Notes under the pieces: generated by a model | Told to the model about the DNA's origin: nothing | The model's database searches: none | What the model saw: the letters and a program-made list of their open reading frames with translations, nothing else | Translations under genes and position numbers: made by a program | NCBI GenBank assembly: GCA_949283205.1 | Contig: CASDSD010000041.1 | Span: forward strand, 1 to 64,000 | Source of the DNA: an uncultured Alistipes sp. | Lineage (GTDB): Bacteria > Bacteroidota > Bacteroidia > Bacteroidales > Rikenellaceae | Reading direction: 5' to 3' | Length of the DNA: 64,000 nt | Part shown: positions 1 through 64,000 of the stretch, piece by piece | Position numbering within the stretch: the stretch's first letter is position 1 | Layout: the number at the start of each line of letters is the position of its first letter

Positions 1-79
1 CGAGTAAACATATCCGATCTTTATTCACGTTTGCTGCCGCCACACTCTGCGGGTCGGCGTACCAGATGTCGGAACGGCC

Positions 80-1177
80 ATGGAAAACCTTTACGGAATG
101 ACCCTTACCCGCTTGCGGGAGATATGCCGTGCGGAGGCGCTTCCCTCCTTCGCCGCGGGGCAAATCGCCCGCTGGCTCTATGTGCGGCACGCCGGGGAGC
201 TCGATGCCATGACCGACCTGTCGCGTGCGGCGCGGCAGCAGCTCTCGACACGTTACGAGGCACGTATCTCTCCGCCCCTGCGTACGAGCGTCTCGGCCGA
301 CGGCACCAAGAAATATCTCTTCGGCACGCCCGATACGGGTTACGTCGAGGCGGCATATATCCCCGACGGCGAAAGGGCCACGCTCTGCGTCTCGTCGCAG
401 GTCGGGTGCCGCATGGGGTGCCGTTTCTGCGCCACGGGGCGCCAGGGGCTGCGGCGGTCGCTCTCCGCAGGCGAGATCATAAACCAAATAGTGGCCATTC
501 CCGAGAGCGCACGCCTCACGAACATCGTCTTCATGGGCATGGGCGAGCCGCTGGACAACTACGACAACGTGCTGGCGGCGATCGAGATCCTCACCGCACC
601 GTGGGGCATGGCATGGTCACCCACGCGCATAACGCTCTCGACGGCGGGCGTCACGCCGCGTCTCGAGCAGCTGCTCGAGGAGACGAAGGTACACATCGCC
701 GTAAGCCTGCACAACCCCTTCCACGAGGAGCGGGCGGAGATCATGCCCATCGAGCGGGCCTATCCCGTGCGGGAGCTGGCGGCGATGCTGCGGCGGCACG
801 ACTTCTCGGGGCAGCGGCGCCTCTCGTTCGAGTATATCCTCATGGAGGGGCTCAACGACACGCCCGCGCACATACGCGAGCTGCGCCGCCTGCTCAACGG
901 ACTCAAGTGCCGCATCAACATCATACGGTTCCACCGCATACCCGACTCGCCCTACTTCTCGCCCCCGCGGCCGCAGATGGAAGCGTTCCGCGACGCCCTC
1001 ACCGCGGGCGGCATACACACCACGATACGCGCCTCGCGCGGGGAGGACATCCAGGCGGCGTGCGGACTGCTCTCGACGGCCGAGGCGATGAAACGCGCCG
1101 CCCGGGACGGCAGCGCCGGCACCCGTGCGGAGGAGGTCGGTGCGGAGAAGGACGGCGCGGCACAAACGGAACCATAA
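80..1177 (+). CDS. rlmN: 23S rRNA (adenine-2503-C2)-methyltransferase RlmN
   Basis: Radical-SAM enzyme that methylates C2 of A2503 in 23S rRNA, and A37 of some tRNAs in other bacteria. The 365-residue length is normal for the family. The cluster motif CRMGCRFC gives Cys110, Cys114 and Cys117, and the VFMGMGEPLDNY segment is characteristic. A conserved C-terminal cysteine, which forms the protein-RNA adduct in the family, lies in GEDIQAACG. The ATG at 80 gives the usual short N-terminal helical domain; the longer overlapping reading frame from 31 is in another frame. rsmG starts 13 nt downstream, so the two rRNA methyltransferases are probably co-transcribed. Confidence 0.96.
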   Translation: MENLYGMTLTRLREICRAEALPSFAAGQIARWLYVRHAGELDAMTDLSRAARQQLSTRYEARISPPLRTSVSADGTKKYLFGTPDTGYVEAAYIPDGERATLCVSSQVGCRMGCRFCATGRQGLRRSLSAGEIINQIVAIPESARLTNIVFMGMGEPLDNYDNVLAAIEILTAPWGMAWSPTRITLSTAGVTPRLEQLLEETKVHIAVSLHNPFHEERAEIMPIERAYPVRELAAMLRRHDFSGQRRLSFEYILMEGLNDTPAHIRELRRLLNGLKCRINIIRFHRIPDSPYFSPPRPQMEAFRDALTAGGIHTTIRASRGEDIQAACGLLSTAEAMKRAARDGSAGTRAEEVGAEKDGAAQTEP

Positions 1178-1190
1178 CCGACACAAGGCC

Positions 1191-1820
1191 ATGACCACGA
1201 TCGACCCCATACTGAAATATTTTCCGGAGATAACCGAGCGCCAGCGCGGGCAGTTCGCCGCGCTGTACGACATATACTCGGAGTGGAACGCCCGCATAAA
1301 CGTCATCTCGCGCAAGGATTTCGGCGAGCTGTACGTGCGCCACGTGCTGCACTCGCTCGCCATCGCCGCCGTGTGCCGTTTCGACAGCGGCGCCCGCATC
1401 CTCGACGTGGGGTGCGGCGGCGGGTTCCCGAGCGTGCCGCTGGCCATAATGTTCCCCGAGGCGCATATCGTCGCCGCCGACTCGATAGGCAAGAAGATCA
1501 CCGTGGTCAAAGGGGTCTGCGAGGCCGCCGGCATCGCCAACATCGAGGCCCGCAACGTGCGTGTCGAGCAGATCGGCGAAAGGTTCGACTATGTCGTGAC
1601 GCGCGCCGTGGCGCAGATGCCGCAGCTTGTCGAGTGGGTGTGGGGAAAGATCGAACGCGGGCAGCGCGGCACCCTTCCCAACGGCATGATATGCCTCAAG
1701 GGAGGCGACCTGACACAGGAGCTCGCAGCCACGCGCATGGCATGGCGCGAGTACCCGATAGCGGAGCTCTTCGACGAGGAGTTCTTCGAGACGAAAAAGG
1801 TGGTCTACGCGGCACGATAG
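1191..1820 (+). CDS. rsmG: 16S rRNA (guanine-527-N7)-methyltransferase RsmG
   Basis: SAM-dependent methyltransferase for N7 of G527 in 16S rRNA. The 209-residue protein has the family's N-terminal helices, including YSEWNARINVISR, and the SAM-binding glycine motif ILDVGCGGGFPSVPLA at about residues 70-84. The frame is open further upstream to 1125, but the ATG at 1191 is chosen because it gives the normal N-terminus and clears the end of rlmN. It probably shares a transcript with rlmN. A stem-loop downstream separates it from the convergent phosphatase gene. Confidence 0.95.
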   Translation: MTTIDPILKYFPEITERQRGQFAALYDIYSEWNARINVISRKDFGELYVRHVLHSLAIAAVCRFDSGARILDVGCGGGFPSVPLAIMFPEAHIVAADSIGKKITVVKGVCEAAGIANIEARNVRVEQIGERFDYVVTRAVAQMPQLVEWVWGKIERGQRGTLPNGMICLKGGDLTQELAATRMAWREYPIAELFDEEFFETKKVVYAAR

Positions 1821-1856
1821 GGCGCCGCAGCCATTTCAATCACAGCCACAGACGAC

Positions 1857-1895
1857 GAAGCCGCGGGACCGATTCAGGGATGGTTCCGCGGCTTC
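1857..1895. terminator. Stem-loop between convergent rsmG and phosphatase genes
   Basis: A 14-bp inverted repeat (1857-1870 with 1882-1895, one G-T wobble) closes an 11-nt loop. It has no long T tract on either side. Its position between two convergent genes suggests a bidirectional terminator, but the missing T tract weakens that call. Confidence 0.5.
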
Positions 1896-1915
1896 GCCAC
1901 GATTGCAGGGGAGGG

Positions 1916-3346
1916 CTACTCCGCCCGTTCGATATGCTGTATCCGCTCGTTCGAATAGTCGATGGGCGAGTTCTCGCGCAGGTCGTTCATCAGGATGTCG
2001 GTCAGCAGCACCCCTTCCGGCACCACATCCACGGCCTCGATGTCGCGATAGTTCTTGTACATGTAGTCACCCATGACCACACGGCACGTATCGGCCTCGT
2101 CGAGTTCGGGGAAGAGGACGTCGACAGCCTCGCCGCGCGCGTCCACACGGATCGTATAGGGCGTGGTCGAGAAGAGGTCTATGCGGTGCGACTCCGTCGG
2201 ATTCAGCGTGTCGTTATATTTCGAGATGATCATGCGCCGCATCTGCGCAGGCGTCATGCGCATCGTATAGAGGGTCGATGAGAAGGGCTCCAGACCGTAT
2301 ATCGTCGCAGCGCTGACGGCACGGTCGGGCAGCGAGTCGCACCGTATGCCCCCATAGTGGTAGAAGGCCACGTCGGCATCGAAATGGCGGCGCATGACGT
2401 CGGTCTCCCATGCCGCCACGCCTACACGCGTGAGGATGTTGCGGCACTCCCCCACGGGACGGTTCAGTGCCTCGTTGTCGTGCAGCTCCTCCACCCACCG
2501 CTCGTAGAGCGTGTCGGGCGCGAACTCCTCGATCGGCACCGTCCGGTAGTCGAGCGAGGCGATCTTCGTTCCCTTCATGCGTATGTGCGTCACGCCGATA
2601 TGTTTGGCGCCGTATCCCGACTGCCCGAGCTGCGTGCCGTTCACCACCGTATCGACAAGGGTGTGGGTATGGCCGCAGAGGATCAGGTCATAGGCCGAAC
2701 ACTTCTCGGCCAGCCGACGGTCCATGTCGTCGCCCATGTGCGAGAGCAGCACCAGCACGTCGCAGCGATCCTTCAGCCACGCATATTCGGCGGCCATCTG
2801 CTGCGGGTCGGGGAAGGTGAGGCCCACGAAGCTCTCGTCCTTGCCCGCGGGATGGTTGTTGTGGTCGTAGTTGGTCACCACACCCACGAATCCCACCTTC
2901 ACGCCGTTGCGGCAGAAGATCCTGTAGGGTTCGGGCTGGGGGAAGGTGATCGTGTCGCTCACCACGTTGGCGCACACCACGTCGAAGCGGCAGAGCGAGT
3001 TGATGTGTCCCAGGAACGCCTGTCCGTCGTCGAACTCATGGTTGCCGAGCGTCGCCACATCGTAGCCCATGGCGTTCATCATGTCTATCACGGGACGCCG
3101 CGGCTCACGCGCCATGTCGACGTATGCGTTTCCGGTCCATCGGTCGCCCGCATCGGCCACAAAGGTCGTAACCGTATCGCGGCACTGCGCTATGGCCGTG
3201 GCCAGGCGCGGGAAATTCTCCACCTTGGCATGTATGTCGGTGGTCGAGAGAATCACTATGCTGCGCTCCGAGACATAACGCACCCATGCCATGTATGCCG
3301 CAGCCGCTACCGCTGCCGCCAAGATCAAACAAACCGCTTTTTTCAT
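1916..3346 (-). CDS. Periplasmic 5'-nucleotidase/metallophosphatase-like protein
   Basis: Calcineurin-type metallophosphoesterase of the 5'-nucleotidase (UshA/CpdB) class, 476 residues. An N-terminal hydrophobic segment (about residues 4-21) indicates export, probably membrane-anchored. The catalytic motifs are in order: TTDIHAK (Asp37, His39), DAGDRWTG, GNHEFDDG (Asn102, His103) and GHTHTLVDT. The C-terminal half fits the 5'-nucleotidase substrate-binding domain. The start is set at the ATG at 3346, directly before the signal-like segment; the frame continues to 3403 but that would place extra polar residues ahead of it. It is divergent from the nucleoside kinase gene with only 74 bp between them, which may link periplasmic nucleotide dephosphorylation to nucleoside salvage. 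The exact substrate is unknown. Confidence 0.85.
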   Translation of the reverse strand: MKKAVCLILAAAVAAAAYMAWVRYVSERSIVILSTTDIHAKVENFPRLATAIAQCRDTVTTFVADAGDRWTGNAYVDMAREPRRPVIDMMNAMGYDVATLGNHEFDDGQAFLGHINSLCRFDVVCANVVSDTITFPQPEPYRIFCRNGVKVGFVGVVTNYDHNNHPAGKDESFVGLTFPDPQQMAAEYAWLKDRCDVLVLLSHMGDDMDRRLAEKCSAYDLILCGHTHTLVDTVVNGTQLGQSGYGAKHIGVTHIRMKGTKIASLDYRTVPIEEFAPDTLYERWVEELHDNEALNRPVGECRNILTRVGVAAWETDVMRRHFDADVAFYHYGGIRCDSLPDRAVSAATIYGLEPFSSTLYTMRMTPAQMRRMIISKYNDTLNPTESHRIDLFSTTPYTIRVDARGEAVDVLFPELDEADTCRVVMGDYMYKNYRDIEAVDVVPEGVLLTDILMNDLRENSPIDYSNERIQHIERAE

Positions 3347-3367
3347 ATTAAAATTTTTTTCAGCGGC

Positions 3368-3396
3368 CAAAGTTAAGAATAAAATGCTTATCTTTA
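3368..3396. promoter_or_regulatory. Divergent -7 boxes for phosphatase and nucleoside kinase genes
   Basis: On the minus strand a perfect TAnnTTTG box (TAACTTTG, 3375-3368) lies 21 nt before the phosphatase ATG. On the plus strand TATCTTTA (3389-3396, last base off consensus) lies 24 nt before the kinase ATG. No clear TTG -33 element was found for either, so the promoters are inferred from the -7 boxes and spacing. Confidence 0.55.
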
Positions 3397-3420
3397 CACA
3401 CATTTTAATTTCGGATTGTC

Positions 3421-5091
3421 ATGCAGAACTCTGTGGAAGTGATATGTCGCAATACGGGCACGCGCCTGCAGGTCGAAACCGGCACCCCGCTGCTCGAGCT
3501 GGCACCGCATCTGTGCCCCGAAGGGCCGTACCCCTATCTGGCCGCCTTCGTCAACAACCGCATCAAGGAGCTTAACTACCGCATCATGCGTCCCGTCACG
3601 GTGGAGTTCGTCGACATAACCTCCTTCGAGGGGTACAGGGTCTACCAGCGAACCATATCGTTCATACTCCAGAAGGCGGTATGGGACCTCTTCCCCGGAC
3701 GCAAGTTCTACATACGCCATTCGCTCGGCAGCGGCTTCTACTGCGAGTTCGGCGACGGCGACCAGCTCGACGCCGCGCAGATCGAGGCGCTGCGCCGCCG
3801 CATCAGCCAGATAATCGAGAAACGGTACCCCATAACGCGGCGCACGATGCTCACCGAGGAGGTCAACGGAATATACGAACGCTTCGGCTTCGACGACAAG
3901 GTGATGCTGCTCAACACGCGGCCACGCCTCTACAGCGACCTCTACCAGCTGGACGACATGGTGGGATTCTTCTACGGAGCCCTGACACCCGACACGGGAT
4001 ACATACACCTGTTCGACATACGCCCCTACTACAACGGATTCTACATAGCCGTGCCGTTGCGCACGGAGCCCTCGAAACTCGACCTGCAGGTACACCTGGA
4101 CAAGATGTTCGACGTCTTCCACGAGTACCAGATGTGGGTGCGGATCATGGGAGTGCCCACCGTGGGGCGGCTCAATGCCAAGGTTCTCGGAGGCGACGCC
4201 GGCGAACTGATAAAGGTGGCCGAGGCGTTCCACGAGAAACAGATAGCCAACCTGGCCGACCGCATCGAGCAGGCCAACATGTCGAACGGCACGCGCATGG
4301 TGCTCATCTCGGGCCCCTCGTCGAGCGGCAAGACCACCTTCTCGAAACGTCTCGGCATACAGCTCCGCATCCTCGGGCTCGACCCCGTGCTGATATCCCT
4401 GGACGACTACTTCGTCGACCGCGACCGCACCCCCAAGGACGAAAACGGCGAATACGACTACGAGGCGCTCGAGGCCATAGACCTCGACCTGCTCAACGAC
4501 GACCTCAAACGGCTCTTCGCGGGCGAGAGCGTCGAGGTGCCGCGCTACGACTTCATCACCGGCACGCGTCAGTGGCACGACAACCCGCTGCAACTCAACG
4601 AACGCTCGATACTCATCATGGAGGGCATACACGGGCTCAACCCGCGCCTGACGCCCAGCATTCCGCGCGAGCGCAAGTTCTGCATCTACGTCTCGTGCCT
4701 GACGTCGGTGTCGATGGACAACCTCTCGCGCATACCCACCACAGACAACAGGCTGCTGCGCCGCATCACGCGCGACTACTACACGCGCGGCAACAACGCC
4801 CTCTCGACGCTGCAGCGCTGGCCCAGCGTCCGCCGCGGCGAAGAGAAACACATCTTCCCCTACCAGGAGAACGCCGACGCCATATTCAACTCGTCGCTCT
4901 TCTACGAGATCTCGGTACTGCGGCCCAAGGTGGAGCCCATCCTGCGCGAGGTGCCCGACACGCATGTCGAGTATGCCGAGACGAAGCGCCTGCTCAAGTT
5001 CCTCGACAACTTCGTGCCCATACAGCCCGACGAGATCCCGCCCACGTCGATCCTGCGCGAGTTCATCGGCGGCAGCAGTTTTCGATATTAA
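3421..5091 (+). CDS. Nucleoside (uridine-type) kinase with ThrRS-like N-terminus
   Basis: Fused protein of 556 residues. The N-terminal part (about 1-60) resembles a TGS domain and about 70-240 resembles the threonyl/alanyl-tRNA synthetase second additional domain. The C-terminal part is a P-loop kinase of the uridine kinase/phosphoribulokinase family, with Walker A GPSSSGKT at residues 298-305 followed by LDDYFVDRDRTP. This arrangement is common in Bacteroidota, where it is annotated as nucleoside kinase; the role of the synthetase-like part is not known. It is divergent from the periplasmic 5'-nucleotidase-like gene, which is consistent with nucleoside salvage. Which nucleoside it uses cannot be read from the sequence. 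Confidence 0.88.
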   Translation: MQNSVEVICRNTGTRLQVETGTPLLELAPHLCPEGPYPYLAAFVNNRIKELNYRIMRPVTVEFVDITSFEGYRVYQRTISFILQKAVWDLFPGRKFYIRHSLGSGFYCEFGDGDQLDAAQIEALRRRISQIIEKRYPITRRTMLTEEVNGIYERFGFDDKVMLLNTRPRLYSDLYQLDDMVGFFYGALTPDTGYIHLFDIRPYYNGFYIAVPLRTEPSKLDLQVHLDKMFDVFHEYQMWVRIMGVPTVGRLNAKVLGGDAGELIKVAEAFHEKQIANLADRIEQANMSNGTRMVLISGPSSSGKTTFSKRLGIQLRILGLDPVLISLDDYFVDRDRTPKDENGEYDYEALEAIDLDLLNDDLKRLFAGESVEVPRYDFITGTRQWHDNPLQLNERSILIMEGIHGLNPRLTPSIPRERKFCIYVSCLTSVSMDNLSRIPTTDNRLLRRITRDYYTRGNNALSTLQRWPSVRRGEEKHIFPYQENADAIFNSSLFYEISVLRPKVEPILREVPDTHVEYAETKRLLKFLDNFVPIQPDEIPPTSILREFIGGSSFRY

Positions 5092-5127
5092 CCTTCGATG
5101 CCGCCGGCAGCGCATCAAGGCAGTGCC

Positions 5128-5163
5128 GCGACAAGGCCGGACAAAGCGACAAGGCCGGACAAA
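5128..5163 (+). repeat. Two perfect 18-bp tandem repeats upstream of gcvP
   Basis: GCGACAAGGCCGGACAAA occurs twice head to tail (5128-5145 and 5146-5163) in the 117-bp leader region of gcvP. Its function is unknown: it could be a slippage duplication or a repeated protein-binding site. Confidence 0.8.
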
Positions 5164-5208
5164 ACAGACCTGACCCGAAACAACAAATAAAAATATACCG
5201 CACACGAC

Positions 5209-8034
<2,826 letters not shown>

Positions 8035-8109
8035 GAAAGATATCACAAACGGGCATGCGCAGAGATGCGCACGCCGCCATAACGGAAACAACACATTGAA
8101 AAAGAACGT

Positions 8110-8685
8110 ATGAAAGTAGAAAACAGCAAAATGGTGTCGGTGAACTACACGCTCACCGTCGACGGCAAGGTAGCGGATCAGTCGCGCGAGGGCGCGCCCC
8201 TGCAGTTCGTATGCGGCGCGGGCATGCTCCTGCCCAAATTCGAGGGTGCCATCATGGGCCTCGAGCCCGGCGAGAAGGTATCCTTCACGCTCCAGCCCAA
8301 GGACGGCTATGGCGAGATCATCGCCGAGGCCATCGTCGACCTGCCGAAAAACATATTCGTCATAGACGGCAAGCCCGCCGAGGAGATGCTCTTCGTGGGC
8401 AACCAGATCCCCATGAGCGACGCCCAGGGCAACCACCTCATGGGCCGCGTGCTGGAGGTCGGCGGCGATACCGTGAAGATGGACTTCAACCACCCCATGG
8501 CGGGCAAGGTTCTCAACTTCGACGTCGAGGTTGTCGAGGTGCGCGACGTGACACCCGAGGATCTGGCGTCGCAGGGCGGCTGCCACTGCCACGACTGCGA
8601 CGGCGACTGCGGCGGCCACGGACATGACCACGACTGCTGCGGCGACCACGACCACAAGGACGGCTGCTGCGGCGGCTGCAACTAA
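8110..8685 (+). CDS. slyD: SlyD-type FKBP peptidyl-prolyl isomerase with metal-binding tail
   Basis: FKBP-family peptidyl-prolyl cis-trans isomerase/chaperone, 191 residues. The FKBP core (SVNYTLTVDGKVADQS, FEGAIMGLEPGEK) has an inserted IF domain (about residues 70-120), as in SlyD. From about residue 157 the tail is very rich in His and Cys (CHCHDCDGDCGGHGHDHDCC and onward), which in SlyD binds nickel and other metals. It follows gcvP by 75 bp and may be read from the same transcript or its own promoter. The assignment is firm; the metal partner here is not shown. Confidence 0.93.
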   Translation: MKVENSKMVSVNYTLTVDGKVADQSREGAPLQFVCGAGMLLPKFEGAIMGLEPGEKVSFTLQPKDGYGEIIAEAIVDLPKNIFVIDGKPAEEMLFVGNQIPMSDAQGNHLMGRVLEVGGDTVKMDFNHPMAGKVLNFDVEVVEVRDVTPEDLASQGGCHCHDCDGDCGGHGHDHDCCGDHDHKDGCCGGCN

Positions 8686-8708
8686 ATCCCCGCAGGGAGA
8701 ATTCCGGC

Positions 8709-8732
8709 GGGGCGTCGTCACGGCGGCGCCCC
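8709..8732 (+). terminator. Possible terminator after slyD
   Basis: A short GC-rich stem (GGGGCG with CGCCCC) 23 nt after the slyD stop is followed by a weak T-containing stretch (GTCGTTTCG). It is suggestive only. Confidence 0.35.
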
Positions 8733-8752
8733 GTCGTTTCGTTACGCACGCG

Positions 8753-9916
8753 ATGATAACCATAGCAGACATAGTCGACACGCTCGGCAACAACCACATC
8801 CTCTGGCGCACGCTGTGCGGGGTGGAGATCCCCGTGCGCGACGGACGCCCGCTCTATACGGTGGGCAACGCCGCCGTCAGCCTCCGCGTGCGACATGAGG
8901 GACGCGACGCCGTGCTAAAATGCTACACGCACCCGAACGACAACCTGCAGGCGATATACGGCACGAGCTTCCACCCGCGCGAATTGTGCGTCTTCGGCAT
9001 GGACGGGCGGAGGCAATGGGTCGACTGTCTGCTGTGCGAGCATATCGAGGGCGAGACGCTCGACGCCTTCCTGTGTGGTCAGGATGCCCGGCGACATGTC
9101 GGGGCGGCCGCCAGCGCCTTCGACACGGCGGCCCTGCGCCTGCTGCGTTCGGAACGCGCACACGGCGACCTGAAGCCCGAGAACATGATCTTCACGCCGC
9201 ACGGCACCATCGAGTTCATAGACTGGGACTCGGCATACGTACCGCTGCTGGAGGGACGCACGGCGCCCGAGACGGGGACCGCCGCATACCAGCATCCGGC
9301 ACGCACGGCGGAGATGTTCGACAAGCATATAGACGACTACCCCATAGCGCTCATCTCGGTCATGCTGCACGCCGCGGCCCTCGACCCCGCCGTTCTGGAA
9401 CGCTACCGCACGCTGCGCGAGTTCCCGCTCCACCCGCGGCGCATCGCCGCAGGCGAAACGGCCGCAGTGACGCATACGGCAGATCTCTTCGCCGCACGCG
9501 GCATGGCGGCGCAATACCGCATGGCACGCATGCTCACGGCGCCGACGCCATATCTCTTCTCCCTGGAGACGACGCTGGAAGCGGCCTGCCGCGCACGGGA
9601 TGCAGCGGTGCCGCCCGACGCGGAGATGCCCGAGCTCGACCAACAGGACGGGCTGTGGGGATACCGTCTGCATGGCGAATGGGTCGTCCCGCCGCTCTAC
9701 GACTGGGGCTTCGAGCCTACGGAGGGCACGATGCTCGTGGGCCTGGGAGGATACAGCCACTTCATCCTCCGCGACGGTCGCGTCATCGTCTCCTTTCCGC
9801 GCGGCTGTACGGTCAAGCCCCTGCGTGACGGCCGCACCGTGGTGCGCGGAGCCGACGGCAGCTGCCGCACGTTCGATTTGGCCTCCGTTTGGGGCGGCGG
9901 CAGCGACAAGGGTTGA
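8753..9916 (+). CDS. Protein kinase-like protein with C-terminal WG-like repeats
   Basis: A 387-residue protein with a eukaryotic-like/APH-type kinase fold. Lys56 sits in AVLKCY at the ATP-anchoring position. The catalytic loop HGDLKPENMIF (137-147) has Asp139 and Asn144, and FIDWDSAY (155-162) takes the DFG position, so it looks catalytically competent. The last about 90 residues (GLWGYRLHGEWVVPPLYDW and following) resemble degenerate WG beta repeats. The ATG at 8753 is used because the upstream extension is only the out-of-frame translation of the slyD tail. It is followed by a vWA gene and a kinase-dead relative with WG repeats, making a three-gene set; its targets are unknown. Confidence 0.8.
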   Translation: MITIADIVDTLGNNHILWRTLCGVEIPVRDGRPLYTVGNAAVSLRVRHEGRDAVLKCYTHPNDNLQAIYGTSFHPRELCVFGMDGRRQWVDCLLCEHIEGETLDAFLCGQDARRHVGAAASAFDTAALRLLRSERAHGDLKPENMIFTPHGTIEFIDWDSAYVPLLEGRTAPETGTAAYQHPARTAEMFDKHIDDYPIALISVMLHAAALDPAVLERYRTLREFPLHPRRIAAGETAAVTHTADLFAARGMAAQYRMARMLTAPTPYLFSLETTLEAACRARDAAVPPDAEMPELDQQDGLWGYRLHGEWVVPPLYDWGFEPTEGTMLVGLGGYSHFILRDGRVIVSFPRGCTVKPLRDGRTVVRGADGSCRTFDLASVWGGGSDKG

Positions 9917-9943
9917 TTAATTCGGCCAAAAGACATATCTTTG
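9913..9943 (+). promoter_or_regulatory. Promoter of the vWA gene
   Basis: A TTG at 9913-9915, overlapping the kinase stop codon, lies 20 nt before a perfect -7 box TATCTTTG (9936-9943). The expected start is about 23 nt before the vWA ATG. The vWA and pseudokinase genes can therefore be transcribed separately from the kinase gene. Confidence 0.75.
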
Positions 9944-9970
9944 TTGAGATAAACCCGCCGACGCAGAACA

Positions 9971-10825
9971 ATGTACTCGCAGGAGATCACACGCCGCCAC
10001 CGCACGGCCTTCGTCATAGCCATCGACCAGTCGGGCTCGATGCAGGAGAAGGTGCGCTTCGGCCGCCACGAGATGTCGAAGGCTGCCGCCGTGGCCCGCA
10101 TAACCAATTCGCTGCTCACGGAGCTGGTCGACCGCTCGCGCCGCACGGACGGCGTGCGCAACTACTACGACGTGGCAGTGGTCGGATACTCGGGCGACGA
10201 GGCCTCGATGCTGCTCGACGAGGATGGCTTCGTCGCCATAGACCGCCTGGCGCGCCGGCAGCCGCAAACCGAAACGCTCTATTCGGAGGAGACGCTGCCC
10301 GACGGCAGCGCCATGCTCGCCGGCCACACCGTACAGCAGTGGCTGCTGCCGAAGGCCGCAGGCAAAACCCCGATGTACGAGGCGCTGCTGCGTGTGCGCG
10401 ACCTGCTTGCCGTGTGGTGCGCCCGCGACGAGAACCGCGCCAGCTTCCCGCCCGTGGCGATAAACATCACCGACGGCGAGGCCTCCGACTGCACCGACGA
10501 CGAGCTGCGCAGAGTGTGCGCCCAGATACGGCGTCTCGGCACGGACGACGGCACCGCGCTGCTCTTCAACATACACATCTCGACCGACCGCACATCCCCC
10601 GCGATGGTATTCCCCATGCCCGACGAGATCGCCCGCGCAAACCCCTACGCACGGCTGCTGGCCGAGTGTTCGAGCATCATGCCCGAGCCCTTCGACGAGG
10701 CGGTGCGTGAATTCAAGGGCGCAGGCGCCGTGCCTCCGTTCTACGGCATGGGATACAACACCTCGATAATAGAGCTGCTGTCGATCATAAACATCGGCTC
10801 GCGCAGCATAACGAACATAGAGTAA
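9971..10825 (+). CDS. von Willebrand factor A domain protein (TerY-like)
   Basis: Cytosolic vWA protein of 284 residues with no signal peptide. A complete MIDAS begins with DQSGSM (Asp19, Ser21, Ser23) in FVIAIDQSGSMQ; later MIDAS parts are TPMYEAL and NITDGEASD. Stand-alone vWA proteins of this kind (TerY family) are known from TerY-P type gene sets, together with protein kinases and phosphatases in stress and tellurite-resistance contexts. Here it sits between a kinase and a pseudokinase; the following gene starts 8 nt after its stop, so those two are surely co-transcribed. It may act as a metal-dependent scaffold for the kinases; this role is an inference. Confidence 0.85.
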   Translation: MYSQEITRRHRTAFVIAIDQSGSMQEKVRFGRHEMSKAAAVARITNSLLTELVDRSRRTDGVRNYYDVAVVGYSGDEASMLLDEDGFVAIDRLARRQPQTETLYSEETLPDGSAMLAGHTVQQWLLPKAAGKTPMYEALLRVRDLLAVWCARDENRASFPPVAINITDGEASDCTDDELRRVCAQIRRLGTDDGTALLFNIHISTDRTSPAMVFPMPDEIARANPYARLLAECSSIMPEPFDEAVREFKGAGAVPPFYGMGYNTSIIELLSIINIGSRSITNIE

Positions 10826-10833
10826 GCAGACCC

Positions 10834-11799
10834 ATGACGGCCACCATCTCCGACCTGCGCCGATCGCTCGGCTCCCCCGCCACACGCTTCCGCCGCCTGG
10901 GCAAGGCCGTGTGCGAGGGCGGCATATCCCGCACCTCCTATTTCGCCGAGACGCGCATACGCCTCGGGGCGAAGGCCTTCACGCTCTTCATGCCCCTGTC
11001 GGGCAACGCCATGATGCGGGTGGAGCGGTTCGCGCCCCTGCGCCGCCACCTCGTATCGCCTGCGGTGCCGCAAATGGAGATCCTCTGTGACGAGATGTCG
11101 TACGAGGATGCCCTCGGACGGCGCTCGGAGTGCGACATCCTCATCGAGGCGCTGCCCGAGGGACGTCCCTTCGGGGATGCCGTCGCCGCGGTCTGCGACG
11201 GCGGCGATGCCGCCGCCCTTGTCGCCGCGATAGATGCTCTGGAACGCGAATTGCACCGTGCCGGAGTCTCGCACAACAACCTGCGGGCGGAGAACATCCT
11301 CATCGACGACGACGGCGCACTATTTCCCATACGGTGGATATATGCCACCGCCGGTGCCGGAGGCGACGCCAAGGCCCTGGAGGCATTGCGCGCGCAGGTG
11401 AAAACCATGGCCGCGGCCGCCGCGGCAGAGCAGGCGTCGTTCGACCCCTACGCCTCCCCGATCGAGGGGACATACGGGGCAGGAGCGCTGTCGGAGGGCC
11501 TCGCCCCCGTAGAGACGGAGCAGGGATGGGGTTTCGTCGATGCCACGGGGCGTATCGTGATAGAGCCCCGCTACATGTGGGTGAACGGCTTCCGCGAAGG
11601 GCGCGCCGAGGTGCAGACGCTCGACGGCATGGGCCTTATCGACAAGCAGGGACGATACGTCATCGAGCCCCGATACGATATCGTCGACTACGACCCGACA
11701 ACGGGAAACTCGCAGGTGCGGCTGGGCGACGAGTGGGCGCTGTTCGACTACTCGGGACGGCAGGTGGTGCCCTTCGCCTCCATGCAGCCCGCATTGTAA
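10834..11799 (+). CDS. Pseudokinase-like protein with C-terminal WG repeats
   Basis: A 321-residue protein. The segment HNNLRAENILI (147-157) matches the kinase catalytic loop HxDLxxEN, but the catalytic Asp is Asn149, and the DFG region reads FPIRWIY with no metal-binding Asp. The N-terminal lobe is recognisable only weakly (ILIEALPEG as a hinge). Residues about 215-315 hold three WG-type repeats (GWGFVDATGRIVIEPRY, GLIDKQGRYVIEPRY, EWALFDYSGRQVVP). It looks like a degenerate partner of the kinase two genes upstream, retaining the WG module. An enzymatic role is unlikely; regulation or scaffolding is an inference. It is 8 nt downstream of the vWA gene. Confidence 0.72.
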   Translation: MTATISDLRRSLGSPATRFRRLGKAVCEGGISRTSYFAETRIRLGAKAFTLFMPLSGNAMMRVERFAPLRRHLVSPAVPQMEILCDEMSYEDALGRRSECDILIEALPEGRPFGDAVAAVCDGGDAAALVAAIDALERELHRAGVSHNNLRAENILIDDDGALFPIRWIYATAGAGGDAKALEALRAQVKTMAAAAAAEQASFDPYASPIEGTYGAGALSEGLAPVETEQGWGFVDATGRIVIEPRYMWVNGFREGRAEVQTLDGMGLIDKQGRYVIEPRYDIVDYDPTTGNSQVRLGDEWALFDYSGRQVVPFASMQPAL

Positions 11800-11911
11800 G
11801 AGATGCAAATATAGCCAGATACATGCGGCAGGCCGCGGGAGCGTCCCGCACGGCAGCCGTGAGACAAATAAAATGGATCAAGCAACGACTAAACGAAAAA
11901 TAACGGACAAT

Positions 11912-12856
11912 ATGGGAACTGAACACGTAAGATGCCTTATCATAGGCAGCGGCCCCGCAGGATACACGGCCGCCATATACACCGCACGCGCCAACATCGG
12001 CCCCGTCCTCTACGAAGGCATCGAGCCGGGCGGACAGCTCACCACAACCACCGAGATCGAGAACTTCCCGGGCTTCCCGAAGGGGATCACGGGGCCCGAC
12101 CTGATGAACGAGATGAAGCTCCAGGCGGAGCGCTTCGGCGCCGACGTGCGCACGGGCATCATCACCGCCATAGACCTCGACAGGCGGCCATATACGGTCA
12201 CCGTGGACGGCGAGAAACGGATCGAGGCCGAGAGCCTCATCATCGCCACGGGAGCCTCGGCGCGCTACCTCGGACTCGAGTCGGAGGCGCGCTACCGCGG
12301 CCGCGGCGTGAGCGCCTGCGCCACATGCGACGGTTTCTTCTACCGCAAGCAGGACGTCGCCGTCGTGGGCGGCGGAGACACGGCATGCGAGGAGGCCACA
12401 TATCTGGCCTCGCTGTGCCGCCAGGTCTACCTTATCGTGCGCAAGCCCTTCCTGCGCGCCTCGAAGGCGATGCAGCAGCGCGTATTCGAGACGCCGAACA
12501 TCAAGGTGATGTTCGAGTACAACACCGTCGAGGTGCTCGGCGACGACGAGGGCGTCACGGGCGCACGCCTGCGCCACGCCTCGGGCGAGGAGACCGTGAT
12601 CGACATCGCGGGTTTCTTCCTGGCCATAGGCCACCACCCCAATACGGAGCTCTTCGCCGGCAAACTCGAGCTCGACGCCGAAGGATACATCGTCACCGAG
12701 GCCGGCACCTCGAAGACAGCACTCGAGGGTGTCTTCGCCGCGGGCGACGTCAAGGACCCCCACTACCGCCAGGCCGTCACGGCCGCAGGTTCGGGCTGCA
12801 TCGCCGCCCTCGACTGCGAACGTTTCCTGCTGGCTGCGAAAACCGACAACAAGTAG
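11912..12856 (+). CDS. trxB: Thioredoxin-disulfide reductase
   Basis: NADPH-dependent flavoenzyme that reduces thioredoxin, 314 residues. The FAD motif is IIGSGPAGYTAA near the N-terminus, the redox-active pair is CATC (136-139) in SACATCDGFF, and the NADPH motif VVGGGDTACEEA follows. The C-terminal FAD motif is GVFAAGDVKD. The ATG at 11912 is chosen over an in-frame ATG at 11873 because it begins the conserved FAD-binding strand after a few residues. The rnz start lies 4 nt after the stop codon, so the two are an operon. Confidence 0.96.
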   Translation: MGTEHVRCLIIGSGPAGYTAAIYTARANIGPVLYEGIEPGGQLTTTTEIENFPGFPKGITGPDLMNEMKLQAERFGADVRTGIITAIDLDRRPYTVTVDGEKRIEAESLIIATGASARYLGLESEARYRGRGVSACATCDGFFYRKQDVAVVGGGDTACEEATYLASLCRQVYLIVRKPFLRASKAMQQRVFETPNIKVMFEYNTVEVLGDDEGVTGARLRHASGEETVIDIAGFFLAIGHHPNTELFAGKLELDAEGYIVTEAGTSKTALEGVFAAGDVKDPHYRQAVTAAGSGCIAALDCERFLLAAKTDNK

Positions 12857-12859
12857 GCC

Positions 12860-13795
12860 TTGAGCATAGCGGTAACCATACTCGGCGCCTCGTCGGCCAA
12901 GCCTACGGCCGACCGTCACCCCTCGGCGCAGGCGGTGAACGTAAACGAGCAGTACTACCTCATGGATGCCGGCGAGGGGGTACAGCAGCGGCTCGTGCGC
13001 GCGGGCATCAACCCGCTCAAGTTGCGAGCGGTCTTCATCTCGCACCTGCACGGCGACCATGTATACGGGTTGCTGCCGCTGTTGTCGACACTGGGGCTCT
13101 ACGGCAAGCGCACGCCGCTGCCGATATACGCCCCGCGCCCCTTCGGCGAGATCCTGGAGGCGCACATGCGCTTCTTCGACACGGCGCTGCCGTACGAGCC
13201 GCAGTGGCACGAGGTGGACACCACGGCCCACCGCATCGTCTTCGAGAACGACACGCTCGAGGTGTGGTCGCTGCCGCTGCGCCACCGCGTCCCCACGGCG
13301 GGGTACCTCTTCCGCGAAAAGGAGCCGGCGCTCAACGTCAGCAAGTACGCCATCGAGCGCTACGGCCTCACGGTGGCGCAGATCGTGGCGGCGAAGCGCG
13401 GCGAGGACCTTACGGCCGCGGACGGGGAGACCATTCCGAACAGCCTCGTAACATACCGCCCCTACCGTCCCGTCGCGTACGCCTACTGCTCCGACACCAA
13501 CTACTCGGCACGGCTGGCACGCATGGTCGAGGGTGTCGACCTGCTCTACCATGAGGCGACATACGCCGCCGCCGAGCGGCGCACGGCACGCGAAAGGGGC
13601 CACTCGACCACGGCCGACGCCGCCACCGTCGCGCTCAAGGCGGGGGCCGGGAGGCTCCTGATAGGCCACTTCTCGACGCGGTACAAGGATCTCGAGTCCC
13701 TTGTCCAGGAGAGCCGCGCCATATTCCCCGCCACCGACATCGCCCGCGAGGGCGAGACCTTCACCGTTACCGAACAGCGCCATGACAAGATCTGA
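12860..13795 (+). CDS. rnz: Ribonuclease Z
   Basis: Metallo-beta-lactamase-fold tRNA 3'-endonuclease, 311 residues. The zinc motif is FISHLHGDHVYGL, with further ligands in PTAGYLF, SDTNYS and GHFSTRY. Translation must start at the TTG at 12860: it lies in the same frame two codons after the trxB stop, the next in-frame ATG is 34 codons later, and the family's conserved N-terminus (VTILGASSAKPT) is encoded in between. Its end overlaps the following methyltransferase gene by 14 bp. Confidence 0.94.
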   Translation: MSIAVTILGASSAKPTADRHPSAQAVNVNEQYYLMDAGEGVQQRLVRAGINPLKLRAVFISHLHGDHVYGLLPLLSTLGLYGKRTPLPIYAPRPFGEILEAHMRFFDTALPYEPQWHEVDTTAHRIVFENDTLEVWSLPLRHRVPTAGYLFREKEPALNVSKYAIERYGLTVAQIVAAKRGEDLTAADGETIPNSLVTYRPYRPVAYAYCSDTNYSARLARMVEGVDLLYHEATYAAAERRTARERGHSTTADAATVALKAGAGRLLIGHFSTRYKDLESLVQESRAIFPATDIAREGETFTVTEQRHDKI

Positions 13796-14525
13796 GATAC
13801 GCTTCATACGTTCGCTCGCCGACAAGCGCGCCCGCACCGAATCGGGGCTCTTCGTGGCCGAGGGCGACAAGCTCATAGGCGAGATCCTCGCCTCCGGATG
13901 GGAGGTCGAGGCCCTCTACTCCACACGCGGCACCTTCGGCGGCCGCGCCGCGATGATATCCCCCGCGGAGATGGAGCGCATATCGATGCTCAAGACCCCG
14001 AACGAGTCGCTCGCCACGGTGCGCATGCCCTCGTACGCCACGCCCCGCACGGCCGACCCCGCGAGGCTCGCGCTGGCGCTCGACGCCGTGCGCAACCCGG
14101 GCAACATGGGAACCATAATACGCCTGGCGGACTGGTTCGGGATAGAGGAGATATACTGTTCGGAGGATTCGGCCGACTGCTTCAACCCCAAGGTCATACA
14201 GGCAACGATGGGGGCCATACTGCGCGTAAGGGTCCACTATCTCGACCTGCCGGCACTCCTGGCCCGCAGCGCCGCCGCCGGCGTCGACATATACGGCACC
14301 ACGCTCGACGGCGACAACATCTACTCCGCACCGCTCACCGCCGGCGGCATAATCGTCATGGGCAACGAGGGCCGCGGCATATCGCCCGAGTGTGCGGCAC
14401 ACGTCACGCGCCGCCTGCTCATACCCCCCTATCCCGCCTCGCGCCACGGCAGCGAGTCGCTCAACGTGGCCATGGCCGCGGCCGTCGTCTGTGCCGAGTT
14501 CCGCCGCCGCGCCGCCGCGCGCTGA
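13782..14525 (+). CDS. TrmH/SpoU-family RNA 2'-O-methyltransferase
   Basis: SPOUT methyltransferase of 247 residues. An N-terminal L30e-like substrate-binding region (GLFVAEGDKLIGEIL) precedes the SpoU domain. The three SpoU motifs are NPGNMGTIIRLADWFGI, IVMGNEGRGIS and LIPPYPxxxxGSESLNVAMAA; the third differs a little from the usual IPM form. The ATG at 13782 is used; it overlaps the end of rnz by 14 bp, suggesting coupled translation. The substrate (rRNA or tRNA position) cannot be read from the sequence. Confidence 0.88.
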   Translation: MTRSEIRFIRSLADKRARTESGLFVAEGDKLIGEILASGWEVEALYSTRGTFGGRAAMISPAEMERISMLKTPNESLATVRMPSYATPRTADPARLALALDAVRNPGNMGTIIRLADWFGIEEIYCSEDSADCFNPKVIQATMGAILRVRVHYLDLPALLARSAAAGVDIYGTTLDGDNIYSAPLTAGGIIVMGNEGRGISPECAAHVTRRLLIPPYPASRHGSESLNVAMAAAVVCAEFRRRAAAR

Positions 14526-14735
14526 CCTCATATCCGGAGACATCGCGGCATGCGGAGACCGCCCGCAGACCGCACACGGAGATTGTGGCACGACATCTGC
14601 CACACCACCCGCCGTACGTATTCACGCACGGTGCCATGCTCCAAATATTCGTTTGACAGACAATTCCGCGTTTATTATGGAGCGATGTTCGGAAATTGTT
14701 TATATATTTGCTGGTTGAAAAGACTTTTGAACGGA
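14526..14735 (+). promoter_or_regulatory. pdxA upstream region with a -7 box
   Basis: This 210-bp gap holds no convincing gene. Its 3' part is AT-rich and contains a perfect Bacteroidota -7 box TATATTTG at 14703-14710, 25 nt before the pdxA ATG. No good TTG was found at the expected -33 distance. Confidence 0.55.
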
Positions 14736-15833
14736 ATGTCGGACAACAGACTCAAGATAGGAATTACACAGGGCGACACCAACGGCATAGGCTGGGAGGT
14801 CATCCTCCGCACCTTCGCCGACGCGCGTATCGCCGAATTGTTCACCCCCGTGATATACGGCTCGTCGAAGGCCGCGGCATACTACGCCGCCACGCTCGAG
14901 GAGGAAGAGCGCGCACAGCTCTTCCCCGTCTCTTCGGCCGAGGAGGCGCGCCGCGGAAAGATCAACATGGTGGAGTGCGGCGACGCAAACCTCCGCATAG
15001 AGGCGGGAGTGCCCTCGCCCGAGGCGGGCAAGGCCGCCGTCGACGCCCTCGAGGCCGCCGTGGCCGACCTCAAGGAGGGCCATATCGACGCCGTCGTCAC
15101 AGCCCCCATAAACAAGGAGACGGCGCAGAGCGACACTTTCCGATACACGGGACATACCGAATATTTCGCCGCCCGCTTCGAGGGCGAACCCTTAATGATG
15201 ATGTGCAGCGACCGTCTGCGCGTGGGTCTCGTGACCATACACATACCCATGGCCGAAGTGAGCCGCGACATCTCGCAGGAACGTATCGTCAATGCCCTCG
15301 GCGTGCTGCGCGAATCGCTCATCCGCGACTTCGGCATCGTCGAGCCCCGCATCGCCGTGCTGGCTCTCAACCCCCATGCGGGCGAGGGAGGCATGCTCGG
15401 AGACGAGGAGCAGAACATAATAAAGCCCGCCATCGAGCAGGCCTTCGGTGAGGGAACGCTCGCCTTCGGGCCCTTCCCCGCCGACGGGTTCTTCGGCAGC
15501 GGCACATACGCCCGTTACGATGCCGTGCTGGCGATGTACCACGACGAGGGTCTCACCCCCTTCAAGACCATCTCGCCCGACGGCGTGAACTTCACGGCCG
15601 GACTCTCGGCCGTACGCACCTCGCCCGACCACGGCACCGCATACGACATCGCCGGCAAGGCGCAGGCCGACCCGCAGTCGATGCGCAACGCCATATACAT
15701 GGCCATGGACATCGTCCGCAACCGCCGCCGCTGGGAGGAGTGGACACGCAACCCGCTGCAGCGATTCGAACGCGACAAGGGCCGCGACGTCTCGGTCAAG
15801 GATCTCAAGCTCCCCGAAACGGAGGAGGATTAG
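14736..15833 (+). CDS. pdxA: 4-hydroxythreonine-4-phosphate dehydrogenase
   Basis: NAD-dependent oxidative decarboxylase of DXP-independent-ring pyridoxal phosphate synthesis, 365 residues. GITQGDTNGIGWEVI is the Bacteroidota form of the PdxA N-terminus. Further landmarks are APINKET, a histidine in YTGHTEYFA, and the metal- and substrate-binding segment MYHDEGLTPFK. The ATG at 14736 is chosen because it follows a -7 box by about 25 nt and precedes the conserved strand; the frame is open upstream but the extension has no family similarity. A small membrane-protein gene follows by 33 bp. Confidence 0.94.
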   Translation: MSDNRLKIGITQGDTNGIGWEVILRTFADARIAELFTPVIYGSSKAAAYYAATLEEEERAQLFPVSSAEEARRGKINMVECGDANLRIEAGVPSPEAGKAAVDALEAAVADLKEGHIDAVVTAPINKETAQSDTFRYTGHTEYFAARFEGEPLMMMCSDRLRVGLVTIHIPMAEVSRDISQERIVNALGVLRESLIRDFGIVEPRIAVLALNPHAGEGGMLGDEEQNIIKPAIEQAFGEGTLAFGPFPADGFFGSGTYARYDAVLAMYHDEGLTPFKTISPDGVNFTAGLSAVRTSPDHGTAYDIAGKAQADPQSMRNAIYMAMDIVRNRRRWEEWTRNPLQRFERDKGRDVSVKDLKLPETEED

Positions 15834-15866
15834 ACCTGCAGCCCCACACGCCAACAAGACTGATGT

Positions 15867-16082
15867 ATGGATAAGGATACCAGGATAGAACGGACACGAC
15901 GCTCGCTGCTCGTACTCGGCTGCATCATAGTTGCGGTGGCCGCATTCGGGTTGGGGTATGCACTCTACGGGCACATCGCCGAGGGGCGGAGGCTGAGCAT
16001 GGCCATGATTCTCGCCTTTGTCGCTATGGCCGTATCGGGGGTGTGCCTCGTGGTGTCGGTGGTACGCCATCCGTCAAAATAG
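15867..16082 (+). CDS. Small two-helix membrane protein, function unknown
   Basis: A 71-residue protein with a charged N-terminus (MDKDTRIERTRRS), a first hydrophobic helix at about 14-34, a short polar turn (GHIAEGRRLS) and a second helix at about 45-66, ending in RHPSK. No family is recognised. It lies 33 bp after pdxA on the same strand and 93 bp before thrS, so it may be the last gene of the pdxA transcript. Confidence 0.6.
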   Translation: MDKDTRIERTRRSLLVLGCIIVAVAAFGLGYALYGHIAEGRRLSMAMILAFVAMAVSGVCLVVSVVRHPSK

Positions 16083-16175
16083 ATACAGACAACGAAAACC
16101 GCGACCGGAGCGACGTATTCCGTCTCGTAATTGTGGAAGCGCCGCAGGTTGCAAAACATAATTAAAGCAAGTATT

Positions 16176-18122
16176 ATGATCAAGATCACTTTTCCCGACG
16201 GTTCGCAGCGCGAATTCGAGAAGGGAACAACGGCTTACCAAGTAGCCGAGAGTATCAGCCCTCGTTTAGCTGCCGACTCTCTGGCCGCTGCGGTAAACGG
16301 GACGACGGTCGACATGACCCGCCCCATCGAGGAGGATGCCACGATTAAGTTCTACAAGTGGGACGACGCCGAGGGCAAGCACGCCTTCTGGCACACCTCG
16401 TCACACCTGCTGGCCGAGGCCCTTGAGGCTCTCTACCCGGGCATCAAGTTCGGTATCGGCCCCGCCATCGAAAACGGATTCTATTACGACGTGGACTCGC
16501 CGGTGCCCATCACCGAGGCCGACCTGCCGACGATAGAGAAGAAGATGCAGGAGCTCGCCCGCAACAAGGAGCAGCTCGTACGCACCGAGGTGTCGAAGGC
16601 CGACGCCCTGAAGACCTTCACCGAGAAGAACGACCAATACAAGGTGGAGCTTATCCGCGACCTGGAGGACGGCACCATCTCATTCTATACCAACGGCGCC
16701 TTCACCGACCTGTGCCGCGGCCCGCACATCCCCAACACGGGGCTCATCAAGGCCGTGAAGCTGACGTCGGTGGCCGGAGCCTACTGGCGCGGCAACGAGA
16801 AGAACAAGATGCTCACGCGCGTCTACGGCATATCGTTCCCCAAGAAATCGATGCTCGACGAGTACCTCGTCCTGCTGGAGGAGGCCAAGAAACGCGACCA
16901 CCGCAAGCTGGGCAAGGACCTTGAGCTCTTCATGTTCTCGCAGCGCGTAGGCCAGGGACTCCCCATGTGGCTGCCCAAGGGCGCCGAGCTGCGCGACCGT
17001 CTGGAGCGGTTCCTTCGCCAGATACAGAAGCAGTACGGCTACCAGCAGGTCATAACGCCGCACATAGGCAACAAGGACCTCTACGTAACCTCGGGACACT
17101 ATGCCAAGTACGGCAAGGACTCGTTCCAGCCAATACATACGCCCTATGAGGGCGAGGAGTATCTGCTCAAGCCGATGAACTGCCCCCACCACTGCGAGAT
17201 CTACCGCAGCAAGCCCCGTTCGTACAAGGATCTGCCGATCCGTCTGGCCGAGTTCGGTACGGTATACCGCTACGAACAGTCGGGCGAGCTCCACGGACTG
17301 ACGCGTGTGCGCGGCTTCACGCAGGATGACGCCCACCTCTTCGTGCGCCCCGACCAGCTGCTCGAGGAGTTCGAGAAGGTCATCGACATCGTGCTCTACA
17401 TCTTCCGCACGCTGAAGTTCGACCAGTACACGGCACAGGTATCGCTGCGCGACCCCAACAACAAGGAGAAGTACATCGGTTCGGACGAGAACTGGGAGAA
17501 GGCCGAGTCGGCCATCATCAAGGCCGCCGCGGACAAGGGGCTCAAGACCACCGTCGTCACGGGCGAGGCCGCCTTCTACGGCCCGAAGCTCGACTTCATG
17601 GTGAAGGACGCCCTGGGCCGAAACTGGCAGCTCGGAACAATTCAGGTGGACTACAACCTGCCGGAGCGTTTCGACCTGACGTACAAGGGCGCCGACGACA
17701 AGCTCCACCGCCCGATCATGATCCACCGCGCCCCCTTCGGGTCGATGGAGCGTTTCGTGGCCGTGCTTCTGGAGCATACGGCGGGCAAGTTCCCCCTGTG
17801 GCTGGCTCCCGACCAGGCCGTCGTCCTCCCCATCTCGGAGAAGTACAACGACTACGCCGCCGAGGTTGTGGAGTATCTCACGCAGCATGACGTGCGCGTG
17901 CAGATCGACGACCGCAACGAGAAGATCGGCCGCAAGATCCGCGACAACGAGCTCAAGCGCATACCCTTCCTGCTCATCGTGGGCGAGAAGGAGCAGAACG
18001 ACCGCACCGTATCGCTGCGCGTGCAGGGCGAGGGCGACAAGGGCTCGATGACGCTCGACGAGTTCTGCAACCACATAAACGAACTGGTCAAGGCCGAGAC
18101 GGCATCGCACAGCCGCGCGTAA
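16176..18122 (+). CDS. thrS: Threonyl-tRNA synthetase
   Basis: Class II aminoacyl-tRNA synthetase charging tRNA-Thr, 648 residues and normal length. It has an N-terminal TGS domain ([17 protein letters not shown]), an editing domain with the motif [11 protein letters not shown], the catalytic core with zinc-ligand segments (MNCPHHC) and motif 2 ([20 protein letters not shown]), motif 3 in the [11 protein letters not shown] region, and a C-terminal anticodon-binding domain. The ATG at 16176 gives the conserved TGS start. infC follows by 49 bp, the usual neighbour. Confidence 0.97.
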
Positions 18123-18171
18123 AGGTGGCCGCGAACACAGATAACAATTTTATAAACCAACAGTTACAAAT

Positions 18172-18777
18172 TTGGCAATCACACAGAAACCTTTCCCGCC
18201 GAGGCCCTATCAGGGCGGGGGAAACCAGAACAACGCAGGGCTCCGCAACAAACGTCCCGAGAAGGAGAATCCCAACCGTATCAACCACGAGATCACGGCG
18301 CCCATGGTGCGCGTGGTGGGCGAGAACGTCGAGCCCAATCTCGTAATACCGATACGTCAGGCCATAGCCATGGCCGAGCAGATGGAGCTCGATCTGATCG
18401 AGATATCGCCCAAGGCGGACCCTCCCGTATGCCGCATTGCCGACTACCAGAAGTTCCTCTACCAGCAGAAGCGCAAGGCCAAGGAGATCAAGGCCAAGCA
18501 GGTGAAGGTCGTAGTCAAGGAGATACGTTTCGGTCCCCAGACCGACGACCACGACTACAACTTCAAGCTCAAGCACGCCGAGAACTTCCTCAACGAGGGC
18601 GCCAAGGTGAAGGCCTACGTGGTCTTCCGCGGCCGCTCGATCGTCTTCAAGGAGCAGGGAGAGATCCTGTTGCTGCGCTTCGCCACCGACCTGGAGAACA
18701 TCGCCAAAGTGGAGATGATGCCCAAGCTCGACGGCAAGAAGATGAACATGATACTTGCCCCCAAGGGTAAGAAGTAA
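18172..18777 (+). CDS. infC: Translation initiation factor IF-3
   Basis: IF-3, 201 residues, binds the 30S subunit and checks start-codon pairing. N-domain: [16 protein letters not shown] and [17 protein letters not shown]-domain: [25 protein letters not shown]. The only usable start is a TTG at 18172: upstream in frame there is a stop at 18142 and no ATG, GTG, ATT or other TTG between, and the first internal ATG (residue 45) would remove part of the N-domain. A non-ATG start is a known IF-3 autoregulation device (AUU in enterics). rpmI and rplT do not follow; a strong hairpin does. Confidence 0.95.
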
Positions 18778-18793
18778 CTGAAACAACCAAGAG

Positions 18794-18847
18794 GATCCGA
18801 GACCGGATGCCGGCAATCACCGGCCTCCGGTTTTGGATCGTTTTTTT
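18794..18847 (+). terminator. Strong intrinsic terminator abutting the next start codon
   Basis: A stem runs from GATCC (18794-18798) through CCGGA and GCCGG to GCCGG-, CCGGA- and GATCC-complementary segments ending at 18839. It has one mismatch and G-U pairs, then G and seven T residues (18841-18847). The ATG of the next gene is the very next base, 18848. Confidence 0.85.
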
Positions 18848-19813
18848 ATGATCGGCATAGACGACATACTGCGCATAGCGTCGGACGGGGACTTCGACCG
18901 CGCCGCAATGGAGGTATTCCGTTTCCAGGCGACGGCGTGCGAACCCTACGCCCGCTATCTCGCGCTCATGGATATCGACCCGCGCCGGGTGCGGCGTGCG
19001 GCCGACATACCCCACCTGCCCATCGAGCTCTTCAAGACGCAGCGCATATACTGCGGCGAGGGCGAGCCCCAGAAGGTCTTCACCTCGAGCAACACGGGCG
19101 CCACGACGCCGTCGCGCCACTACATGGCCGACCTCGGGATATACGAACGCGACTTCACCGCCTCGTTCGAGCGTTTCTACGGCCCGGCATCGGAGTGGAG
19201 CATCTACGGGCTGCTGCCCAACTACCTGCAGCGCGAGGGGTCGTCGCTCGTATACATGGTCGACCGCCTCATCGCCCGCAGCGGCTCGGGCGGCTTCTAC
19301 CTCGACGACTACGACAAACTGCTGGGCGACATGTCGCGCGACCCGCGCCGCAAGATACTCCTGGGCGTGAGCTACGCGCTGTGGGACCTGGCCGAGCGCT
19401 ACGCCCCGAAGCTGCACGACACCATCGTCATGGAGACGGGCGGCATGAAGGGACGGCGCCGCGAACTGCCCAAGGCGGAGTTCCATGCCATCCTCACCGG
19501 GGCCTTCGGCGTGGAGACGATACACTCGGAGTACGGCATGGCGGAGCTTACGTCGCAGGCCTACTCGTCGGGCGGCGGCATCTTCCGCGCACCGGAGTGG
19601 ATGCGCGTGACGGTGCGCGACGTGAACGACCCGCTGGCGACGCTGCCCGCGGGCTCGCGCGGCGCCATCGACATCACCGACCTGGGCAACCTCTACTCGT
19701 GCGCCTTCATCTCGACGCAGGATGTGGGCCGCACCTTCGCCGACGGCTCGTTCACCGTCGAGGGACGCCTCTCGGGGGCCGACGTGCGGGGCTGCAACCT
19801 GCTCGTGCAGTGA
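18848..19813 (+). CDS. LuxE-like acyl-protein synthetase/acyl-activating protein
   Basis: A 321-residue protein resembling LuxE/acyl-protein synthetase (adenylate-forming superfamily). Visible family features are LPIELFKTQRIYCG, the nucleotide-binding-like loop TSSNTGATTPSRH, METGGMKGRRRE, the adenylation signature-like IHSEYGMAELTSQAY, and the C-terminal DLGNLYSCAFISTQDVGR. Such proteins activate a carboxylate with ATP and transfer it to a cysteine or other acceptor. The following gene is a sugar-nucleotide cytidylyltransferase and two glycosyltransferase-type genes come next, so it may acylate or build a surface-glycan sugar; this is an inference. Its ATG directly abuts the infC terminator, and no separate promoter is evident. 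Confidence 0.75.
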   Translation: MIGIDDILRIASDGDFDRAAMEVFRFQATACEPYARYLALMDIDPRRVRRAADIPHLPIELFKTQRIYCGEGEPQKVFTSSNTGATTPSRHYMADLGIYERDFTASFERFYGPASEWSIYGLLPNYLQREGSSLVYMVDRLIARSGSGGFYLDDYDKLLGDMSRDPRRKILLGVSYALWDLAERYAPKLHDTIVMETGGMKGRRRELPKAEFHAILTGAFGVETIHSEYGMAELTSQAYSSGGGIFRAPEWMRVTVRDVNDPLATLPAGSRGAIDITDLGNLYSCAFISTQDVGRTFADGSFTVEGRLSGADVRGCNLLVQ

Positions 19814-19865
19814 CGGCGGTCCGCAACCCGGACACGGAAACATCCGACATGCAAACAATGACACC

Positions 19866-20519
19866 ATGAAAACCGTAGCATTCGTACCCATACGCCTCAA
19901 CAGCAGCCGCGTCGCAGGCAAGAACCTGCGGCCGCTGGGAGGGAGGCCGCTCATGACATATATCCTCGATACGTTGCGGCAGGTGGAGAACATCGACGAG
20001 ACGTATGTCTACTGCAGCGACACGTCGATCGCGCCGCTGCTGCCCGCAGGCGTGACGCTGCTGCGGCGCGACGCCGCGCTCGACAGCGACACCACCCTCG
20101 GCGAGCAGATATATGACGCCTTCACGCGCCAGGTCGAGGCCGACATCTACGTGCTGGCGCACGCCACCTCGCCCTTCATACGGCCGCAGACCATCTCGGA
20201 GGCCGTGGCGCGGGTGCAGGGCGGCGAATACGACTCGGCCTTCAGCGCCGAGCGCATCCAGACCTTCGCCTGGTACGGCGGCCGGCCGCTCAACTACTCG
20301 CTCACGCACGTGCCCCGCACGCAGGAGCTCGAGCCGGTCTATGCCGAGACGTCGGCCTTCTTCGTCTTCGGGCGGGAGCTGTGGTGCGGACGCCACCGCC
20401 GCATAGGCGACCGTCCCTATGTCGCCGTCACCGACCGCATCGAGAGCACCGACATAGACAACCCCGACGACTTCACCCTCGCCGAGGCGATCGTCGCGGC
20501 GGGCCTCAACCGCAGATGA
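19866..20519 (+). CDS. Cytidylyltransferase of the NeuA/KdsB type
   Basis: A 217-residue nucleotidyltransferase. The N-terminal PIRLNSSRVAGKNLRPLGGRPL matches the CTP-binding signature of CMP-acylneuraminate and related synthetases. LAHATSPFIRPQTISEAV and the C-terminal DIDNPDDFTLAEAI are also typical. It would activate a nonulosonic acid or related sugar to its CMP form; the exact sugar is not determined. The ATG at 19866 is 52 bp after the LuxE-like gene. A 16-bp perfect hairpin terminates it against the convergent glycosyltransferase gene. Confidence 0.82.
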   Translation: MKTVAFVPIRLNSSRVAGKNLRPLGGRPLMTYILDTLRQVENIDETYVYCSDTSIAPLLPAGVTLLRRDAALDSDTTLGEQIYDAFTRQVEADIYVLAHATSPFIRPQTISEAVARVQGGEYDSAFSAERIQTFAWYGGRPLNYSLTHVPRTQELEPVYAETSAFFVFGRELWCGRHRRIGDRPYVAVTDRIESTDIDNPDDFTLAEAIVAAGLNRR

Positions 20520-20533
20520 TACGCGGCAATAAT

Positions 20534-20570
20534 GCAGAGCCCCCGAAACCCGGTGTTTCGGGGGCTCTGC
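20534..20570. terminator. Bidirectional terminator, cytidylyltransferase/GT2
   Basis: Perfect 16-bp inverted repeat (20534-20549 with 20555-20570) around a 5-nt loop, located 14 bp after the cytidylyltransferase stop and 19 bp from the stop of the convergent GT2 gene. Confidence 0.85.
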
Positions 20571-20589
20571 TTATGTCGTTATATCACTG

Positions 20590-21549
20590 TCATAGGCCCT
20601 TGTGTGCCACGGCCCACGCCAGGCGGTTGTACGCCGCCATCACCGCCGGACGCATGCAGCGCGGCAGAGCGTTCAGGATGCGGAGCTTGAACATTATACG
20701 CCGCGACAGACGGCTGTAGGAGAAGAAGCGCAGCGCCTCGGCTGCCGAGGCTGTGTCGCCGCTGGCACTCTGCACGAGGGCCTTGCCCAGAGCCACGCGG
20801 GCGATATACTCGTTGCTCAGGTCCGTCGCCGCAGGGTCGTACAACTCGTAAAAGGAACGGGCCGTATGTTCGGGGCGGAATATTGCGGCCGAGCGGTTCG
20901 ACGCCGTGCGCGAATATACAGCCAGCGGCCGCGGCGTGAAGGCCACCTCGGCGCGGCGTGCCAGCACGGTCCAGAGCCACTGGTCCTCGCCCATGCGCAT
21001 GCCCTCGGGGAAGCCCCCGACATCCATAACGAGGTCGCGCCGCAGCGTCGCCGCCGACGGGATCAGCACATAGCGCGACATCGACTCGCGGAAGAAGTCG
21101 ACGACGCCCTCCGTGCGGGGCGTGTCGCCCGCGGTGAGGCAGCCGTCGGTCTCCACCATGAACCCCGTGCCGTAGGCGCCGCAGTCGGGGAAGCGGGCAA
21201 TCAGCGCCGACACACACTCCAGATACTCCGGCTGCCAGCGGTCGTCGCCGTCGAGCAGGGCCACATAACGGCCCGAGGCCATCGCGATGCCGCGGTTGCG
21301 GGCGGCGCTCACGCCGCGGTTCTCCTGCCGCACTACCCGCACCAGCGGCGAGGCCATACGTTCGACCTCTCCGGCGCCGCCGTCCGTCGAGCCGTCGTCC
21401 ACGACGATCACCTCGCGCGGCGGGAGCGTCTGCGCAAGGACGGAGCGCACGGCGCGCGCGATCTCCGCAGCCTTGTTGTAGAGGGGTATCACCACCGATA
21501 TGTCGCACGGCGGCCGCACGCCGGCCGCCCCTTGATTGGAATCGTTCAT
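20590..21549 (-). CDS. Family 2 glycosyltransferase
   Basis: GT-A fold glycosyltransferase of 319 residues. The nucleotide-sugar site is ISVVIPLYNKAAEIARAV and VVDDGSTDGGAGEV, followed by RNRGIAMASGRYVALLDGDDRW with the metal-binding DGD. No membrane segment is evident. The ATG at 21549 is chosen as it begins shortly before the first beta strand; the longer open frame upstream is arginine-rich shadow sequence. It is divergent from the next gene with a shared promoter region. Donor and acceptor are unknown; neighbours suggest a surface glycan. Confidence 0.88.
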   Translation of the reverse strand: MNDSNQGAAGVRPPCDISVVIPLYNKAAEIARAVRSVLAQTLPPREVIVVDDGSTDGGAGEVERMASPLVRVVRQENRGVSAARNRGIAMASGRYVALLDGDDRWQPEYLECVSALIARFPDCGAYGTGFMVETDGCLTAGDTPRTEGVVDFFRESMSRYVLIPSAATLRRDLVMDVGGFPEGMRMGEDQWLWTVLARRAEVAFTPRPLAVYSRTASNRSAAIFRPEHTARSFYELYDPAATDLSNEYIARVALGKALVQSASGDTASAAEALRFFSYSRLSRRIMFKLRILNALPRCMRPAVMAAYNRLAWAVAHKGL

Positions 21550-21621
21550 AGGCCATGACTGCCGCCCCGCACCCCGCGCACGGGCGTAACACCGAAACGG
21601 GGCCCCGGCAGGGCGGCATGA

Positions 21622-21655
21622 TTGCAAATTTAGGGATATTTTGTTAGTTTTGCAA
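21622..21655. promoter_or_regulatory. Interleaved divergent promoters (GT2 / LNGPS protein)
   Basis: Plus strand: TTG 21622-21624, 20-nt spacer, TAGTTTTG 21645-21652. Minus strand: TTG 21655-21653, 20-nt spacer, TAAATTTG 21632-21625. Each -33 element directly abuts the other promoter's -7 box, so polymerase can occupy only one direction at a time. Confidence 0.8.
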
Positions 21656-21674
21656 GACAGCAAAATACCAGCCG

Positions 21675-22610
21675 ATGCGTCTCTCACTACGTATAATCGA
21701 AGCTCTGCGCAACACCTTCGACACCCTCCTCTTCTTCGCCACGATGGCCGTGAAGGAGGATTTCCGCAACCATGTGGCGCGCGCCGGCGCCATCGACATG
21801 AACCCCGCACGCCGCATCGCCATCCTCGGCAACGGCCCCTCGCTGCGGAGCGAGATGTCGGTCATACGGCGCGAGGCCGAGGCGGGCGGATGCGACATCA
21901 TGGCCGTGAACTTCTTCGCCCTGGGGGAGGAGTTCGAGGCGCTGCGCCCGAAGTATTATGTGCTGTCGGACCCGCAGTTCTTCCGCCGCAGCGGCCGCAC
22001 CGGCCGTGTGGAGGAGCTGTACAAGGCGCTCGACGGCCGCACGGCATGGCCCATGAACCTCTACGTGCAGTACTACAACCCCGAACGGTTCGACTACCGT
22101 GCCGCCGTGCCCAACCCCAACGTGCGTATCGTCCCCTTCCATACGACGGTATTCCACGGCTTCCGCAGCGTGGAGTTCCGCTGCTACCGCCGCGGCCTCG
22201 GCTCGGGCAACTTCGGCACCGTGGTGCAGAACGGCGAGTTCATCGCCCTGCTGCTCGGGTACCGCCGCATAGAGCTCTACGGCGTGGACCACACGCTGCT
22301 CGAGGGCCTCTGCGTCGACGGGCGGAACCGCCTCTGCCGCATAAAGAGCCACTACTACGACAACGGCGCCACGGCCGCCGAGCCGATATACGTCAACGCC
22401 ACGCAGCCGCCGCAGCCCTATACCATGGCCTCGTACCTGGCCGAGACGGCCGAGCTCTTCCGCGGCCACGAGGTGCTGCGCGACTACGCCCGCTCGATCG
22501 GTGCCGAGATAGTGAACCGCACCCGCCATTCGATGATCGACGCCTACACCCGCCGCCCCGCCGGGGAGGAGGATGAAGAGGTGGAAAAGGCCGGCAACAT
22601 CCTGAAATAG
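21675..22610 (+). CDS. Sialyltransferase/DUF115-like putative glycosyltransferase
   Basis: A 311-residue protein with the nucleotide-binding-like motif IAILGNGPSLRSEM (about residues 47-60), then DIMAVNFFALGEEFEALRPKYYVLSDPQFF, and later YRRIELYGVDHTLLEG. The GNGPSL loop followed by a short strand and PKYYVLSDP is seen in GT42-type sialyltransferases and in DUF115/MptE-like proteins. The exact family could not be settled. Proximity to a CMP-sugar synthetase favours a CMP-sugar-dependent transferase. No signal peptide is obvious, though residues 10-25 are hydrophobic. Its promoter overlaps that of the divergent GT2 gene. Confidence 0.6.
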   Translation: MRLSLRIIEALRNTFDTLLFFATMAVKEDFRNHVARAGAIDMNPARRIAILGNGPSLRSEMSVIRREAEAGGCDIMAVNFFALGEEFEALRPKYYVLSDPQFFRRSGRTGRVEELYKALDGRTAWPMNLYVQYYNPERFDYRAAVPNPNVRIVPFHTTVFHGFRSVEFRCYRRGLGSGNFGTVVQNGEFIALLLGYRRIELYGVDHTLLEGLCVDGRNRLCRIKSHYYDNGATAAEPIYVNATQPPQPYTMASYLAETAELFRGHEVLRDYARSIGAEIVNRTRHSMIDAYTRRPAGEEDEEVEKAGNILK

Positions 22611-22716
22611 CACGGCACGGCCCGCTCCGTATGCGGTTTTCGCCCCGGGGCGAAAAGATTCTCGCGCAGACGGCACAAGTTGGGTGCGATTTATGCCCCA
22701 ATTCCGCAAAACTTAA

Positions 22717-22724
22717 TATCTTTG
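22717..22724 (+). promoter_or_regulatory. speA -7 box
   Basis: Perfect TATCTTTG in an AT-rich segment 52 nt before the speA ATG; no clear -33 TTG. The rest of the 166-bp gap holds nothing else recognisable. Confidence 0.55.
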
Positions 22725-22776
22725 CATAAATTTACCTGAAACACCCATAACACGCAAAAGAAACTCCTGGCGAGAA

Positions 22777-24669
22777 ATGAAAAAATGGCACATTGAGGAT
22801 TCGGCCGACATGTATAACATCAACGGCTGGGGCGTCTCGTATTTCGGCATCAACGAGAAGGGGCACGTCATGGTCACCCCCAAGAAAAACGGCATCGAGA
22901 TCGACCTGCGCGAGGTGATGGACGAATTGGCCCTGCGCGACATAGGCGCTCCCGTACTGCTCCGTTTCCCCGACATCCTCGACAACCGTATCGAGAGCAT
23001 GTCGTGCTGTTACAAGAAGGCCGCGGAAGAGTACGGCTTCAAGGCCGAGTGCTTCTCGGTCTACCCCATCAAGGTCAACCAGATGCACCCCGTCGTCGAG
23101 GAGGTCATAAGCCACGGGCAGAAGTTCAACCTCGGCCTCGAGGCGGGCTCGAAACCCGAGCTGCACGCCGTCATCGCCGTGAACGCCGAGAACGACTCGC
23201 TCATCATATGCAACGGCTACAAGGACGCGAGCTACATCGAGCTGGCGCTGCTGGCGCAGAAGATGGGCAAGCGCGTGTACCTCGTCATCGAGAAGATGAA
23301 CGAGCTGGACCTCATCGCCGAGATCTCGAAGCGGCTCAACATACGCCCCAAGATCGGCATACGCATCAAGCTCGGCACCTCCGGCAGCGGCAAGTGGGAG
23401 GACAGCGGCGGCGACGCCAGCAAGTTCGGCCTCACGTCGAGCGAGCTGCTCGAGGCCCTCGGCAAACTCGAGGAGATAGGGCTGGCCGACTGCCTCAAGC
23501 TCATACACTTCCACATAGGAAGCCAGGTAACCAACATACGCCACATCAAGACCGCCATACGCGAGGCGTCGCAGTTCTACGTGCAGCTGCACAAGATGGG
23601 ATTCCCCGTGGACTTCATCGACGCGGGCGGCGGCCTCGGCGTCGACTACGACGGCACCCGCTCGGCCAGCAGCGAGAGCAGCGTCAACTACTCGATGCAG
23701 GAGTACGTCAACGACGTCATGTACCAGATAATCGACGCGGCGGACAAGAACAACCTGCCCCACCCCAACATCATCACCGAGAGCGGCCGCTCGCTCGCCG
23801 CACACCACTCGGTGCTGGTCATACAGGTGCTCGAGACGGCCTCGCTGCCCGAGATGCCCGAGGAGTGGGAGGTCGGGCCCAACGACCACCAGCTGGTGAA
23901 GGACCTCTACGAGATATGGGACAGCCTGACGCAGCGCAGCGCCCTCGAGAACTGGCACGACGCACAGCAGATACGCGACGAGACGCTCGAGCTCTTCTCG
24001 CACGGCCTCATCGACCTGAAGACCCGCGCCCAGATCGAGAAACTCTACTGGTCCGTCACGCGCGAGATAAACAGCATAGCCTCGCAGATGAAACGTGTGC
24101 CCGAGGAGCTGCACAAGACAAACAAGCTGCTGGCGGACAAGTATTTCTGCAACTTCTCGCTCTTCCAGTCGCTGCCCGACTCGTGGGGTGTGGGACAGGT
24201 CTTCCCCATCATGCCCCTTCAGCGCCTCGACGAGCGGCCCGAGCGCCACGCCACGCTGCAGGACATAACGTGCGACAGCGACGGCAAGGTGGCCTCGTAC
24301 ATCGCCGAGAACACCATAACCAACAGCCTGCCGGTGCACGCGCTGCGTCCCGGCGAGCCCTATTACCTCGGGGTATTCCTCGTGGGGGCCTACCAGGAGA
24401 TTCTGGGCGACATGCACAACCTCTTCGGCGACACCAACGCCGTGCATATCTCGGTGACGAAGGACGGGTACAAGATCGACCAGACCATCGACGGCGAGAC
24501 CATAGACGACGTGCTGGACTATGTCGACTGGGACAGCAAGAAGATGGTGCGCACGCTCGAGACATGGGTCAAGCGCTCGATCAAGCAGGGACGCATCACC
24601 CTCGAGGAGGGCAAGGAGTTCCTCAACACCTACCGTTCGGGGCTCTACGGCTACACCTACCTCGAGTAG
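22777..24669 (+). CDS. speA: Biosynthetic arginine decarboxylase
   Basis: PLP enzyme converting arginine to agmatine, the first step of polyamine synthesis from arginine; 630 residues, the usual SpeA length. The pyridoxal lysine is Lys99 in VYPIKVNQ. Other landmarks are KIGIRIKLGTSGSGKWEDSGG, HFHIGSQVTNI, DAGGGLGVDYDGT, ESGRSLAAHHSVLV and the C-terminal GEPYYLGVFLVGAYQEILGDMHNLFGDTNAVH. The carboxynorspermidine dehydrogenase gene follows, so the pair serves spermidine synthesis. Confidence 0.97.
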   Translation: MKKWHIEDSADMYNINGWGVSYFGINEKGHVMVTPKKNGIEIDLREVMDELALRDIGAPVLLRFPDILDNRIESMSCCYKKAAEEYGFKAECFSVYPIKVNQMHPVVEEVISHGQKFNLGLEAGSKPELHAVIAVNAENDSLIICNGYKDASYIELALLAQKMGKRVYLVIEKMNELDLIAEISKRLNIRPKIGIRIKLGTSGSGKWEDSGGDASKFGLTSSELLEALGKLEEIGLADCLKLIHFHIGSQVTNIRHIKTAIREASQFYVQLHKMGFPVDFIDAGGGLGVDYDGTRSASSESSVNYSMQEYVNDVMYQIIDAADKNNLPHPNIITESGRSLAAHHSVLVIQVLETASLPEMPEEWEVGPNDHQLVKDLYEIWDSLTQRSALENWHDAQQIRDETLELFSHGLIDLKTRAQIEKLYWSVTREINSIASQMKRVPEELHKTNKLLADKYFCNFSLFQSLPDSWGVGQVFPIMPLQRLDERPERHATLQDITCDSDGKVASYIAENTITNSLPVHALRPGEPYYLGVFLVGAYQEILGDMHNLFGDTNAVHISVTKDGYKIDQTIDGETIDDVLDYVDWDSKKMVRTLETWVKRSIKQGRITLEEGKEFLNTYRSGLYGYTYLE

Positions 24670-24840
24670 CCGTGGCGCCGACGCGGCCCATATGGAGCAC
24701 AGCCCGATAAAAGGAGGAATAAATCGCCCGTAAAGGCGGCAGAATTAGGAAAATAAATCGTACCTTCGCGGTACGGCGGCCAACGGGACCGTGCCTGCGG
24801 CGGCCGCACCCGAACCAACACCATACAAGAGACGCAAAAA

Positions 24841-26034
24841 ATGAGCAGAGTATTACAGATCGGCTGCGGCGGCGTCGGCACCGTCGTAGCGCACAAGCTG
24901 GCGCAGAACCCCGATGTCTTCACCGACATCATGATCGCCAGCCGCACAAAGAGCAAGTGCGACGCCGTGGCTGCCGCCATCGGCAAACCCAACATAACCA
25001 CCGCCGCCGTCGATGCCGACGACGTGGAGGCCCTCGTGGCGCTCATGCGCGACTTCAAGCCCGACATCGTGGTGAACGTGGCCCTGCCCTATCAGGACCT
25101 CACCATCATGGAGGCGTGCCTCAAGGCGGGCGTCAGCTACCTCGACACGGCCAACTACGAGCCGCGCGACGAGGCGCACTTCGAGTACAGCTGGCAGTGG
25201 GCTTACAAAAAGCGCTTCGAGGAGGCGGGCCTCACGGCCATCCTCGGCTGCGGCTTCGACCCGGGCGTGTCGGGCATATTCACCGCCTACGCCGCCAAAC
25301 ACCACTTCGACGAGATCCACACGCTCGATATCGTCGACTGCAACGCCGGCAACCACCACAAGGCCTTCGCCACCAACTTCAACCCCGAGATCAACATCCG
25401 CGAGATCACCCAGAAGGGCCGCTACTACAAGGACGGCAAGTGGGTCGAGACGGGCGCCCTCGAGATACACAAGCCCCTGACATATCCCAATATCGGCGAG
25501 CGCGAGAGCTACCTCATGTACCACGAGGAGCTGGAGTCGCTCGTCAAGAACTTCCCCACGATACGTCAGGCGCGGTTCTGGATGACATTCGGGCAGGAGT
25601 ACCTCACGCACCTGCGCGTGATCCAGAACATAGGCATGGCGCGCATCGACGAGGTGGAGTACCAGGGCATGAAGATCGTGCCGTTGCAGTTCCTCAAGGC
25701 GGTGCTTCCCGACCCGCAGGACCTGGGCGAGAACTACGAGGGCGAGACCTCGATCGGCTGCCGCATACGCGGTGTGAAGGACGGCAAAGAGCGCACATAC
25801 TACATCTACAACAACTGCTCGCACCACGAGGCGTACCTCGAGACGGGAATGCAGGCCGTAAGCTACACCACGGGCGTGCCGGCAATGATCGGGGCGATGA
25901 TGTACCTCAAGGGTCTGTGGCGCCGCCCGGGCGTATGGAACGTCGAGGAGTTCGACCCCGACCCCTTCATGGAGCAGCTCAACCGGCAGGGACTGCCGTG
26001 GCACGAGGTCTTCGACGGCGATCTGGAGCTCTAA
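24841..26034 (+). CDS. Carboxynorspermidine dehydrogenase (saccharopine dehydrogenase family)
   Basis: A 397-residue NAD(P)-dependent reductase. The Rossmann motif VLQIGCGGVGTVVAHKLAQ is at the N-terminus, with LPYQDLTIMEACLKAGVSYLDTANYEP and GCGFDPGVSGIF as family signatures. It condenses aspartate semialdehyde with a diamine to carboxy(nor)spermidine in the alternative spermidine route common in gut Bacteroidota. The adjacent speA supports the polyamine role over saccharopine reduction. A TACCTTCG element (24761-24768, one base off the -7 consensus) upstream may give it its own promoter. It ends at a perfect hairpin terminator. Confidence 0.92.
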   Translation: MSRVLQIGCGGVGTVVAHKLAQNPDVFTDIMIASRTKSKCDAVAAAIGKPNITTAAVDADDVEALVALMRDFKPDIVVNVALPYQDLTIMEACLKAGVSYLDTANYEPRDEAHFEYSWQWAYKKRFEEAGLTAILGCGFDPGVSGIFTAYAAKHHFDEIHTLDIVDCNAGNHHKAFATNFNPEINIREITQKGRYYKDGKWVETGALEIHKPLTYPNIGERESYLMYHEELESLVKNFPTIRQARFWMTFGQEYLTHLRVIQNIGMARIDEVEYQGMKIVPLQFLKAVLPDPQDLGENYEGETSIGCRIRGVKDGKERTYYIYNNCSHHEAYLETGMQAVSYTTGVPAMIGAMMYLKGLWRRPGVWNVEEFDPDPFMEQLNRQGLPWHEVFDGDLEL

Positions 26035-26041
26035 TACATGT

Positions 26042-26074
26042 CGAACAGGGCGGCCGTCATGGCCGCCCTGTTCG
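26042..26074 (+). terminator. Terminator after carboxynorspermidine dehydrogenase
   Basis: Perfect 14-bp inverted repeat (26042-26055 with 26061-26074) with a 5-nt loop followed by TTTG, starting 8 bp after the stop codon. Confidence 0.85.
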
Positions 26075-26122
26075 TTTGATAACGCCAGTTGTATCGCTGC
26101 AACCACAAAAAAACGCACGGCC

Positions 26123-26914
26123 ATGAAATACGCTTTAGTCACAGGGGCCTCGTCGGGCATAGGGGCGGAATACGCCCGCCTTCTTGCCGAAGGCGGGCAC
26201 AACGTCATCGTGGCAAGCAACCGCGACGGCGATAACCGCCGCGTGGCAGAACGTCTGCGGCGCGACTGCGGCGTCGAGGCCGAGCCGCTCTGCGCCGACC
26301 TCACGGAGGCCGATGCCGCCGAGAAGATACATGCGTGGTGTGCCGAACGGGAGATCGAGGTCGACATCCTCGTAAGCAACGCCGGCATCCTGCACTTCGG
26401 GCTGCTCACGCACGCCGACACCGCCACGATCGACCGCATCGTGGCGCTGCACTGCACCACCCCCGCCAAACTGTGCCGCCTCTTCGCCGCCGACATGTGC
26501 CGCCGCGGCGAGGGGCGCATCCTGCTCATGTCGTCGATAACGGCTTGGACGCCATACCCCACCATGACGCTATACGGGTCGACGAAAGCCTTTCTCAAGA
26601 ACTTCGGCACCGCGCTGCGGCTGGAGCTGCGCGGCAGCGGCGTCAGCGTCACCACGGTATTCCCGGGCGCCGTCGACACGCCCCTGTACAACCTTACGGA
26701 GAGGCGGCGGCGGATCCTGCGCCGCACGGGAGTGATGATGTCGCCGCGCGAGGTCGCACGCCGCGGCCTGCGGGCCATGATGCGGGGCCGCAGCCGCTGC
26801 ATCCCGGGGCTGGCGGCCAAGATCGAGGTCTTCCTGTGCCGCCTGCTGCCCGCATGCGCCGTACTCCCCGTGATGCGCATACCCGCCGTGCGGCGCCTGC
26901 TGGAGAGGTTGTGA
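26123..26914 (+). CDS. Short-chain dehydrogenase/reductase
   Basis: Classical SDR of 263 residues. It carries the NAD(P) motif TGASSGIG (7-14), NAG in VSNAGILHFG, the catalytic serine in LLMSSITAW and YGSTK (Tyr and Lys), and FPGAVDTPLY. The C-terminal about 50 residues are hydrophobic and arginine-rich (AKIEVFLCRLLPACAVLPVM), suggesting membrane association as in DltE-like SDRs. The substrate is unknown. It stands alone between a terminator and the NlpC/P60 promoter. Confidence 0.87.
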   Translation: MKYALVTGASSGIGAEYARLLAEGGHNVIVASNRDGDNRRVAERLRRDCGVEAEPLCADLTEADAAEKIHAWCAEREIEVDILVSNAGILHFGLLTHADTATIDRIVALHCTTPAKLCRLFAADMCRRGEGRILLMSSITAWTPYPTMTLYGSTKAFLKNFGTALRLELRGSGVSVTTVFPGAVDTPLYNLTERRRRILRRTGVMMSPREVARRGLRAMMRGRSRCIPGLAAKIEVFLCRLLPACAVLPVMRIPAVRRLLERL

Positions 26915-26983
26915 CGGGCCTCGCCGCTCTCCGCACGACGCCGAAAAGAGTTCCGCAGAGGGCGCAAAACAATGAAAAATTGC

Positions 26984-26991
26984 TAACTTTG
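26984..26991 (+). promoter_or_regulatory. -7 box of the muropeptide operon
   Basis: Perfect TAACTTTG 24 nt before the ATG of the NlpC/P60 gene, in an AT-rich patch. No clear -33 TTG. Confidence 0.55.
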
Positions 26992-27015
26992 TCATTGTCC
27001 GAAACAATCCCGCCC

Positions 27016-28212
27016 ATGAGAATCCGCACCCTTGCAACATTGCTCCTCACGGCCGCCGCCGTCACCGCCGCAGCACAGCCCCGCGAGAGCGTTCCCGCCG
27101 ACGCGGCACGCATGACCGACTCCCTGCGCCGCATATACGCCCCCGACGGCCGCACCGCCATATTCGACGCCGACTACACCTTCGCCGGGCGCCATGTCAT
27201 GGTGCGCGGACGCACCACCTCGGCCGCATGCCGGCAGGCGCTGTACCGCGCCCTGCGCGGCGCGGGATACGACCCCGTGGAGTGCATGCGGCAGCTTCCC
27301 GACAGCAGCCTCGGCGCCGACACCCTCGCCGTGGTGCGCCTCTCGGTCTGCAACATGCGCTCCGAGGGCGACTTCTCGGCCGAGATGGTGTCGCAGGCCC
27401 TCATGGGCATGCCGGTGCGGGTACTCGACTACGACGGCTGGTACCTGATACAGAGCCCCGACGACTACATAGCGTGGGTACACCCAGCCGCCATCGAGCT
27501 TATGGATGCCGAACGCATCCATGAATGGAATGCCGCCGAAAAGGTCGTCGTGACGTCGCACTACGGCTTCGTCCGCACCGCGCCGCAGGAGGACGCGCCG
27601 ACGGTATCGGACATCGTGGCGGGGGACCGCCTGCGTTTCGCGGGCCGCAAGGGGCGCTTCTACGAGGTGGAATACCCCGACGGCCGCACGGGATACGTAT
27701 CGAAGGCCGACGCGCAGCCCGAAACCGAGTGGCGCAAGGCCCTGCGGCGCGATGCCGAGGCCGTCATCGCCACGGCGAAGACCCTCACGGGGGTGCCATA
27801 CATATGGGCGGGGACCTCGTCCAAAGGTATGGACTGCAGCGGATTCGTCCGCACGGTGCTATACATGCACGACATCATCATCCCGCGCGACGCCTCGCAG
27901 CAGGCCCTCACGGGCCGCCGCGTGGAGATCGCCGCAGACCTCTCGAACCTCGAGGCGGGCGACCTGCTCTTCTTCGGGCGCAAGGCCACGGCCGCGAGCC
28001 GCGAGAGGGTGGTGCATGTGGGCATATACATCGGCGGCGGGCGCTTCATACACTCCCAGGGCGACGTGCGCACCGGCAGCCTCGACCCCGCGGACGAACT
28101 CTTCGACAGCTACAACCTCTCGCGCCTGCTCTTCGCCGCACGCATACTGCCGTACATAGACCTGCGGCCGCAGCTCCGCACCACGCCCAACAACCCCTAT
28201 TACAGGTTCTGA
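27016..28212 (+). CDS. NlpC/P60 cell-wall peptidase with SH3-like domains
   Basis: Exported 398-residue cysteine peptidase. Signal peptide MRIRTLATLLLTAAAVTAAAQ. The middle (about 170-245) holds bacterial SH3-like domains (VTSHYGFVRTAPQEDAPTV and GRKGRFYEVEYPDGRTGYVS). The NlpC/P60 domain has Cys274 in GMDCSGFVRTV and the histidine in VVHVGIYIGGGRFIHS. The layout matches gamma-D-glutamyl-L-diamino acid endopeptidases of the YkfC type. The next two genes are a dipeptide epimerase and a transglutaminase-like lipoprotein, and Bacillus pairs YkfC with the YkfB epimerase, so muropeptide breakdown is the likely role. The ATG at 27016 is chosen for its signal peptide. Confidence 0.9.
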   Translation: MRIRTLATLLLTAAAVTAAAQPRESVPADAARMTDSLRRIYAPDGRTAIFDADYTFAGRHVMVRGRTTSAACRQALYRALRGAGYDPVECMRQLPDSSLGADTLAVVRLSVCNMRSEGDFSAEMVSQALMGMPVRVLDYDGWYLIQSPDDYIAWVHPAAIELMDAERIHEWNAAEKVVVTSHYGFVRTAPQEDAPTVSDIVAGDRLRFAGRKGRFYEVEYPDGRTGYVSKADAQPETEWRKALRRDAEAVIATAKTLTGVPYIWAGTSSKGMDCSGFVRTVLYMHDIIIPRDASQQALTGRRVEIAADLSNLEAGDLLFFGRKATAASRERVVHVGIYIGGGRFIHSQGDVRTGSLDPADELFDSYNLSRLLFAARILPYIDLRPQLRTTPNNPYYRF

Positions 28213-28265
28213 CATCTGCACGCACAGTATAAACGTCCCTGACCTCCCCGAAAAACCCCCGAACG

Positions 28266-29444
28266 ATGCCTACACGAAAAGAGTTCCTCAAGACAATGGC
28301 CTGCGCAGCCGCAGGCACGGCCCTCGGCCTCGACGTCACGGCCCGCGGCAACATGCACACCGCCCCGTTCCACATAAACCGCAGCGGCACGGGCGCACGC
28401 ATGAGGCTGCGCTTCTTCCCCTATGAGCTGAAACTGCGCCATGTCTTCACCGTGGCGACATACTCGCGTTCGACCACGCCCGACATACAGGTCGAGATCG
28501 ACTACGACGGCGTGACGGGCTACGGCGAGGCCTCGATGCCGCCATACCTGCAGCGCGAGCTGGGCTCGCCGCAGAGCGTCTCGGCATTCCTGCGCAAGGT
28601 GCAGGGCATCATAGGCGAGTTCGACGACCCCTTCAAGACGGAGGAGATACTCACCCGCATCGACACCCTGTCGGAGGGCGACGCCGCGGGCAAGGCCGCC
28701 GTCGACATCGCACTGCACGATCTCACGGGCAAGCTGCTCGGGGCGCCGTGGTTCCGCATCTGGGGCCTCGACAGGGAGAAGGCCCCCTCGACGACCTTCA
28801 CCATAGGCATCGACACACCCGAGGTCGTGCGCGAGAAGACGCGCGAGTGCGCCGGCCGCTTCAATATCCTCAAGGTGAAGCTCGGCGGCGAGGATGACAA
28901 ACGCATGATCGAGACGATCCGTTCGGTGACCGACCTGCCAATCGCCGTCGATGCCAACCAGGGGTGGAGAGACCGCCGCCAGGCCCTCGAGATGATCCTC
29001 TGGCTCAAGGAGCAGGGCGTGGTGATGGTGGAGCAGCCCATGCCGCGGGAGCAGCGCGACGACACGGCATGGGTGACGCAGCAGAGCCCCCTGCCGGTCT
29101 TCGCCGACGAGTCGATACAGCGTCTCGGGGATGTGGCCGCCATGAAGGGCCTCTTCACCGGCATAAACATCAAGCTGATGAAGTGTACCGGCATGCGCGA
29201 GGCGTGGAAGATGCTCACGCTGGCGCGCGCCCTCGGCATGAAGGTGATGGTGGGGTGCATGACCGAGACCTCATGCGCCTGCTCGGCGGCAGCACAGCTA
29301 TCCCCCGCGGTAGACTTCGCCGACCTGGACGGCAACCTGCTCATCGCCAACGACCGTTTCCGCGGCATGGAGGTCATCGGCGGCAAGATAACACTCCCCG
29401 ACCGCCCGGGCATAGGCGTGGAACTGCTCGAAGGGGCAAAATAG
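28266..29444 (+). CDS. L-Ala-D/L-Glu-type dipeptide epimerase (enolase superfamily)
   Basis: A 392-residue muconate-lactonizing-subgroup enolase. The catalytic pair is the KxK in ILKVKLGG and the lysine in NIKLMKCTGM; metal ligands are Asp in VDANQGW, Glu in VMVEQPM and Asp in FADESIQ. The N-terminus (MPTRKEFLKTMACAAAGTAL) looks like a Tat-like or Sec export signal of the kind Bacteroidota place before such enzymes, so it may act in the periplasm; the pair is RK instead of RR. It is 53 bp after the NlpC/P60 gene and 7 bp before the transglutaminase gene. Confidence 0.9.
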   Translation: MPTRKEFLKTMACAAAGTALGLDVTARGNMHTAPFHINRSGTGARMRLRFFPYELKLRHVFTVATYSRSTTPDIQVEIDYDGVTGYGEASMPPYLQRELGSPQSVSAFLRKVQGIIGEFDDPFKTEEILTRIDTLSEGDAAGKAAVDIALHDLTGKLLGAPWFRIWGLDREKAPSTTFTIGIDTPEVVREKTRECAGRFNILKVKLGGEDDKRMIETIRSVTDLPIAVDANQGWRDRRQALEMILWLKEQGVVMVEQPMPREQRDDTAWVTQQSPLPVFADESIQRLGDVAAMKGLFTGINIKLMKCTGMREAWKMLTLARALGMKVMVGCMTETSCACSAAAQLSPAVDFADLDGNLLIANDRFRGMEVIGGKITLPDRPGIGVELLEGAK

Positions 29445-29451
29445 GAAGGAC

Positions 29452-30837
29452 ATGGCACATAACATCTCACGGCATATCACATTCCTCGGGACCGCGCTCC
29501 TCGCCCTTGCGGCATGCGGCACGGCGCCCGCACCCGCACCCGCACCCGCCACGGACGGCACGCCCGGCACCGGCACAGCATACCGCTGGGAGGATGACCT
29601 GCGGCAGCGCCTCGCCGCCGACTTCTGCCTCACCGAAGAGCAGGTGACGGATTATATCCGCCGCTACATCCCCGACGTCACGGCGGAGCAGATGCGCATG
29701 TGGGAGGCGTCGGGCGCCCTCGAGTGCATGGTCGTCGACGGCCGCAGGCGGTATTTCCACGCCGCGGCGCCGAACCTCTTCCGCATAGACCCGCAGTGCC
29801 GCGCCATAAAGGAGGCGGCCGACGGCACCGCCCCGAGCGGCAGCGAACGGGCCAACATGGAGAACCTGCCCGAGATCCTCGGCGCGGCCACCGGGCAGAG
29901 CCCCGTCGCCGCGCCGAAGCGCATGCGCGTGACATATACGCTCACGGTCGATGCCGATGCCGTCCCCGCGGGGGAGACGGTGCGCTGCTGGCTTCCCTAC
30001 CCGCGGCGTGACGTGCCGCGCCAGAGCGACGTGCGCCTGCTGTCGGCAAGCGAGGCGGAATACACCATCGCCCCCGACTCGTGCCTCCACAGCACCCTCT
30101 ACATGGAACGGCGGGCCGTGGCGGGCGAGCCTACCGTCTTCAGCGAGACATTCGAGTACACGTCATCGGGCGAGCGGCACGACCTGCGCCGCATCGCGCC
30201 GCAGCCATACGACACCGCGTCGCCCGTATACCGCGAATACACCTCCGAGCGCGAGCGCCACATACGTTTCACGCCCCGCCTGCGGGCTCTCGCGGCACGC
30301 CTGACGGAAGGGGCCGCCACCCCCGCCGCCAGGGCCGAACGCATATTCCGACATATCTGCGACACCTACCCGTGGGCCTCGGCGCGCGAGTACTCCACCA
30401 TAGACAACATCCCCGAATATGTGGTCGCAAACGGCCACGGCGACTGCGGGCAGGTGAGCCTTCTGTTCATCACCCTCTGCCGCATAAGCGGCATCCCGGC
30501 CCGCTTCCAGAGCGGCTTCATGATGCACCCCGGGGCGTGGAACCTCCACGACTGGGCCGAGATATACCTCGAGGGCACGGGATGGGTCCCCGTAGACCAG
30601 TCGTTCGGCATCCCCGGCCATGCGCGCAACAACGACGAACGCCTCTTTTTCCTCGGCGGCATCGACTCCTGGCGCATGGTCGTCAACAACGACTGCGGCA
30701 TGCCGCTCCACCCCGCCAAGCGCTACCCCCGCAGCGAGACGGTCGACTTCCAGCGCGGAGAGGTCGAATGGCGCGGCGGAAACCTCTACTTCACGCAGTG
30801 GAGCTATGACATGAAAATCGAATATCTCGACAATTAA
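29452..30837 (+). CDS. Transglutaminase-like domain lipoprotein
   Basis: A 461-residue protein with a lipoprotein signal ending LLALAAC (Cys22). The N-terminal part is not recognised. The transglutaminase-like domain has NGHGDCGQVSLLF (Cys332), WNLHDWAEIYLEGTGW (His) and PVDQSFG (Asp), a full catalytic triad. Such periplasmic proteins cleave or rearrange peptides. Position as the third gene after a peptidase and dipeptide epimerase supports a part in muropeptide processing; that is an inference from context. Confidence 0.88.
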   Translation: MAHNISRHITFLGTALLALAACGTAPAPAPAPATDGTPGTGTAYRWEDDLRQRLAADFCLTEEQVTDYIRRYIPDVTAEQMRMWEASGALECMVVDGRRRYFHAAAPNLFRIDPQCRAIKEAADGTAPSGSERANMENLPEILGAATGQSPVAAPKRMRVTYTLTVDADAVPAGETVRCWLPYPRRDVPRQSDVRLLSASEAEYTIAPDSCLHSTLYMERRAVAGEPTVFSETFEYTSSGERHDLRRIAPQPYDTASPVYREYTSERERHIRFTPRLRALAARLTEGAATPAARAERIFRHICDTYPWASAREYSTIDNIPEYVVANGHGDCGQVSLLFITLCRISGIPARFQSGFMMHPGAWNLHDWAEIYLEGTGWVPVDQSFGIPGHARNNDERLFFLGGIDSWRMVVNNDCGMPLHPAKRYPRSETVDFQRGEVEWRGGNLYFTQWSYDMKIEYLDN

Positions 30838-30922
30838 TCCCGCTGCGAGAGCCGCAGGTTCGGCAAAAATTCGTATCTTCGTGCGCCGTTCGGGCCGTCA
30901 TTCCCGACCGGTCCGAAGGGAA

Positions 30923-30930
30923 TACTTTTG
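30923..30930 (+). promoter_or_regulatory. -7 box of the PurF-like gene
   Basis: Perfect TACTTTTG about 83 nt before the ATG; a second near-consensus TATCTTCG lies at 30874-30881. The remainder of the 176-bp gap shows nothing else. Confidence 0.5.
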
Positions 30931-31013
30931 CAAAGATTTGACAGTCATTCCGTTAATCCTACGGCGCACCCGGCCTGCAAACACGGATGCCGCCGCGTAA
31001 AATATTTTCGCTT

Positions 31014-32435
31014 ATGTCAGGTTTTTTGGGCTGCGTATCGCGTGACGAGTGCGTGAACGAGGTTTTCTACGGTACCGACTACCATTCGCATCTGGGTACG
31101 AAACGCGCCGGAATGGCATTCGTCGCCAACGGCAAATTCATGAGGTCGATCCACTCGCTCGAGGACGGATATTTCAGAAACAAGTTCGAGAGCGAACTGC
31201 CCAAGTTCGCCTCCGCGAAAATGGGTATCGGCGTCATCTCCGACAGCGAGGCCCAACCCATAATCATCACCTCCCCCATCGGCCGCTACGCCGTGGTCAC
31301 CGTCGCCCGCATAGACAATATCGAGGAGCTCACGCGCGAACTGCTCGCACAGGGACACCACTTCGCCGAACTCTCCGACTCGACAATCAACGCCACGGAA
31401 CTCGTCGCGATACTCATCGGCCAGGGCAAGACGCTCAAGGAGGGTATCCAACTGGTACAGCGCAAGATCAAGGGATCGTGCTCGATGCTCGTACTCACCG
31501 ACAACGCCATATATGCCGCCCGCGACCGCTTCGGCAGAACCCCGATAATCATAGGCAAGAACGACAAGGGATACATCTGCGCCAGCGAGAGCTCGAGCTT
31601 CGACAACCTGGGCTACGACTTCGTGCGCGACCTCGGCCCCGGCGAGATCGTACAGCTCACGGCCGACGGCGTGCGTCAGGTGGCGCCTCCGGGACGCCGC
31701 AAGCAGGTATGCTCGTTCCTGTGGGTATACTACGGCTACCCCTCGGCATGGTACGAAGGCATCAACGTCGAGGACTGCCGCTACCGCTGCGGCGCCGCCA
31801 TGGCCAAGCGCGACGCCGACATCGACCCCGACTTCGCCGCCGGAATACCCGACTCGGGCGTCGGCCACGCCATAGGCTACTCGAACGAAAAACACATCCC
31901 CTACAAGCGCCCCTTCGTCAAGTACACCCCCACATGGCCCCGCAGCTTCATGCCCCAGGACCAGAAACGGCGCGACCTGGTGGCCAAGATGAAACTGCTG
32001 CCCAACCGAGAGTTCACCCACGGCCAGAAGATCGTCTTCATGGACGACAGCATCGTGCGCGGCACGCAGCTCAAGGACAACGTCGTCAAGCTGCTCGACG
32101 CCGGCGTCAAGGAGATACACATGCGCATCGCCTGCCCGCCGCTCATCTTCCCCTGCCGCTTCCTCAACTTCTCGACCTCGCGCAGCACCTACGACCTCTA
32201 TACGCGCCGCGTGATACGCGACATGGAGGGTACGGAGAATATCCCCGACTCGGTCTTCGAGCAGTATGCCGACCCCGACAACCCGAAGCATCTGGAGATG
32301 GTCGACATAATGCGCCGCCACCTACAGCTCACGACACTCAAGTTCCAGCGTCTGGACGACCTTGTCAAGGCCATAGGCCTGCCGAAGGAGGATCTCTGCA
32401 CACACTGCTGGGACAACAGCAGCTACGACGAATAG
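31014..32435 (+). CDS. PurF-like amidophosphoribosyltransferase lacking the glutaminase cysteine
   Basis: A 473-residue PurF-family protein. The phosphoribosyltransferase domain has the PRPP motif IVFMDDSIVRGTQLKDNV. The N-terminal domain follows the glutaminase fold (GTDYHSHLGTKRAGMAF, DRFGRTPIIIG, SESSSF), but the mature PurF nucleophile at position 2 is replaced: the protein begins MSGFLG where active PurF begins MCGIVG. The ATG at 31014 is used; an upstream in-frame ATG at 30987 would not restore it. It may use ammonia directly or have another PRPP-dependent role. Relatives with this N-terminus occur across Bacteroidota as I recall. Whether a canonical purF exists elsewhere cannot be seen. 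Confidence 0.85.
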   Translation: MSGFLGCVSRDECVNEVFYGTDYHSHLGTKRAGMAFVANGKFMRSIHSLEDGYFRNKFESELPKFASAKMGIGVISDSEAQPIIITSPIGRYAVVTVARIDNIEELTRELLAQGHHFAELSDSTINATELVAILIGQGKTLKEGIQLVQRKIKGSCSMLVLTDNAIYAARDRFGRTPIIIGKNDKGYICASESSSFDNLGYDFVRDLGPGEIVQLTADGVRQVAPPGRRKQVCSFLWVYYGYPSAWYEGINVEDCRYRCGAAMAKRDADIDPDFAAGIPDSGVGHAIGYSNEKHIPYKRPFVKYTPTWPRSFMPQDQKRRDLVAKMKLLPNREFTHGQKIVFMDDSIVRGTQLKDNVVKLLDAGVKEIHMRIACPPLIFPCRFLNFSTSRSTYDLYTRRVIRDMEGTENIPDSVFEQYADPDNPKHLEMVDIMRRHLQLTTLKFQRLDDLVKAIGLPKEDLCTHCWDNSSYDE

Positions 32436-32545
32436 AGCCGCAACGGATTGCCGCCGGCGACGTACGGCAACCGTAGACAAGGCAGCGGCCGGCGACATGT
32501 AACGGCAGCGTACGGCAGCCGCGCCGGCAAAGGACAACAACATGA

Positions 32546-32586
32546 ATATACGGGCCGCCCCTTTTCGAGAGGGGCGGCCCGTATAT
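32546..32586. terminator. Bidirectional terminator, PurF-like / propeller gene
   Basis: Perfect 16-bp inverted repeat (32546-32561 with 32571-32586) around a 9-nt loop, between two convergent genes. The rest of the 190-bp gap shows nothing else. Confidence 0.85.
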
Positions 32587-32625
32587 TTGTCACGCCGCAT
32601 TACATACGGGGAGGCATTCCCCGTG

Positions 32626-34104
32626 TCACTCCTGCATGCGGAATGTCACGGGCATAGGGTCCTGACGCCCGGCCTCCGAGACGATCCGCCGCCCGGGTAC
32701 GGTCACGCGCCCGCGCACGAACTCGGGGATGTTGTACGACTTCATGAAGGTGCGGTAGAAGTCGGGGTCGCGCTGCGGCAGCAGGAAGGGCCTCGAGAAG
32801 GTGCCGTCCTCGGCAACGTGCGCCAGGAAGACATGGGTATAGAGCCCGTCGATGCGGCGGCTGTTGAAGAGTATCCAGCGGCCGTTGCCGCTCCACGAGT
32901 GGTAACTCTCGGCCTCGGGGCTGTTTATGGCCGAGGTCTCCACCTCGCGGCCGCTGCGCAGGTCGACCATGCGCAGGTCGGCGTCGCGGTGCCATATCGA
33001 GAAGTTGCCGTAGTCGGCCAGCGCGTAGAGCATGAAGGCCCCGTCGGGCGAGACGCGCGGAAATGAGACGCTGCGCCCGGCGGTGCGGGCGTTGTAGAGG
33101 GTATCGACATCCGTACCGATACGGCCCGAGGCCGCGTCGAAGGCGACGCTGCAGAGGCTGTACCGCGCCTCCTTGTATCTGGCGGGCATCTCCACGGAGT
33201 CGGCCGAACAGAAGTAGAGGCGGCCACCGTCGGGCGAGAACGACGGGAAGGTCTCGAAACGGTCGCCGCGCGACAGATGCGGCGCCGTGAATATCTCGTG
33301 CCGCTCCGTATCGTAGGCCACCAGGTCGGAGGCGCTGTCGAAGACCTCCACGCGGTTGCTCTCGTCGGGCAGCGTTATGAGCTTCGTGGCATTGACCGAG
33401 AAGGCTATATAGCGGCCCGAGGGGTGCCACGACGGATATACGGTGGAGGACAGCGTCTCGGGCGTGGCGGTATTGAGCCGTTCGATGCGGCCGTCGCGCA
33501 GCAGCATCGTCCCGGGCAGCGACTGCCGCATGTGGAAGAGCATCATGTCGGGATCGCCGCCGCAGAAGGTGTGACAGTTGACGCACCCGTATCCTGCAGC
33601 CGAGGTCTCGATGATGGGCTCCTCGCGGAAGGTCTCGAGCGACCGCTGGTAGATGCCCATCTCGCCCCAGGTCTCATATCCCGGCTCGATAAGGCGGTAG
33701 ACGATATAGGGGTCGATCGAATCGCGCGACACCTCCACGCAGAAAGGGGCGTACTCGGTCCATCCCGCCCCGTCGCGTGTCGACACCGTCACCGTGATCC
33801 CCCCGCCCGTCTGCGCGGCCGCCGCACAGAGACGGCGCCAGCCGTGCCGCGGCAGACGGAAGGCCCCGTCGCGCGACGACACCGTGACGCGCTCCGCCCC
33901 CGTCGCGAGCGTGGCGCGCGCACGCCCTTCGAACCCCTCGACACGGAAGTTCAGCGGCGCGATGTTCACCGGCACCGTGACGCCGGCATAGTCGGGAAAG
34001 ATATCCGGCATCCGGTCCGTCGCCGTCACCGCGCCGCCGCCACAGGCGCACGCCGCGGCCGCAAGGGCCAGCGTCACAAGATATATGCAAACGTGTCTCA
34101 TCAT
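32626..34104 (-). CDS. TolB-like beta-propeller protein with a CxxCH haem motif
   Basis: A 492-residue exported protein. The N-terminus (MMRHVCIYLVTLALAAAACA) is a signal peptide, probably of a lipoprotein. A middle segment holds GYGCVNCHTFCGG (Cys174, Cys177, His178), a c-type haem attachment motif. The C-terminal part has TolB/PD40-type propeller blades (YPSWHPSGRYIAFS, FPSFSPDGGRLYF, FPRVSPDGAFMLY, YHSWSGNGRWILF). Its start codon overlaps the stop of the DUF6057 gene (ATGA), so the two proteins are made together. Function is unknown; a redox or haem-linked envelope role is an inference. Confidence 0.8.
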   Translation of the reverse strand: MMRHVCIYLVTLALAAAACACGGGAVTATDRMPDIFPDYAGVTVPVNIAPLNFRVEGFEGRARATLATGAERVTVSSRDGAFRLPRHGWRRLCAAAAQTGGGITVTVSTRDGAGWTEYAPFCVEVSRDSIDPYIVYRLIEPGYETWGEMGIYQRSLETFREEPIIETSAAGYGCVNCHTFCGGDPDMMLFHMRQSLPGTMLLRDGRIERLNTATPETLSSTVYPSWHPSGRYIAFSVNATKLITLPDESNRVEVFDSASDLVAYDTERHEIFTAPHLSRGDRFETFPSFSPDGGRLYFCSADSVEMPARYKEARYSLCSVAFDAASGRIGTDVDTLYNARTAGRSVSFPRVSPDGAFMLYALADYGNFSIWHRDADLRMVDLRSGREVETSAINSPEAESYHSWSGNGRWILFNSRRIDGLYTHVFLAHVAEDGTFSRPFLLPQRDPDFYRTFMKSYNIPEFVRGRVTVPGRRIVSEAGRQDPMPVTFRMQE

Positions 34105-35918
34105 CGTTTTCCGGCAGGCTCCTCGCCCGCGAACATATAGTAGTACATGTAGGTTCCGCCATAGGTGCGGCGCATTATGGCCGCCAGGTCGCTGCGGGAG
34201 TAGTTCTCGGCGGCGAAGCTCTGGAAGGCGAGGAAACGGCGGCGCGTCGCCTCCGGGATGCCGTACCCCTCGGTATCGCTCCCCGTCATGGCCCCGTATA
34301 TGAGCAGCGCCTCCCCGAAGCACTCCGCCGCGGGCATCACCCCCGCCGCGCGGCAACCATCCGCGGCGGCACGGAATCCCTCCAGGTCGCGGTTCAGCAG
34401 GCGCCCCACCAGAAGGTGCTCCACCGTGCGCCCGACAAGGGCGTTCGGGCGCAGCCCCGCAAGCAGCGAGGCATCTCCCTCGGCGGCATAGGTCACCGAG
34501 ATATTGGCAATATTGGCACGTTCGGCACACAGCCGCGCGTCGGCCTCGACAGCCCCGTCATCCCACAGGAAACGGCGGTACGACGACGCCTCACGGCGGT
34601 AGAACAACGTCCGCTCCAGCATCGAGATATATTTTTCGGCCGTGGCGTAGCCGCTGCGGCCGCCCGCCGCGATAAACGTCTGCACCAGCCGCAGCAGCAT
34701 GCGCGGGTTGCAGCTGCCGTTCACCGCCAGCGCCTCGCTGTTCTTCTTGAAGGCGGTCTCCTGCGCTATCGACACATTGCCCACGGCATAGTACATGTCG
34801 CTCAACAGCGGGAAGAGGAAGGGGTTGTTGTCGCTCCAGTCTATCGAGAGCCCCTCGAGTCCCCGCTGGCGGAAAGTGAAGGCGCGCGCGGCGAGTTCGT
34901 CGCGCTCCAGCAGCGCCGTATTGAGCATGAAGCAGTGGAGCGTATTGTCCGTCCCCTCCGCCGAACAGAGGGCGATCACCTCGTCCCACGCGCCGTGCCG
35001 CATCAGGTAGTCGAGACGCTCGAAGCGCCGCGTATCCTCCTGCATGTAGTATCTCTCGCCGCGCGCCGCCCCTGCGACGACAACGGCCACGCACGCCGCC
35101 TGTGCCGCAACGACCGCCACGCGCCGCCACACGCGGCCACCACAGCGCAGCATGGCAAACGGCCGCACGAAGGCCACCGCGAGGGGCATCGCCACCCACG
35201 CCGCCCACACCCACGGCGAGGCGGGCGTCATGGGATTCCAATACGCCTCGGGGGTCAGGGCGCGCCGCAGAGTGCCGTACCAGCCGTAACCGTATGCCGC
35301 CGCGGCCATGAGCAGGGCTGCCGCCACGGGTAGAAGATACCACGTCCACTGCCTGCCGCCGCGTGCCGCCTCGTACACGAAAAGCGTCACGGCGAAGGCT
35401 ATGGCCGCAGGCCCGGCAAGCCAATAGAGGGCGACAGCCGCCGCGGCAGCCGCCGCGACACGCACCGCCGTCCCGCCACCGGCACGAACGAAGAGCCAGA
35501 AGAGCCCCCATGCCGCCAGCCACGCGACGATGCCCTCGTAACGGTAGTCGTAATCGACCATAAGGAACATCTGCGTCGCCACGGGCGCCAGCCACAGCAG
35601 CAGCGCCCCGTTGCCGGGGGCGACACGCTCCAGGGTCCATTGCGCCGCGACCTCCGTCTTGGCCAGCAGCAGCGCCGCAATGAGGGCGCCGCTCCACGGC
35701 GCGACGAAGAACTGCAGCAGGAAATCGCGCGCCACGGCCGCCGCGCCGCCGCACTCGGCAATGCGCCGCAGGATGTGGCCGCCGTCCCACATGAACATAC
35801 GGTTCTGCTCGATGAAGGGGAACACATAGCCGTGACGCAGGTACATATAGAGGAAGAGGGCGACGAAACACACCGTCCAGAATACCGCCGTCAGCGCTTT
35901 TTCAGATATCTTGACCAT
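34101..35918 (-). CDS. DUF6057-type polytopic membrane protein
   Basis: A 605-residue protein. The N-terminal half is an integral membrane domain with about ten hydrophobic segments (for example ALTAVFWTVCFVALFLYMYL). The C-terminal half is soluble and helical, with TPR-like character (LDYLMRHGAWDEVIALC, NTALLERDELAARAFTF). I assign it to the Bacteroidota DUF6057 family from memory of that arrangement. The ATG at 35918 is used; the long upstream frame runs through the divergent methyltransferase remnant. It is coupled by a 4-bp overlap to the CxxCH propeller gene. No function is known. Confidence 0.72.
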   Translation of the reverse strand: MVKISEKALTAVFWTVCFVALFLYMYLRHGYVFPFIEQNRMFMWDGGHILRRIAECGGAAAVARDFLLQFFVAPWSGALIAALLLAKTEVAAQWTLERVAPGNGALLLWLAPVATQMFLMVDYDYRYEGIVAWLAAWGLFWLFVRAGGGTAVRVAAAAAAAVALYWLAGPAAIAFAVTLFVYEAARGGRQWTWYLLPVAAALLMAAAAYGYGWYGTLRRALTPEAYWNPMTPASPWVWAAWVAMPLAVAFVRPFAMLRCGGRVWRRVAVVAAQAACVAVVVAGAARGERYYMQEDTRRFERLDYLMRHGAWDEVIALCSAEGTDNTLHCFMLNTALLERDELAARAFTFRQRGLEGLSIDWSDNNPFLFPLLSDMYYAVGNVSIAQETAFKKNSEALAVNGSCNPRMLLRLVQTFIAAGGRSGYATAEKYISMLERTLFYRREASSYRRFLWDDGAVEADARLCAERANIANISVTYAAEGDASLLAGLRPNALVGRTVEHLLVGRLLNRDLEGFRAAADGCRAAGVMPAAECFGEALLIYGAMTGSDTEGYGIPEATRRRFLAFQSFAAENYSRSDLAAIMRRTYGGTYMYYYMFAGEEPAGKR

Positions 35919-36023
35919 AATGGATACTCCCGCCGTACGACGCGACGTATGCCCCGCCGCGCGGCTCTTTTGTAAAGATACTACAAAATTGCCGAAACAA
36001 CACACGACAGGGCAAGTTTTAGA

Positions 36024-36368
36024 ATATCTAAACAAAAAATCGCCCGTCGCCGCGGCATTAACCCCGACTTGCTGCCATTCGACAACGGGACATTCGACCT
36101 CGTTACGGCCTTCGAAACAGTATACTTCTGGGAAGACCTGCCCCGGGCCTTCGCCGAAGCGGCCCGCGTACTCAAAAGCGGCGGCAGGATCCTCATCTGC
36201 AACGAGGCGTGCGACCCCGACGACACCACATGGACCGACCGCATCGAAGGCATGCGCATATACCCGGCCGAAACCATCGCAAGGCTGCTCGCCGAAGCCG
36301 GATTCCGCGACACGGCGATATTCCGGCACAAGGGACAGTCCGTCTGTGTCACCGCGCGCAAGGAATGA
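36024..36368 (+). pseudogene. 5'-truncated class I SAM methyltransferase
   Basis: The open frame encodes only the C-terminal half of a class I methyltransferase: LLPFDNGTFDLVTAFETVYFW, VLKSGGRILICNE, and EGMRIYPAETIARLLAEAGF. The N-terminal strand with the SAM-binding GxGxG loop is absent. In frame it can be followed upstream only to a stop at 35973, and the sequence just before LLPF (ISKQKIARRRGINPD) is shorter than the corresponding part of full-length relatives, so an internal deletion is likely. The only in-frame start near the homologous part is a TTG at 36069. It is a remnant unless a very short protein is made. Confidence 0.7.
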
Positions 36369-36445
36369 TACGGCACTCGCAACGGCTACGGCAAGAAAAA
36401 GAGAAGTGCAGGACGGCATTTCAACTTCCTTACAGATTTATTCGT

Positions 36446-36453
36446 TAAATTTG
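36446..36453 (+). promoter_or_regulatory. -7 box almost touching the response regulator start
   Basis: Perfect TAAATTTG ending 4 nt before the ATG at 36458. If transcription starts at the usual distance from a -7 box, the mRNA begins at or within a base or two of the start codon, i.e. leaderless. No TTG was seen at the expected -33 position (36423 region reads ACTTCC). Confidence 0.6.
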
Positions 36454-36457
36454 TGGT

Positions 36458-37141
36458 ATGAAGATTCTGATCATAGAGGACGAGCCGTCGCTGCGCGAGG
36501 TGATGCAGCGCGCGCTGGAACAGGAACGATACGTCGTGGAGACCGCCGCGACCTTCGCCGAGGCCGACGCCAAGATTGCGGGATACTCCTACGACTGCAT
36601 CCTGCTCGACATCATGCTGCCCGACGGCAGCGGCCTGCGCCTGCTCGAACACATCAAGAGCCTGCGCCGCCGCGACAACGTCATAATAATCTCGGCACGC
36701 GACTCCCTGGACGACAAGGTCGAGGGGCTCGAACTCGGCGCCGACGACTACCTGCCCAAGCCGTTCCATACGGCAGAGCTCCTGGCACGCCTGCGCAGCG
36801 TGCTGCGCCGCGGCCGCAGCGGCGGCGAACTGGCCCTCACGGCGGGCAACCTATCGCTCGACGTAGACAAGGCACGCGTCACGGTCGACGGCCGCGAAGT
36901 GCCGCTGCTAAAGAAGGAGTTCGACATACTGCTCTACTTCATGCAGCGCCCCAATCATCTGGTCGACAAGGCCGTGCTGGCCGAGGCCGTATGGGGCGAC
37001 CACGCCGACCAGGCCGACAACTTCCAGTTCGTCTACGCCCAGATGAAGAACCTGCGCCGCAAGATGGCCGACGCCGGCGCCACGGCCGAGATAAAGTCGG
37101 TCTACGGCTTCGGATACAAGCTCGTGCCACCCGAGAGATGA
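36458..37141 (+). CDS. OmpR-family response regulator
   Basis: A 227-residue two-component regulator. The receiver domain has Glu7 and Asp8 in the acidic pocket, phospho-acceptor Asp51 in ILLDIMLPDGSG, and Lys101 in YLPKPF. The C-terminal winged-helix domain (about 128-225) ends with the OmpR-type SVYGFGYKL. It is 7 bp upstream of its histidine kinase gene. Its promoter appears leaderless. Targets are unknown, but the PepSY-like gene 3' of the kinase is a natural candidate. Confidence 0.95.
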   Translation: MKILIIEDEPSLREVMQRALEQERYVVETAATFAEADAKIAGYSYDCILLDIMLPDGSGLRLLEHIKSLRRRDNVIIISARDSLDDKVEGLELGADDYLPKPFHTAELLARLRSVLRRGRSGGELALTAGNLSLDVDKARVTVDGREVPLLKKEFDILLYFMQRPNHLVDKAVLAEAVWGDHADQADNFQFVYAQMKNLRRKMADAGATAEIKSVYGFGYKLVPPER

Positions 37142-37148
37142 CAACACG

Positions 37149-38429
37149 ATGAAACTGATCTACCGCATAGCGCTCCGACTGTCGCTCGCACTGCTGCCGC
37201 TGATGGCGCTGTGGGCGGCCCTCTTCTACTTCACCATGGTCGAGGAGATAAACGACGAGACGGACGACGCGCTGGACGACTACTCCTCGGTAATAATCTC
37301 GCGGCACCTCGCAGGACGCGAGCTGCCTCCGCTGAACAGCGGCTCCAACAACAGCTACTCGATCACCCCCGTCGATGCCGAATATGCCGCCACGCACCCG
37401 CATCTGGACTACTACGACGCCGACATATTCATCCCCGAGAAGGACGAGACGGAGCCGGCACGCATCCTGGTCACGATATTCGAGGACCGCGACGGACTCT
37501 GGTACGAACTGAAGGTTGCAACACCCACCATCGAGAAGGACGATCTGCTGGCGGCCGTATTCTCTTGGGTGGTGATCCTCTACGTCGCGCTGCTAATCAT
37601 AACGATAGGGCTCACCGTATGGGTCTTCAACCGCAGCATGCGACCCCTCTACGAGCTGCTCCACTGGCTCGACCGCTACGTCCCCGGCCGCAAGGGGGAC
37701 CCCGTGCCCGACAACACCTCGGTGAGCGAGTTCCACCGCCTCAACGTCGCGGCACAACGCGCCGTGGACCGTTCGGAGGAGCTCTTCGAGCGCCAGAAAC
37801 AGTTCATCGGCAACGCCTCGCACGAGTTGCAGACCCCCATCGCGGTGATAGCCTCACGCATAGAGTGGCTTCTGGACAACACCGCCATGGAGGAGCGGCA
37901 GACAGTCGAGCTGCTGAAGATGCAGCGCACGCTCTCGCACATGTCGCGCCTGAACCACACGCTGCTGCTGCTCACCAAGATCGACAACGGGCAGTTCCCC
38001 GAAAGCGTCGAGGTGGACATCGCCGCCCTCGTGCGCGAGCAGGCCGAGGCGTGCGGCGAGATATACGCCACGCGGCACCACAAGGTATCGGTCTCGGCCG
38101 AGCAGCCCATCGTGACACGTATGAACGAGTCGCTGGCGGCCACCATCGTAAACAACATCATAAAGAACGCCTTCATACACTCGCCCGATGGGGCCGCAAT
38201 AGATATCGTGGCGGATGCCGCACGCCGCACGCTGCGCGTAGCCAACGACGGGGCCGCGAAGCTCGACACGGAGCGTATCTTCGACCGCTTCTACAAGGAC
38301 GGCCGCCGCGAAGGCTCGACGGGACTCGGACTCGCGCTGGCCGGGGCCGTAGCCCGCTACTACGGCCTTGCGCTGACATACCGGTTCGAGGGCGGACGCC
38401 ATATCTTCGAGGTCACGTGGCCGCGGTAG
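37149..38429 (+). CDS. Sensor histidine kinase
   Basis: A 426-residue membrane kinase. TM1 is at about 10-29, an acidic periplasmic domain spans about 30-133 (many Asp/Glu, such as EEINDETDDALDDY), and TM2 is at about 135-160, followed by a HAMP-like linker. HisKA has His225 in FIGNASHELQTP. The ATPase domain has NNIIKNAFIHS (N box) and the G box GLGLALAGAVARYYG; a short DFD-like F box is present in RIFDRFYKDG. It pairs with the regulator immediately upstream. The acidic sensor part hints at cation or cationic-peptide sensing, as in PhoQ; that is an inference. Confidence 0.94.
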   Translation: MKLIYRIALRLSLALLPLMALWAALFYFTMVEEINDETDDALDDYSSVIISRHLAGRELPPLNSGSNNSYSITPVDAEYAATHPHLDYYDADIFIPEKDETEPARILVTIFEDRDGLWYELKVATPTIEKDDLLAAVFSWVVILYVALLIITIGLTVWVFNRSMRPLYELLHWLDRYVPGRKGDPVPDNTSVSEFHRLNVAAQRAVDRSEELFERQKQFIGNASHELQTPIAVIASRIEWLLDNTAMEERQTVELLKMQRTLSHMSRLNHTLLLLTKIDNGQFPESVEVDIAALVREQAEACGEIYATRHHKVSVSAEQPIVTRMNESLAATIVNNIIKNAFIHSPDGAAIDIVADAARRTLRVANDGAAKLDTERIFDRFYKDGRREGSTGLGLALAGAVARYYGLALTYRFEGGRHIFEVTWPR

Positions 38430-38436
38430 CGGAGAT

Positions 38437-38496
38437 CCCCGCCTGCACATTCCCCGCCTGCACATTCCCCGTCCGCACATTCCCCGTCCGCACCGC
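38437..38496 (+). repeat. Four 15-bp tandem repeats after the histidine kinase
   Basis: Units of the form CCCCGyCyGCACATT start at 38437, 38452, 38467 and 38482; the first two are identical, the third differs at two bases and the fourth diverges at its end. They start 8 bp after the kinase stop codon. Unit length is a multiple of three. Confidence 0.8.
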
Positions 38497-38533
38497 ATTA
38501 TAACAGCCGCATCATATTATATAATGTTATAAT
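38497..38533. terminator. AT-rich inverted repeat 3' of the histidine kinase
   Basis: ATTATAAC (38497-38504) and GTTATAAT (38526-38533) form an 8-bp inverted repeat with an AT-rich 21-nt loop. It may be a weak terminator for the two-component operon or a regulator site for the next gene. The rest of the 274-bp gap up to the PepSY-like gene is AT-rich with no gene and no consensus -7 box. Confidence 0.4.
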
Positions 38534-38703
38534 TCGTTGACAACCGCATATCGCAGGAGCGCGGCAGGCAGAATGCCGCCGCCGCGAAAAAAAATTCCGT
38601 TTTTTTGCTCCGCGGCACGGAAATTCAAATTCGTTTCAGAATCGTGCCTGATCTTTGTATCACAAAACAAAAGCAAAGTAAAACGAAACAAACACCAAAC
38701 ACC

Positions 38704-39147
38704 ATGAAAAAGTACATCATTCTCGCCGTAGCGGCCCTCACGATGGGCATCTCGGCAGCACACGCCGACAACGACCGCGCCATCAAGGCAAACGAGCTTC
38801 CGAAGACGGCTCAGGAGTTCATCCAGAAATATTTCGCCAAGAGCAAGATCGCCCTGGCAAAGGAGGAGAGCGACTTCTTCGAGAAGACATACGAGGTAAT
38901 CTTCACCGACGGCAACAAGATCGAGTTCACGCGCGACGGCCAGTGGGAGGAGCTGGACTGCAAGTTCTCGGCCGTGCCCGAGGGGGCGGTGCCCGCACAG
39001 ATCATGCAGTACGTGAAGGGGCAGTACCCCGATGCCACGATCCTCAAGATCGAGCGCGACAAGCGCGACATCGAGGTCAAGCTCAACAACCGTGTCGAGC
39101 TGGAGTTCGACCTCCAGTACAACCTCATCGACATGGACATAGACTGA
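38704..39147 (+). CDS. Periplasmic PepSY-like protein
   Basis: A 147-residue exported protein with signal peptide MKKYIILAVAALTMGISAAHA. The mature part has two similar alpha/beta units, LPKTAQEFIQKYFAKSKIAL...YEVIFTDGNKIEFTRDGQWEEL and VPAQIMQYVKGQYPDATILK...DIEVKLNNRVELEFDLQYNL, the pattern of the Bacteroidota PepSY-like (BLIP-like) family. Such genes are often beside two-component systems, and here one is directly upstream, so it may be a target or a modulator of that sensor. Confidence 0.82.
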   Translation: MKKYIILAVAALTMGISAAHADNDRAIKANELPKTAQEFIQKYFAKSKIALAKEESDFFEKTYEVIFTDGNKIEFTRDGQWEELDCKFSAVPEGAVPAQIMQYVKGQYPDATILKIERDKRDIEVKLNNRVELEFDLQYNLIDMDID

Positions 39148-39257
39148 TCTTCCACACCACATCCAATGCTGGCGGCACCCCACACGGAGCCGCCAGCTGT
39201 CGTGTCTGCGGCGGCGCAATATTCACACAATCTTAATATCGCCCGCCGGAGCCCCCC

Positions 39258-39288
39258 TTTGCAGATTATGTTTTTAATCGTATTTTTG
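39258..39288 (+). promoter_or_regulatory. Promoter of the Ca2+ ATPase gene
   Basis: TTTG at 39258-39261, a 19-nt spacer and a perfect TATTTTTG at 39281-39288. The predicted transcript has an approximately 77-nt leader. Otherwise the 221-bp gap holds no gene. Confidence 0.75.
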
Positions 39289-39368
39289 CAATTCATCCCG
39301 CCGGAGCCCCGATCCGCCGACCGGATCGGACCCGCACGCAAACATACCTGTATACTCCGTAACGAAGC

Positions 39369-42056
39369 ATGACCAATAGACCACCCCTTACCGGCCTCAC
39401 CGACGCCGAAGTCGTCGAGAGCCGCCGCCTGCATGGCGACAACGTCCTCACACCCCCGAAGAAGGAGCCGCTGTGGCGCAAATTCCTGGTCAAGTTCACC
39501 GACCCGCTCATCATAATCCTGCTCGTGGCCGCCGCCCTCTCCATAGGCATATCGTTCTACGAATACTTCGGGCTGGGGCACGACGCAACGGTATTCCTCG
39601 AGCCCGTGGGCATCCTCACGGCGGTGATCCTCGCCACGGGCCTCGCATTCCTCTTCGAGACCAAGGCCGACCGTGAGTTCGACATCCTCAACAAGGTAAA
39701 CGACGACGAACCCGTCCGCGTGATCCGCAACGGACACTCGCAGCGCATACCCAAGCGCGACGTGGTCACGGGCGACATCATCATGATAGGTACGGGCGAC
39801 GAGATCCCCGCCGACGGAACGCTCCTCGACGCCGTGGCGATGCTGGTCGACGAGTCGTCGCTCACGGGCGAACCCGCATGTCCGAAGACCACCGACAGCC
39901 GCCACTTCGACGCCGAGGCCACATTCCCCTCGAACCGCGTCATGCGCGGCACAAAGGTGATGGAGGGACACGGCGTATTCCGAGCCGACGCCGTGGGCGA
40001 CGCCACGGAGAACGGCAAGGTATTCAAGGCCGCGCAGATAGACAACAGCATAAAGACCCCGCTCGACGAACAGCTCGCGCGGCTCGGCAGCCTGATCACC
40101 CGTCTCGGATATGCCGTGGCCATACTGGTCGTCGTGGGACGCCTCGCGGTATACTTCGCAAACGAACCGTTCGAGTGGATCTCATTCATAACATACCTGC
40201 TGCAGACGGTGATGCTCGCCGTGACGCTGCTCGTGGTGTCGGTCCCGGAGGGGCTGCCCATGGCCGTCACCCTCAGCCTGGCATACAGCATGCGCCGCAT
40301 GCTCAAGACAAACAACCTCGTGCGCAGGCTCCACGCCTGCGAGACGATGGGGGCGACGACCGTCATCTGCACCGACAAGACCGGCACCCTCACGCAGAAC
40401 CGCATGCGCGTGGCATCGATACACCTCTGCCCCACGGCCGACCCGACACCCGGGCGCCGCGACGCGCTGCTGCGCGAGGGCATGGCCGTAAACTCGACCG
40501 CCTCGCTCGACTTCACCCGCAGGGACGACCCCCAGCCCATAGGCAACCCGACGGAAGGGGCGCTGCTGCTGTGGCTCAACGACAACGGCTGCGACTATGT
40601 CGAGATGAAACGCCGCGCCGAACGCATAGCCGAGCTGCCCTTCTCTACCGAGCGGAAATACATGGCCACGGAGGTGCTGTCGGGCGCCGTCGCCGGCGAG
40701 CGCATACTCTATGTCAAGGGCGCGCCCGAGATCGTGATGTCGATGTGCGACATGGACGAGGCAGGGCGAAACGACATACGCACCATCCTCGCCGAATACC
40801 AGAACCAGGCTATGCGCACCCTCGCCTTCGCCTGCCGCCGCACCGACGCCGCGCAGGAGTCTATAACCCCCGAAGGCATACGCGGCGGGGGCCTCACCCT
40901 GCTCGCCATAGCCGCCATCTCGGACCCCGTGCGCGAGGAGGTGCCCGCAGCCGTGGCCGAGTGTCTCAATGCCGGCATCGAGGTGAAGATCGTCACGGGC
41001 GACACCACCGCCACGGCCCGCGAGATCGGCCGCCGCATAGGGCTCTGGCACGACACCGACAACGCCGACAACATAATCACCGGACCCGAGTTCGAGGCTC
41101 TCGGCGACGAGGAGCTCGCGCAGCGTGTCGCCGGCCTGAAGATCATAGCCCGCGCCCGCCCCATGGACAAGAAACGCCTTGTGGAGGCGCTCCAGGCCCG
41201 GGGCGAGGTGGTCGCGGTCACCGGAGACGGCACGAACGACGCCCCCGCGCTCAAGGCCGCCAACGTCGGCCTCTCGATGGGCGACGGCACCTCGGTGGCA
41301 AAGGAGGCCAGCGACATAACCATCGTCGACAACTCGTTCGGCAGCATCGCCCGCGCCGTGATGTGGGGCCGGTCGCTTTATCTCAACATACAGCGTTTCA
41401 TACTCTTCCAGCTTACGGTGAATGTCGCCGCATGCCTCACGGTACTCTTCGGCGCCTTCACCGGAACAGAGTCGCCCCTCACGGTGACGCAGATGCTCTG
41501 GGTGAACCTCATCCTCGACACCTTCGCCGCCATGGCCCTCGCCTCGCTGCCCCCCTCGCTCCAGGTGATGAAGTCAAAACCCCGCGACCGCCGCGCCTTC
41601 ATCATCACCGGCCGCATGAAACGCCGCATAATCTCGACCGGCGGCATCATCTTCCTGCTCATGATGGCGCTGCTCTACATCTTCCGCCACGCCGACGTCA
41701 CGGGACTCCTCCAGCCCTGGTCCTTGGACTTCACCTCCGCCGGCCACATATCGCCGTACGAGTTGAGCATATTCTTCACCGTCTTCGTGATGCTGCAGTT
41801 CTGGAACCTCTTCAACGCCCGCGCCTTCGGCACAGGACGCTCGGCATTCCACATGGCGCACTGCAACGGCTTCATATTCATAGCCCTGCTGATACTCGTC
41901 GGACAATACCTCATCGTCACCTTCGGCGGCACGATGTTCAGCGTGGTGCCCCTCCGCACCGCAGACTGGATCGTAATCACAGCTGCGACCTCCGTCGTGC
42001 TGTGGGCCGGGGAGCTGCGCCGGCTGCTCTTCCCGCGGCGCGACACCGCGGCATGA
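39369..42056 (+). CDS. PMCA-type Ca2+-transporting P-type ATPase
   Basis: P2-type ATPase of 895 residues that exports calcium with ATP. Actuator domain TGEP at 166-169, ion-site VSVPEGLPMAV (291-300), phosphorylation motif DKTGTLT (336-342), and the hinge TGDGTNDAPALKAA. Membrane helices M1-M2 lie at about 45-100 and M5-M10 in the last 230 residues, including the M6 VNLILD segment. The sequence around PEGLPMAVTLSLAYSMRRM is that of plasma-membrane (PMCA)-type enzymes of Bacteroidota. It has its own promoter. Calcium specificity is inferred from family. Confidence 0.93.
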   Translation: MTNRPPLTGLTDAEVVESRRLHGDNVLTPPKKEPLWRKFLVKFTDPLIIILLVAAALSIGISFYEYFGLGHDATVFLEPVGILTAVILATGLAFLFETKADREFDILNKVNDDEPVRVIRNGHSQRIPKRDVVTGDIIMIGTGDEIPADGTLLDAVAMLVDESSLTGEPACPKTTDSRHFDAEATFPSNRVMRGTKVMEGHGVFRADAVGDATENGKVFKAAQIDNSIKTPLDEQLARLGSLITRLGYAVAILVVVGRLAVYFANEPFEWISFITYLLQTVMLAVTLLVVSVPEGLPMAVTLSLAYSMRRMLKTNNLVRRLHACETMGATTVICTDKTGTLTQNRMRVASIHLCPTADPTPGRRDALLREGMAVNSTASLDFTRRDDPQPIGNPTEGALLLWLNDNGCDYVEMKRRAERIAELPFSTERKYMATEVLSGAVAGERILYVKGAPEIVMSMCDMDEAGRNDIRTILAEYQNQAMRTLAFACRRTDAAQESITPEGIRGGGLTLLAIAAISDPVREEVPAAVAECLNAGIEVKIVTGDTTATAREIGRRIGLWHDTDNADNIITGPEFEALGDEELAQRVAGLKIIARARPMDKKRLVEALQARGEVVAVTGDGTNDAPALKAANVGLSMGDGTSVAKEASDITIVDNSFGSIARAVMWGRSLYLNIQRFILFQLTVNVAACLTVLFGAFTGTESPLTVTQMLWVNLILDTFAAMALASLPPSLQVMKSKPRDRRAFIITGRMKRRIISTGGIIFLLMMALLYIFRHADVTGLLQPWSLDFTSAGHISPYELSIFFTVFVMLQFWNLFNARAFGTGRSAFHMAHCNGFIFIALLILVGQYLIVTFGGTMFSVVPLRTADWIVITAATSVVLWAGELRRLLFPRRDTAA

Positions 42057-42090
42057 GGCCGAGACAAGCGCACCGTAAAGATATTTTTCG

Positions 42091-42098
42091 TACATTTG
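42091..42098 (+). promoter_or_regulatory. ridA -7 box
   Basis: Perfect TACATTTG 76 nt before the ridA ATG; no clear -33 element. Confidence 0.5.
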
Positions 42099-42174
42099 AA
42101 CGATATTACGGAAGGCACCGGACGCCCGACGCAATAAAAAAGCATAACACGGAAAAACTCAAAATCACGATACC

Positions 42175-42549
42175 ATGAAAAAGATCATCGCATCGCCCCT
42201 CGCGCCCAAGGCCGTCGGACCCTATTCGCAGGCCGTGGAGGCAAACGGAACGCTCTACATCTCGGGCCAGCTGCCCATCGACGCCGCAACGGGCAAAATG
42301 CCCGACTCGATCGAGGCGCAGACACGCCAGGCCCTAACGAACCTCTCGCACATCGCCGCCGAGGCTGGATATACGCTCGCCGATGCCGTCAAGGCCACGG
42401 TGCTGCTCGACGACATCGCCGACTTCGGCGCCATGAACGGCGTATATGCCGAGTTCTTCGCCGAGAAGATGCCGGCACGCGTATGCTACGAGGTGGCCAA
42501 GCTCCCCATGGGCGCAAAGGTCGAGATAGACCTCACGCTGGCACGATAA
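42175..42549 (+). CDS. ridA: RidA-family enamine/imine deaminase
   Basis: Small trimeric deaminase of 124 residues that clears reactive enamines made by PLP enzymes. Family signatures are KAVGPYSQAVEANGTLYISGQLP, the arginine in PARVCYEVAKLPMGAKVEID, and the C-terminal Glu. Full length. It has its own -7 box and is followed after 20 bp by a strong hairpin. Confidence 0.95.
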   Translation: MKKIIASPLAPKAVGPYSQAVEANGTLYISGQLPIDAATGKMPDSIEAQTRQALTNLSHIAAEAGYTLADAVKATVLLDDIADFGAMNGVYAEFFAEKMPARVCYEVAKLPMGAKVEIDLTLAR

Positions 42550-42569
42550 GATCCTGTGCAGAACATCCC

Positions 42570-42609
42570 GAGAGCGGGAGGGCCTTCACGCGAAGGTCCT
42601 CCCGCTCTC
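42570..42609 (+). terminator. Terminator after ridA
   Basis: 18-bp inverted repeat (42570-42587 with 42592-42609, one G-T wobble) with a 4-nt loop, followed by TTCTT. Confidence 0.85.
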
Positions 42610-42673
42610 TTCTTGCACGTGTATCGTGGCACGATTTTGGTTCTCTTCGCACAAAAAGAGAAAAACACACGTC

Positions 42674-42826
42674 ATGGGACACTCACACTCGCGCCGCCCC
42701 TATCTCAAGCCCGAGGCGGCACTGCTCCGGGTAGCCGCAGAACGCGGCTTCGCCGTCACATCCTCCTCGTTGGAGGGTGTGGGCGAAAGCGACTTCGGCT
42801 CCGATTCGGCCGATTTCTGGCAATGA
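42674..42826 (+). CDS. Small peptide of the fimbrillin-associated type
   Basis: A 50-residue protein beginning MGHSHSRRPYLKPEAALLRV and continuing AAERGFAVTSSSLEGVGESD, ending SDSADFWQ. The pattern, an early Y-x-x-P followed by ER-GFA-S and an acidic glycine/serine tail with a terminal aromatic, is one I know from tiny Bacteroidota genes placed before fimbrillin-like or surface lipoprotein genes. It lies 24 bp before the lipoprotein gene on the same strand. The frame could start at 42626, but the ATG at 42674 gives the typical length. Function unknown; there is no signal peptide. Confidence 0.6.
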   Translation: MGHSHSRRPYLKPEAALLRVAAERGFAVTSSSLEGVGESDFGSDSADFWQ

Positions 42827-42850
42827 CGCCACTTGCTAAAAAAAACTTGC

Positions 42851-43771
42851 ATGCATACACGATTACCACATCTTCTGTTTGCGGCGGCGGCTCTGGCCGC
42901 ATCATGCGCCGAGAACGGCGACAACACCGCATCTTACCCCCTGCTGCACGCCACCATAGAGCAACCGCAGGCAAAGTATGCCGCGGCAGGGCTCTTCGGC
43001 CCACAGGGGCCGCACACAACCCGCACGAGCGTGGTGCCGGGACAGATACCCCATCCCATAGTATGGAGCGCCAACGACCTGATAAGCATACATTTCAATA
43101 CCGACGTCAACGGCGGGCGCCGGGTCTACGCCCTGAGCGACGGCGCCGGAACGGCACAAGGCGACTTCATCTATACGCAGATATACGATACCAGCGACTC
43201 GGCCGTGACAATGTCGGCCGACCCTCCCGCCGAATACACGTCGCTCTTCGCCGGATATCCGGGCGCCTTCGTCACAATATCGGCACAGAACAGCGAACTG
43301 CTGATAGAATCGCCGCGCGAGATCTTCCTCGGCCTGGACGACGTAGAGGACTTCCCCATGGTCGGCACGGGCGGCGCCGACGGATCGCTGCAGTTCTCAT
43401 GTCCCTTCGGGATGATACACATCCCCGTTACGGGTTCCGCCCTCATAGAGTCGATATACATGGACACCACGGAACAGCAGATCGAGATCTCGGGCCGCTT
43501 CTCGATCGATCCGCAGACATACGAGACGAACTTCGTGGAGTCGGTCGTGGGCAGCCAGTACTCAATATCGTGGAACGGCAACAGCCCCGTACAGCTCACC
43601 TCGTCGCCCCTGTCGTTCTACGCCATACTGCCCGCAGGCACATATGAAGCCGGCACGACATTCCAGTTCGTACTCTCCTCGGGCGGCTCCGTCATCATGA
43701 CGACCCAGCTCCCCTTCACGGTCAGCCGCGCCAACATACTCAACCTGCCCGCCGTCGAGGTCAATCCCTGA
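42851..43771 (+). CDS. Fimbrillin-like surface lipoprotein
   Basis: A 306-residue lipoprotein with signal HLLFAAAALAASC (Cys19). The mature protein is beta-rich with WSANDLISIHFNT, GGRRVYALSDG and the late FYAILPAGTYEAGTTFQFVL, the pattern of Mfa-like/fimbrillin family proteins of Bacteroidota, although no anchor or assembly genes flank it. The ATG at 42851 is chosen for its signal peptide; a TTG at 42833 is also in frame. A solitary fimbrillin-like gene with a small peptide gene upstream suggests a surface adhesin or minor pilus protein; this is an inference. Confidence 0.72.
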   Translation: MHTRLPHLLFAAAALAASCAENGDNTASYPLLHATIEQPQAKYAAAGLFGPQGPHTTRTSVVPGQIPHPIVWSANDLISIHFNTDVNGGRRVYALSDGAGTAQGDFIYTQIYDTSDSAVTMSADPPAEYTSLFAGYPGAFVTISAQNSELLIESPREIFLGLDDVEDFPMVGTGGADGSLQFSCPFGMIHIPVTGSALIESIYMDTTEQQIEISGRFSIDPQTYETNFVESVVGSQYSISWNGNSPVQLTSSPLSFYAILPAGTYEAGTTFQFVLSSGGSVIMTTQLPFTVSRANILNLPAVEVNP

Positions 43772-44171
43772 CGGCACGGCCCGACACCGTGCCGGCGGCA
43801 GCTCCGCAACACATCACCGGCCGGCGACAGGCTCCGCACCTCGCCGGCCGGCATTGCGTCCGGGCGGCGGCCGAAAAAACCTCCGCACAGCGTCCCGGCA
43901 CGCCTTTCCGCAAGTCCGGTCCGCACCTTCCGTCGCCCCGCCGGACGGCCGCAGCCGTGGATTCGCAGCAGGCCGGCGGCACCGACGCCGACGAAGCGTC
44001 CGACGAAGCGTCAAAACACTGCAAACCAGCATATTTGCGATTTTGTGAATAAGTTATGCAAAAAATATCCTCAAAATATCTGGCAATCGCACCAAAAATT
44101 CGGATATTTGCATTAACGTTCGTGCCCGCGGCACGGTCTCCCAAAGACAGACGACAATACTTATAAATAAA
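43772..44171. other. Intergenic region before nrdJ
   Basis: This 400-bp gap holds no convincing gene. An 11-bp inverted repeat (43817-43827 with 43841-43851) closes a 13-nt loop shortly after the lipoprotein gene and could be its terminator, though no T tract follows. The GACGAAGCGTC segment is repeated in tandem near 43990. The last 130 bp are AT-rich and presumably hold the nrdJ promoter, but only an imperfect box (GATATTTG) was found. No cobalamin riboswitch core was recognised. Confidence 0.5.
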
Positions 44172-46718
44172 ATGGCAAACAATAACGCTAAACTGCCCGA
44201 CGAGGTGAGCTACAACGATGCCGTGGCCGCCTCGAAAGAGTACTTCAAGGGCGACGACCTCGCCGCCACGGTGTGGGTGAGCAAATATGCCCTCAAGGAC
44301 TCCTTCGGACATATCTACGAGAAGACCCCGACCGATATGCACAAGCGTATCGCCGCCGAGATCGAACGCATCGAAAAGAGATACCCGAACCCAATGTCGA
44401 AAGAGGAGGTCTTCTCGCTGCTCGACCACTTCCGCTACATCATACCGCAGGGCGGCCCCATGACCGGCATCGGCAACAACCTGCAGATCGCATCGCTCTC
44501 CAACTGCTTCGTCATAGGCAACCGCAAGCATGCCGACTCCTACGGCGGAATATTCCGCATGGACGAGGAGCAGGTGCAGCTCATGAAACGCCGCGGTGGC
44601 GTCGGTCATGACCTCTCGGAGCTGCGCCCGACGGGTACCCCCGTACTCAACTCGGCCCTTACGTCGACAGGTATCGTGCCCTTTATGGAGCGATACTCGA
44701 ACTCTACGCGCGAGGTGGCGCAGGACGGACGCCGCGGAGCCCTCATGCTCTCGCTCTCGATAAAGCACCCCGACGCCGAGCGCTTCATCGACGCCAAGAC
44801 CGAGTCGGGAAAGGTAACGGGAGCGAACGTCTCGATAAAGATAGACGACGAGTTCATGCTCGCCGCCAAGGAGGAGCGCCCCTACCACCAGCAGTTCCCC
44901 ATCGACTCGGACCACCCCTCGGTGGAGGTGGAGATCGATGCCCGCCGTCTTTGGAAAAAGATCATACACAACGCATGGCAGTCGGCCGAGCCGGGCGTAC
45001 TCTTCTGGGACACGATCATCCGCGAGAGCATCCCCGACTGCTACGCCGACCTGGGCTTCACCACGGTCTCGACAAACCCCTGCGGCGAGATACCCCTCTG
45101 TCCCTATGACAGCTGCCGTCTGCTGGCGATCAACCTGCTCAGCTACGTCGAGAAGCCCTTCACCAAGGAGGCGCACTTCAATTTCGACCTCTTCAGGCAG
45201 CATGTGGCCAAGGCCATGCGCATGATGGACGACATCATCGACCTCGAACTCGAGAAGGTCGACCTCATAATAAACAAGGTTGCGGCCGACCCCGAGGAGG
45301 CCGACATACGCCACGTCGAGTACGAACTCTGGAAGAAGATCCGCGAGATGGCCACGAAGGGCCGCCGAACGGGTCTCGGCATCACGGCCGAGGGCGACAT
45401 GCTCGCGGCGCTCGGCCTGCGCTACGGCTCGGACGAGGCCATAGCCTTCGCCGTCGAGATACAGAAGACGCTCGCGCTGGAAGCATACCGCGCATCGGTC
45501 ACCATGGCCGAGGAGCGCGGCGCATTCCCCGTCTACGATGCCGCCCGCGAGAAGGACAACCCGATGATCGGCCGCATCCGTGAGGCCGACCCCGAGCTCT
45601 ATGCCCGCATGGCGGAGCACGGACGCCGCAACATAGCGCTGCTGACAATAGCGCCCACGGGCACCACGTCGCTCATGTCGCAGACCACGTCGGGCATAGA
45701 GCCGGTGTTCCGTCCCGTCTACAAGCGCCGCCGCAAGATCAACCCCTCGGACAAGGGCAAGAAGGCCGACTTCGTGGACAACATGGGAGAGAAGTTCGAG
45801 GAGTACTACGTATACCATCACCAGTTCGTCAAGTGGCTCGAGATAAACGGCTACGACACCTCGAAGCTCCAGACCATCTCGGACGAGGAGCTCGACCGCT
45901 GGCTCAAGGCCTCGCCCTACTACGGCGCCACGGCAAACGACATAGACTGGGTTGCCAAGGTACGCATGCAGGGTGCAATACAGAAGTGGGTAGACCACTC
46001 GATCTCGGTGACGGTGAACCTGCCCAACGACGTGACCGAGGATCTGGTCGCCGAGGTATACCGCACGGCATGGGAGTGCGGCTGCAAGGGGGTCACGGTC
46101 TACCGCGACGGCTGCCGCGACGGCGTGCTGCTCGACGCCAAGGAGAAAGAGCGCAAGAAGTGCCACGACCACACCACCCACCTGAAACGCCCCAAGTCGA
46201 TCCCCGCCGACATCGTCCGCTTCAAGAACGGCAACGAGGACTGGATTGCCTTCGTGGGACTGCAGGACGACCGCCCCTACGAGATCTTCACCGGCAAGAT
46301 CGAGGAGGACGCCATGTATATCCCCCGCAAGGTCTCGAAAGGATGGATACTGAAGGTGCACGAGCCCGACGGGTCAAAGCGCTACGACTTCCAATATGTG
46401 GACCGTTACGGATACACCAACACCATCGGCGGCATCTCGCGCCTGTTCAACGAGGAGTTCTGGAACTACGCCAAGCTCATCTCGGGCGTGCTGCGCCACG
46501 GCATGCCCATCGACAAGGTGGTGCACCTGATAGACGGCCTGCACCTCAACAGCGAGAGCATCAACACGTGGAAGAACGGCGTACAGCGTGCCCTGAAGCA
46601 ATATATTGCCGACGGCACCAGGACCAAGGGCAAGTGTCCGCAATGCGGCCAGGAGGAGATGGCTTACCAGAACGGGTGCCTCACCTGCATGTCGTGCGGA
46701 TACTCCAAATGCGGTTGA
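44172..46718 (+). CDS. nrdJ: Adenosylcobalamin-dependent ribonucleoside-diphosphate reductase
   Basis: Class II ribonucleotide reductase, 848 residues, making deoxynucleotides with B12 and independent of oxygen. The active-site triad is in NPCGEIPL (Asn302, Cys304, Glu306); a first redox cysteine is in IASLSNCFVIGN, and the conserved PTGTTS loop is present. The C-terminus ends in a zinc-ribbon-like CPQCGQEEMAYQNGCLTCMSCGYSKCG segment with the CxxC cysteines that re-reduce the active site. The gene stands alone; no other reductase gene lies in this window. Confidence 0.95.
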   Translation: MANNNAKLPDEVSYNDAVAASKEYFKGDDLAATVWVSKYALKDSFGHIYEKTPTDMHKRIAAEIERIEKRYPNPMSKEEVFSLLDHFRYIIPQGGPMTGIGNNLQIASLSNCFVIGNRKHADSYGGIFRMDEEQVQLMKRRGGVGHDLSELRPTGTPVLNSALTSTGIVPFMERYSNSTREVAQDGRRGALMLSLSIKHPDAERFIDAKTESGKVTGANVSIKIDDEFMLAAKEERPYHQQFPIDSDHPSVEVEIDARRLWKKIIHNAWQSAEPGVLFWDTIIRESIPDCYADLGFTTVSTNPCGEIPLCPYDSCRLLAINLLSYVEKPFTKEAHFNFDLFRQHVAKAMRMMDDIIDLELEKVDLIINKVAADPEEADIRHVEYELWKKIREMATKGRRTGLGITAEGDMLAALGLRYGSDEAIAFAVEIQKTLALEAYRASVTMAEERGAFPVYDAAREKDNPMIGRIREADPELYARMAEHGRRNIALLTIAPTGTTSLMSQTTSGIEPVFRPVYKRRRKINPSDKGKKADFVDNMGEKFEEYYVYHHQFVKWLEINGYDTSKLQTISDEELDRWLKASPYYGATANDIDWVAKVRMQGAIQKWVDHSISVTVNLPNDVTEDLVAEVYRTAWECGCKGVTVYRDGCRDGVLLDAKEKERKKCHDHTTHLKRPKSIPADIVRFKNGNEDWIAFVGLQDDRPYEIFTGKIEEDAMYIPRKVSKGWILKVHEPDGSKRYDFQYVDRYGYTNTIGGISRLFNEEFWNYAKLISGVLRHGMPIDKVVHLIDGLHLNSESINTWKNGVQRALKQYIADGTRTKGKCPQCGQEEMAYQNGCLTCMSCGYSKCG

Positions 46719-46736
46719 CGTTAATCAAGAGCCTTA

Positions 46737-46782
46737 AAAAAAGTGAAAAAATAAACCCATTTGTTGTTTTTTTCACTTTTTT
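46737..46782 (+). terminator. AT-rich terminator after nrdJ overlapping the ompA promoter
   Basis: A run of A, GTG, then A (from 46737) pairs with T, CAC, T (to 46782), a stem of about 15 bp. The distal arm is itself a T tract. The stem includes the -33 region of the next gene's promoter. Confidence 0.6.
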
Positions 46783-46795
46783 ATTTATACCTTTG
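46764..46795 (+). promoter_or_regulatory. Promoter of the OmpA-family gene
   Basis: TTG at 46764-46766, a 21-nt spacer and a perfect TACCTTTG at 46788-46795. The predicted leader is long, about 125 nt, which is common for highly expressed outer-membrane protein mRNAs. Confidence 0.7.
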
Positions 46796-46923
46796 CGTAT
46801 GTATATGTGGCTATGATGTGCGTTTTGCCCCATTTTTGCTGATGCAAGGCATGAGAAACGGGCCGCATATAATAGAAGTGTAAACAGGTTTATTATTCAC
46901 AGCACAATAAACTATAAAAAACT

Positions 46924-48084
46924 ATGAAAAAGATTTTACTTACAATCGCTATCGCAGCGATCTCTGCGAGCAGCGCCTTTGCTCAGGAGAACCCCGCACA
47001 GGGTCTCCGTTGGAAGGGACTTATGAACAACGGCTTCTGGTCGAACTGGGAGATCTCGGTAGGCGCCGGCGCCAACTACACCGCATGGGACGGCCTCGGA
47101 CTGACCGATCAGGAGGCTATAGGCGACCTGGGCTGGATGGTCGAGGGTGGTCTGACCAAGTGGTTCAACCCCATCGTAGGTACCCGAGTATTCCTGGCTG
47201 TCGGCAAGTTGAACTCTTCGGATGACAACGGCGTTACCGGCGGCTGGATCATGCCCCACGCAGACGCTTTGGTAAACCTGTCGAACTGGATCGGCGGCTA
47301 TCGTGAGGATCGTGTATACTATGCCAAGGTTTTCGCAGGCTTCGGTGCAAGCTTCGTTAACGTAAACAACAACGGCAGCGGCGGCTTCGCATTCAACGCC
47401 GGTTTGCTCAACTCGTTCCGCGTATGCGACGCCCTGGATATCAACCTTGAGCTCAAGGGTATCCTCTGCGCCGGCCGCGACATGCCCCGCGTCGTATCGT
47501 CGCTCGCAGGCAAGTACGGTCAGATCTACACCGCTACCGTAGGTATTACCTATCGCTTCAACAAGCGCAACTGGGACAAGGCTTACTCGCAGGAGGAGAT
47601 CGACGGCTATCTGGCTGCTATCGACGCTCTGGAGTCGGGTCTGGCTGACGCTCACCGCAACGAGGGCAAGCTCGCCGAGCGTCTCGCCGCTCAGAAGGCT
47701 GCTACCGATCAGGCTCTGAAGGATAACGAGGCTCTGCGCAACGAGCTCGCAAAGAAGCAGGACAAGGTCATCTCTTCGACCGCCATCTTCTTCAACTTCG
47801 ACAGCGCCAAGCTGCTCGACCGCGCAAAGGCTTCGCTGCAGATTCTCCAGGAGACCATCAACGCTGCTCCCAAGTCGCAGGTATTCACTCTCGTAGGACA
47901 CGCCGATGTTAAGACCGGCACCGCCGAGTACAACCAGAAGCTTTCGGAGCGCCGTGCAAAGGCCGTATACGACTACCTCGTAGAGCAGGGTGTTAACCCC
48001 GATCAGCTGACCTGGAAGGGTGTCGGTTCTACCCAGAACATCTTCCCGATCAACGGTACGAACCGCGTGGTTATCGTAAAGTAA
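46924..48084 (+). CDS. OmpA-family outer-membrane protein
   Basis: A 386-residue protein. Signal peptide MKKILLTIAIAAISASSAFA, then a probable eight-strand N-terminal barrel (NWEISVGAGANYTAW, VRVFLAVGK-like strands), a coiled-coil linker (about 235-283: ESGLADAHRNEGKLAERLAA), and a C-terminal OmpA peptidoglycan-binding domain with FNFDSAKLLDRAKASLQ, GHADVKTGTAEYNQKLSERRAKAV and a final TNRVVIVK. Codons such as GCT, GGT and TCT are much more frequent than in its neighbours, typical of very high expression. Confidence 0.93.
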   Translation: MKKILLTIAIAAISASSAFAQENPAQGLRWKGLMNNGFWSNWEISVGAGANYTAWDGLGLTDQEAIGDLGWMVEGGLTKWFNPIVGTRVFLAVGKLNSSDDNGVTGGWIMPHADALVNLSNWIGGYREDRVYYAKVFAGFGASFVNVNNNGSGGFAFNAGLLNSFRVCDALDINLELKGILCAGRDMPRVVSSLAGKYGQIYTATVGITYRFNKRNWDKAYSQEEIDGYLAAIDALESGLADAHRNEGKLAERLAAQKAATDQALKDNEALRNELAKKQDKVISSTAIFFNFDSAKLLDRAKASLQILQETINAAPKSQVFTLVGHADVKTGTAEYNQKLSERRAKAVYDYLVEQGVNPDQLTWKGVGSTQNIFPINGTNRVVIVK

Positions 48085-48104
48085 TTTAAGTCTAACAAAA
48101 ACGG

Positions 48105-48133
48105 AAAGGGCTCGCCATACGGCGGGCCTTTTT
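48105..48133 (+). terminator. Terminator after the OmpA-family gene
   Basis: An A-rich arm AAAGGGCTCGCC pairs with GGCGGGCCTTTTT around a 4-nt loop, with a T tract (CCTTTTT) built into the 3' arm, 20 bp after the stop. Confidence 0.8.
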
Positions 48134-48139
48134 CTGTTT

Positions 48140-48400
48140 GATCCTTTCAGGGGACGGGACGGGAGGGGGGGGCGTGCGGGAGGGAAAAGAATATGAGAAG
48201 CAGCAAGATGCGGAGAAGAGATATACCTGGGGAATATGATGCAAGGGAAATGTGAATAAGGGGAGAGGTTGAGCAAGGAGGGGTGAACATAAATGGGTGA
48301 AGCGGAAAAGGTGAAAAGCAGGGGAGGGGTGGAAGCTGTGGTCAGGGAGACAGCGGAAGACGATCAGAACGAACACGGTGAATGAAAGGAGAGAAAAAGC
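48140..48400. other. Purine-rich intergenic stretch
   Basis: The remainder of the 386-bp gap between the OmpA gene and the convergent DUF721 gene is strongly biased to G and A on the plus strand (for example GGGACGGGAGGGGGGGCG near 48153) with few C or T, unlike any other gap in the window. No credible gene, promoter or hairpin was found in it. The reverse complement keeps an open frame only because it is C/T-rich. Confidence 0.6.
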
Positions 48401-48470
48401 ATGCAGAAAAGTGTGTACGCTGCGATCGCCGGGGCACCGACGCGACGAAAGAGAATGGCTGCAGGCCGCA

Positions 48471-48761
48471 CTACCTTATGATGACGGCATTCACGAGCCT
48501 CACGCCCGACAGACGGTTTATCTCGGCTGCAAGGGCGTCACGCCGCAAGAACAGCTCCGAACGTATTGCGCTCGAGGTGATATGGACATACAGTATATGA
48601 TTCTCGAGACTCAGGCGCGTGGTTCTGTCGGCAACGCGGTCACCGACTATGGCGCGCCAGGTATCGGGCAGCTTCCCTTCAGCGACCTTCGCCGCGACAT
48701 AGGGACGCGAGAAGAACTCCTCGAGCAGATCCCCCATCAGCATTGTCTTCGTGCGTCTCAT
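48471..48761 (-). CDS. DUF721 (DciA-like) protein
   Basis: A 96-residue protein of the DUF721 family: MGDLLEEFFSRPYVAAKV, LPDTWRAIVGDRVADRTTRLSL, ILYVHITSSAIRSELFLRRDAL. Family members are found next to recF and resemble DciA, which loads the replicative helicase in some bacteria. The ATG at 48761 overlaps the recF stop by an ATGA, giving coupled translation. A helicase-loading role here is an inference. Confidence 0.88.
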   Translation of the reverse strand: MRRTKTMLMGDLLEEFFSRPYVAAKVAEGKLPDTWRAIVGDRVADRTTRLSLENHILYVHITSSAIRSELFLRRDALAAEINRLSGVRLVNAVIIR

Positions 48762-49846
48762 TGCCTGACGTCGCCTCCCTCGACGGTAAACAGCGCATAA
48801 CGCTGCCCTGCGCGCGAGAGTATCGTCTCGAGGCGCGAGCGGTTGCAGTCGGTGATGAATATCTGACCGAAGGCATCGCCGGCAACCAGCCCCAGGAGGT
48901 TCTCGACACGCGAAGTGTCGAGCTTGTCGAAGAGGTCGTCGAGCAACAGCAACGGCCTCTCGCCGCACTCCCCGGCAAGGATACGGTACTGCGCCAGCTT
49001 CAGGGCCATGAGGAACGACTTCTGCTGCCCCTGTGAGCCGTACTTGCGCAGCGGGTAGCCGCCGATACGCAACGCCAGGTCGTCCCGATGCACGCCGGAG
49101 GTGGTGAAACCGTTTACGATGTCGCGCTCGCGCGCCGCAAGCAGCAGTTCGGGCATGGTCGCCGCGGCAAGTTCCGAGCGATACTCTATCTCTACCTGCT
49201 CGCGGTCGCCCGAAAGGATGGCGTAAAACTCCGCCACAAGGGGGCGCATCCGCTCGACGATGTCGCGCCGCCGTTCGTATATCCTCGCGGCGTGCTCCGC
49301 GAGCTGCATGTCGTATATCGAGAGCATCTGTTCGTCCGAAGAGCCCTTCAGGAAACGGTTGCGCTCGGACAACACGGCATTGTACCGCATGAGCGAGGCA
49401 AGGTAGTCACGGTCGAGTTGCGAGAGGAAGGCATTCAGATAGCGGCGCCGCTCCTCGGCCGCATCGGTTATGAGGACGCTGTCCTGGGGCGATACCATGA
49501 CCACGGGAAAGCGGCCCACGTGATCGGCCATGCGGTCATACTCCTTGCCGTTCAGTTTCAACACCTTGCCGCTGCGCCGCAGAAACGAGCAGTTGACCGT
49601 GTCGCTGGCGCCGCGATCTCCCGCATAGGTACCCTCGACGACAAAGAAATCCTCCCCGTGGCGCACGCTCTGGCCGTCGGTCATGGTGAACGCCGACTTC
49701 GACATCGAGAGGTAGTAGACGGCATCCAGGACATTGGTCTTGCCGGCGCCGTTGTCGCCCACGAAGCAGTTTACACGCTCGGAGAGAGCGATTTCTGCCT
49801 GCGCTATATTCTTGAAATTTATCAGTACGAGTTTTTTTAGGTACAT
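48758..49846 (-). CDS. recF: DNA replication/repair ATPase RecF
   Basis: SMC-like ATPase of 362 residues acting in RecFOR gap repair. Walker A is VGDNGAGKTNVLDAVYYLS at about 30-45. The signature region LRKYGSQGQQKSFLMALKLAQ and Walker B RPLLLLDDLFDKLD are present. It is translationally coupled to DUF721, and the pair is divergent from a TPR/RibH-like pair, an order I know from other Bacteroidota. Confidence 0.95.
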   Translation of the reverse strand: MYLKKLVLINFKNIAQAEIALSERVNCFVGDNGAGKTNVLDAVYYLSMSKSAFTMTDGQSVRHGEDFFVVEGTYAGDRGASDTVNCSFLRRSGKVLKLNGKEYDRMADHVGRFPVVMVSPQDSVLITDAAEERRRYLNAFLSQLDRDYLASLMRYNAVLSERNRFLKGSSDEQMLSIYDMQLAEHAARIYERRRDIVERMRPLVAEFYAILSGDREQVEIEYRSELAAATMPELLLAARERDIVNGFTTSGVHRDDLALRIGGYPLRKYGSQGQQKSFLMALKLAQYRILAGECGERPLLLLDDLFDKLDTSRVENLLGLVAGDAFGQIFITDCNRSRLETILSRAGQRYALFTVEGGDVRQ

Positions 49847-49958
49847 AATGCGGCGCTTTGTCTGTCAAAGATACGATTTTTCGGCGAGAGATCCCATATT
49901 ATCCCGCGCGGCCAAGATTTTTCGCCGGCACTTTCTACGTTTTTTGCATTTTTTATTA

Positions 49959-49966
49959 TACTTTTG
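49959..49966 (+). promoter_or_regulatory. -7 box of the TPR gene
   Basis: Perfect TACTTTTG 43 nt before the ATG in an AT-rich region; no -33 TTG at proper spacing. Confidence 0.55.
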
Positions 49967-50009
49967 CATTTTGAAATAAAATCCGTAACAAACTAAAAAC
50001 TAAAATATC

Positions 50010-50690
50010 ATGGCAAAAGAGGCAGCAACACCGCAGGAGCAGGCTCTCGAGAATGCAAAGAACCGCACCGAGAGTTTCTTCGAGAACAACAGCAAAACCG
50101 TCGTCGCGGGACTTATCGCGATATTTGTTCTGGCGGTAGCCATATTCGGATACAGAAAACTCATCGTCGAGCCGCGCATGGAGCGCGCACAGGAGATGCT
50201 CTACGGCGCACAGTACCGTTTCGAGGAGCAGACGCCCGACTACGAGATCGCCCTCAACGGCGACCAGAGCGCCCCGGGCTTCGCAGACGTGGTCGAGAGC
50301 TACGGCAACACCCCCGCCGGCAATCTCGCCCGCTACTATGCCGCCGCATGTTGCATGCGCCTGGGCAACATGGCGCAGGCCGAGCAGTATATCGCCAAGT
50401 TCAAGCATGTGAAGGGTGAGCCCGGAGCCATCGTCAACGCCCTCGCCGAGGGTATGAAGGGCGACATCGCCGCCGACAACGGCGACTACGCCAAGGCTGC
50501 ATCGCTCTTCGAGAAGGCCGTCAAGGTGAGCGACAACGTCTTCACCGCGCCGATGTTCCTGCGCAAGGCCGCGCTGGCATACAAGGCCGCGGGTGACAAC
50601 GCCAAGGCCGATGCATGCCTTGAGACAATCCGCACGAAGTACCCCTCGTCGATCGACGCGCGCGACGCCGAGAAGTACCTGGCAGAGTAA
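50010..50690 (+). CDS. Membrane-anchored TPR (YfgM-like) protein
   Basis: A 226-residue protein with a charged N-terminus, a single membrane segment at about 29-47 (TVVAGLIAIFVLAVAIFGY), then TPR units (NLARYYAAACCMRLGNMAQAEQYIAKF, DIAADNGDYAKAASLFEKAVKV, RKAALAYKAAGDNAKADACL). This topology is that of YfgM-like proteins, which help envelope protein folding near SecYEG. In Bacteroidota it commonly precedes ribH, as it does a ribH-like gene here, 27 bp downstream. Confidence 0.88.
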   Translation: MAKEAATPQEQALENAKNRTESFFENNSKTVVAGLIAIFVLAVAIFGYRKLIVEPRMERAQEMLYGAQYRFEEQTPDYEIALNGDQSAPGFADVVESYGNTPAGNLARYYAAACCMRLGNMAQAEQYIAKFKHVKGEPGAIVNALAEGMKGDIAADNGDYAKAASLFEKAVKVSDNVFTAPMFLRKAALAYKAAGDNAKADACLETIRTKYPSSIDARDAEKYLAE

Positions 50691-50717
50691 CCGCAACCCC
50701 TGCATCGAGGGACAACC

Positions 50718-51116
50718 ATGGAGCAAATGAAGGTAGGAATCGTTATAGTCGACGAACAGCTCGCATTCGCGCACCGTAACCTTGCGGCCGCCACCGAGAG
50801 CCTCAAGTCGCTGGGATGTGCCGAGCAGGACATTCTGGTGCGCCACACGCCGCGCGTGCAGAACATAACCATCGCGGCGCAGTTCTTCGCCGAATACACC
50901 GATGTCGATGCCGTGGTGGTGCTTGTCGAGAATGACAACACGCCCGAATATGCCGCCATGCTCTACGGCGTGACCAAACTGCAGATCACGTGGAACATGC
51001 CCATCGTCCTGGGCGACTGCATCGCCGCCTCGGAGGCCGTGGAGATCGTCACCACGCAGTGCGACATGGAGGCTGCGGCTCCGGAACCCGCCACCGACCG
51101 CAAGGCGATAAACTGA
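50718..51116 (+). CDS. Degenerate lumazine synthase (RibH)-like protein
   Basis: A 132-residue protein that aligns by eye with 6,7-dimethyl-8-ribityllumazine synthase: VGIVIVDEQLAFAHRNLAAATESLKSLGC, then HTPRVQNITIAAQFFAEYTDVDAVVVLV and TWNMPIVLGDCIAASEAVEIVTTQ. The catalytic block of RibH (GxVIRGxTxHxxYV, with the active histidine) is replaced by ENDNTPEYAAMLYGV, and the VPGAFE loop by TPRVQN. Substrate binding and catalysis therefore look lost. It sits at the locus where Bacteroidota usually carry ribH, after the TPR gene. Its role is unknown; a structural or divergent function is possible. Confidence 0.7.
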   Translation: MEQMKVGIVIVDEQLAFAHRNLAAATESLKSLGCAEQDILVRHTPRVQNITIAAQFFAEYTDVDAVVVLVENDNTPEYAAMLYGVTKLQITWNMPIVLGDCIAASEAVEIVTTQCDMEAAAPEPATDRKAIN

Positions 51117-51169
51117 GTGCGGTGAGGCGGGTGAAAGACGCCCGCAAGACGAATGGCAGATGAAACATG

Positions 51170-51196
51170 AGGCCGTCCCTACAACAGGGACGGCCT
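51170..51196 (+). terminator. Terminator after the RibH-like gene
   Basis: Perfect 11-bp inverted repeat (51170-51180 with 51186-51196) with a 5-nt loop, followed by TTGTC. Confidence 0.75.
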
Positions 51197-51308
51197 TGTC
51201 ACATATATACGGCCGCGTCCGCACGCCTGCGCATCGCAACCGCATTATATGGATCTGACGGCAGAGCAGGGAGAGGCACAGGAAAATGCCCCCTCCGAAT
51301 GAAACGAT

Positions 51309-51367
51309 AATTGCACACCTGCCGCGTTCACGCATTGAATGCAACGGGAGACCGGACAGGTGCAATT
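51309..51367. other. Possible folded element between convergent genes
   Basis: AATTGCAC-AC-CTG (51309-51321) is complementary to CAG-GTGCAATT (51357-51367), and inside them CGTT-cac-GCATT and AATGC-AACG form a second stem closing a single-base loop. The whole 59-nt unit could fold into an interrupted hairpin. It lies in the 370-bp gap between the RibH-like and mdh genes, away from both terminators; no function is known. Confidence 0.4.
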
Positions 51368-51422
51368 CCCCGCCCGATGCATTGCAAACGGAAAAACAAC
51401 CTGTTAATCCACATCAAAGGCT

Positions 51423-51456
51423 AAAAAATCCGGAGCACCGCCCTGCGGTGCCCCGG
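51423..51456 (-). terminator. Terminator of mdh
   Basis: On the minus strand a 12-bp stem with one A-C mismatch (51456-51445 with 51441-51430, 3-nt loop) is followed by a T run at 51428-51423. Confidence 0.75.
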
Positions 51457-51486
51457 AACAATATCATCCGGCCCTGCGGCCGAAGG

Positions 51487-52428
51487 TCAGATGGCCTTCG
51501 TGTCGTAGAGGATCTGGTTGACCTTGCGTACGGCGGCAGCCGAAGCCTCGAACTTCTCGGCCTCCTCCTTCGTGAGGTCGATCGAAACGATCTTCTCGAT
51601 ACCCTTGCGGCCGATGACGGCGGGAACGCCTATCATGATGTCGCTCTGGCCGTACTCACCCTCCAGGTAGCAGCTGCAGGGGATGATGCGCTTCTGGTCG
51701 CCGAGGATAGACTCCACGACCGACGCTGCGGCGGCACCCGGAGCATACCATGCCGACGTGCCGAGCAGGCCCGTGAGCGTGGCGCCTCCGACCATGGTGT
51801 CGGCAGCGACCTGTGCAAGTTTCTTCTTCGAAAGGAACTGCGATGCGGGCACGCCCTTGATCGTAGCCTTCGACGTGAGGGGTATCATCGTGGTATCGCC
51901 GTGGCCGCCGATAACCATGCCGTCCACGTCGTGGATGTTGGCACCCGACGCCTTGGCCAGGTAGCAGCGGAAACGCGACGAATCCAGCGCACCGCCCATG
52001 CCGATGACACGGCTCTTGGGCAGGCCCGTAGACTTGAGCGTGAGGTATGCCATCGTATCCATCGGGTTCGACACGATGACGAAGATGGCGCGGGGCGAGT
52101 GTGCCAGCGCCTGCGATACGACGCTCTTGACGATGCCGGCGTTGGTGCCGATAAGCTCCTCGCGCGTCATGCCCGGCTTGCGGGGTATGCCAGAGGTTAC
52201 GACGATGACGTCCGAGCCGGCCGTCTTCTTATAGTCGTTGGTGCAGCCGACAAGTTTGCATTTCGAGTCGGTCGTGGCCGCTGCCTGATACATGTCGAGC
52301 ATCTTGCCCTCCGAAAGGCCCTGCTTGATGTCTATCAGAACAACTTCGTCAGCCACGTTGCGGGCTGCAAGAACATTGGCGCAGGTGGCTCCCACCATGC
52401 CGGCGCCGATAACAGTCACTTTTGACAT
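51487..52428 (-). CDS. mdh: Malate dehydrogenase
   Basis: NAD-dependent malate dehydrogenase of the LDH-like type, 313 residues, interconverting malate and oxaloacetate. GAGMVGATCANVLA is the NAD motif; SGIPRKPGMTREEL carries the substrate-binding arginines of the mobile loop, IVSNPMDTMAYL and the catalytic His in GGHGDTTMIPL follow. Arg rather than Gln at the loop supports malate over lactate. It follows gcvH by 40 bp, so the pair is an operon. Confidence 0.96.
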   Translation of the reverse strand: MSKVTVIGAGMVGATCANVLAARNVADEVVLIDIKQGLSEGKMLDMYQAAATTDSKCKLVGCTNDYKKTAGSDVIVVTSGIPRKPGMTREELIGTNAGIVKSVVSQALAHSPRAIFVIVSNPMDTMAYLTLKSTGLPKSRVIGMGGALDSSRFRCYLAKASGANIHDVDGMVIGGHGDTTMIPLTSKATIKGVPASQFLSKKKLAQVAADTMVGGATLTGLLGTSAWYAPGAAAASVVESILGDQKRIIPCSCYLEGEYGQSDIMIGVPAVIGRKGIEKIVSIDLTKEEAEKFEASAAAVRKVNQILYDTKAI

Positions 52429-52468
52429 AACGGTCTATTTTTTTGGTTTCTTCTTCCTGCAATTGTCT

Positions 52469-52846
52469 CTATCCGATAAGCTCCGCATAGGCCTCGGGCG
52501 TAAGAAGGGCGTCGTAGTCGGCGGCATTGTCCACCTTGACCTTTACGAGCCATCCCTCGCCGTAGGGGTCCGAGTTGACCAGCGACGGATCGCTGTCCAC
52601 GGCCTCGTTGAACTCCAGCACCTCGCCGCCCACGGGCAGGAAGGCGTCGCTCACGGTCTTCACGGCCTCGATCGAGCCGAACACGTCGCCTGCGGCAAGC
52701 GTCTCACCCACCGTCGGCACGTCCACGAAAACTATGTCGCCCAGCTGGCTCTGCGCGAAATCGGTGATGCCCACATAGGCCGTATCACCCTCGAGACGGC
52801 ACCACTCGTGGTCGCTCGAATACTTAAGATTTGAAGGTACGTTCAT
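52469..52846 (-). CDS. gcvH: Glycine cleavage system H protein
   Basis: Lipoyl carrier of the glycine cleavage system, 125 residues. The lipoylated lysine is Lys63 in [43 protein letters not shown] is the family N-terminus and [13 protein letters not shown] the C-terminus. It works with GcvP, encoded about 44 kb away. Leader is about 75 nt from its promoter. It is first gene of gcvH-mdh. Confidence 0.96.
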
Positions 52847-52923
52847 ATCTCTGTCGTTTTATGAGTTTTTCACGTCTGCCCGCAAAAACCGCACTGTCGG
52901 TACGGGACAAATTACATATCACA

Positions 52924-52953
52924 CAAATATAACCGTTATTTTCTTAACAACAA
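52924..52953 (-). promoter_or_regulatory. Promoter of gcvH-mdh
   Basis: On the minus strand TTG at 52953-52951, a 19-nt spacer and a perfect TATATTTG at 52931-52924. Confidence 0.75.
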
Positions 52954-52963
52954 TAACTATGCG

Positions 52964-53695
52964 CTAATTTTTCAACACGAACTCTATCTCGCGGAAGAGA
53001 TACCCGCGCACCGCACCCGTCGCCGCATCCTCCACACGCAATGCCCCCGAATCCTCCACGCCGCGTATCGTGCCGCGGAAACGCTCCCCGTCGGGCAGCG
53101 CGTACCAGTGCTCCTCGCCCAGACGGTAGAGATGGCCGTGATAGTCGCGCCGCAGCGCCTCCAGTGCCGCACCGCCCTCACGCACCGCCCCATAGCGCGA
53201 CATGATGCACGCCACGAGCCGCTCCAGCAGCGGCCGCCGCTCGAACGTGCGGCCCGCCGCCTGCGCCATGGACACGGGGTTCGGCAGCGACGGATCGAAC
53301 ACCGTCTGGTTGACGTTCACCCCTATGCCCGCCAGCGTGCGGCATATGCGCCCCTCGCTGAGACGGTGCTCGATGAGCATGCCCGTAACCTTGCGGTCGC
53401 CTATATAGATGTCGTTCGTCCACTTTATGCGCGCCGCGATGCCGTACTCCGCAAGGCAGTCCACTATGCCCAGCGTCACCGCCTCCGACAGCAGGAACTG
53501 ACGCTCCGCCGCCAGAAACGACGGCTCCAGCACCAGCGTGAAGGTGATGTTGTCGCCCCCGGCACTCTCCCAGCGGTGGCCCCGCTGCCCGCGCCCCGCC
53601 GTCTGGTACTCCGCCCACACCACATCGCCCTCGGCGTAGGCCGCCGACGCCGCCTCGTCGTTCGACGAGGTGAGCTCCTCAAAGTAATGTATCAT
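52964..53695 (-). CDS. birA: Biotin-[acetyl-CoA-carboxylase] ligase
   Basis: Biotin protein ligase of 243 residues without a DNA-binding domain, so a pure ligase. GRGQRGHRWESAGGDNITFTLVL is the biotinyl-AMP loop, KWTNDIYIGDRKVTGMLIE (normally KWPND) and GIGVNVNQ follow. The C-terminal SH3-like domain includes RGTIRGVEDSGALRVED. The ATG at 53695 is used; the arginine-rich upstream extension is not homologous. It is 10 bp downstream of the Nudix gene. Confidence 0.93.
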   Translation of the reverse strand: MIHYFEELTSSNDEAASAAYAEGDVVWAEYQTAGRGQRGHRWESAGGDNITFTLVLEPSFLAAERQFLLSEAVTLGIVDCLAEYGIAARIKWTNDIYIGDRKVTGMLIEHRLSEGRICRTLAGIGVNVNQTVFDPSLPNPVSMAQAAGRTFERRPLLERLVACIMSRYGAVREGGAALEALRRDYHGHLYRLGEEHWYALPDGERFRGTIRGVEDSGALRVEDAATGAVRGYLFREIEFVLKN

Positions 53696-53705
53696 AACGG
53701 TTGTG

Positions 53706-54290
53706 TTATTTTTCCGTTTGCCGCGGCGCCTCACCGCGGCCGCCCCGCTCGGCCATCCACCGCCACAGCGGCGCCGCATGCAGGCACTGCATGATCTCGT
53801 CGCCGTCCAGCAGCTCGCGCACCTCCGCCTCCGTCATCAGGTATACGTTTATGTCCTCGCCCGCCTCGGTATGCTGCGCCGCCACGCGCTCCACACCCTC
53901 CGCAAGGAAGGTATAGACACGGTTGGTATGGTTCGTCGGGTTTGGCGAGGTGACCATGTACTGCCGCCACTCGCCGCCGCCGTAGCCCGTCTCCTCGAGC
54001 AGCTCGCGCCGCGCACTCTCCAACGGGCTCTCGCCCGTCTCGCACGTGCCCGCCACCAGCTCGTAGCGCGTCTCGCCCAGTGCATGGCGGTACTGGCTGA
54101 TCATGACGAACAGCCCCTCGCGCGTGCGCGCGATGACATTCACCCAGTCGGGGAACTCGAAGACATACCACTCGGGCACCACGGCCCCCGTGGGCAGTTC
54201 GACGCTCTCGCGCCGTACGGTAAACCAGGGCCTGCGAGCGAGATACTCGCTCTGCAGGACCCGCCACGGACGATGTTCCGGAGCTTTCAT
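53706..54290 (-). CDS. Nudix hydrolase
   Basis: A 194-residue Nudix protein resembling ADP-sugar pyrophosphatase (NudF-like). The Nudix box is GTCETGESPLESARRELLEETGY, with the expected spacing and the metal-binding REllEE core. SQYRHALGETRYELVAG before it is typical of the ADP-ribose pyrophosphatase subgroup. The substrate is not fixed by the sequence. It is followed by birA with a 10-bp gap. A weak TAGATTTA box at 54306-54299 (minus strand) may start the transcript. Confidence 0.88.
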   Translation of the reverse strand: MKAPEHRPWRVLQSEYLARRPWFTVRRESVELPTGAVVPEWYVFEFPDWVNVIARTREGLFVMISQYRHALGETRYELVAGTCETGESPLESARRELLEETGYGGGEWRQYMVTSPNPTNHTNRVYTFLAEGVERVAAQHTEAGEDINVYLMTEAEVRELLDGDEIMQCLHAAPLWRWMAERGGRGEAPRQTEK

Positions 54291-54402
54291 ATATGCTGTA
54301 AATCTATATTGTCACACGAAAATATCATACGCGGGCAGGCTTCCGAACATATCCGCCGGAAGTCCCGCCCGCACGGTGAAGTCATATCCTGCGCCGCCAA
54401 CG

Positions 54403-55230
54403 CTATACCGCTACGCCGAAGTCGCGCAGCGCGTCGTTGAGCGAGGTCTTCTTATCTGTCGACTCCTTGCGGCGGCCTATGATGAGGGCGCACGCAACTC
54501 CGTACTCGCCCGCAGGAAACCTCTTCGGGTAGGTGCCCGCGACAACGACCGAACGCGGCGGGACATACCCCCGGTACTCGACGGGCTCGTCACCCGTGAC
54601 GTCGATGATGTGCGTCGAGCCGGTGATGACGGTATTCGACCCCAGCACCGCCTCGTGACATACGTGCGCACCCTCGACCACGATCGAGCGCGACCCGATG
54701 AAGCAGTTGTCCTCGATGATGACGGGAGCCGCCTGCACGGGCTCCAGCACGCCGCCGATACCCACGCCGCCGCTCAGGTGCACGTGCTTGCCGATCTGTG
54801 CGCACGAGCCCACCGTGGCCCACGTATCGACCATGGTACCCGTATCGACATAGGCGCCGATGTTGACATACGAGGGCATGAGGATAGCGCCCGGGGCGAT
54901 GTAGGCGCCGTAGCGTGCCACGGCCTGCGGAACGACGCGCACGCCCAGCTTCTCGTAGTCGTGCTTGAGCTCCATCTTGTCGTACCACTCCAGCTCGCCG
55001 CCGCGCATCGTGCGCATCTGCTGTATGGGGAAATACATGATTATGGCCTTCTTGACCCATTCGTTCACCTGCCAGAGGCTCTTCCCGAGGTCGACAGGCT
55101 CGGCTGTGCGCAGCGCACCCTTGTCGACGGCCTCCACAACCTCGCGGATGGCACGTTTCGTGGCCTCCTCGGCCAGCAGCGAGCGGTCGTCCCACGCCCG
55201 CTCGACGATTTCCTTGTACTCGCTATACAT
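54403..55230 (-). CDS. dapD: Tetrahydrodipicolinate N-succinyltransferase
   Basis: DapD of the succinylase branch of diaminopimelate/lysine synthesis, 275 residues. A left-handed beta-helix of hexapeptide repeats (YIAPGAILMPSYVNIGAYVDTGTMVDTW, CAQIGKHVHLSGGVGIGG) is visible, with the C-terminal GRRKESTDKKTSLNDALRDFGV. The ATG at 55230 gives the conserved start. It is divergent from lysC, which encodes the first enzyme of the same pathway, across 228 bp. Confidence 0.96.
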   Translation of the reverse strand: MYSEYKEIVERAWDDRSLLAEEATKRAIREVVEAVDKGALRTAEPVDLGKSLWQVNEWVKKAIIMYFPIQQMRTMRGGELEWYDKMELKHDYEKLGVRVVPQAVARYGAYIAPGAILMPSYVNIGAYVDTGTMVDTWATVGSCAQIGKHVHLSGGVGIGGVLEPVQAAPVIIEDNCFIGSRSIVVEGAHVCHEAVLGSNTVITGSTHIIDVTGDEPVEYRGYVPPRSVVVAGTYPKRFPAGEYGVACALIIGRRKESTDKKTSLNDALRDFGVAV

Positions 55231-55249
55231 GATATCTCGAATTTTGTCC

Positions 55250-55257
55250 CAAAGATA
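55250..55257 (-). promoter_or_regulatory. dapD -7 box
   Basis: Perfect TATCTTTG on the minus strand, 19 nt before the dapD ATG; no -33 TTG at the right distance. Confidence 0.55.
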
Positions 55258-55414
55258 GGGCAAATTTCGCAATTATTCATGCCCCCGCGCGCCAACATTC
55301 GCTCCATGCCGCCGGAAATGGCGCCGGAGGCCGCCGCATGCAAGAATATGCACCAAAATGAATATTTTTTCGCAATTATGTTGTAAAAAGGGCCTGTACG
55401 TCGCATCTTTTTGC

Positions 55415-55422
55415 TACCTTTG
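55415..55422 (+). promoter_or_regulatory. lysC -7 box
   Basis: Perfect TACCTTTG 36 nt before the lysC ATG; no clear -33 element. Confidence 0.55.
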
Positions 55423-55458
55423 CCGACGATCATTTGCATAACAATTAAGTATCCTGCC

Positions 55459-56721
55459 ATGAAGGTTTACAAGTTCGGAGGAGCCTCGGTCAAAAGCGCC
55501 GACGGCGTAAGGAATCTGCGACACATCGTCGACGGAGAAGAGAATCTGTTCATTATCGTTTCGGCCATGGGCAAGACCACAAACGCCCTCGAGGCGGTCT
55601 TCACCCACATGCAGAACGGTCGAAAACAGGAGGCCCTCGACGAGATAAAACGCATCGTCGAGTACCACGACTCGATCATCTCCGACCTGTGGGGCGCCCC
55701 CGTCCGGATCGAGCAGGTGGACATGCTCTTCTCGCAGCTGCGCAACATCGTCATCGACACCACCTACCGCGCCTCGGACGCCGAGCTGTGGTACGACACC
55801 ATCGTCGCCTTCGGCGAGCTGGTATCGACCACCGTCGTATCGCAATACCTCAACAAGACGGGTGTGGACAACCGCTGGATCGACATGCGCACCACCTTCG
55901 TCACCAACCAGCGACACAAGGATGCCTACGTCGACATCAAGGCCTCGGAACCCCGCCTCAAGGAGGCGCTCGCAAACACGGGCGTGGGAGTGTTCGTGGG
56001 CCAGGGCTTCATCGGCGCCGCCCCCGACGGCACCACCACAACCCTCGGACGCGAGGGCTCGGACTACTCGGCCGCCGTGGTGGCCAACATCCTCGACGCC
56101 GAGTCGATGTCGGTATGGAAGGATGTGGACGGCGTGCTGAACGCCGACCCCAAGATCTTCCACGACGCCGTCAAGATCGACGCCCTGAACTACCTCGACA
56201 CCATAGAGCTGGCGTACAGCGGCGCGCAGATCATCCACCCCAAGACCATCAAGCCGCTGCAAAACAAGAATATACCGCTCTACGTACGCCCCTTCGGCGA
56301 CAAGAGCAAGCCCGGCACCGTCATCAACGCCACAGCGCCCCACGTCGAGCTGCCCATACTTATCTACAAGCGCAACCAGGTGCTGCTGACGATCCGCTCG
56401 CGCGACTTCTCGTTCGTCATGGAGGAGAAGTTCGCCGTGATCTTCTCGCTGCTCGACCGCTTCCGCATCAAGACAAACCTTATAAACAACTCGGCCGTGG
56501 ACCTGAGCCTCTGCGTCGAGTACTCGTGGCATATCGACGAGTTGATCAAGGCGCTCAACGCCGAGAACTTCAACGTCGAGAAGATCGACAACGTCGAGTT
56601 GCTCACCATACGCAACTACAACAAGGAGCTCTATCAGAAATACGCCTCGCAGCAGGAGCTGCTGGTACGCCAGTCGAACCCCACGTCGGTGCGCGTGGTG
56701 CTGCGCGAAGCCCGCTTCTGA
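55459..56721 (+). CDS. lysC: Aspartate kinase
   Basis: Monofunctional aspartokinase, 420 residues, phosphorylating aspartate at the head of the lysine/threonine/methionine pathway. The N-terminal VYKFGGASVKSADGVRN and the catalytic GREGSDYSAAVVANILDAE are clear. Two C-terminal ACT-like segments (LLTIRSRDFSFV and VEKIDNVELLTIRNYN) suggest amino acid feedback control. The ATG at 55459 is chosen over an in-frame one at 55411. It is divergent from dapD; a 15-bp hairpin ends it. Confidence 0.95.
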   Translation: MKVYKFGGASVKSADGVRNLRHIVDGEENLFIIVSAMGKTTNALEAVFTHMQNGRKQEALDEIKRIVEYHDSIISDLWGAPVRIEQVDMLFSQLRNIVIDTTYRASDAELWYDTIVAFGELVSTTVVSQYLNKTGVDNRWIDMRTTFVTNQRHKDAYVDIKASEPRLKEALANTGVGVFVGQGFIGAAPDGTTTTLGREGSDYSAAVVANILDAESMSVWKDVDGVLNADPKIFHDAVKIDALNYLDTIELAYSGAQIIHPKTIKPLQNKNIPLYVRPFGDKSKPGTVINATAPHVELPILIYKRNQVLLTIRSRDFSFVMEEKFAVIFSLLDRFRIKTNLINNSAVDLSLCVEYSWHIDELIKALNAENFNVEKIDNVELLTIRNYNKELYQKYASQQELLVRQSNPTSVRVVLREARF

Positions 56722-56742
56722 CGGCGCCGCCACGTAACATGG

Positions 56743-56775
56743 CAGCGGACTCCGGGACGTTCCCGGAGTCCGCTG
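56743..56775. terminator. Bidirectional terminator, lysC / GH78
   Basis: Perfect 15-bp inverted repeat (56743-56757 with 56761-56775), 3-nt loop, followed by TTTT, between convergent genes. Confidence 0.87.
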
Positions 56776-56793
56776 TTTTCGTACCGCATGCCC

Positions 56794-58452
56794 CTATCGC
56801 TGGAATATCTCCCTGTAGGTATTGATGAAATAGACGGGCGTACAGCTCCATGCGTGGCAGTAGCTGTTTACGGGGTGGAAGCCGTAAGGCGACTTGTACT
56901 CGTCCGCAGGGTCGTAGACCTCCCAGAAAGTGTCGGCGCCGCGCTCTATCATGCCGCCCCAGTAGCCGACGAGCTGCCGCCGCGCCTCATCCTCCATGCC
57001 GCAGGCTATCAGCGCCTCGATAAGGTAGTGGTAGGCGTACGGCGACCCCGGGCGGCACGCCGTCGGGTCGGCCAGCACCGCCGTCAGCGCCCGCGCCCCC
57101 TCCTTTGCGGAGAGCGTCCCCGAGAGTACCATCCACACCTGCGACAGATACGACACCTGCCGCTGCGGCCCCGACACCACCACACCCGCGCGGCGGTCGT
57201 AGAACGCCTCGCGCGACGCACGCCGCATGGCCTTCACAAGGTCGGGCCAGTCGGCCGCCTCGTCCTCGCGGCCCACCATGCGCGCCAGCTCCCAGCCCCG
57301 CTCCACGGCAAAGGTCATGAGCCCCTGCACCGAAGCGTGGCGGTCGAGGTCGTCCTTCCAGTCGAAGACGAGCCACCACTGCGGCTGTTTCTGCATGTCG
57401 TAGAGGTTATCCTTGAGGTACGTGCGGGCGATCTCTATCTGCCGCGCCACCACGGGCCACAGCTCCCGCGCCGTCTCCATGTCCCCCGTAGCCTTCAGAT
57501 ACTCCAACAGCGCCACGCCGTAGAGCAGGCTGTAGTCCATCGTATGCTGATTATATTGAGGCTCCGGCTCGGGATATTCGTATACCGTGGCGTGGAGCCA
57601 CCCCTCCTCGTCGGCCAGCCCCGCCAGCAGGTAAAGGCAGCGGCGCGTCAGTTCATGGTTGCGGAACGTGCAGGCGTTGGCCAGCGACTCGAGGTACAGG
57701 TCCCCGATCCAGAGGCGCTGGTCACGCTTCGGCCCGTCCTCGTAGACGGTCTGCATACACTCCGACAGCGTCTTGAGACCCGTCTCGTAGATGCGCCCTA
57801 TCATGGGATCGGTCCCCGCGGCCAGCTGCGGCGCCCCGCCCGAGGCCGACGTCACGGCATCCAGCGTGATGTCGCTTATGCGGAAATCGAAATACGACGT
57901 CGCCAGCACCTCGATCTTCACATAGCGGCACGCCACGCGCCGCTCGATGCGCACCTCGGCCGGCAGCCGCATCACCGTCACCGTCTCGTCCTGCAGCCAT
58001 GCGCGGCTCAACCCTCCGGGATAGGGGTCGAAGGGGGTGTTCAGCTCCGCCGGCACCTCGGCGAAGGTCAGGCGCAGGCGTATCGGAGCGTCGGCCGGCA
58101 TGCCCGTATGGTTTATGCGGAAAGAGAAGCAGCCGGTAAGGTGCTCGCCCATGTCGAGCGTGACCGTACCCCGCTCCTTGAGCGAGGAGCCGTAGAGCGC
58201 CTCGACGGGTTCGGCATACTCCATGCGCCACCCCTGGAAGGCCGCCGTGTCGGCCACACTGCGCACGACGGCAACGGGATGCCGCTCCGCATGCCGCAAC
58301 ACGGGCATCGCCTCGGCCGCCTTGCGCAGCCATCCGGCACGCTCGCCGGCCATCCATACATCGTTCTGCGCCACCGCGGCACAGGGGATACAGGTTGCGG
58401 CCGCCACGCAGGCGCACATCACCGCAACAACTCTTCGTTTAAGGTTTTTCAT
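56794..58452 (-). CDS. GH78-like alpha-L-rhamnosidase family protein
   Basis: A 552-residue exported glycoside-hydrolase-like protein with signal MKNLKRRVVAVMCACVAAAT. Residues about 90-205 form a beta-sandwich (TVTLDMGEHLTGCFSFRINH). The (alpha/alpha)6 part has EDGPKRDQRLWIGDL (238-252), the GH78 signature corresponding to DCPQRDERLGWTGD, and a terminal YKSPYGFHPVNSYCHAWSCTPVYF. It lacks some N-terminal domains of full GH78 enzymes and is shorter. Activity on rhamnosides is a family-based inference. It follows the DUF4435 gene by 46 bp; no sugar-uptake genes are nearby. Confidence 0.75.
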   Translation of the reverse strand: MKNLKRRVVAVMCACVAAATCIPCAAVAQNDVWMAGERAGWLRKAAEAMPVLRHAERHPVAVVRSVADTAAFQGWRMEYAEPVEALYGSSLKERGTVTLDMGEHLTGCFSFRINHTGMPADAPIRLRLTFAEVPAELNTPFDPYPGGLSRAWLQDETVTVMRLPAEVRIERRVACRYVKIEVLATSYFDFRISDITLDAVTSASGGAPQLAAGTDPMIGRIYETGLKTLSECMQTVYEDGPKRDQRLWIGDLYLESLANACTFRNHELTRRCLYLLAGLADEEGWLHATVYEYPEPEPQYNQHTMDYSLLYGVALLEYLKATGDMETARELWPVVARQIEIARTYLKDNLYDMQKQPQWWLVFDWKDDLDRHASVQGLMTFAVERGWELARMVGREDEAADWPDLVKAMRRASREAFYDRRAGVVVSGPQRQVSYLSQVWMVLSGTLSAKEGARALTAVLADPTACRPGSPYAYHYLIEALIACGMEDEARRQLVGYWGGMIERGADTFWEVYDPADEYKSPYGFHPVNSYCHAWSCTPVYFINTYREIFQR

Positions 58453-58498
58453 TTTCGGGGTTATGGTATGGGTTATCGTTTCCGCCGCGGCCGCACGC

Positions 58499-59593
58499 CT
58501 AACGTCCCTGCTGCGACGACGGTGACGGCTCCTGCGGCTCCTTGCGGCGGCGCGTGCCGGAGCCCTTACGCTTCATGCGCGAGATGACGCCCGAGAGGTA
58601 GTCCTCGATATCGCGCCGCAGATTCTCATAGAGCGGGCACGAGGTGTAGTTCTCGTTGTCGAGCAGCACGTCGCGTATCGACCGCAGGGAGTTGATATAG
58701 TTGCTCATCTCGTTCTTGAGCGGCAGCCCCTGCTTGCGCGAGGAGTTGATCTTCTCGATGGACATGGTGCGCAGGCGGTCGCATACGGTATTCAACATCA
58801 CCATCACCACGTTGTCCATGAGCGTGTGGCCGTGCATGTAGAGATATGTCGTCTCGGGCGTCACGCCCTTCTCCTCTAGTACGCGCCCGAAGGCCTCCAG
58901 GTTCTCGTTCATGGCGGGATAACGCTCCTCGAGCGTGCGCATGCGGCGCGCCACGTTGCGTTCGAGCCATGCGAGCGTACCGGCGCCGTTCTCCTCGATC
59001 TCGAGGTAGCCCAGCCGCACCGTGTTCTTGAAATCGACAAGCGGGAAGACCGACTCCGAACCCTGATGCGCCGAGTAGGCGTACCACAGGAAAAGCCGAT
59101 ATATCACGCGCGAATAGTCGGCCATGAACCGCACGAAATCGAAGATGTGGCAGTCGTTCTTGGTGGCCTTGACGCAGACGTTGTGCAGCGACGGCGCGTA
59201 GCACAGGTAGTTCTCGGTGGCGTAGGTGTAGGTGTGGAACATATAGGGCGCGGCGTGTATCTCGGCCGACTGGGGCGTCGTGTCCCCGAAGAGGTAGTCG
59301 AAGTCCGAATCGACACACAGCAGCAGCTCCTCGCTCGAGGAGGGTATCATCGACATGAGCACCTTCTTGCCCTTTGGCAGGTCCTCGCGGTTGGGCACCG
59401 AGATCTCGAACCGCACGTATCGGTTGTGGAAATGGTCGAAGATGCCGCGCCAGAAGGCCACATCCTCATAGCCCTCGACATAGACACGCACCAGACGCCG
59501 CCCGTCGTCTATAGGCTCGGGCAGGGGCGAGCCGGCACTCTTGCGCCGCAGCAACGCCTCGTATCTCTTTTTTTCGGCCGATGCGCGTTTCAT
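58499..59593 (-). CDS. DUF4435-domain (TOPRIM-like) protein
   Basis: A 364-residue protein with the DUF4435 pattern: LVRVYVEGYEDVAFWRGIF near the N-terminus, then LLLCVDSDFDYLFG and YATENYLCYAPSLHNV. The acidic EGxxD and DSDxD positions resemble the TOPRIM fold of OLD-type nucleases, so a nucleotide or nucleic acid processing role is possible. The last 30 residues are basic and serine/proline-rich. The ATG at 59593 is used because it lies 9 nt after a strong -7 box. It is divergent from the SUI1-like gene with an overlapping promoter. Confidence 0.78.
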   Translation of the reverse strand: MKRASAEKKRYEALLRRKSAGSPLPEPIDDGRRLVRVYVEGYEDVAFWRGIFDHFHNRYVRFEISVPNREDLPKGKKVLMSMIPSSSEELLLCVDSDFDYLFGDTTPQSAEIHAAPYMFHTYTYATENYLCYAPSLHNVCVKATKNDCHIFDFVRFMADYSRVIYRLFLWYAYSAHQGSESVFPLVDFKNTVRLGYLEIEENGAGTLAWLERNVARRMRTLEERYPAMNENLEAFGRVLEEKGVTPETTYLYMHGHTLMDNVVMVMLNTVCDRLRTMSIEKINSSRKQGLPLKNEMSNYINSLRSIRDVLLDNENYTSCPLYENLRRDIEDYLSGVISRMKRKGSGTRRRKEPQEPSPSSQQGR

Positions 59594-59595
59594 AA

Positions 59596-59633
59596 TTTGT
59601 CCCAAAGATAATAAAATAGTAATTTTGCGCAAA
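59596..59633. promoter_or_regulatory. Interleaved divergent promoters (DUF4435 / SUI1-like)
   Basis: Plus strand: TTTG 59596-59599, 20-nt spacer, TAATTTTG 59620-59627. Minus strand: TTTG 59633-59630, 19-nt spacer, TATCTTTG 59610-59603. The two overlap completely. The minus-strand box ends 9 nt before the DUF4435 ATG, so that mRNA has almost no leader. Confidence 0.8.
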
Positions 59634-59681
59634 GCGTCGGAACCCTTTTTGCTCCGACAGAGGTAAAACGGAACACTTCAC

Positions 59682-60023
59682 ATGAACGATTGGAAAGCGA
59701 GGCTCGGCATGGTCTACTCGACCGACCCCGACTATAAATACGACACCGGACAGACGCCCGAGGCGGAGACGCTGCCGCCGCAGCAGCAGTCGCTGCGCGT
59801 GTGGCTCGACCGCCGCCAGAGAGCCGGCAAGTGCGTCACCATCGTGCGGGGCTTCGTCGGCCGCGAGGAGGACCTGGCGGAGCTGGCACGCATGCTCAAG
59901 AACCGCTGCGGCACGGGCGGCACGGCGAAGGAGGGCGAGATCATAATCCAGGGCGACCGCCGCGACCGCATCGTGGAGTTGCTGCAACAGGCCGGATACG
60001 GCTGCAAAAAGGCCGGAGGATAA
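59682..60023 (+). CDS. SUI1/eIF1-like translation factor (YciH-type)
   Basis: A 113-residue protein; the C-terminal about 75 residues form a SUI1 domain: LRVWLDRRQRAGKCVTIVRGFVG, LAELARMLKNRCGTGGTAKEGEIIIQGD and IVELLQQAGY. Bacterial YciH-type proteins of this family influence start-site fidelity. The first about 38 residues are not conserved. It is 7 bp upstream of the large outer-membrane protein gene, so both share the interleaved promoter. Confidence 0.92.
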   Translation: MNDWKARLGMVYSTDPDYKYDTGQTPEAETLPPQQQSLRVWLDRRQRAGKCVTIVRGFVGREEDLAELARMLKNRCGTGGTAKEGEIIIQGDRRDRIVELLQQAGYGCKKAGG

Positions 60024-60030
60024 TCGCCCG

Positions 60031-63000
60031 ATGCGAGCCCTCGCACATAGGATAATCGCCGCGGCGGCGGCCCTCGCGGCGCTCCTCGCCGCAGAGAGCG
60101 CCCGCGCCCAGTACTACAGCTGGGGCGCCGACCCCGCACGCTTCCGCTGGATGCGCGAGGCCGACTCCGTCTCCGACGTGATATACCCGCGCCACGCCGC
60201 AGCCATAGGTTCCGCAACGGCATACTTCGTACGCCGCATGCACCCCTACATATCATACGGATACCGCCTTCCGGCGCTCGACATCCCCTTCATCGTCCAC
60301 CCCGAGAACATGCAGTCGAACGGACTGGTGATGTGGCTGCCCAAACGCGTCGAGTTCCTCACGGCGCCCGCCGTGGACGGATACTCCATGCCGTGGATAA
60401 AACAGCTCGTCGCGCACGAGTACCGCCATGCCGTACAGTACAACAACCTCAACGTCGGCGTGGTCAAGGCCGTGAGCTACCTGCTCGGCGAGCAGAGCTC
60501 CACCATAGGGCTGCTCTTCATGCCGCTCTGGATGATCGAGGGCGACGCCACCATGTCCGAGACCGAGGCCTCGTCGTTCGGGCGGGCGCTGCAGCCGCGC
60601 TTCACGCTCGAGTTCCGCGCCATGGGCGACATAGCCACCAAATACCGGAACATAGACAAGTTCCTCTGCGGCTCCTACCGCGACTTCATCCCCGACCACT
60701 ACCAGTTGGGATACCAGATGGTCGCACACGGCAACGACCTGGCCGGACGCGTCATATGCGACGGGATCGCCGCCTACGGCCCGCGCCACCCCTGGATGGT
60801 GGTATCAACGGGCCTCACCATGAAGAAACTCTTCGGTTTCACCACGCGCGACCTCTTCCGCAGCACGTTCCGCTCGCTGACGGACTACTGGGACTCGCTG
60901 CCCGCCGTCGAACCCACCACGGAGAGGGTGCCGGCCCCCGCCGTGACCAGCTACACCACCTACTCCGACCCCATATGGCTCGGGAACGGCACGATGCTGC
61001 TCCTGAAGGAGGATCTCGACCGCACGTCGCACTTCGTGCTGCTCGACACCGCCACGGGACGCGAACGCACACTCTGCTACACGGGCAGCGTATCGACACG
61101 CCCCGCCTACGATGCCGCGGCACAACGCCTCTGGTGGACCGAATACCGCCGCAGCCCCATGTTCGAGGAGAAGGTCGACTCGCGCCTCTGCTACCTCGAC
61201 CTGGACTCCCTCGCCGCCGGCAGCCACCGCCCCCGCACCGTCGCACGGCACGCCCCGCAGCAGGGCAACATACTCTACCCCACGCCCGACGGCGAGGGCG
61301 GCCTGGCATGGGTGCAATACCATGCCGACGGAATCTATACCATACGGTACGACACGCCCGACGGCACGCTCCTGTCGCGTTCGTTCCCCTTCGGCGAGGA
61401 GATACACTCCCTGGCATGGGATGACAGGACACGGCAGCTATACTACATCGCAACGGGAAACGAAGGCATGTGGATAGGCACTCTGGACGGGGATTTCGCA
61501 CCGCGGCAGGTGACGCGGCCCGCATACATAACAATCGGCAAGCTGCGGGCAGGCAACGGACGGCTCTACTTCGGGTCGATAGCGTCGGGGCGCGACGAGG
61601 CCCACTGTCTCGACCTCGCCTCGGGGCGCGAGTACCAGCTCACGGAGTCGCCCTACGGCTCCTTCGACCCCGCCCCAGCAGAGGGAGACAGCATCGCCGT
61701 CACCACCTACGACTCGACGGGCTACCACCCCGCAATACAGCGTGCGGAGACCTTCCGCCGCGAGGTGGCATACTCGCCCCTGCCGCGCAACGTGGTCAAC
61801 CCGCCCCGCAAGAGGTGGAACACCATAAACCTCGACACCGTACGGCTCGACTCCACGGTCGCCGCCTCGGCCGCCGCCGCACAGAGCCGTCATACGCGCC
61901 GCTACCGCAAGGGCGCCACGCTCTTCAACTTCCACAGCTGGGCGCCGCTCTCGTACGATCCCTTCTCGCTGAGCGAGGAGGGCGCCATAAACATGAACCT
62001 CGGCGCCACGATCATGACGCAGAACCTGCTCTCGTCGGCACAGGGATTCTTCACCTACGGCTGGAACTCGGAGCAGGGCTCCGTATGGAAGGGTTCGATG
62101 CGATACTACGGTCTCGGCCCCACGATCAGCATCGAGGCCACATACGGCGGCCACCAGAACATATATCCGGTATATGTCTACAATTCGCAGACGCACTCCA
62201 TCGAGTTCCCCGTACCGCCGGAACAGGGACGATACTACTCCTTCGGCGCCGACATATCCTTCCCGCTGATGTTCGACTGCGGCCACCACATACGCTATAT
62301 AGTGGCCTCGGCCTCGTGGAGCTACTCGAACGGCCTTGTCGCCGACACCGGCCGCCTCCACATAGGCGAAGGGGGCATAAGCAACGTCGCAACGATAGGA
62401 TACAACAAGGGGCTCCACCTGACGGCATTCTCGCTCGGGTACCAGGACATGACGCGCATGGCGCACCGCGACTTCGCCACGCCGTGGGGCGTGGTCGCCT
62501 CGGCAACCTACGCCATGAACCCCGCCAACAGGGGTTTCGACGACCTCGTATCGCTCTATGCCAAGGCCTACACGCCGGGGCTGCTGCCGCACAACAGCTT
62601 CACCGTCGCCGCCGCATACCAGACCTCCTTCGGCGGCTTCTCCTCGAGGGACGCTCTCTCGGCCCTCACGTTCAAGACCACGCGGCTGCTCCCCCGGGGC
62701 TTCTACACCACGCAGATCGAAAACAAGCACTACATCGCCGCCTCGTTCAACTACCAACTGCCCCTGTGCTATCCCGACGGGGGCCTGCACGGCATAATCT
62801 ACTTCAAGCGCATACGTGCAAACATCGGGTTCGACTATGCACAGTTCCGCCGCACCGGGATCTACCAGGACGGCCTGCGCGAGCGCTGGCACCGCATCAA
62901 CTCCTGGGGCGGCGACCTCACCTTCGACGTCAACCTGCTGAGCCAGCCCGCCACGGCAACCGTCGCCATAACCCTCTCGCTCTATGTGCCCAGCGAGGGC

Positions 63001-63039
63001 GGCACATTCTTCTCGGCCGGCATGGCCCTTCCCTTCTGA
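60031..63039 (+). CDS. Large outer-membrane protein with HExxH peptidase-like domain
   Basis: A 1002-residue exported protein with signal MRALAHRIIAAAAALAALLA. Residues 129-133 are HEYRH with Glu170 in WMIEGD, the zinc-ligand pattern of gluzincin/M1-like peptidases. Residues about 290-560 have TolB-like propeller blades (LLLLKEDLDRTSHFVLL, LYFGSIASGRDEAHCLDLASGREYQL). The C-terminal about 330 residues are beta-strand rich and end in aromatic MALPF, like an outer-membrane barrel. Bacteroidota carry such proteins, often labelled TolB-like. Proteolytic activity is unproven. It follows the SUI1-like gene by 7 bp. Confidence 0.78.
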   Translation: MRALAHRIIAAAAALAALLAAESARAQYYSWGADPARFRWMREADSVSDVIYPRHAAAIGSATAYFVRRMHPYISYGYRLPALDIPFIVHPENMQSNGLVMWLPKRVEFLTAPAVDGYSMPWIKQLVAHEYRHAVQYNNLNVGVVKAVSYLLGEQSSTIGLLFMPLWMIEGDATMSETEASSFGRALQPRFTLEFRAMGDIATKYRNIDKFLCGSYRDFIPDHYQLGYQMVAHGNDLAGRVICDGIAAYGPRHPWMVVSTGLTMKKLFGFTTRDLFRSTFRSLTDYWDSLPAVEPTTERVPAPAVTSYTTYSDPIWLGNGTMLLLKEDLDRTSHFVLLDTATGRERTLCYTGSVSTRPAYDAAAQRLWWTEYRRSPMFEEKVDSRLCYLDLDSLAAGSHRPRTVARHAPQQGNILYPTPDGEGGLAWVQYHADGIYTIRYDTPDGTLLSRSFPFGEEIHSLAWDDRTRQLYYIATGNEGMWIGTLDGDFAPRQVTRPAYITIGKLRAGNGRLYFGSIASGRDEAHCLDLASGREYQLTESPYGSFDPAPAEGDSIAVTTYDSTGYHPAIQRAETFRREVAYSPLPRNVVNPPRKRWNTINLDTVRLDSTVAASAAAAQSRHTRRYRKGATLFNFHSWAPLSYDPFSLSEEGAINMNLGATIMTQNLLSSAQGFFTYGWNSEQGSVWKGSMRYYGLGPTISIEATYGGHQNIYPVYVYNSQTHSIEFPVPPEQGRYYSFGADISFPLMFDCGHHIRYIVASASWSYSNGLVADTGRLHIGEGGISNVATIGYNKGLHLTAFSLGYQDMTRMAHRDFATPWGVVASATYAMNPANRGFDDLVSLYAKAYTPGLLPHNSFTVAAAYQTSFGGFSSRDALSALTFKTTRLLPRGFYTTQIENKHYIAASFNYQLPLCYPDGGLHGIIYFKRIRANIGFDYAQFRRTGIYQDGLRERWHRINSWGGDLTFDVNLLSQPATATVAITLSLYVPSEGGTFFSAGMALPF

Positions 63040-63137
63040 CACCACCGCCGGCACCGCATGGCCCCGCCCGCACAGCACCTGCATCTCGCGCGCGCCCGAA
63101 AGCGCGCCCGAACGTCGCATATATCGAAATAAATTTA

Positions 63138-63145
63138 TACCTTTG
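63138..63145 (+). promoter_or_regulatory. PBP1A -7 box
   Basis: Perfect TACCTTTG 40 nt before the ATG at 63186; no clear -33 TTG. Confidence 0.5.
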
Positions 63146-63185
63146 CACGTTGGGCATAAGGAGTTCCCCCACAATCTGACACGAG

Positions 63186-64000
63186 ATGGATATCAAGAAA
63201 GCGATAAAGGACAAGAACAACATAATCAAGGCCCTGTGGATCGTGGCCTTCGCCCCCGTGGCTCTCATCTTCCTGATGCTGCTGCTCGCCGCAACGGGTC
63301 TCTTCGGGCGCATACCCTCCTTCGAGGAGCTGGAGAACCCCAAGAGCAACCTCGCAACGGAGATATACGGCGAGGACGGCCACGTCATCGGCACCTTCTT
63401 CGTCCAGAACCGCTCCTACGTGCAGTACGACGAGCTCTTCCCGCAGGACTCCTCGCGCATACTCACCCTTGACGGCTACCGCGTGCCGCCCGTGGTGGCG
63501 GCCCTCATCGCCACCGAGGACGTGCGTTTCCGCAGCCACTCGGGCATCGACATCCCGTCGCTCTTCCGCGTCGGCATCAAGACCGTGATGCTCCAGCGCC
63601 ACTCGCAGGGCGGCGGCAGCACCATAACCCAGCAGCTGGCAAAGAACCTCTTCCCGCGCGACACGGCCAGCAACCGCAGCAAGGTGGGCCGCACCTTCAA
63701 GCTCGTGCAGTCGAAGTTCAAGGAGTGGATCACGGCCCTCAAGCTCGAACACAACTACACCAAGGAGGAGATCGCCGCCATGTACCTCAACACCGTGGCG
63801 TACGGGTCCAACGCCTACGGCATAAAGTCCGCCGCCAGCACCTTCTTCGGCAAGACGCCCGACGAACTGAACATACAGGAGGCGGCCGTACTCGTGGGCG
63901 TGGTGAACGCCCCCACGCGCTACTCCCCCGTGCGCAACTACGACAACTCGCTCTCGCGCCGCAACCTCGTCCTCGACCGCATGCGCGCCGCCGGCGCCAT
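63186..64000 (+). CDS. Penicillin-binding protein 1A, 5' part
   Basis: N-terminal 271 residues of a class A penicillin-binding protein, cut by the window end. A transmembrane anchor is at about 18-36 (ALWIVAFAPVALIFLMLLLA). The GT51 transglycosylase domain has ALIATEDVRFRSHSGID with the catalytic Glu, GGSTITQQLAKNLF, KEWITALKLEHNYTKEEIAAMYLNTVAYGSNAYG, and EAAVLVGVVNAPTRYSP. The transpeptidase domain lies beyond the window. Confidence 0.93.
   Translation, partial: MDIKKAIKDKNNIIKALWIVAFAPVALIFLMLLLAATGLFGRIPSFEELENPKSNLATEIYGEDGHVIGTFFVQNRSYVQYDELFPQDSSRILTLDGYRVPPVVAALIATEDVRFRSHSGIDIPSLFRVGIKTVMLQRHSQGGGSTITQQLAKNLFPRDTASNRSKVGRTFKLVQSKFKEWITALKLEHNYTKEEIAAMYLNTVAYGSNAYGIKSAASTFFGKTPDELNIQEAAVLVGVVNAPTRYSPVRNYDNSLSRRNLVLDRMRAAGA

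Follow-up and report, generated by a model that had tools for sequence, protein, structure and literature searches.

The closest described systems to the locus reported here are the TerY-P gene sets, which combine a vWA protein, a PP2C phosphatase and a kinase with a C-terminal zinc ribbon, as set out in two papers (PMC11090510, PMC7699616). According to the same papers, the kinase of stand-alone TerY-P-like defence systems carries an OB fold, and T7-like phages are the target of such systems when they include a kinase-OB protein (PMC7699616, PMC11090510). A second system with some resemblance is the prophage kinase-kinase-phosphatase module KKP, in which inhibition of the phosphatase triggers kinase toxicity, as described in PMC11341870. 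Among the matches listed in our literature search, no publication dealt by title with a kinase-vWA-pseudokinase triad.

Here we describe such a triad in a stretch of 64,000 nucleotides from an uncultured Alistipes sp. (the window), which belongs to a genome of 2.39 Mb in 50 contigs. An earlier note on this DNA had reported three adjacent genes encoding a kinase, a vWA protein and a second kinase-like protein, and had proposed that they are either a TerY-P variant or a separate system. We compared the triad with relatives in the same genus, in the family, taken as Rikenellaceae, and beyond it, reading the genes of relatives as six-frame ORFs with profiles.

Results

The locus and its relation to TerY-P

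All three ORFs are present on one strand, as the earlier note had observed (Table 1). In the window the triad lies between an FKBP (slyD-like) gene on one side and, on the other, a gene that we take to be trxB-like, and this neighbourhood recurs in most of the relatives fetched from the window's part of the genus. Pfam matches were weak across the triad except for the WG repeats of the pseudokinase.

Table 1. Features of the triad and of its flanking gaps in the window
Feature	Position	Strand	Length	Basis
Terminator-like hairpin in the FKBP (slyD-like) to kinase gap	8705..8736	+		14-pair stem
Protein kinase, STK of TerY-P type	8753..9916	+	387 aa	PADLOC STK_OB; catalytic residues
Promoter motif for the vWA-pseudokinase pair, over the kinase stop codon	9913..9943	+		TTG-N20-TATCTTTG
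vWA protein, TerY type	9971..10825	+	284 aa	PADLOC TerY; MIDAS residues
Pseudokinase	10834..11799	+	321 aa	hhalign with kinase domain; WG_beta_rep; dead-site residues

The vWA protein is TerY-like: the PADLOC TerY model (PDLC02224) matched it at E 1.6e-46 over residues 2-279, which is nearly the whole protein. Its MIDAS had been called complete, and an alignment of 36 rows agrees, with S21, S23 and D168 invariant and D19 and T133 present in at least 90% of rows. The kinase of the window matched PADLOC STK_OB (PDLC02223) at E 9.5e-16 over residues 99-216 (model positions 115-235 of 562), and it would thus supply the Ser/Thr kinase of a TerY-P set. The profile of its family also matched PDB kinases at 5e-7. 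The prediction that this kinase is active was borne out as far as residues go, because HGDLKPEN (D139, N144), DWD (D157, D159) and Lys56 in LKCY are all present. Among 35 genus kinase rows, a set that includes one probable generic kinase rather than an orthologue (L097_o1), D139, N144 and D157 occur in 35 and D159 in 34, and the catalytic-loop His, Asp and Asn together with the DFG Asp are common to all. The beta-3 position is Arg instead of Lys in 11 of the 35, which makes the activity of those 11 less sure. A further 36 kinase rows, of which two are from the genus, 29 from the rest of the family and five from outside it, all have HxD, Asn and DxD.

The kinase domain of the window protein spans approximately residues 1-285 and is followed by a WG-like tail at approximately 293-380. 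The tail had been noticed from the sequence; it is plain by eye in many relatives, and the WG repeats of a kinase from another genus (L123) scored 1.7e-36, but in the window it falls below the Pfam cut-off (E 0.049). Among the 33 genus kinase tails listed, six have no WG repeat and three have only a short one. Unlike the kinases of TerY-P, the window kinase gave no Pfam match to a zinc ribbon or an OB fold. Judged by Pfam and by the partial coverage of the STK_OB model, it does not appear to be fused to either domain, although it could conceivably contain a diverged OB fold; its tail is WG-like.

Another difference from TerY-P is that the triad has a pseudokinase in the place of the PP2C. A profile built from 14 PP2Cs found none at E<=10 in the window or in 85 genus and family loci, which were scanned as ORFs of at least 90-100 codons and in some cases over short stretches; on this point the earlier note was right. 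Relatives of the vWA protein outside the family have a different neighbour. The vWA profile matched 10 of 393 genomes of the order, six of them outside the family, and 18 of 395 genomes of the phylum, including the window's own; we fetched all six of the former loci and 10 of the other 17 of the latter. A PP2C lies beside the vWA gene in 6/6 order loci and 8/10 phylum loci, the eight having been found with a profile built from the six order PP2Cs, and all 14 are directly 3' of the vWA gene. The PADLOC PP2C model matched four of five order PP2Cs (1.2e-9 to 7.7e-23), with that of L117 unmatched and that of L119 excluded. A kinase is present in the stretch in 4/6 order loci and 8/10 phylum loci, and STK_OB matched three of the order kinases at 1.3e-64 to 2e-34. 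In two of the phylum loci (L175, L181) the vWA gene was found with neither a PP2C nor a kinase.

The six order loci (L117-L122) come from other Bacteroidales families and share with the triad a vWA protein of the same family. Unlike the triad, they have a PP2C and no pseudokinase match. Four of them (L118, L120, L121 and L122) have kinases, with tails of LRR_5 repeats in L118 and Sel1 repeats in L120, whereas L117 and L119 have no kinase in the stretch examined. DUF6939 occurs in L118 and L120, and the vWA protein of L120 bears a DarT domain, again unlike the triad. In another outside relative a DarT protein adjoins.

In trees, the vWA proteins of the family and those from outside it separate on one branch (100/99). 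The kinases from outside the family lie on one side (98/94), and the family kinases do not form a single clade against them. Taken together, the PADLOC matches, the outside vWA kin beside PP2Cs, the pseudokinase in the same 3' slot and the trees lead us to conclude that the triad very probably descends from TerY-P. Since there is no PP2C at the locus and no recognised zinc ribbon or OB fold, we class it as a TerY-P-derived variant and not as TerY-P itself. The first half of the earlier proposal, that of a variant, is therefore the one favored by sequence comparison, and that of a separate system is not. The triad and TerY-P share the vWA family, a kinase whose kinship is supported by PADLOC models and by trees, and a three-gene plan. 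They also differ in that the triad is near-universal in Rikenellaceae and not an island.

The likeness to KKP is limited to the presence of two kinase-like proteins per module. KKP, a prophage module, comprises a phosphatase and two kinases (PMC11341870), whereas the triad has one dead kinase, a vWA protein and no phosphatase at the locus. The two active kinases, the phosphatase and the prophage setting of KKP are therefore not found together here, and the neighbours of the triad are chromosomal housekeeping genes.

The third protein is a dead kinase paralogue

The earlier note had read the third protein as a kinase with a dead site, and our alignments support this reading. In the window pseudokinase the catalytic Asp is replaced by Asn149, and the column of the DFG Asp holds Arg167. 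Of 36 genus pseudokinase rows, 35 were readable at these columns: the first is N in 31, A in two, G in one and R in one, and the second is R in 32 and A, H and C in one each. None of the 35 retains the catalytic Asp, the DFG Asp or the beta-3 Lys, so that all three have been lost in the genus. The conservation of the Asn and Arg columns in a dead site argues for a retained, non-catalytic role. Further candidates numbered 28, of which 27 were aligned (25 non-genus and two genus; L124_o19 was unaligned). HxD was seen in 0/26 of the rows that reach the catalytic loop, and the non-genus proteins are dead in 24/24 readable rows (n = 25), yet 9 of the 25 have the beta-3 Lys.

Profile-profile comparison and trees identify the third protein as a paralogue of the kinase. 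The genus kinase and pseudokinase families matched at 4e-25 with their tails and, by hhalign, at 5e-20 as domains alone, and pseudokinase profiles matched PDB kinases at 3.8e-7 and 1.3e-4. The two families split cleanly in one tree, and in a tree with family and outside kinases the pseudokinases form one clade (100/99). AlphaFold models were not confident (pLDDT 49.4 for the pseudokinase and 40.5 for the kinase), the input being shallow at four and three sequences. The kinase-like domain of the window pseudokinase covers approximately residues 1-205, and the WG repeats cover approximately 223-315. Three clear repeats had been claimed; two are scored by Pfam (WG_beta_rep, E 3.9e-16) and the third is degenerate.

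The alignment of the genus pseudokinase domain to the kinase ends at the DFG position. As judged from this alignment, the lower C-lobe in the pseudokinases of the window's genus is absent or too altered to be aligned. For the non-genus pseudokinases the match to kinases extends through the entire domain (250 columns, 1e-37). Because the site is dead in all genera examined, while the non-genus pseudokinases have an alignable C-lobe and some of them the Lys, the catalytic residues seem to have been lost first, followed by the beta-3 Lys and the lower C-lobe.

Distribution and gene order

The vWA profile matched 183 of the 200 family genomes sampled, covering 22/22 genera and 103/109 good genomes, and the gene was nearly always single-copy. 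A search with the single vWA protein had found it in 34 of 61 relatives, all within the genus. The kinase-domain profile matched 185/200 and the pseudokinase-domain profile 180/200; the two profiles cross-match, so both counts are upper figures and absences of the two are not independent. Six of the 109 good genomes have no vWA match, and these lack a pseudokinase match in 6/6 cases and all three genes in 5/6; the genomes without vWA are related to each other, so these are not independent events, and the figures carry no correction for shared ancestry or incompleteness. Two good-quality genomes (G175, G192) and three less complete ones (G029, G195, G226) matched the vWA protein and the pseudokinase without a kinase match, suggesting that the pseudokinase may have a kinase-independent role.

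The gene order extends beyond the genus, which the earlier note had proposed as a check. We fetched 31 loci from other genera of the family, of which 28 contain the vWA gene; a kinase-like gene lies directly 3' of it in 26/28, and a kinase lies upstream within 1.7 kb in 25/28. The profile scores of the downstream genes are ambiguous, as 8 of the 26 score higher with the kinase profile than with the pseudokinase profile, L141 scores only 17 and L124 only 30, so that the label "pseudokinase" rests here on place, tree and dead site, the last excluding L124 and L141. Within the genus, the gene immediately 3' of the vWA gene is the pseudokinase in 32 of 37 determinable loci (38 loci in all, of which L048 ends inside the vWA gene). 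A kinase lies upstream on the same strand within approximately 2.2 kb in 25/38, and it does not adjoin the vWA gene in the other 13/38. Together with the five genomes in which no kinase was matched, these 13 unlinked loci speak against a tight three-part machine. Linkage is strongest for the vWA protein and the pseudokinase.

In 13 of the 25 linked genus loci the kinase and vWA genes are separated by a gap of about 2 kb, which contains an ORF of approximately 570-580 aa where it was read. We considered whether this gap gene could be the PP2C and ruled this out for the two relatives scanned, in which it is DUF4954/DUF6819. In the second clade of the genus, the genes upstream of vWA that were inspected look unrelated by eye. 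Mirror-tree correlations (15 genomes, six control genes) were 0.60 for vWA-kinase, 0.52 for vWA-pseudokinase and 0.39 for kinase-pseudokinase; because controls reached similar values (0.62 for vWA against the neighbouring gene w12860 and up to 0.49 for control pairs), we did not use them as evidence. The gene order suggests that kinase-vWA-pseudokinase was the original arrangement of the family and has become looser in the genus. The triad is apparently inherited vertically within the family.

Expression signals

A separate promoter for the vWA-pseudokinase pair had been predicted from the window, and comparison strengthens the case for it: the spacer of the putative promoter motif is exactly 20 in the window and in 8/8 related kinase-vWA gaps examined. 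The wider class TTG-N18-22-TANNTTTG occurs eight times in the window against a mean of 0.33 in simulated sequence, and presumably corresponds to the Bacteroidota -33/-7 consensus. In six of eight relatives searched, a few hundred bases 5' of the kinase gene contained no motif of this class, and none lies near the kinase of the window. Upstream of the kinase gene is the terminator-like hairpin, in which 11 of the pairs are G-C and the stem is followed by TTTCGTTACG. Putative compact hairpins, identified by eye, are found in the same gap in seven of eight folded relatives, and L055 has long-range pairing.

Discussion

We propose that the triad is a family-wide derivative of TerY-P in which a pseudokinase occupies the PP2C slot, the vWA protein is an adaptor and the pseudokinase exerts restraint. 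Taken as a whole, this reading strikes us as evenly balanced. The vWA protein would join kinase and pseudokinase through its MIDAS, and the WG tails could serve as docking surfaces. The pseudokinase, rather than a phosphatase, would then set the output of the kinase, most likely by keeping the kinase or its substrate locked in an inactive complex; a signal, perhaps a metal ion or a ligand acting at the MIDAS, would then release it. The pseudokinase could restrain the kinase through binding, in place of the phosphatase control described for KKP. That its role is inhibitory is a tentative suggestion. Somewhat more doubtful is the evolutionary account, in which a dead kinase duplicate took over both the place and the job of the phosphatase, hydrolysis as the means of reversal gave way to restraint, and a module of the defence type acquired a core regulatory function; that the pseudokinase does the phosphatase's job is something we infer.

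Nearly as plausible as inhibition is the opposite sign of control, in which the pseudokinase would activate the kinase or act as its scaffold and the vWA protein would link them. Allosteric pseudokinase partners activate or scaffold kinases in eukaryotes. Paralogous active and dead kinases share one locus across the family, and the dead protein of the genus conserves the alpha-C Glu column (34/36) and the catalytic-loop Asn column (31/36), as if its shape matters. However, the missing or unrecognisable lower C-lobe of the genus pseudokinases would limit a kinase-like dimer, and the kinase is often unlinked. We regard activation as possible, though improbable.

Alternatively, the vWA protein and pseudokinase may be a module of their own, forming a metal- or ligand-dependent assembly with the kinase as an occasional partner. 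Theirs is the tightest link of the three genes both in the genus and in the other genera, the pair has its own promoter motif, and it persists in the five genomes without a kinase match. We nevertheless judge this unlikely, since a kinase stands upstream in most loci across genera and five of the six good genomes without vWA also have no kinase match.

The triad could also have kept an anti-phage role of the TerY-P type, given the action of TerY-P-like kinase-OB systems on T7-like phages, as reported in PMC7699616 and PMC11090510, and the two DarT associations outside the family. Its presence in nearly all family genomes, almost always as one copy and with a steady neighbourhood in the window's part of the genus, fits a core gene set better than an island, and viral contigs contained no relative of the vWA protein or the kinase; continued defence is therefore quite unlikely. 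Equally unlikely is an ordinary TerY-P system with its PP2C encoded elsewhere in the genome: PF13672 (PP2C_2) is found somewhere in 30/200 family genomes, but it has no match in the other 170/200, the window's included, and the sensitive profile found none at the loci. As this model, with a cut-off of E<=0.01, misses 5/6 of the PP2Cs from the order, and thus most of the TerY-P PP2Cs seen, we use "phosphatase-free" of the locus only.

To our knowledge, the part that pseudokinases play in bacterial kinase circuits has received little study. The derivative of TerY-P described here offers a pseudokinase conserved across a family, in a gene slot that relatives give to a phosphatase. Its decay was apparently stepwise, with both Asp residues lost in all genera examined and the loss of the beta-3 Lys and lower C-lobe going further in the window's genus. 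In these common gut bacteria one can therefore test whether a pseudokinase may substitute for a phosphatase, and whether a module of the defence type may be converted into a core gene set.

Variation in the triad loci of relatives

Compact hairpins, judged by eye, were found in the gap before the kinase gene in 7 of 8 relatives, and the window carries a hairpin of its own there. Despite this terminator-like element, no promoter motif was found for the kinase, either near the window gene or in 6 of the 8 relatives examined.

Hairpin 5' of the kinase gene in the window
Feature	Position	Relation to kinase
Strong terminator-like hairpin	8705-8736	Ends 16 bases 5' of kinase start

The kinase and vWA genes are separated by about 2 kb in the relatives' loci L056-L062, L064, L066-L069 and L154. 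Those gaps that were read contain an ORF of about 570-580 aa, identified as DUF4954/DUF6819 in both of the loci scanned (L058 and L061). An in-frame stop breaks the pseudokinase of genome G010 (locus L052), and the tail of the kinase is out of frame in locus L049. The beta-3 lysine is replaced by arginine in 11 of the 35 aligned genus kinases, with the catalytic-loop and DFG residues kept.

TerY-P-type loci outside the family

In TerY-P-type loci of other Bacteroidales families, a DarT domain occupies the N-terminus of the L120 vWA protein (1.4e-35) and is also carried by a gene adjoining the L117 set (1.5e-22). A DUF6939 gene lies 5' of the vWA gene in L120 (9.4e-78) and L118 (3.4e-73), and the N-termini of the L118 and L119 vWA proteins appear similar by eye only. 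Because L118 and L180, another TerY-P-type locus outside the family, each hold two kinase ORFs, duplication of the kinase may be recurrent.
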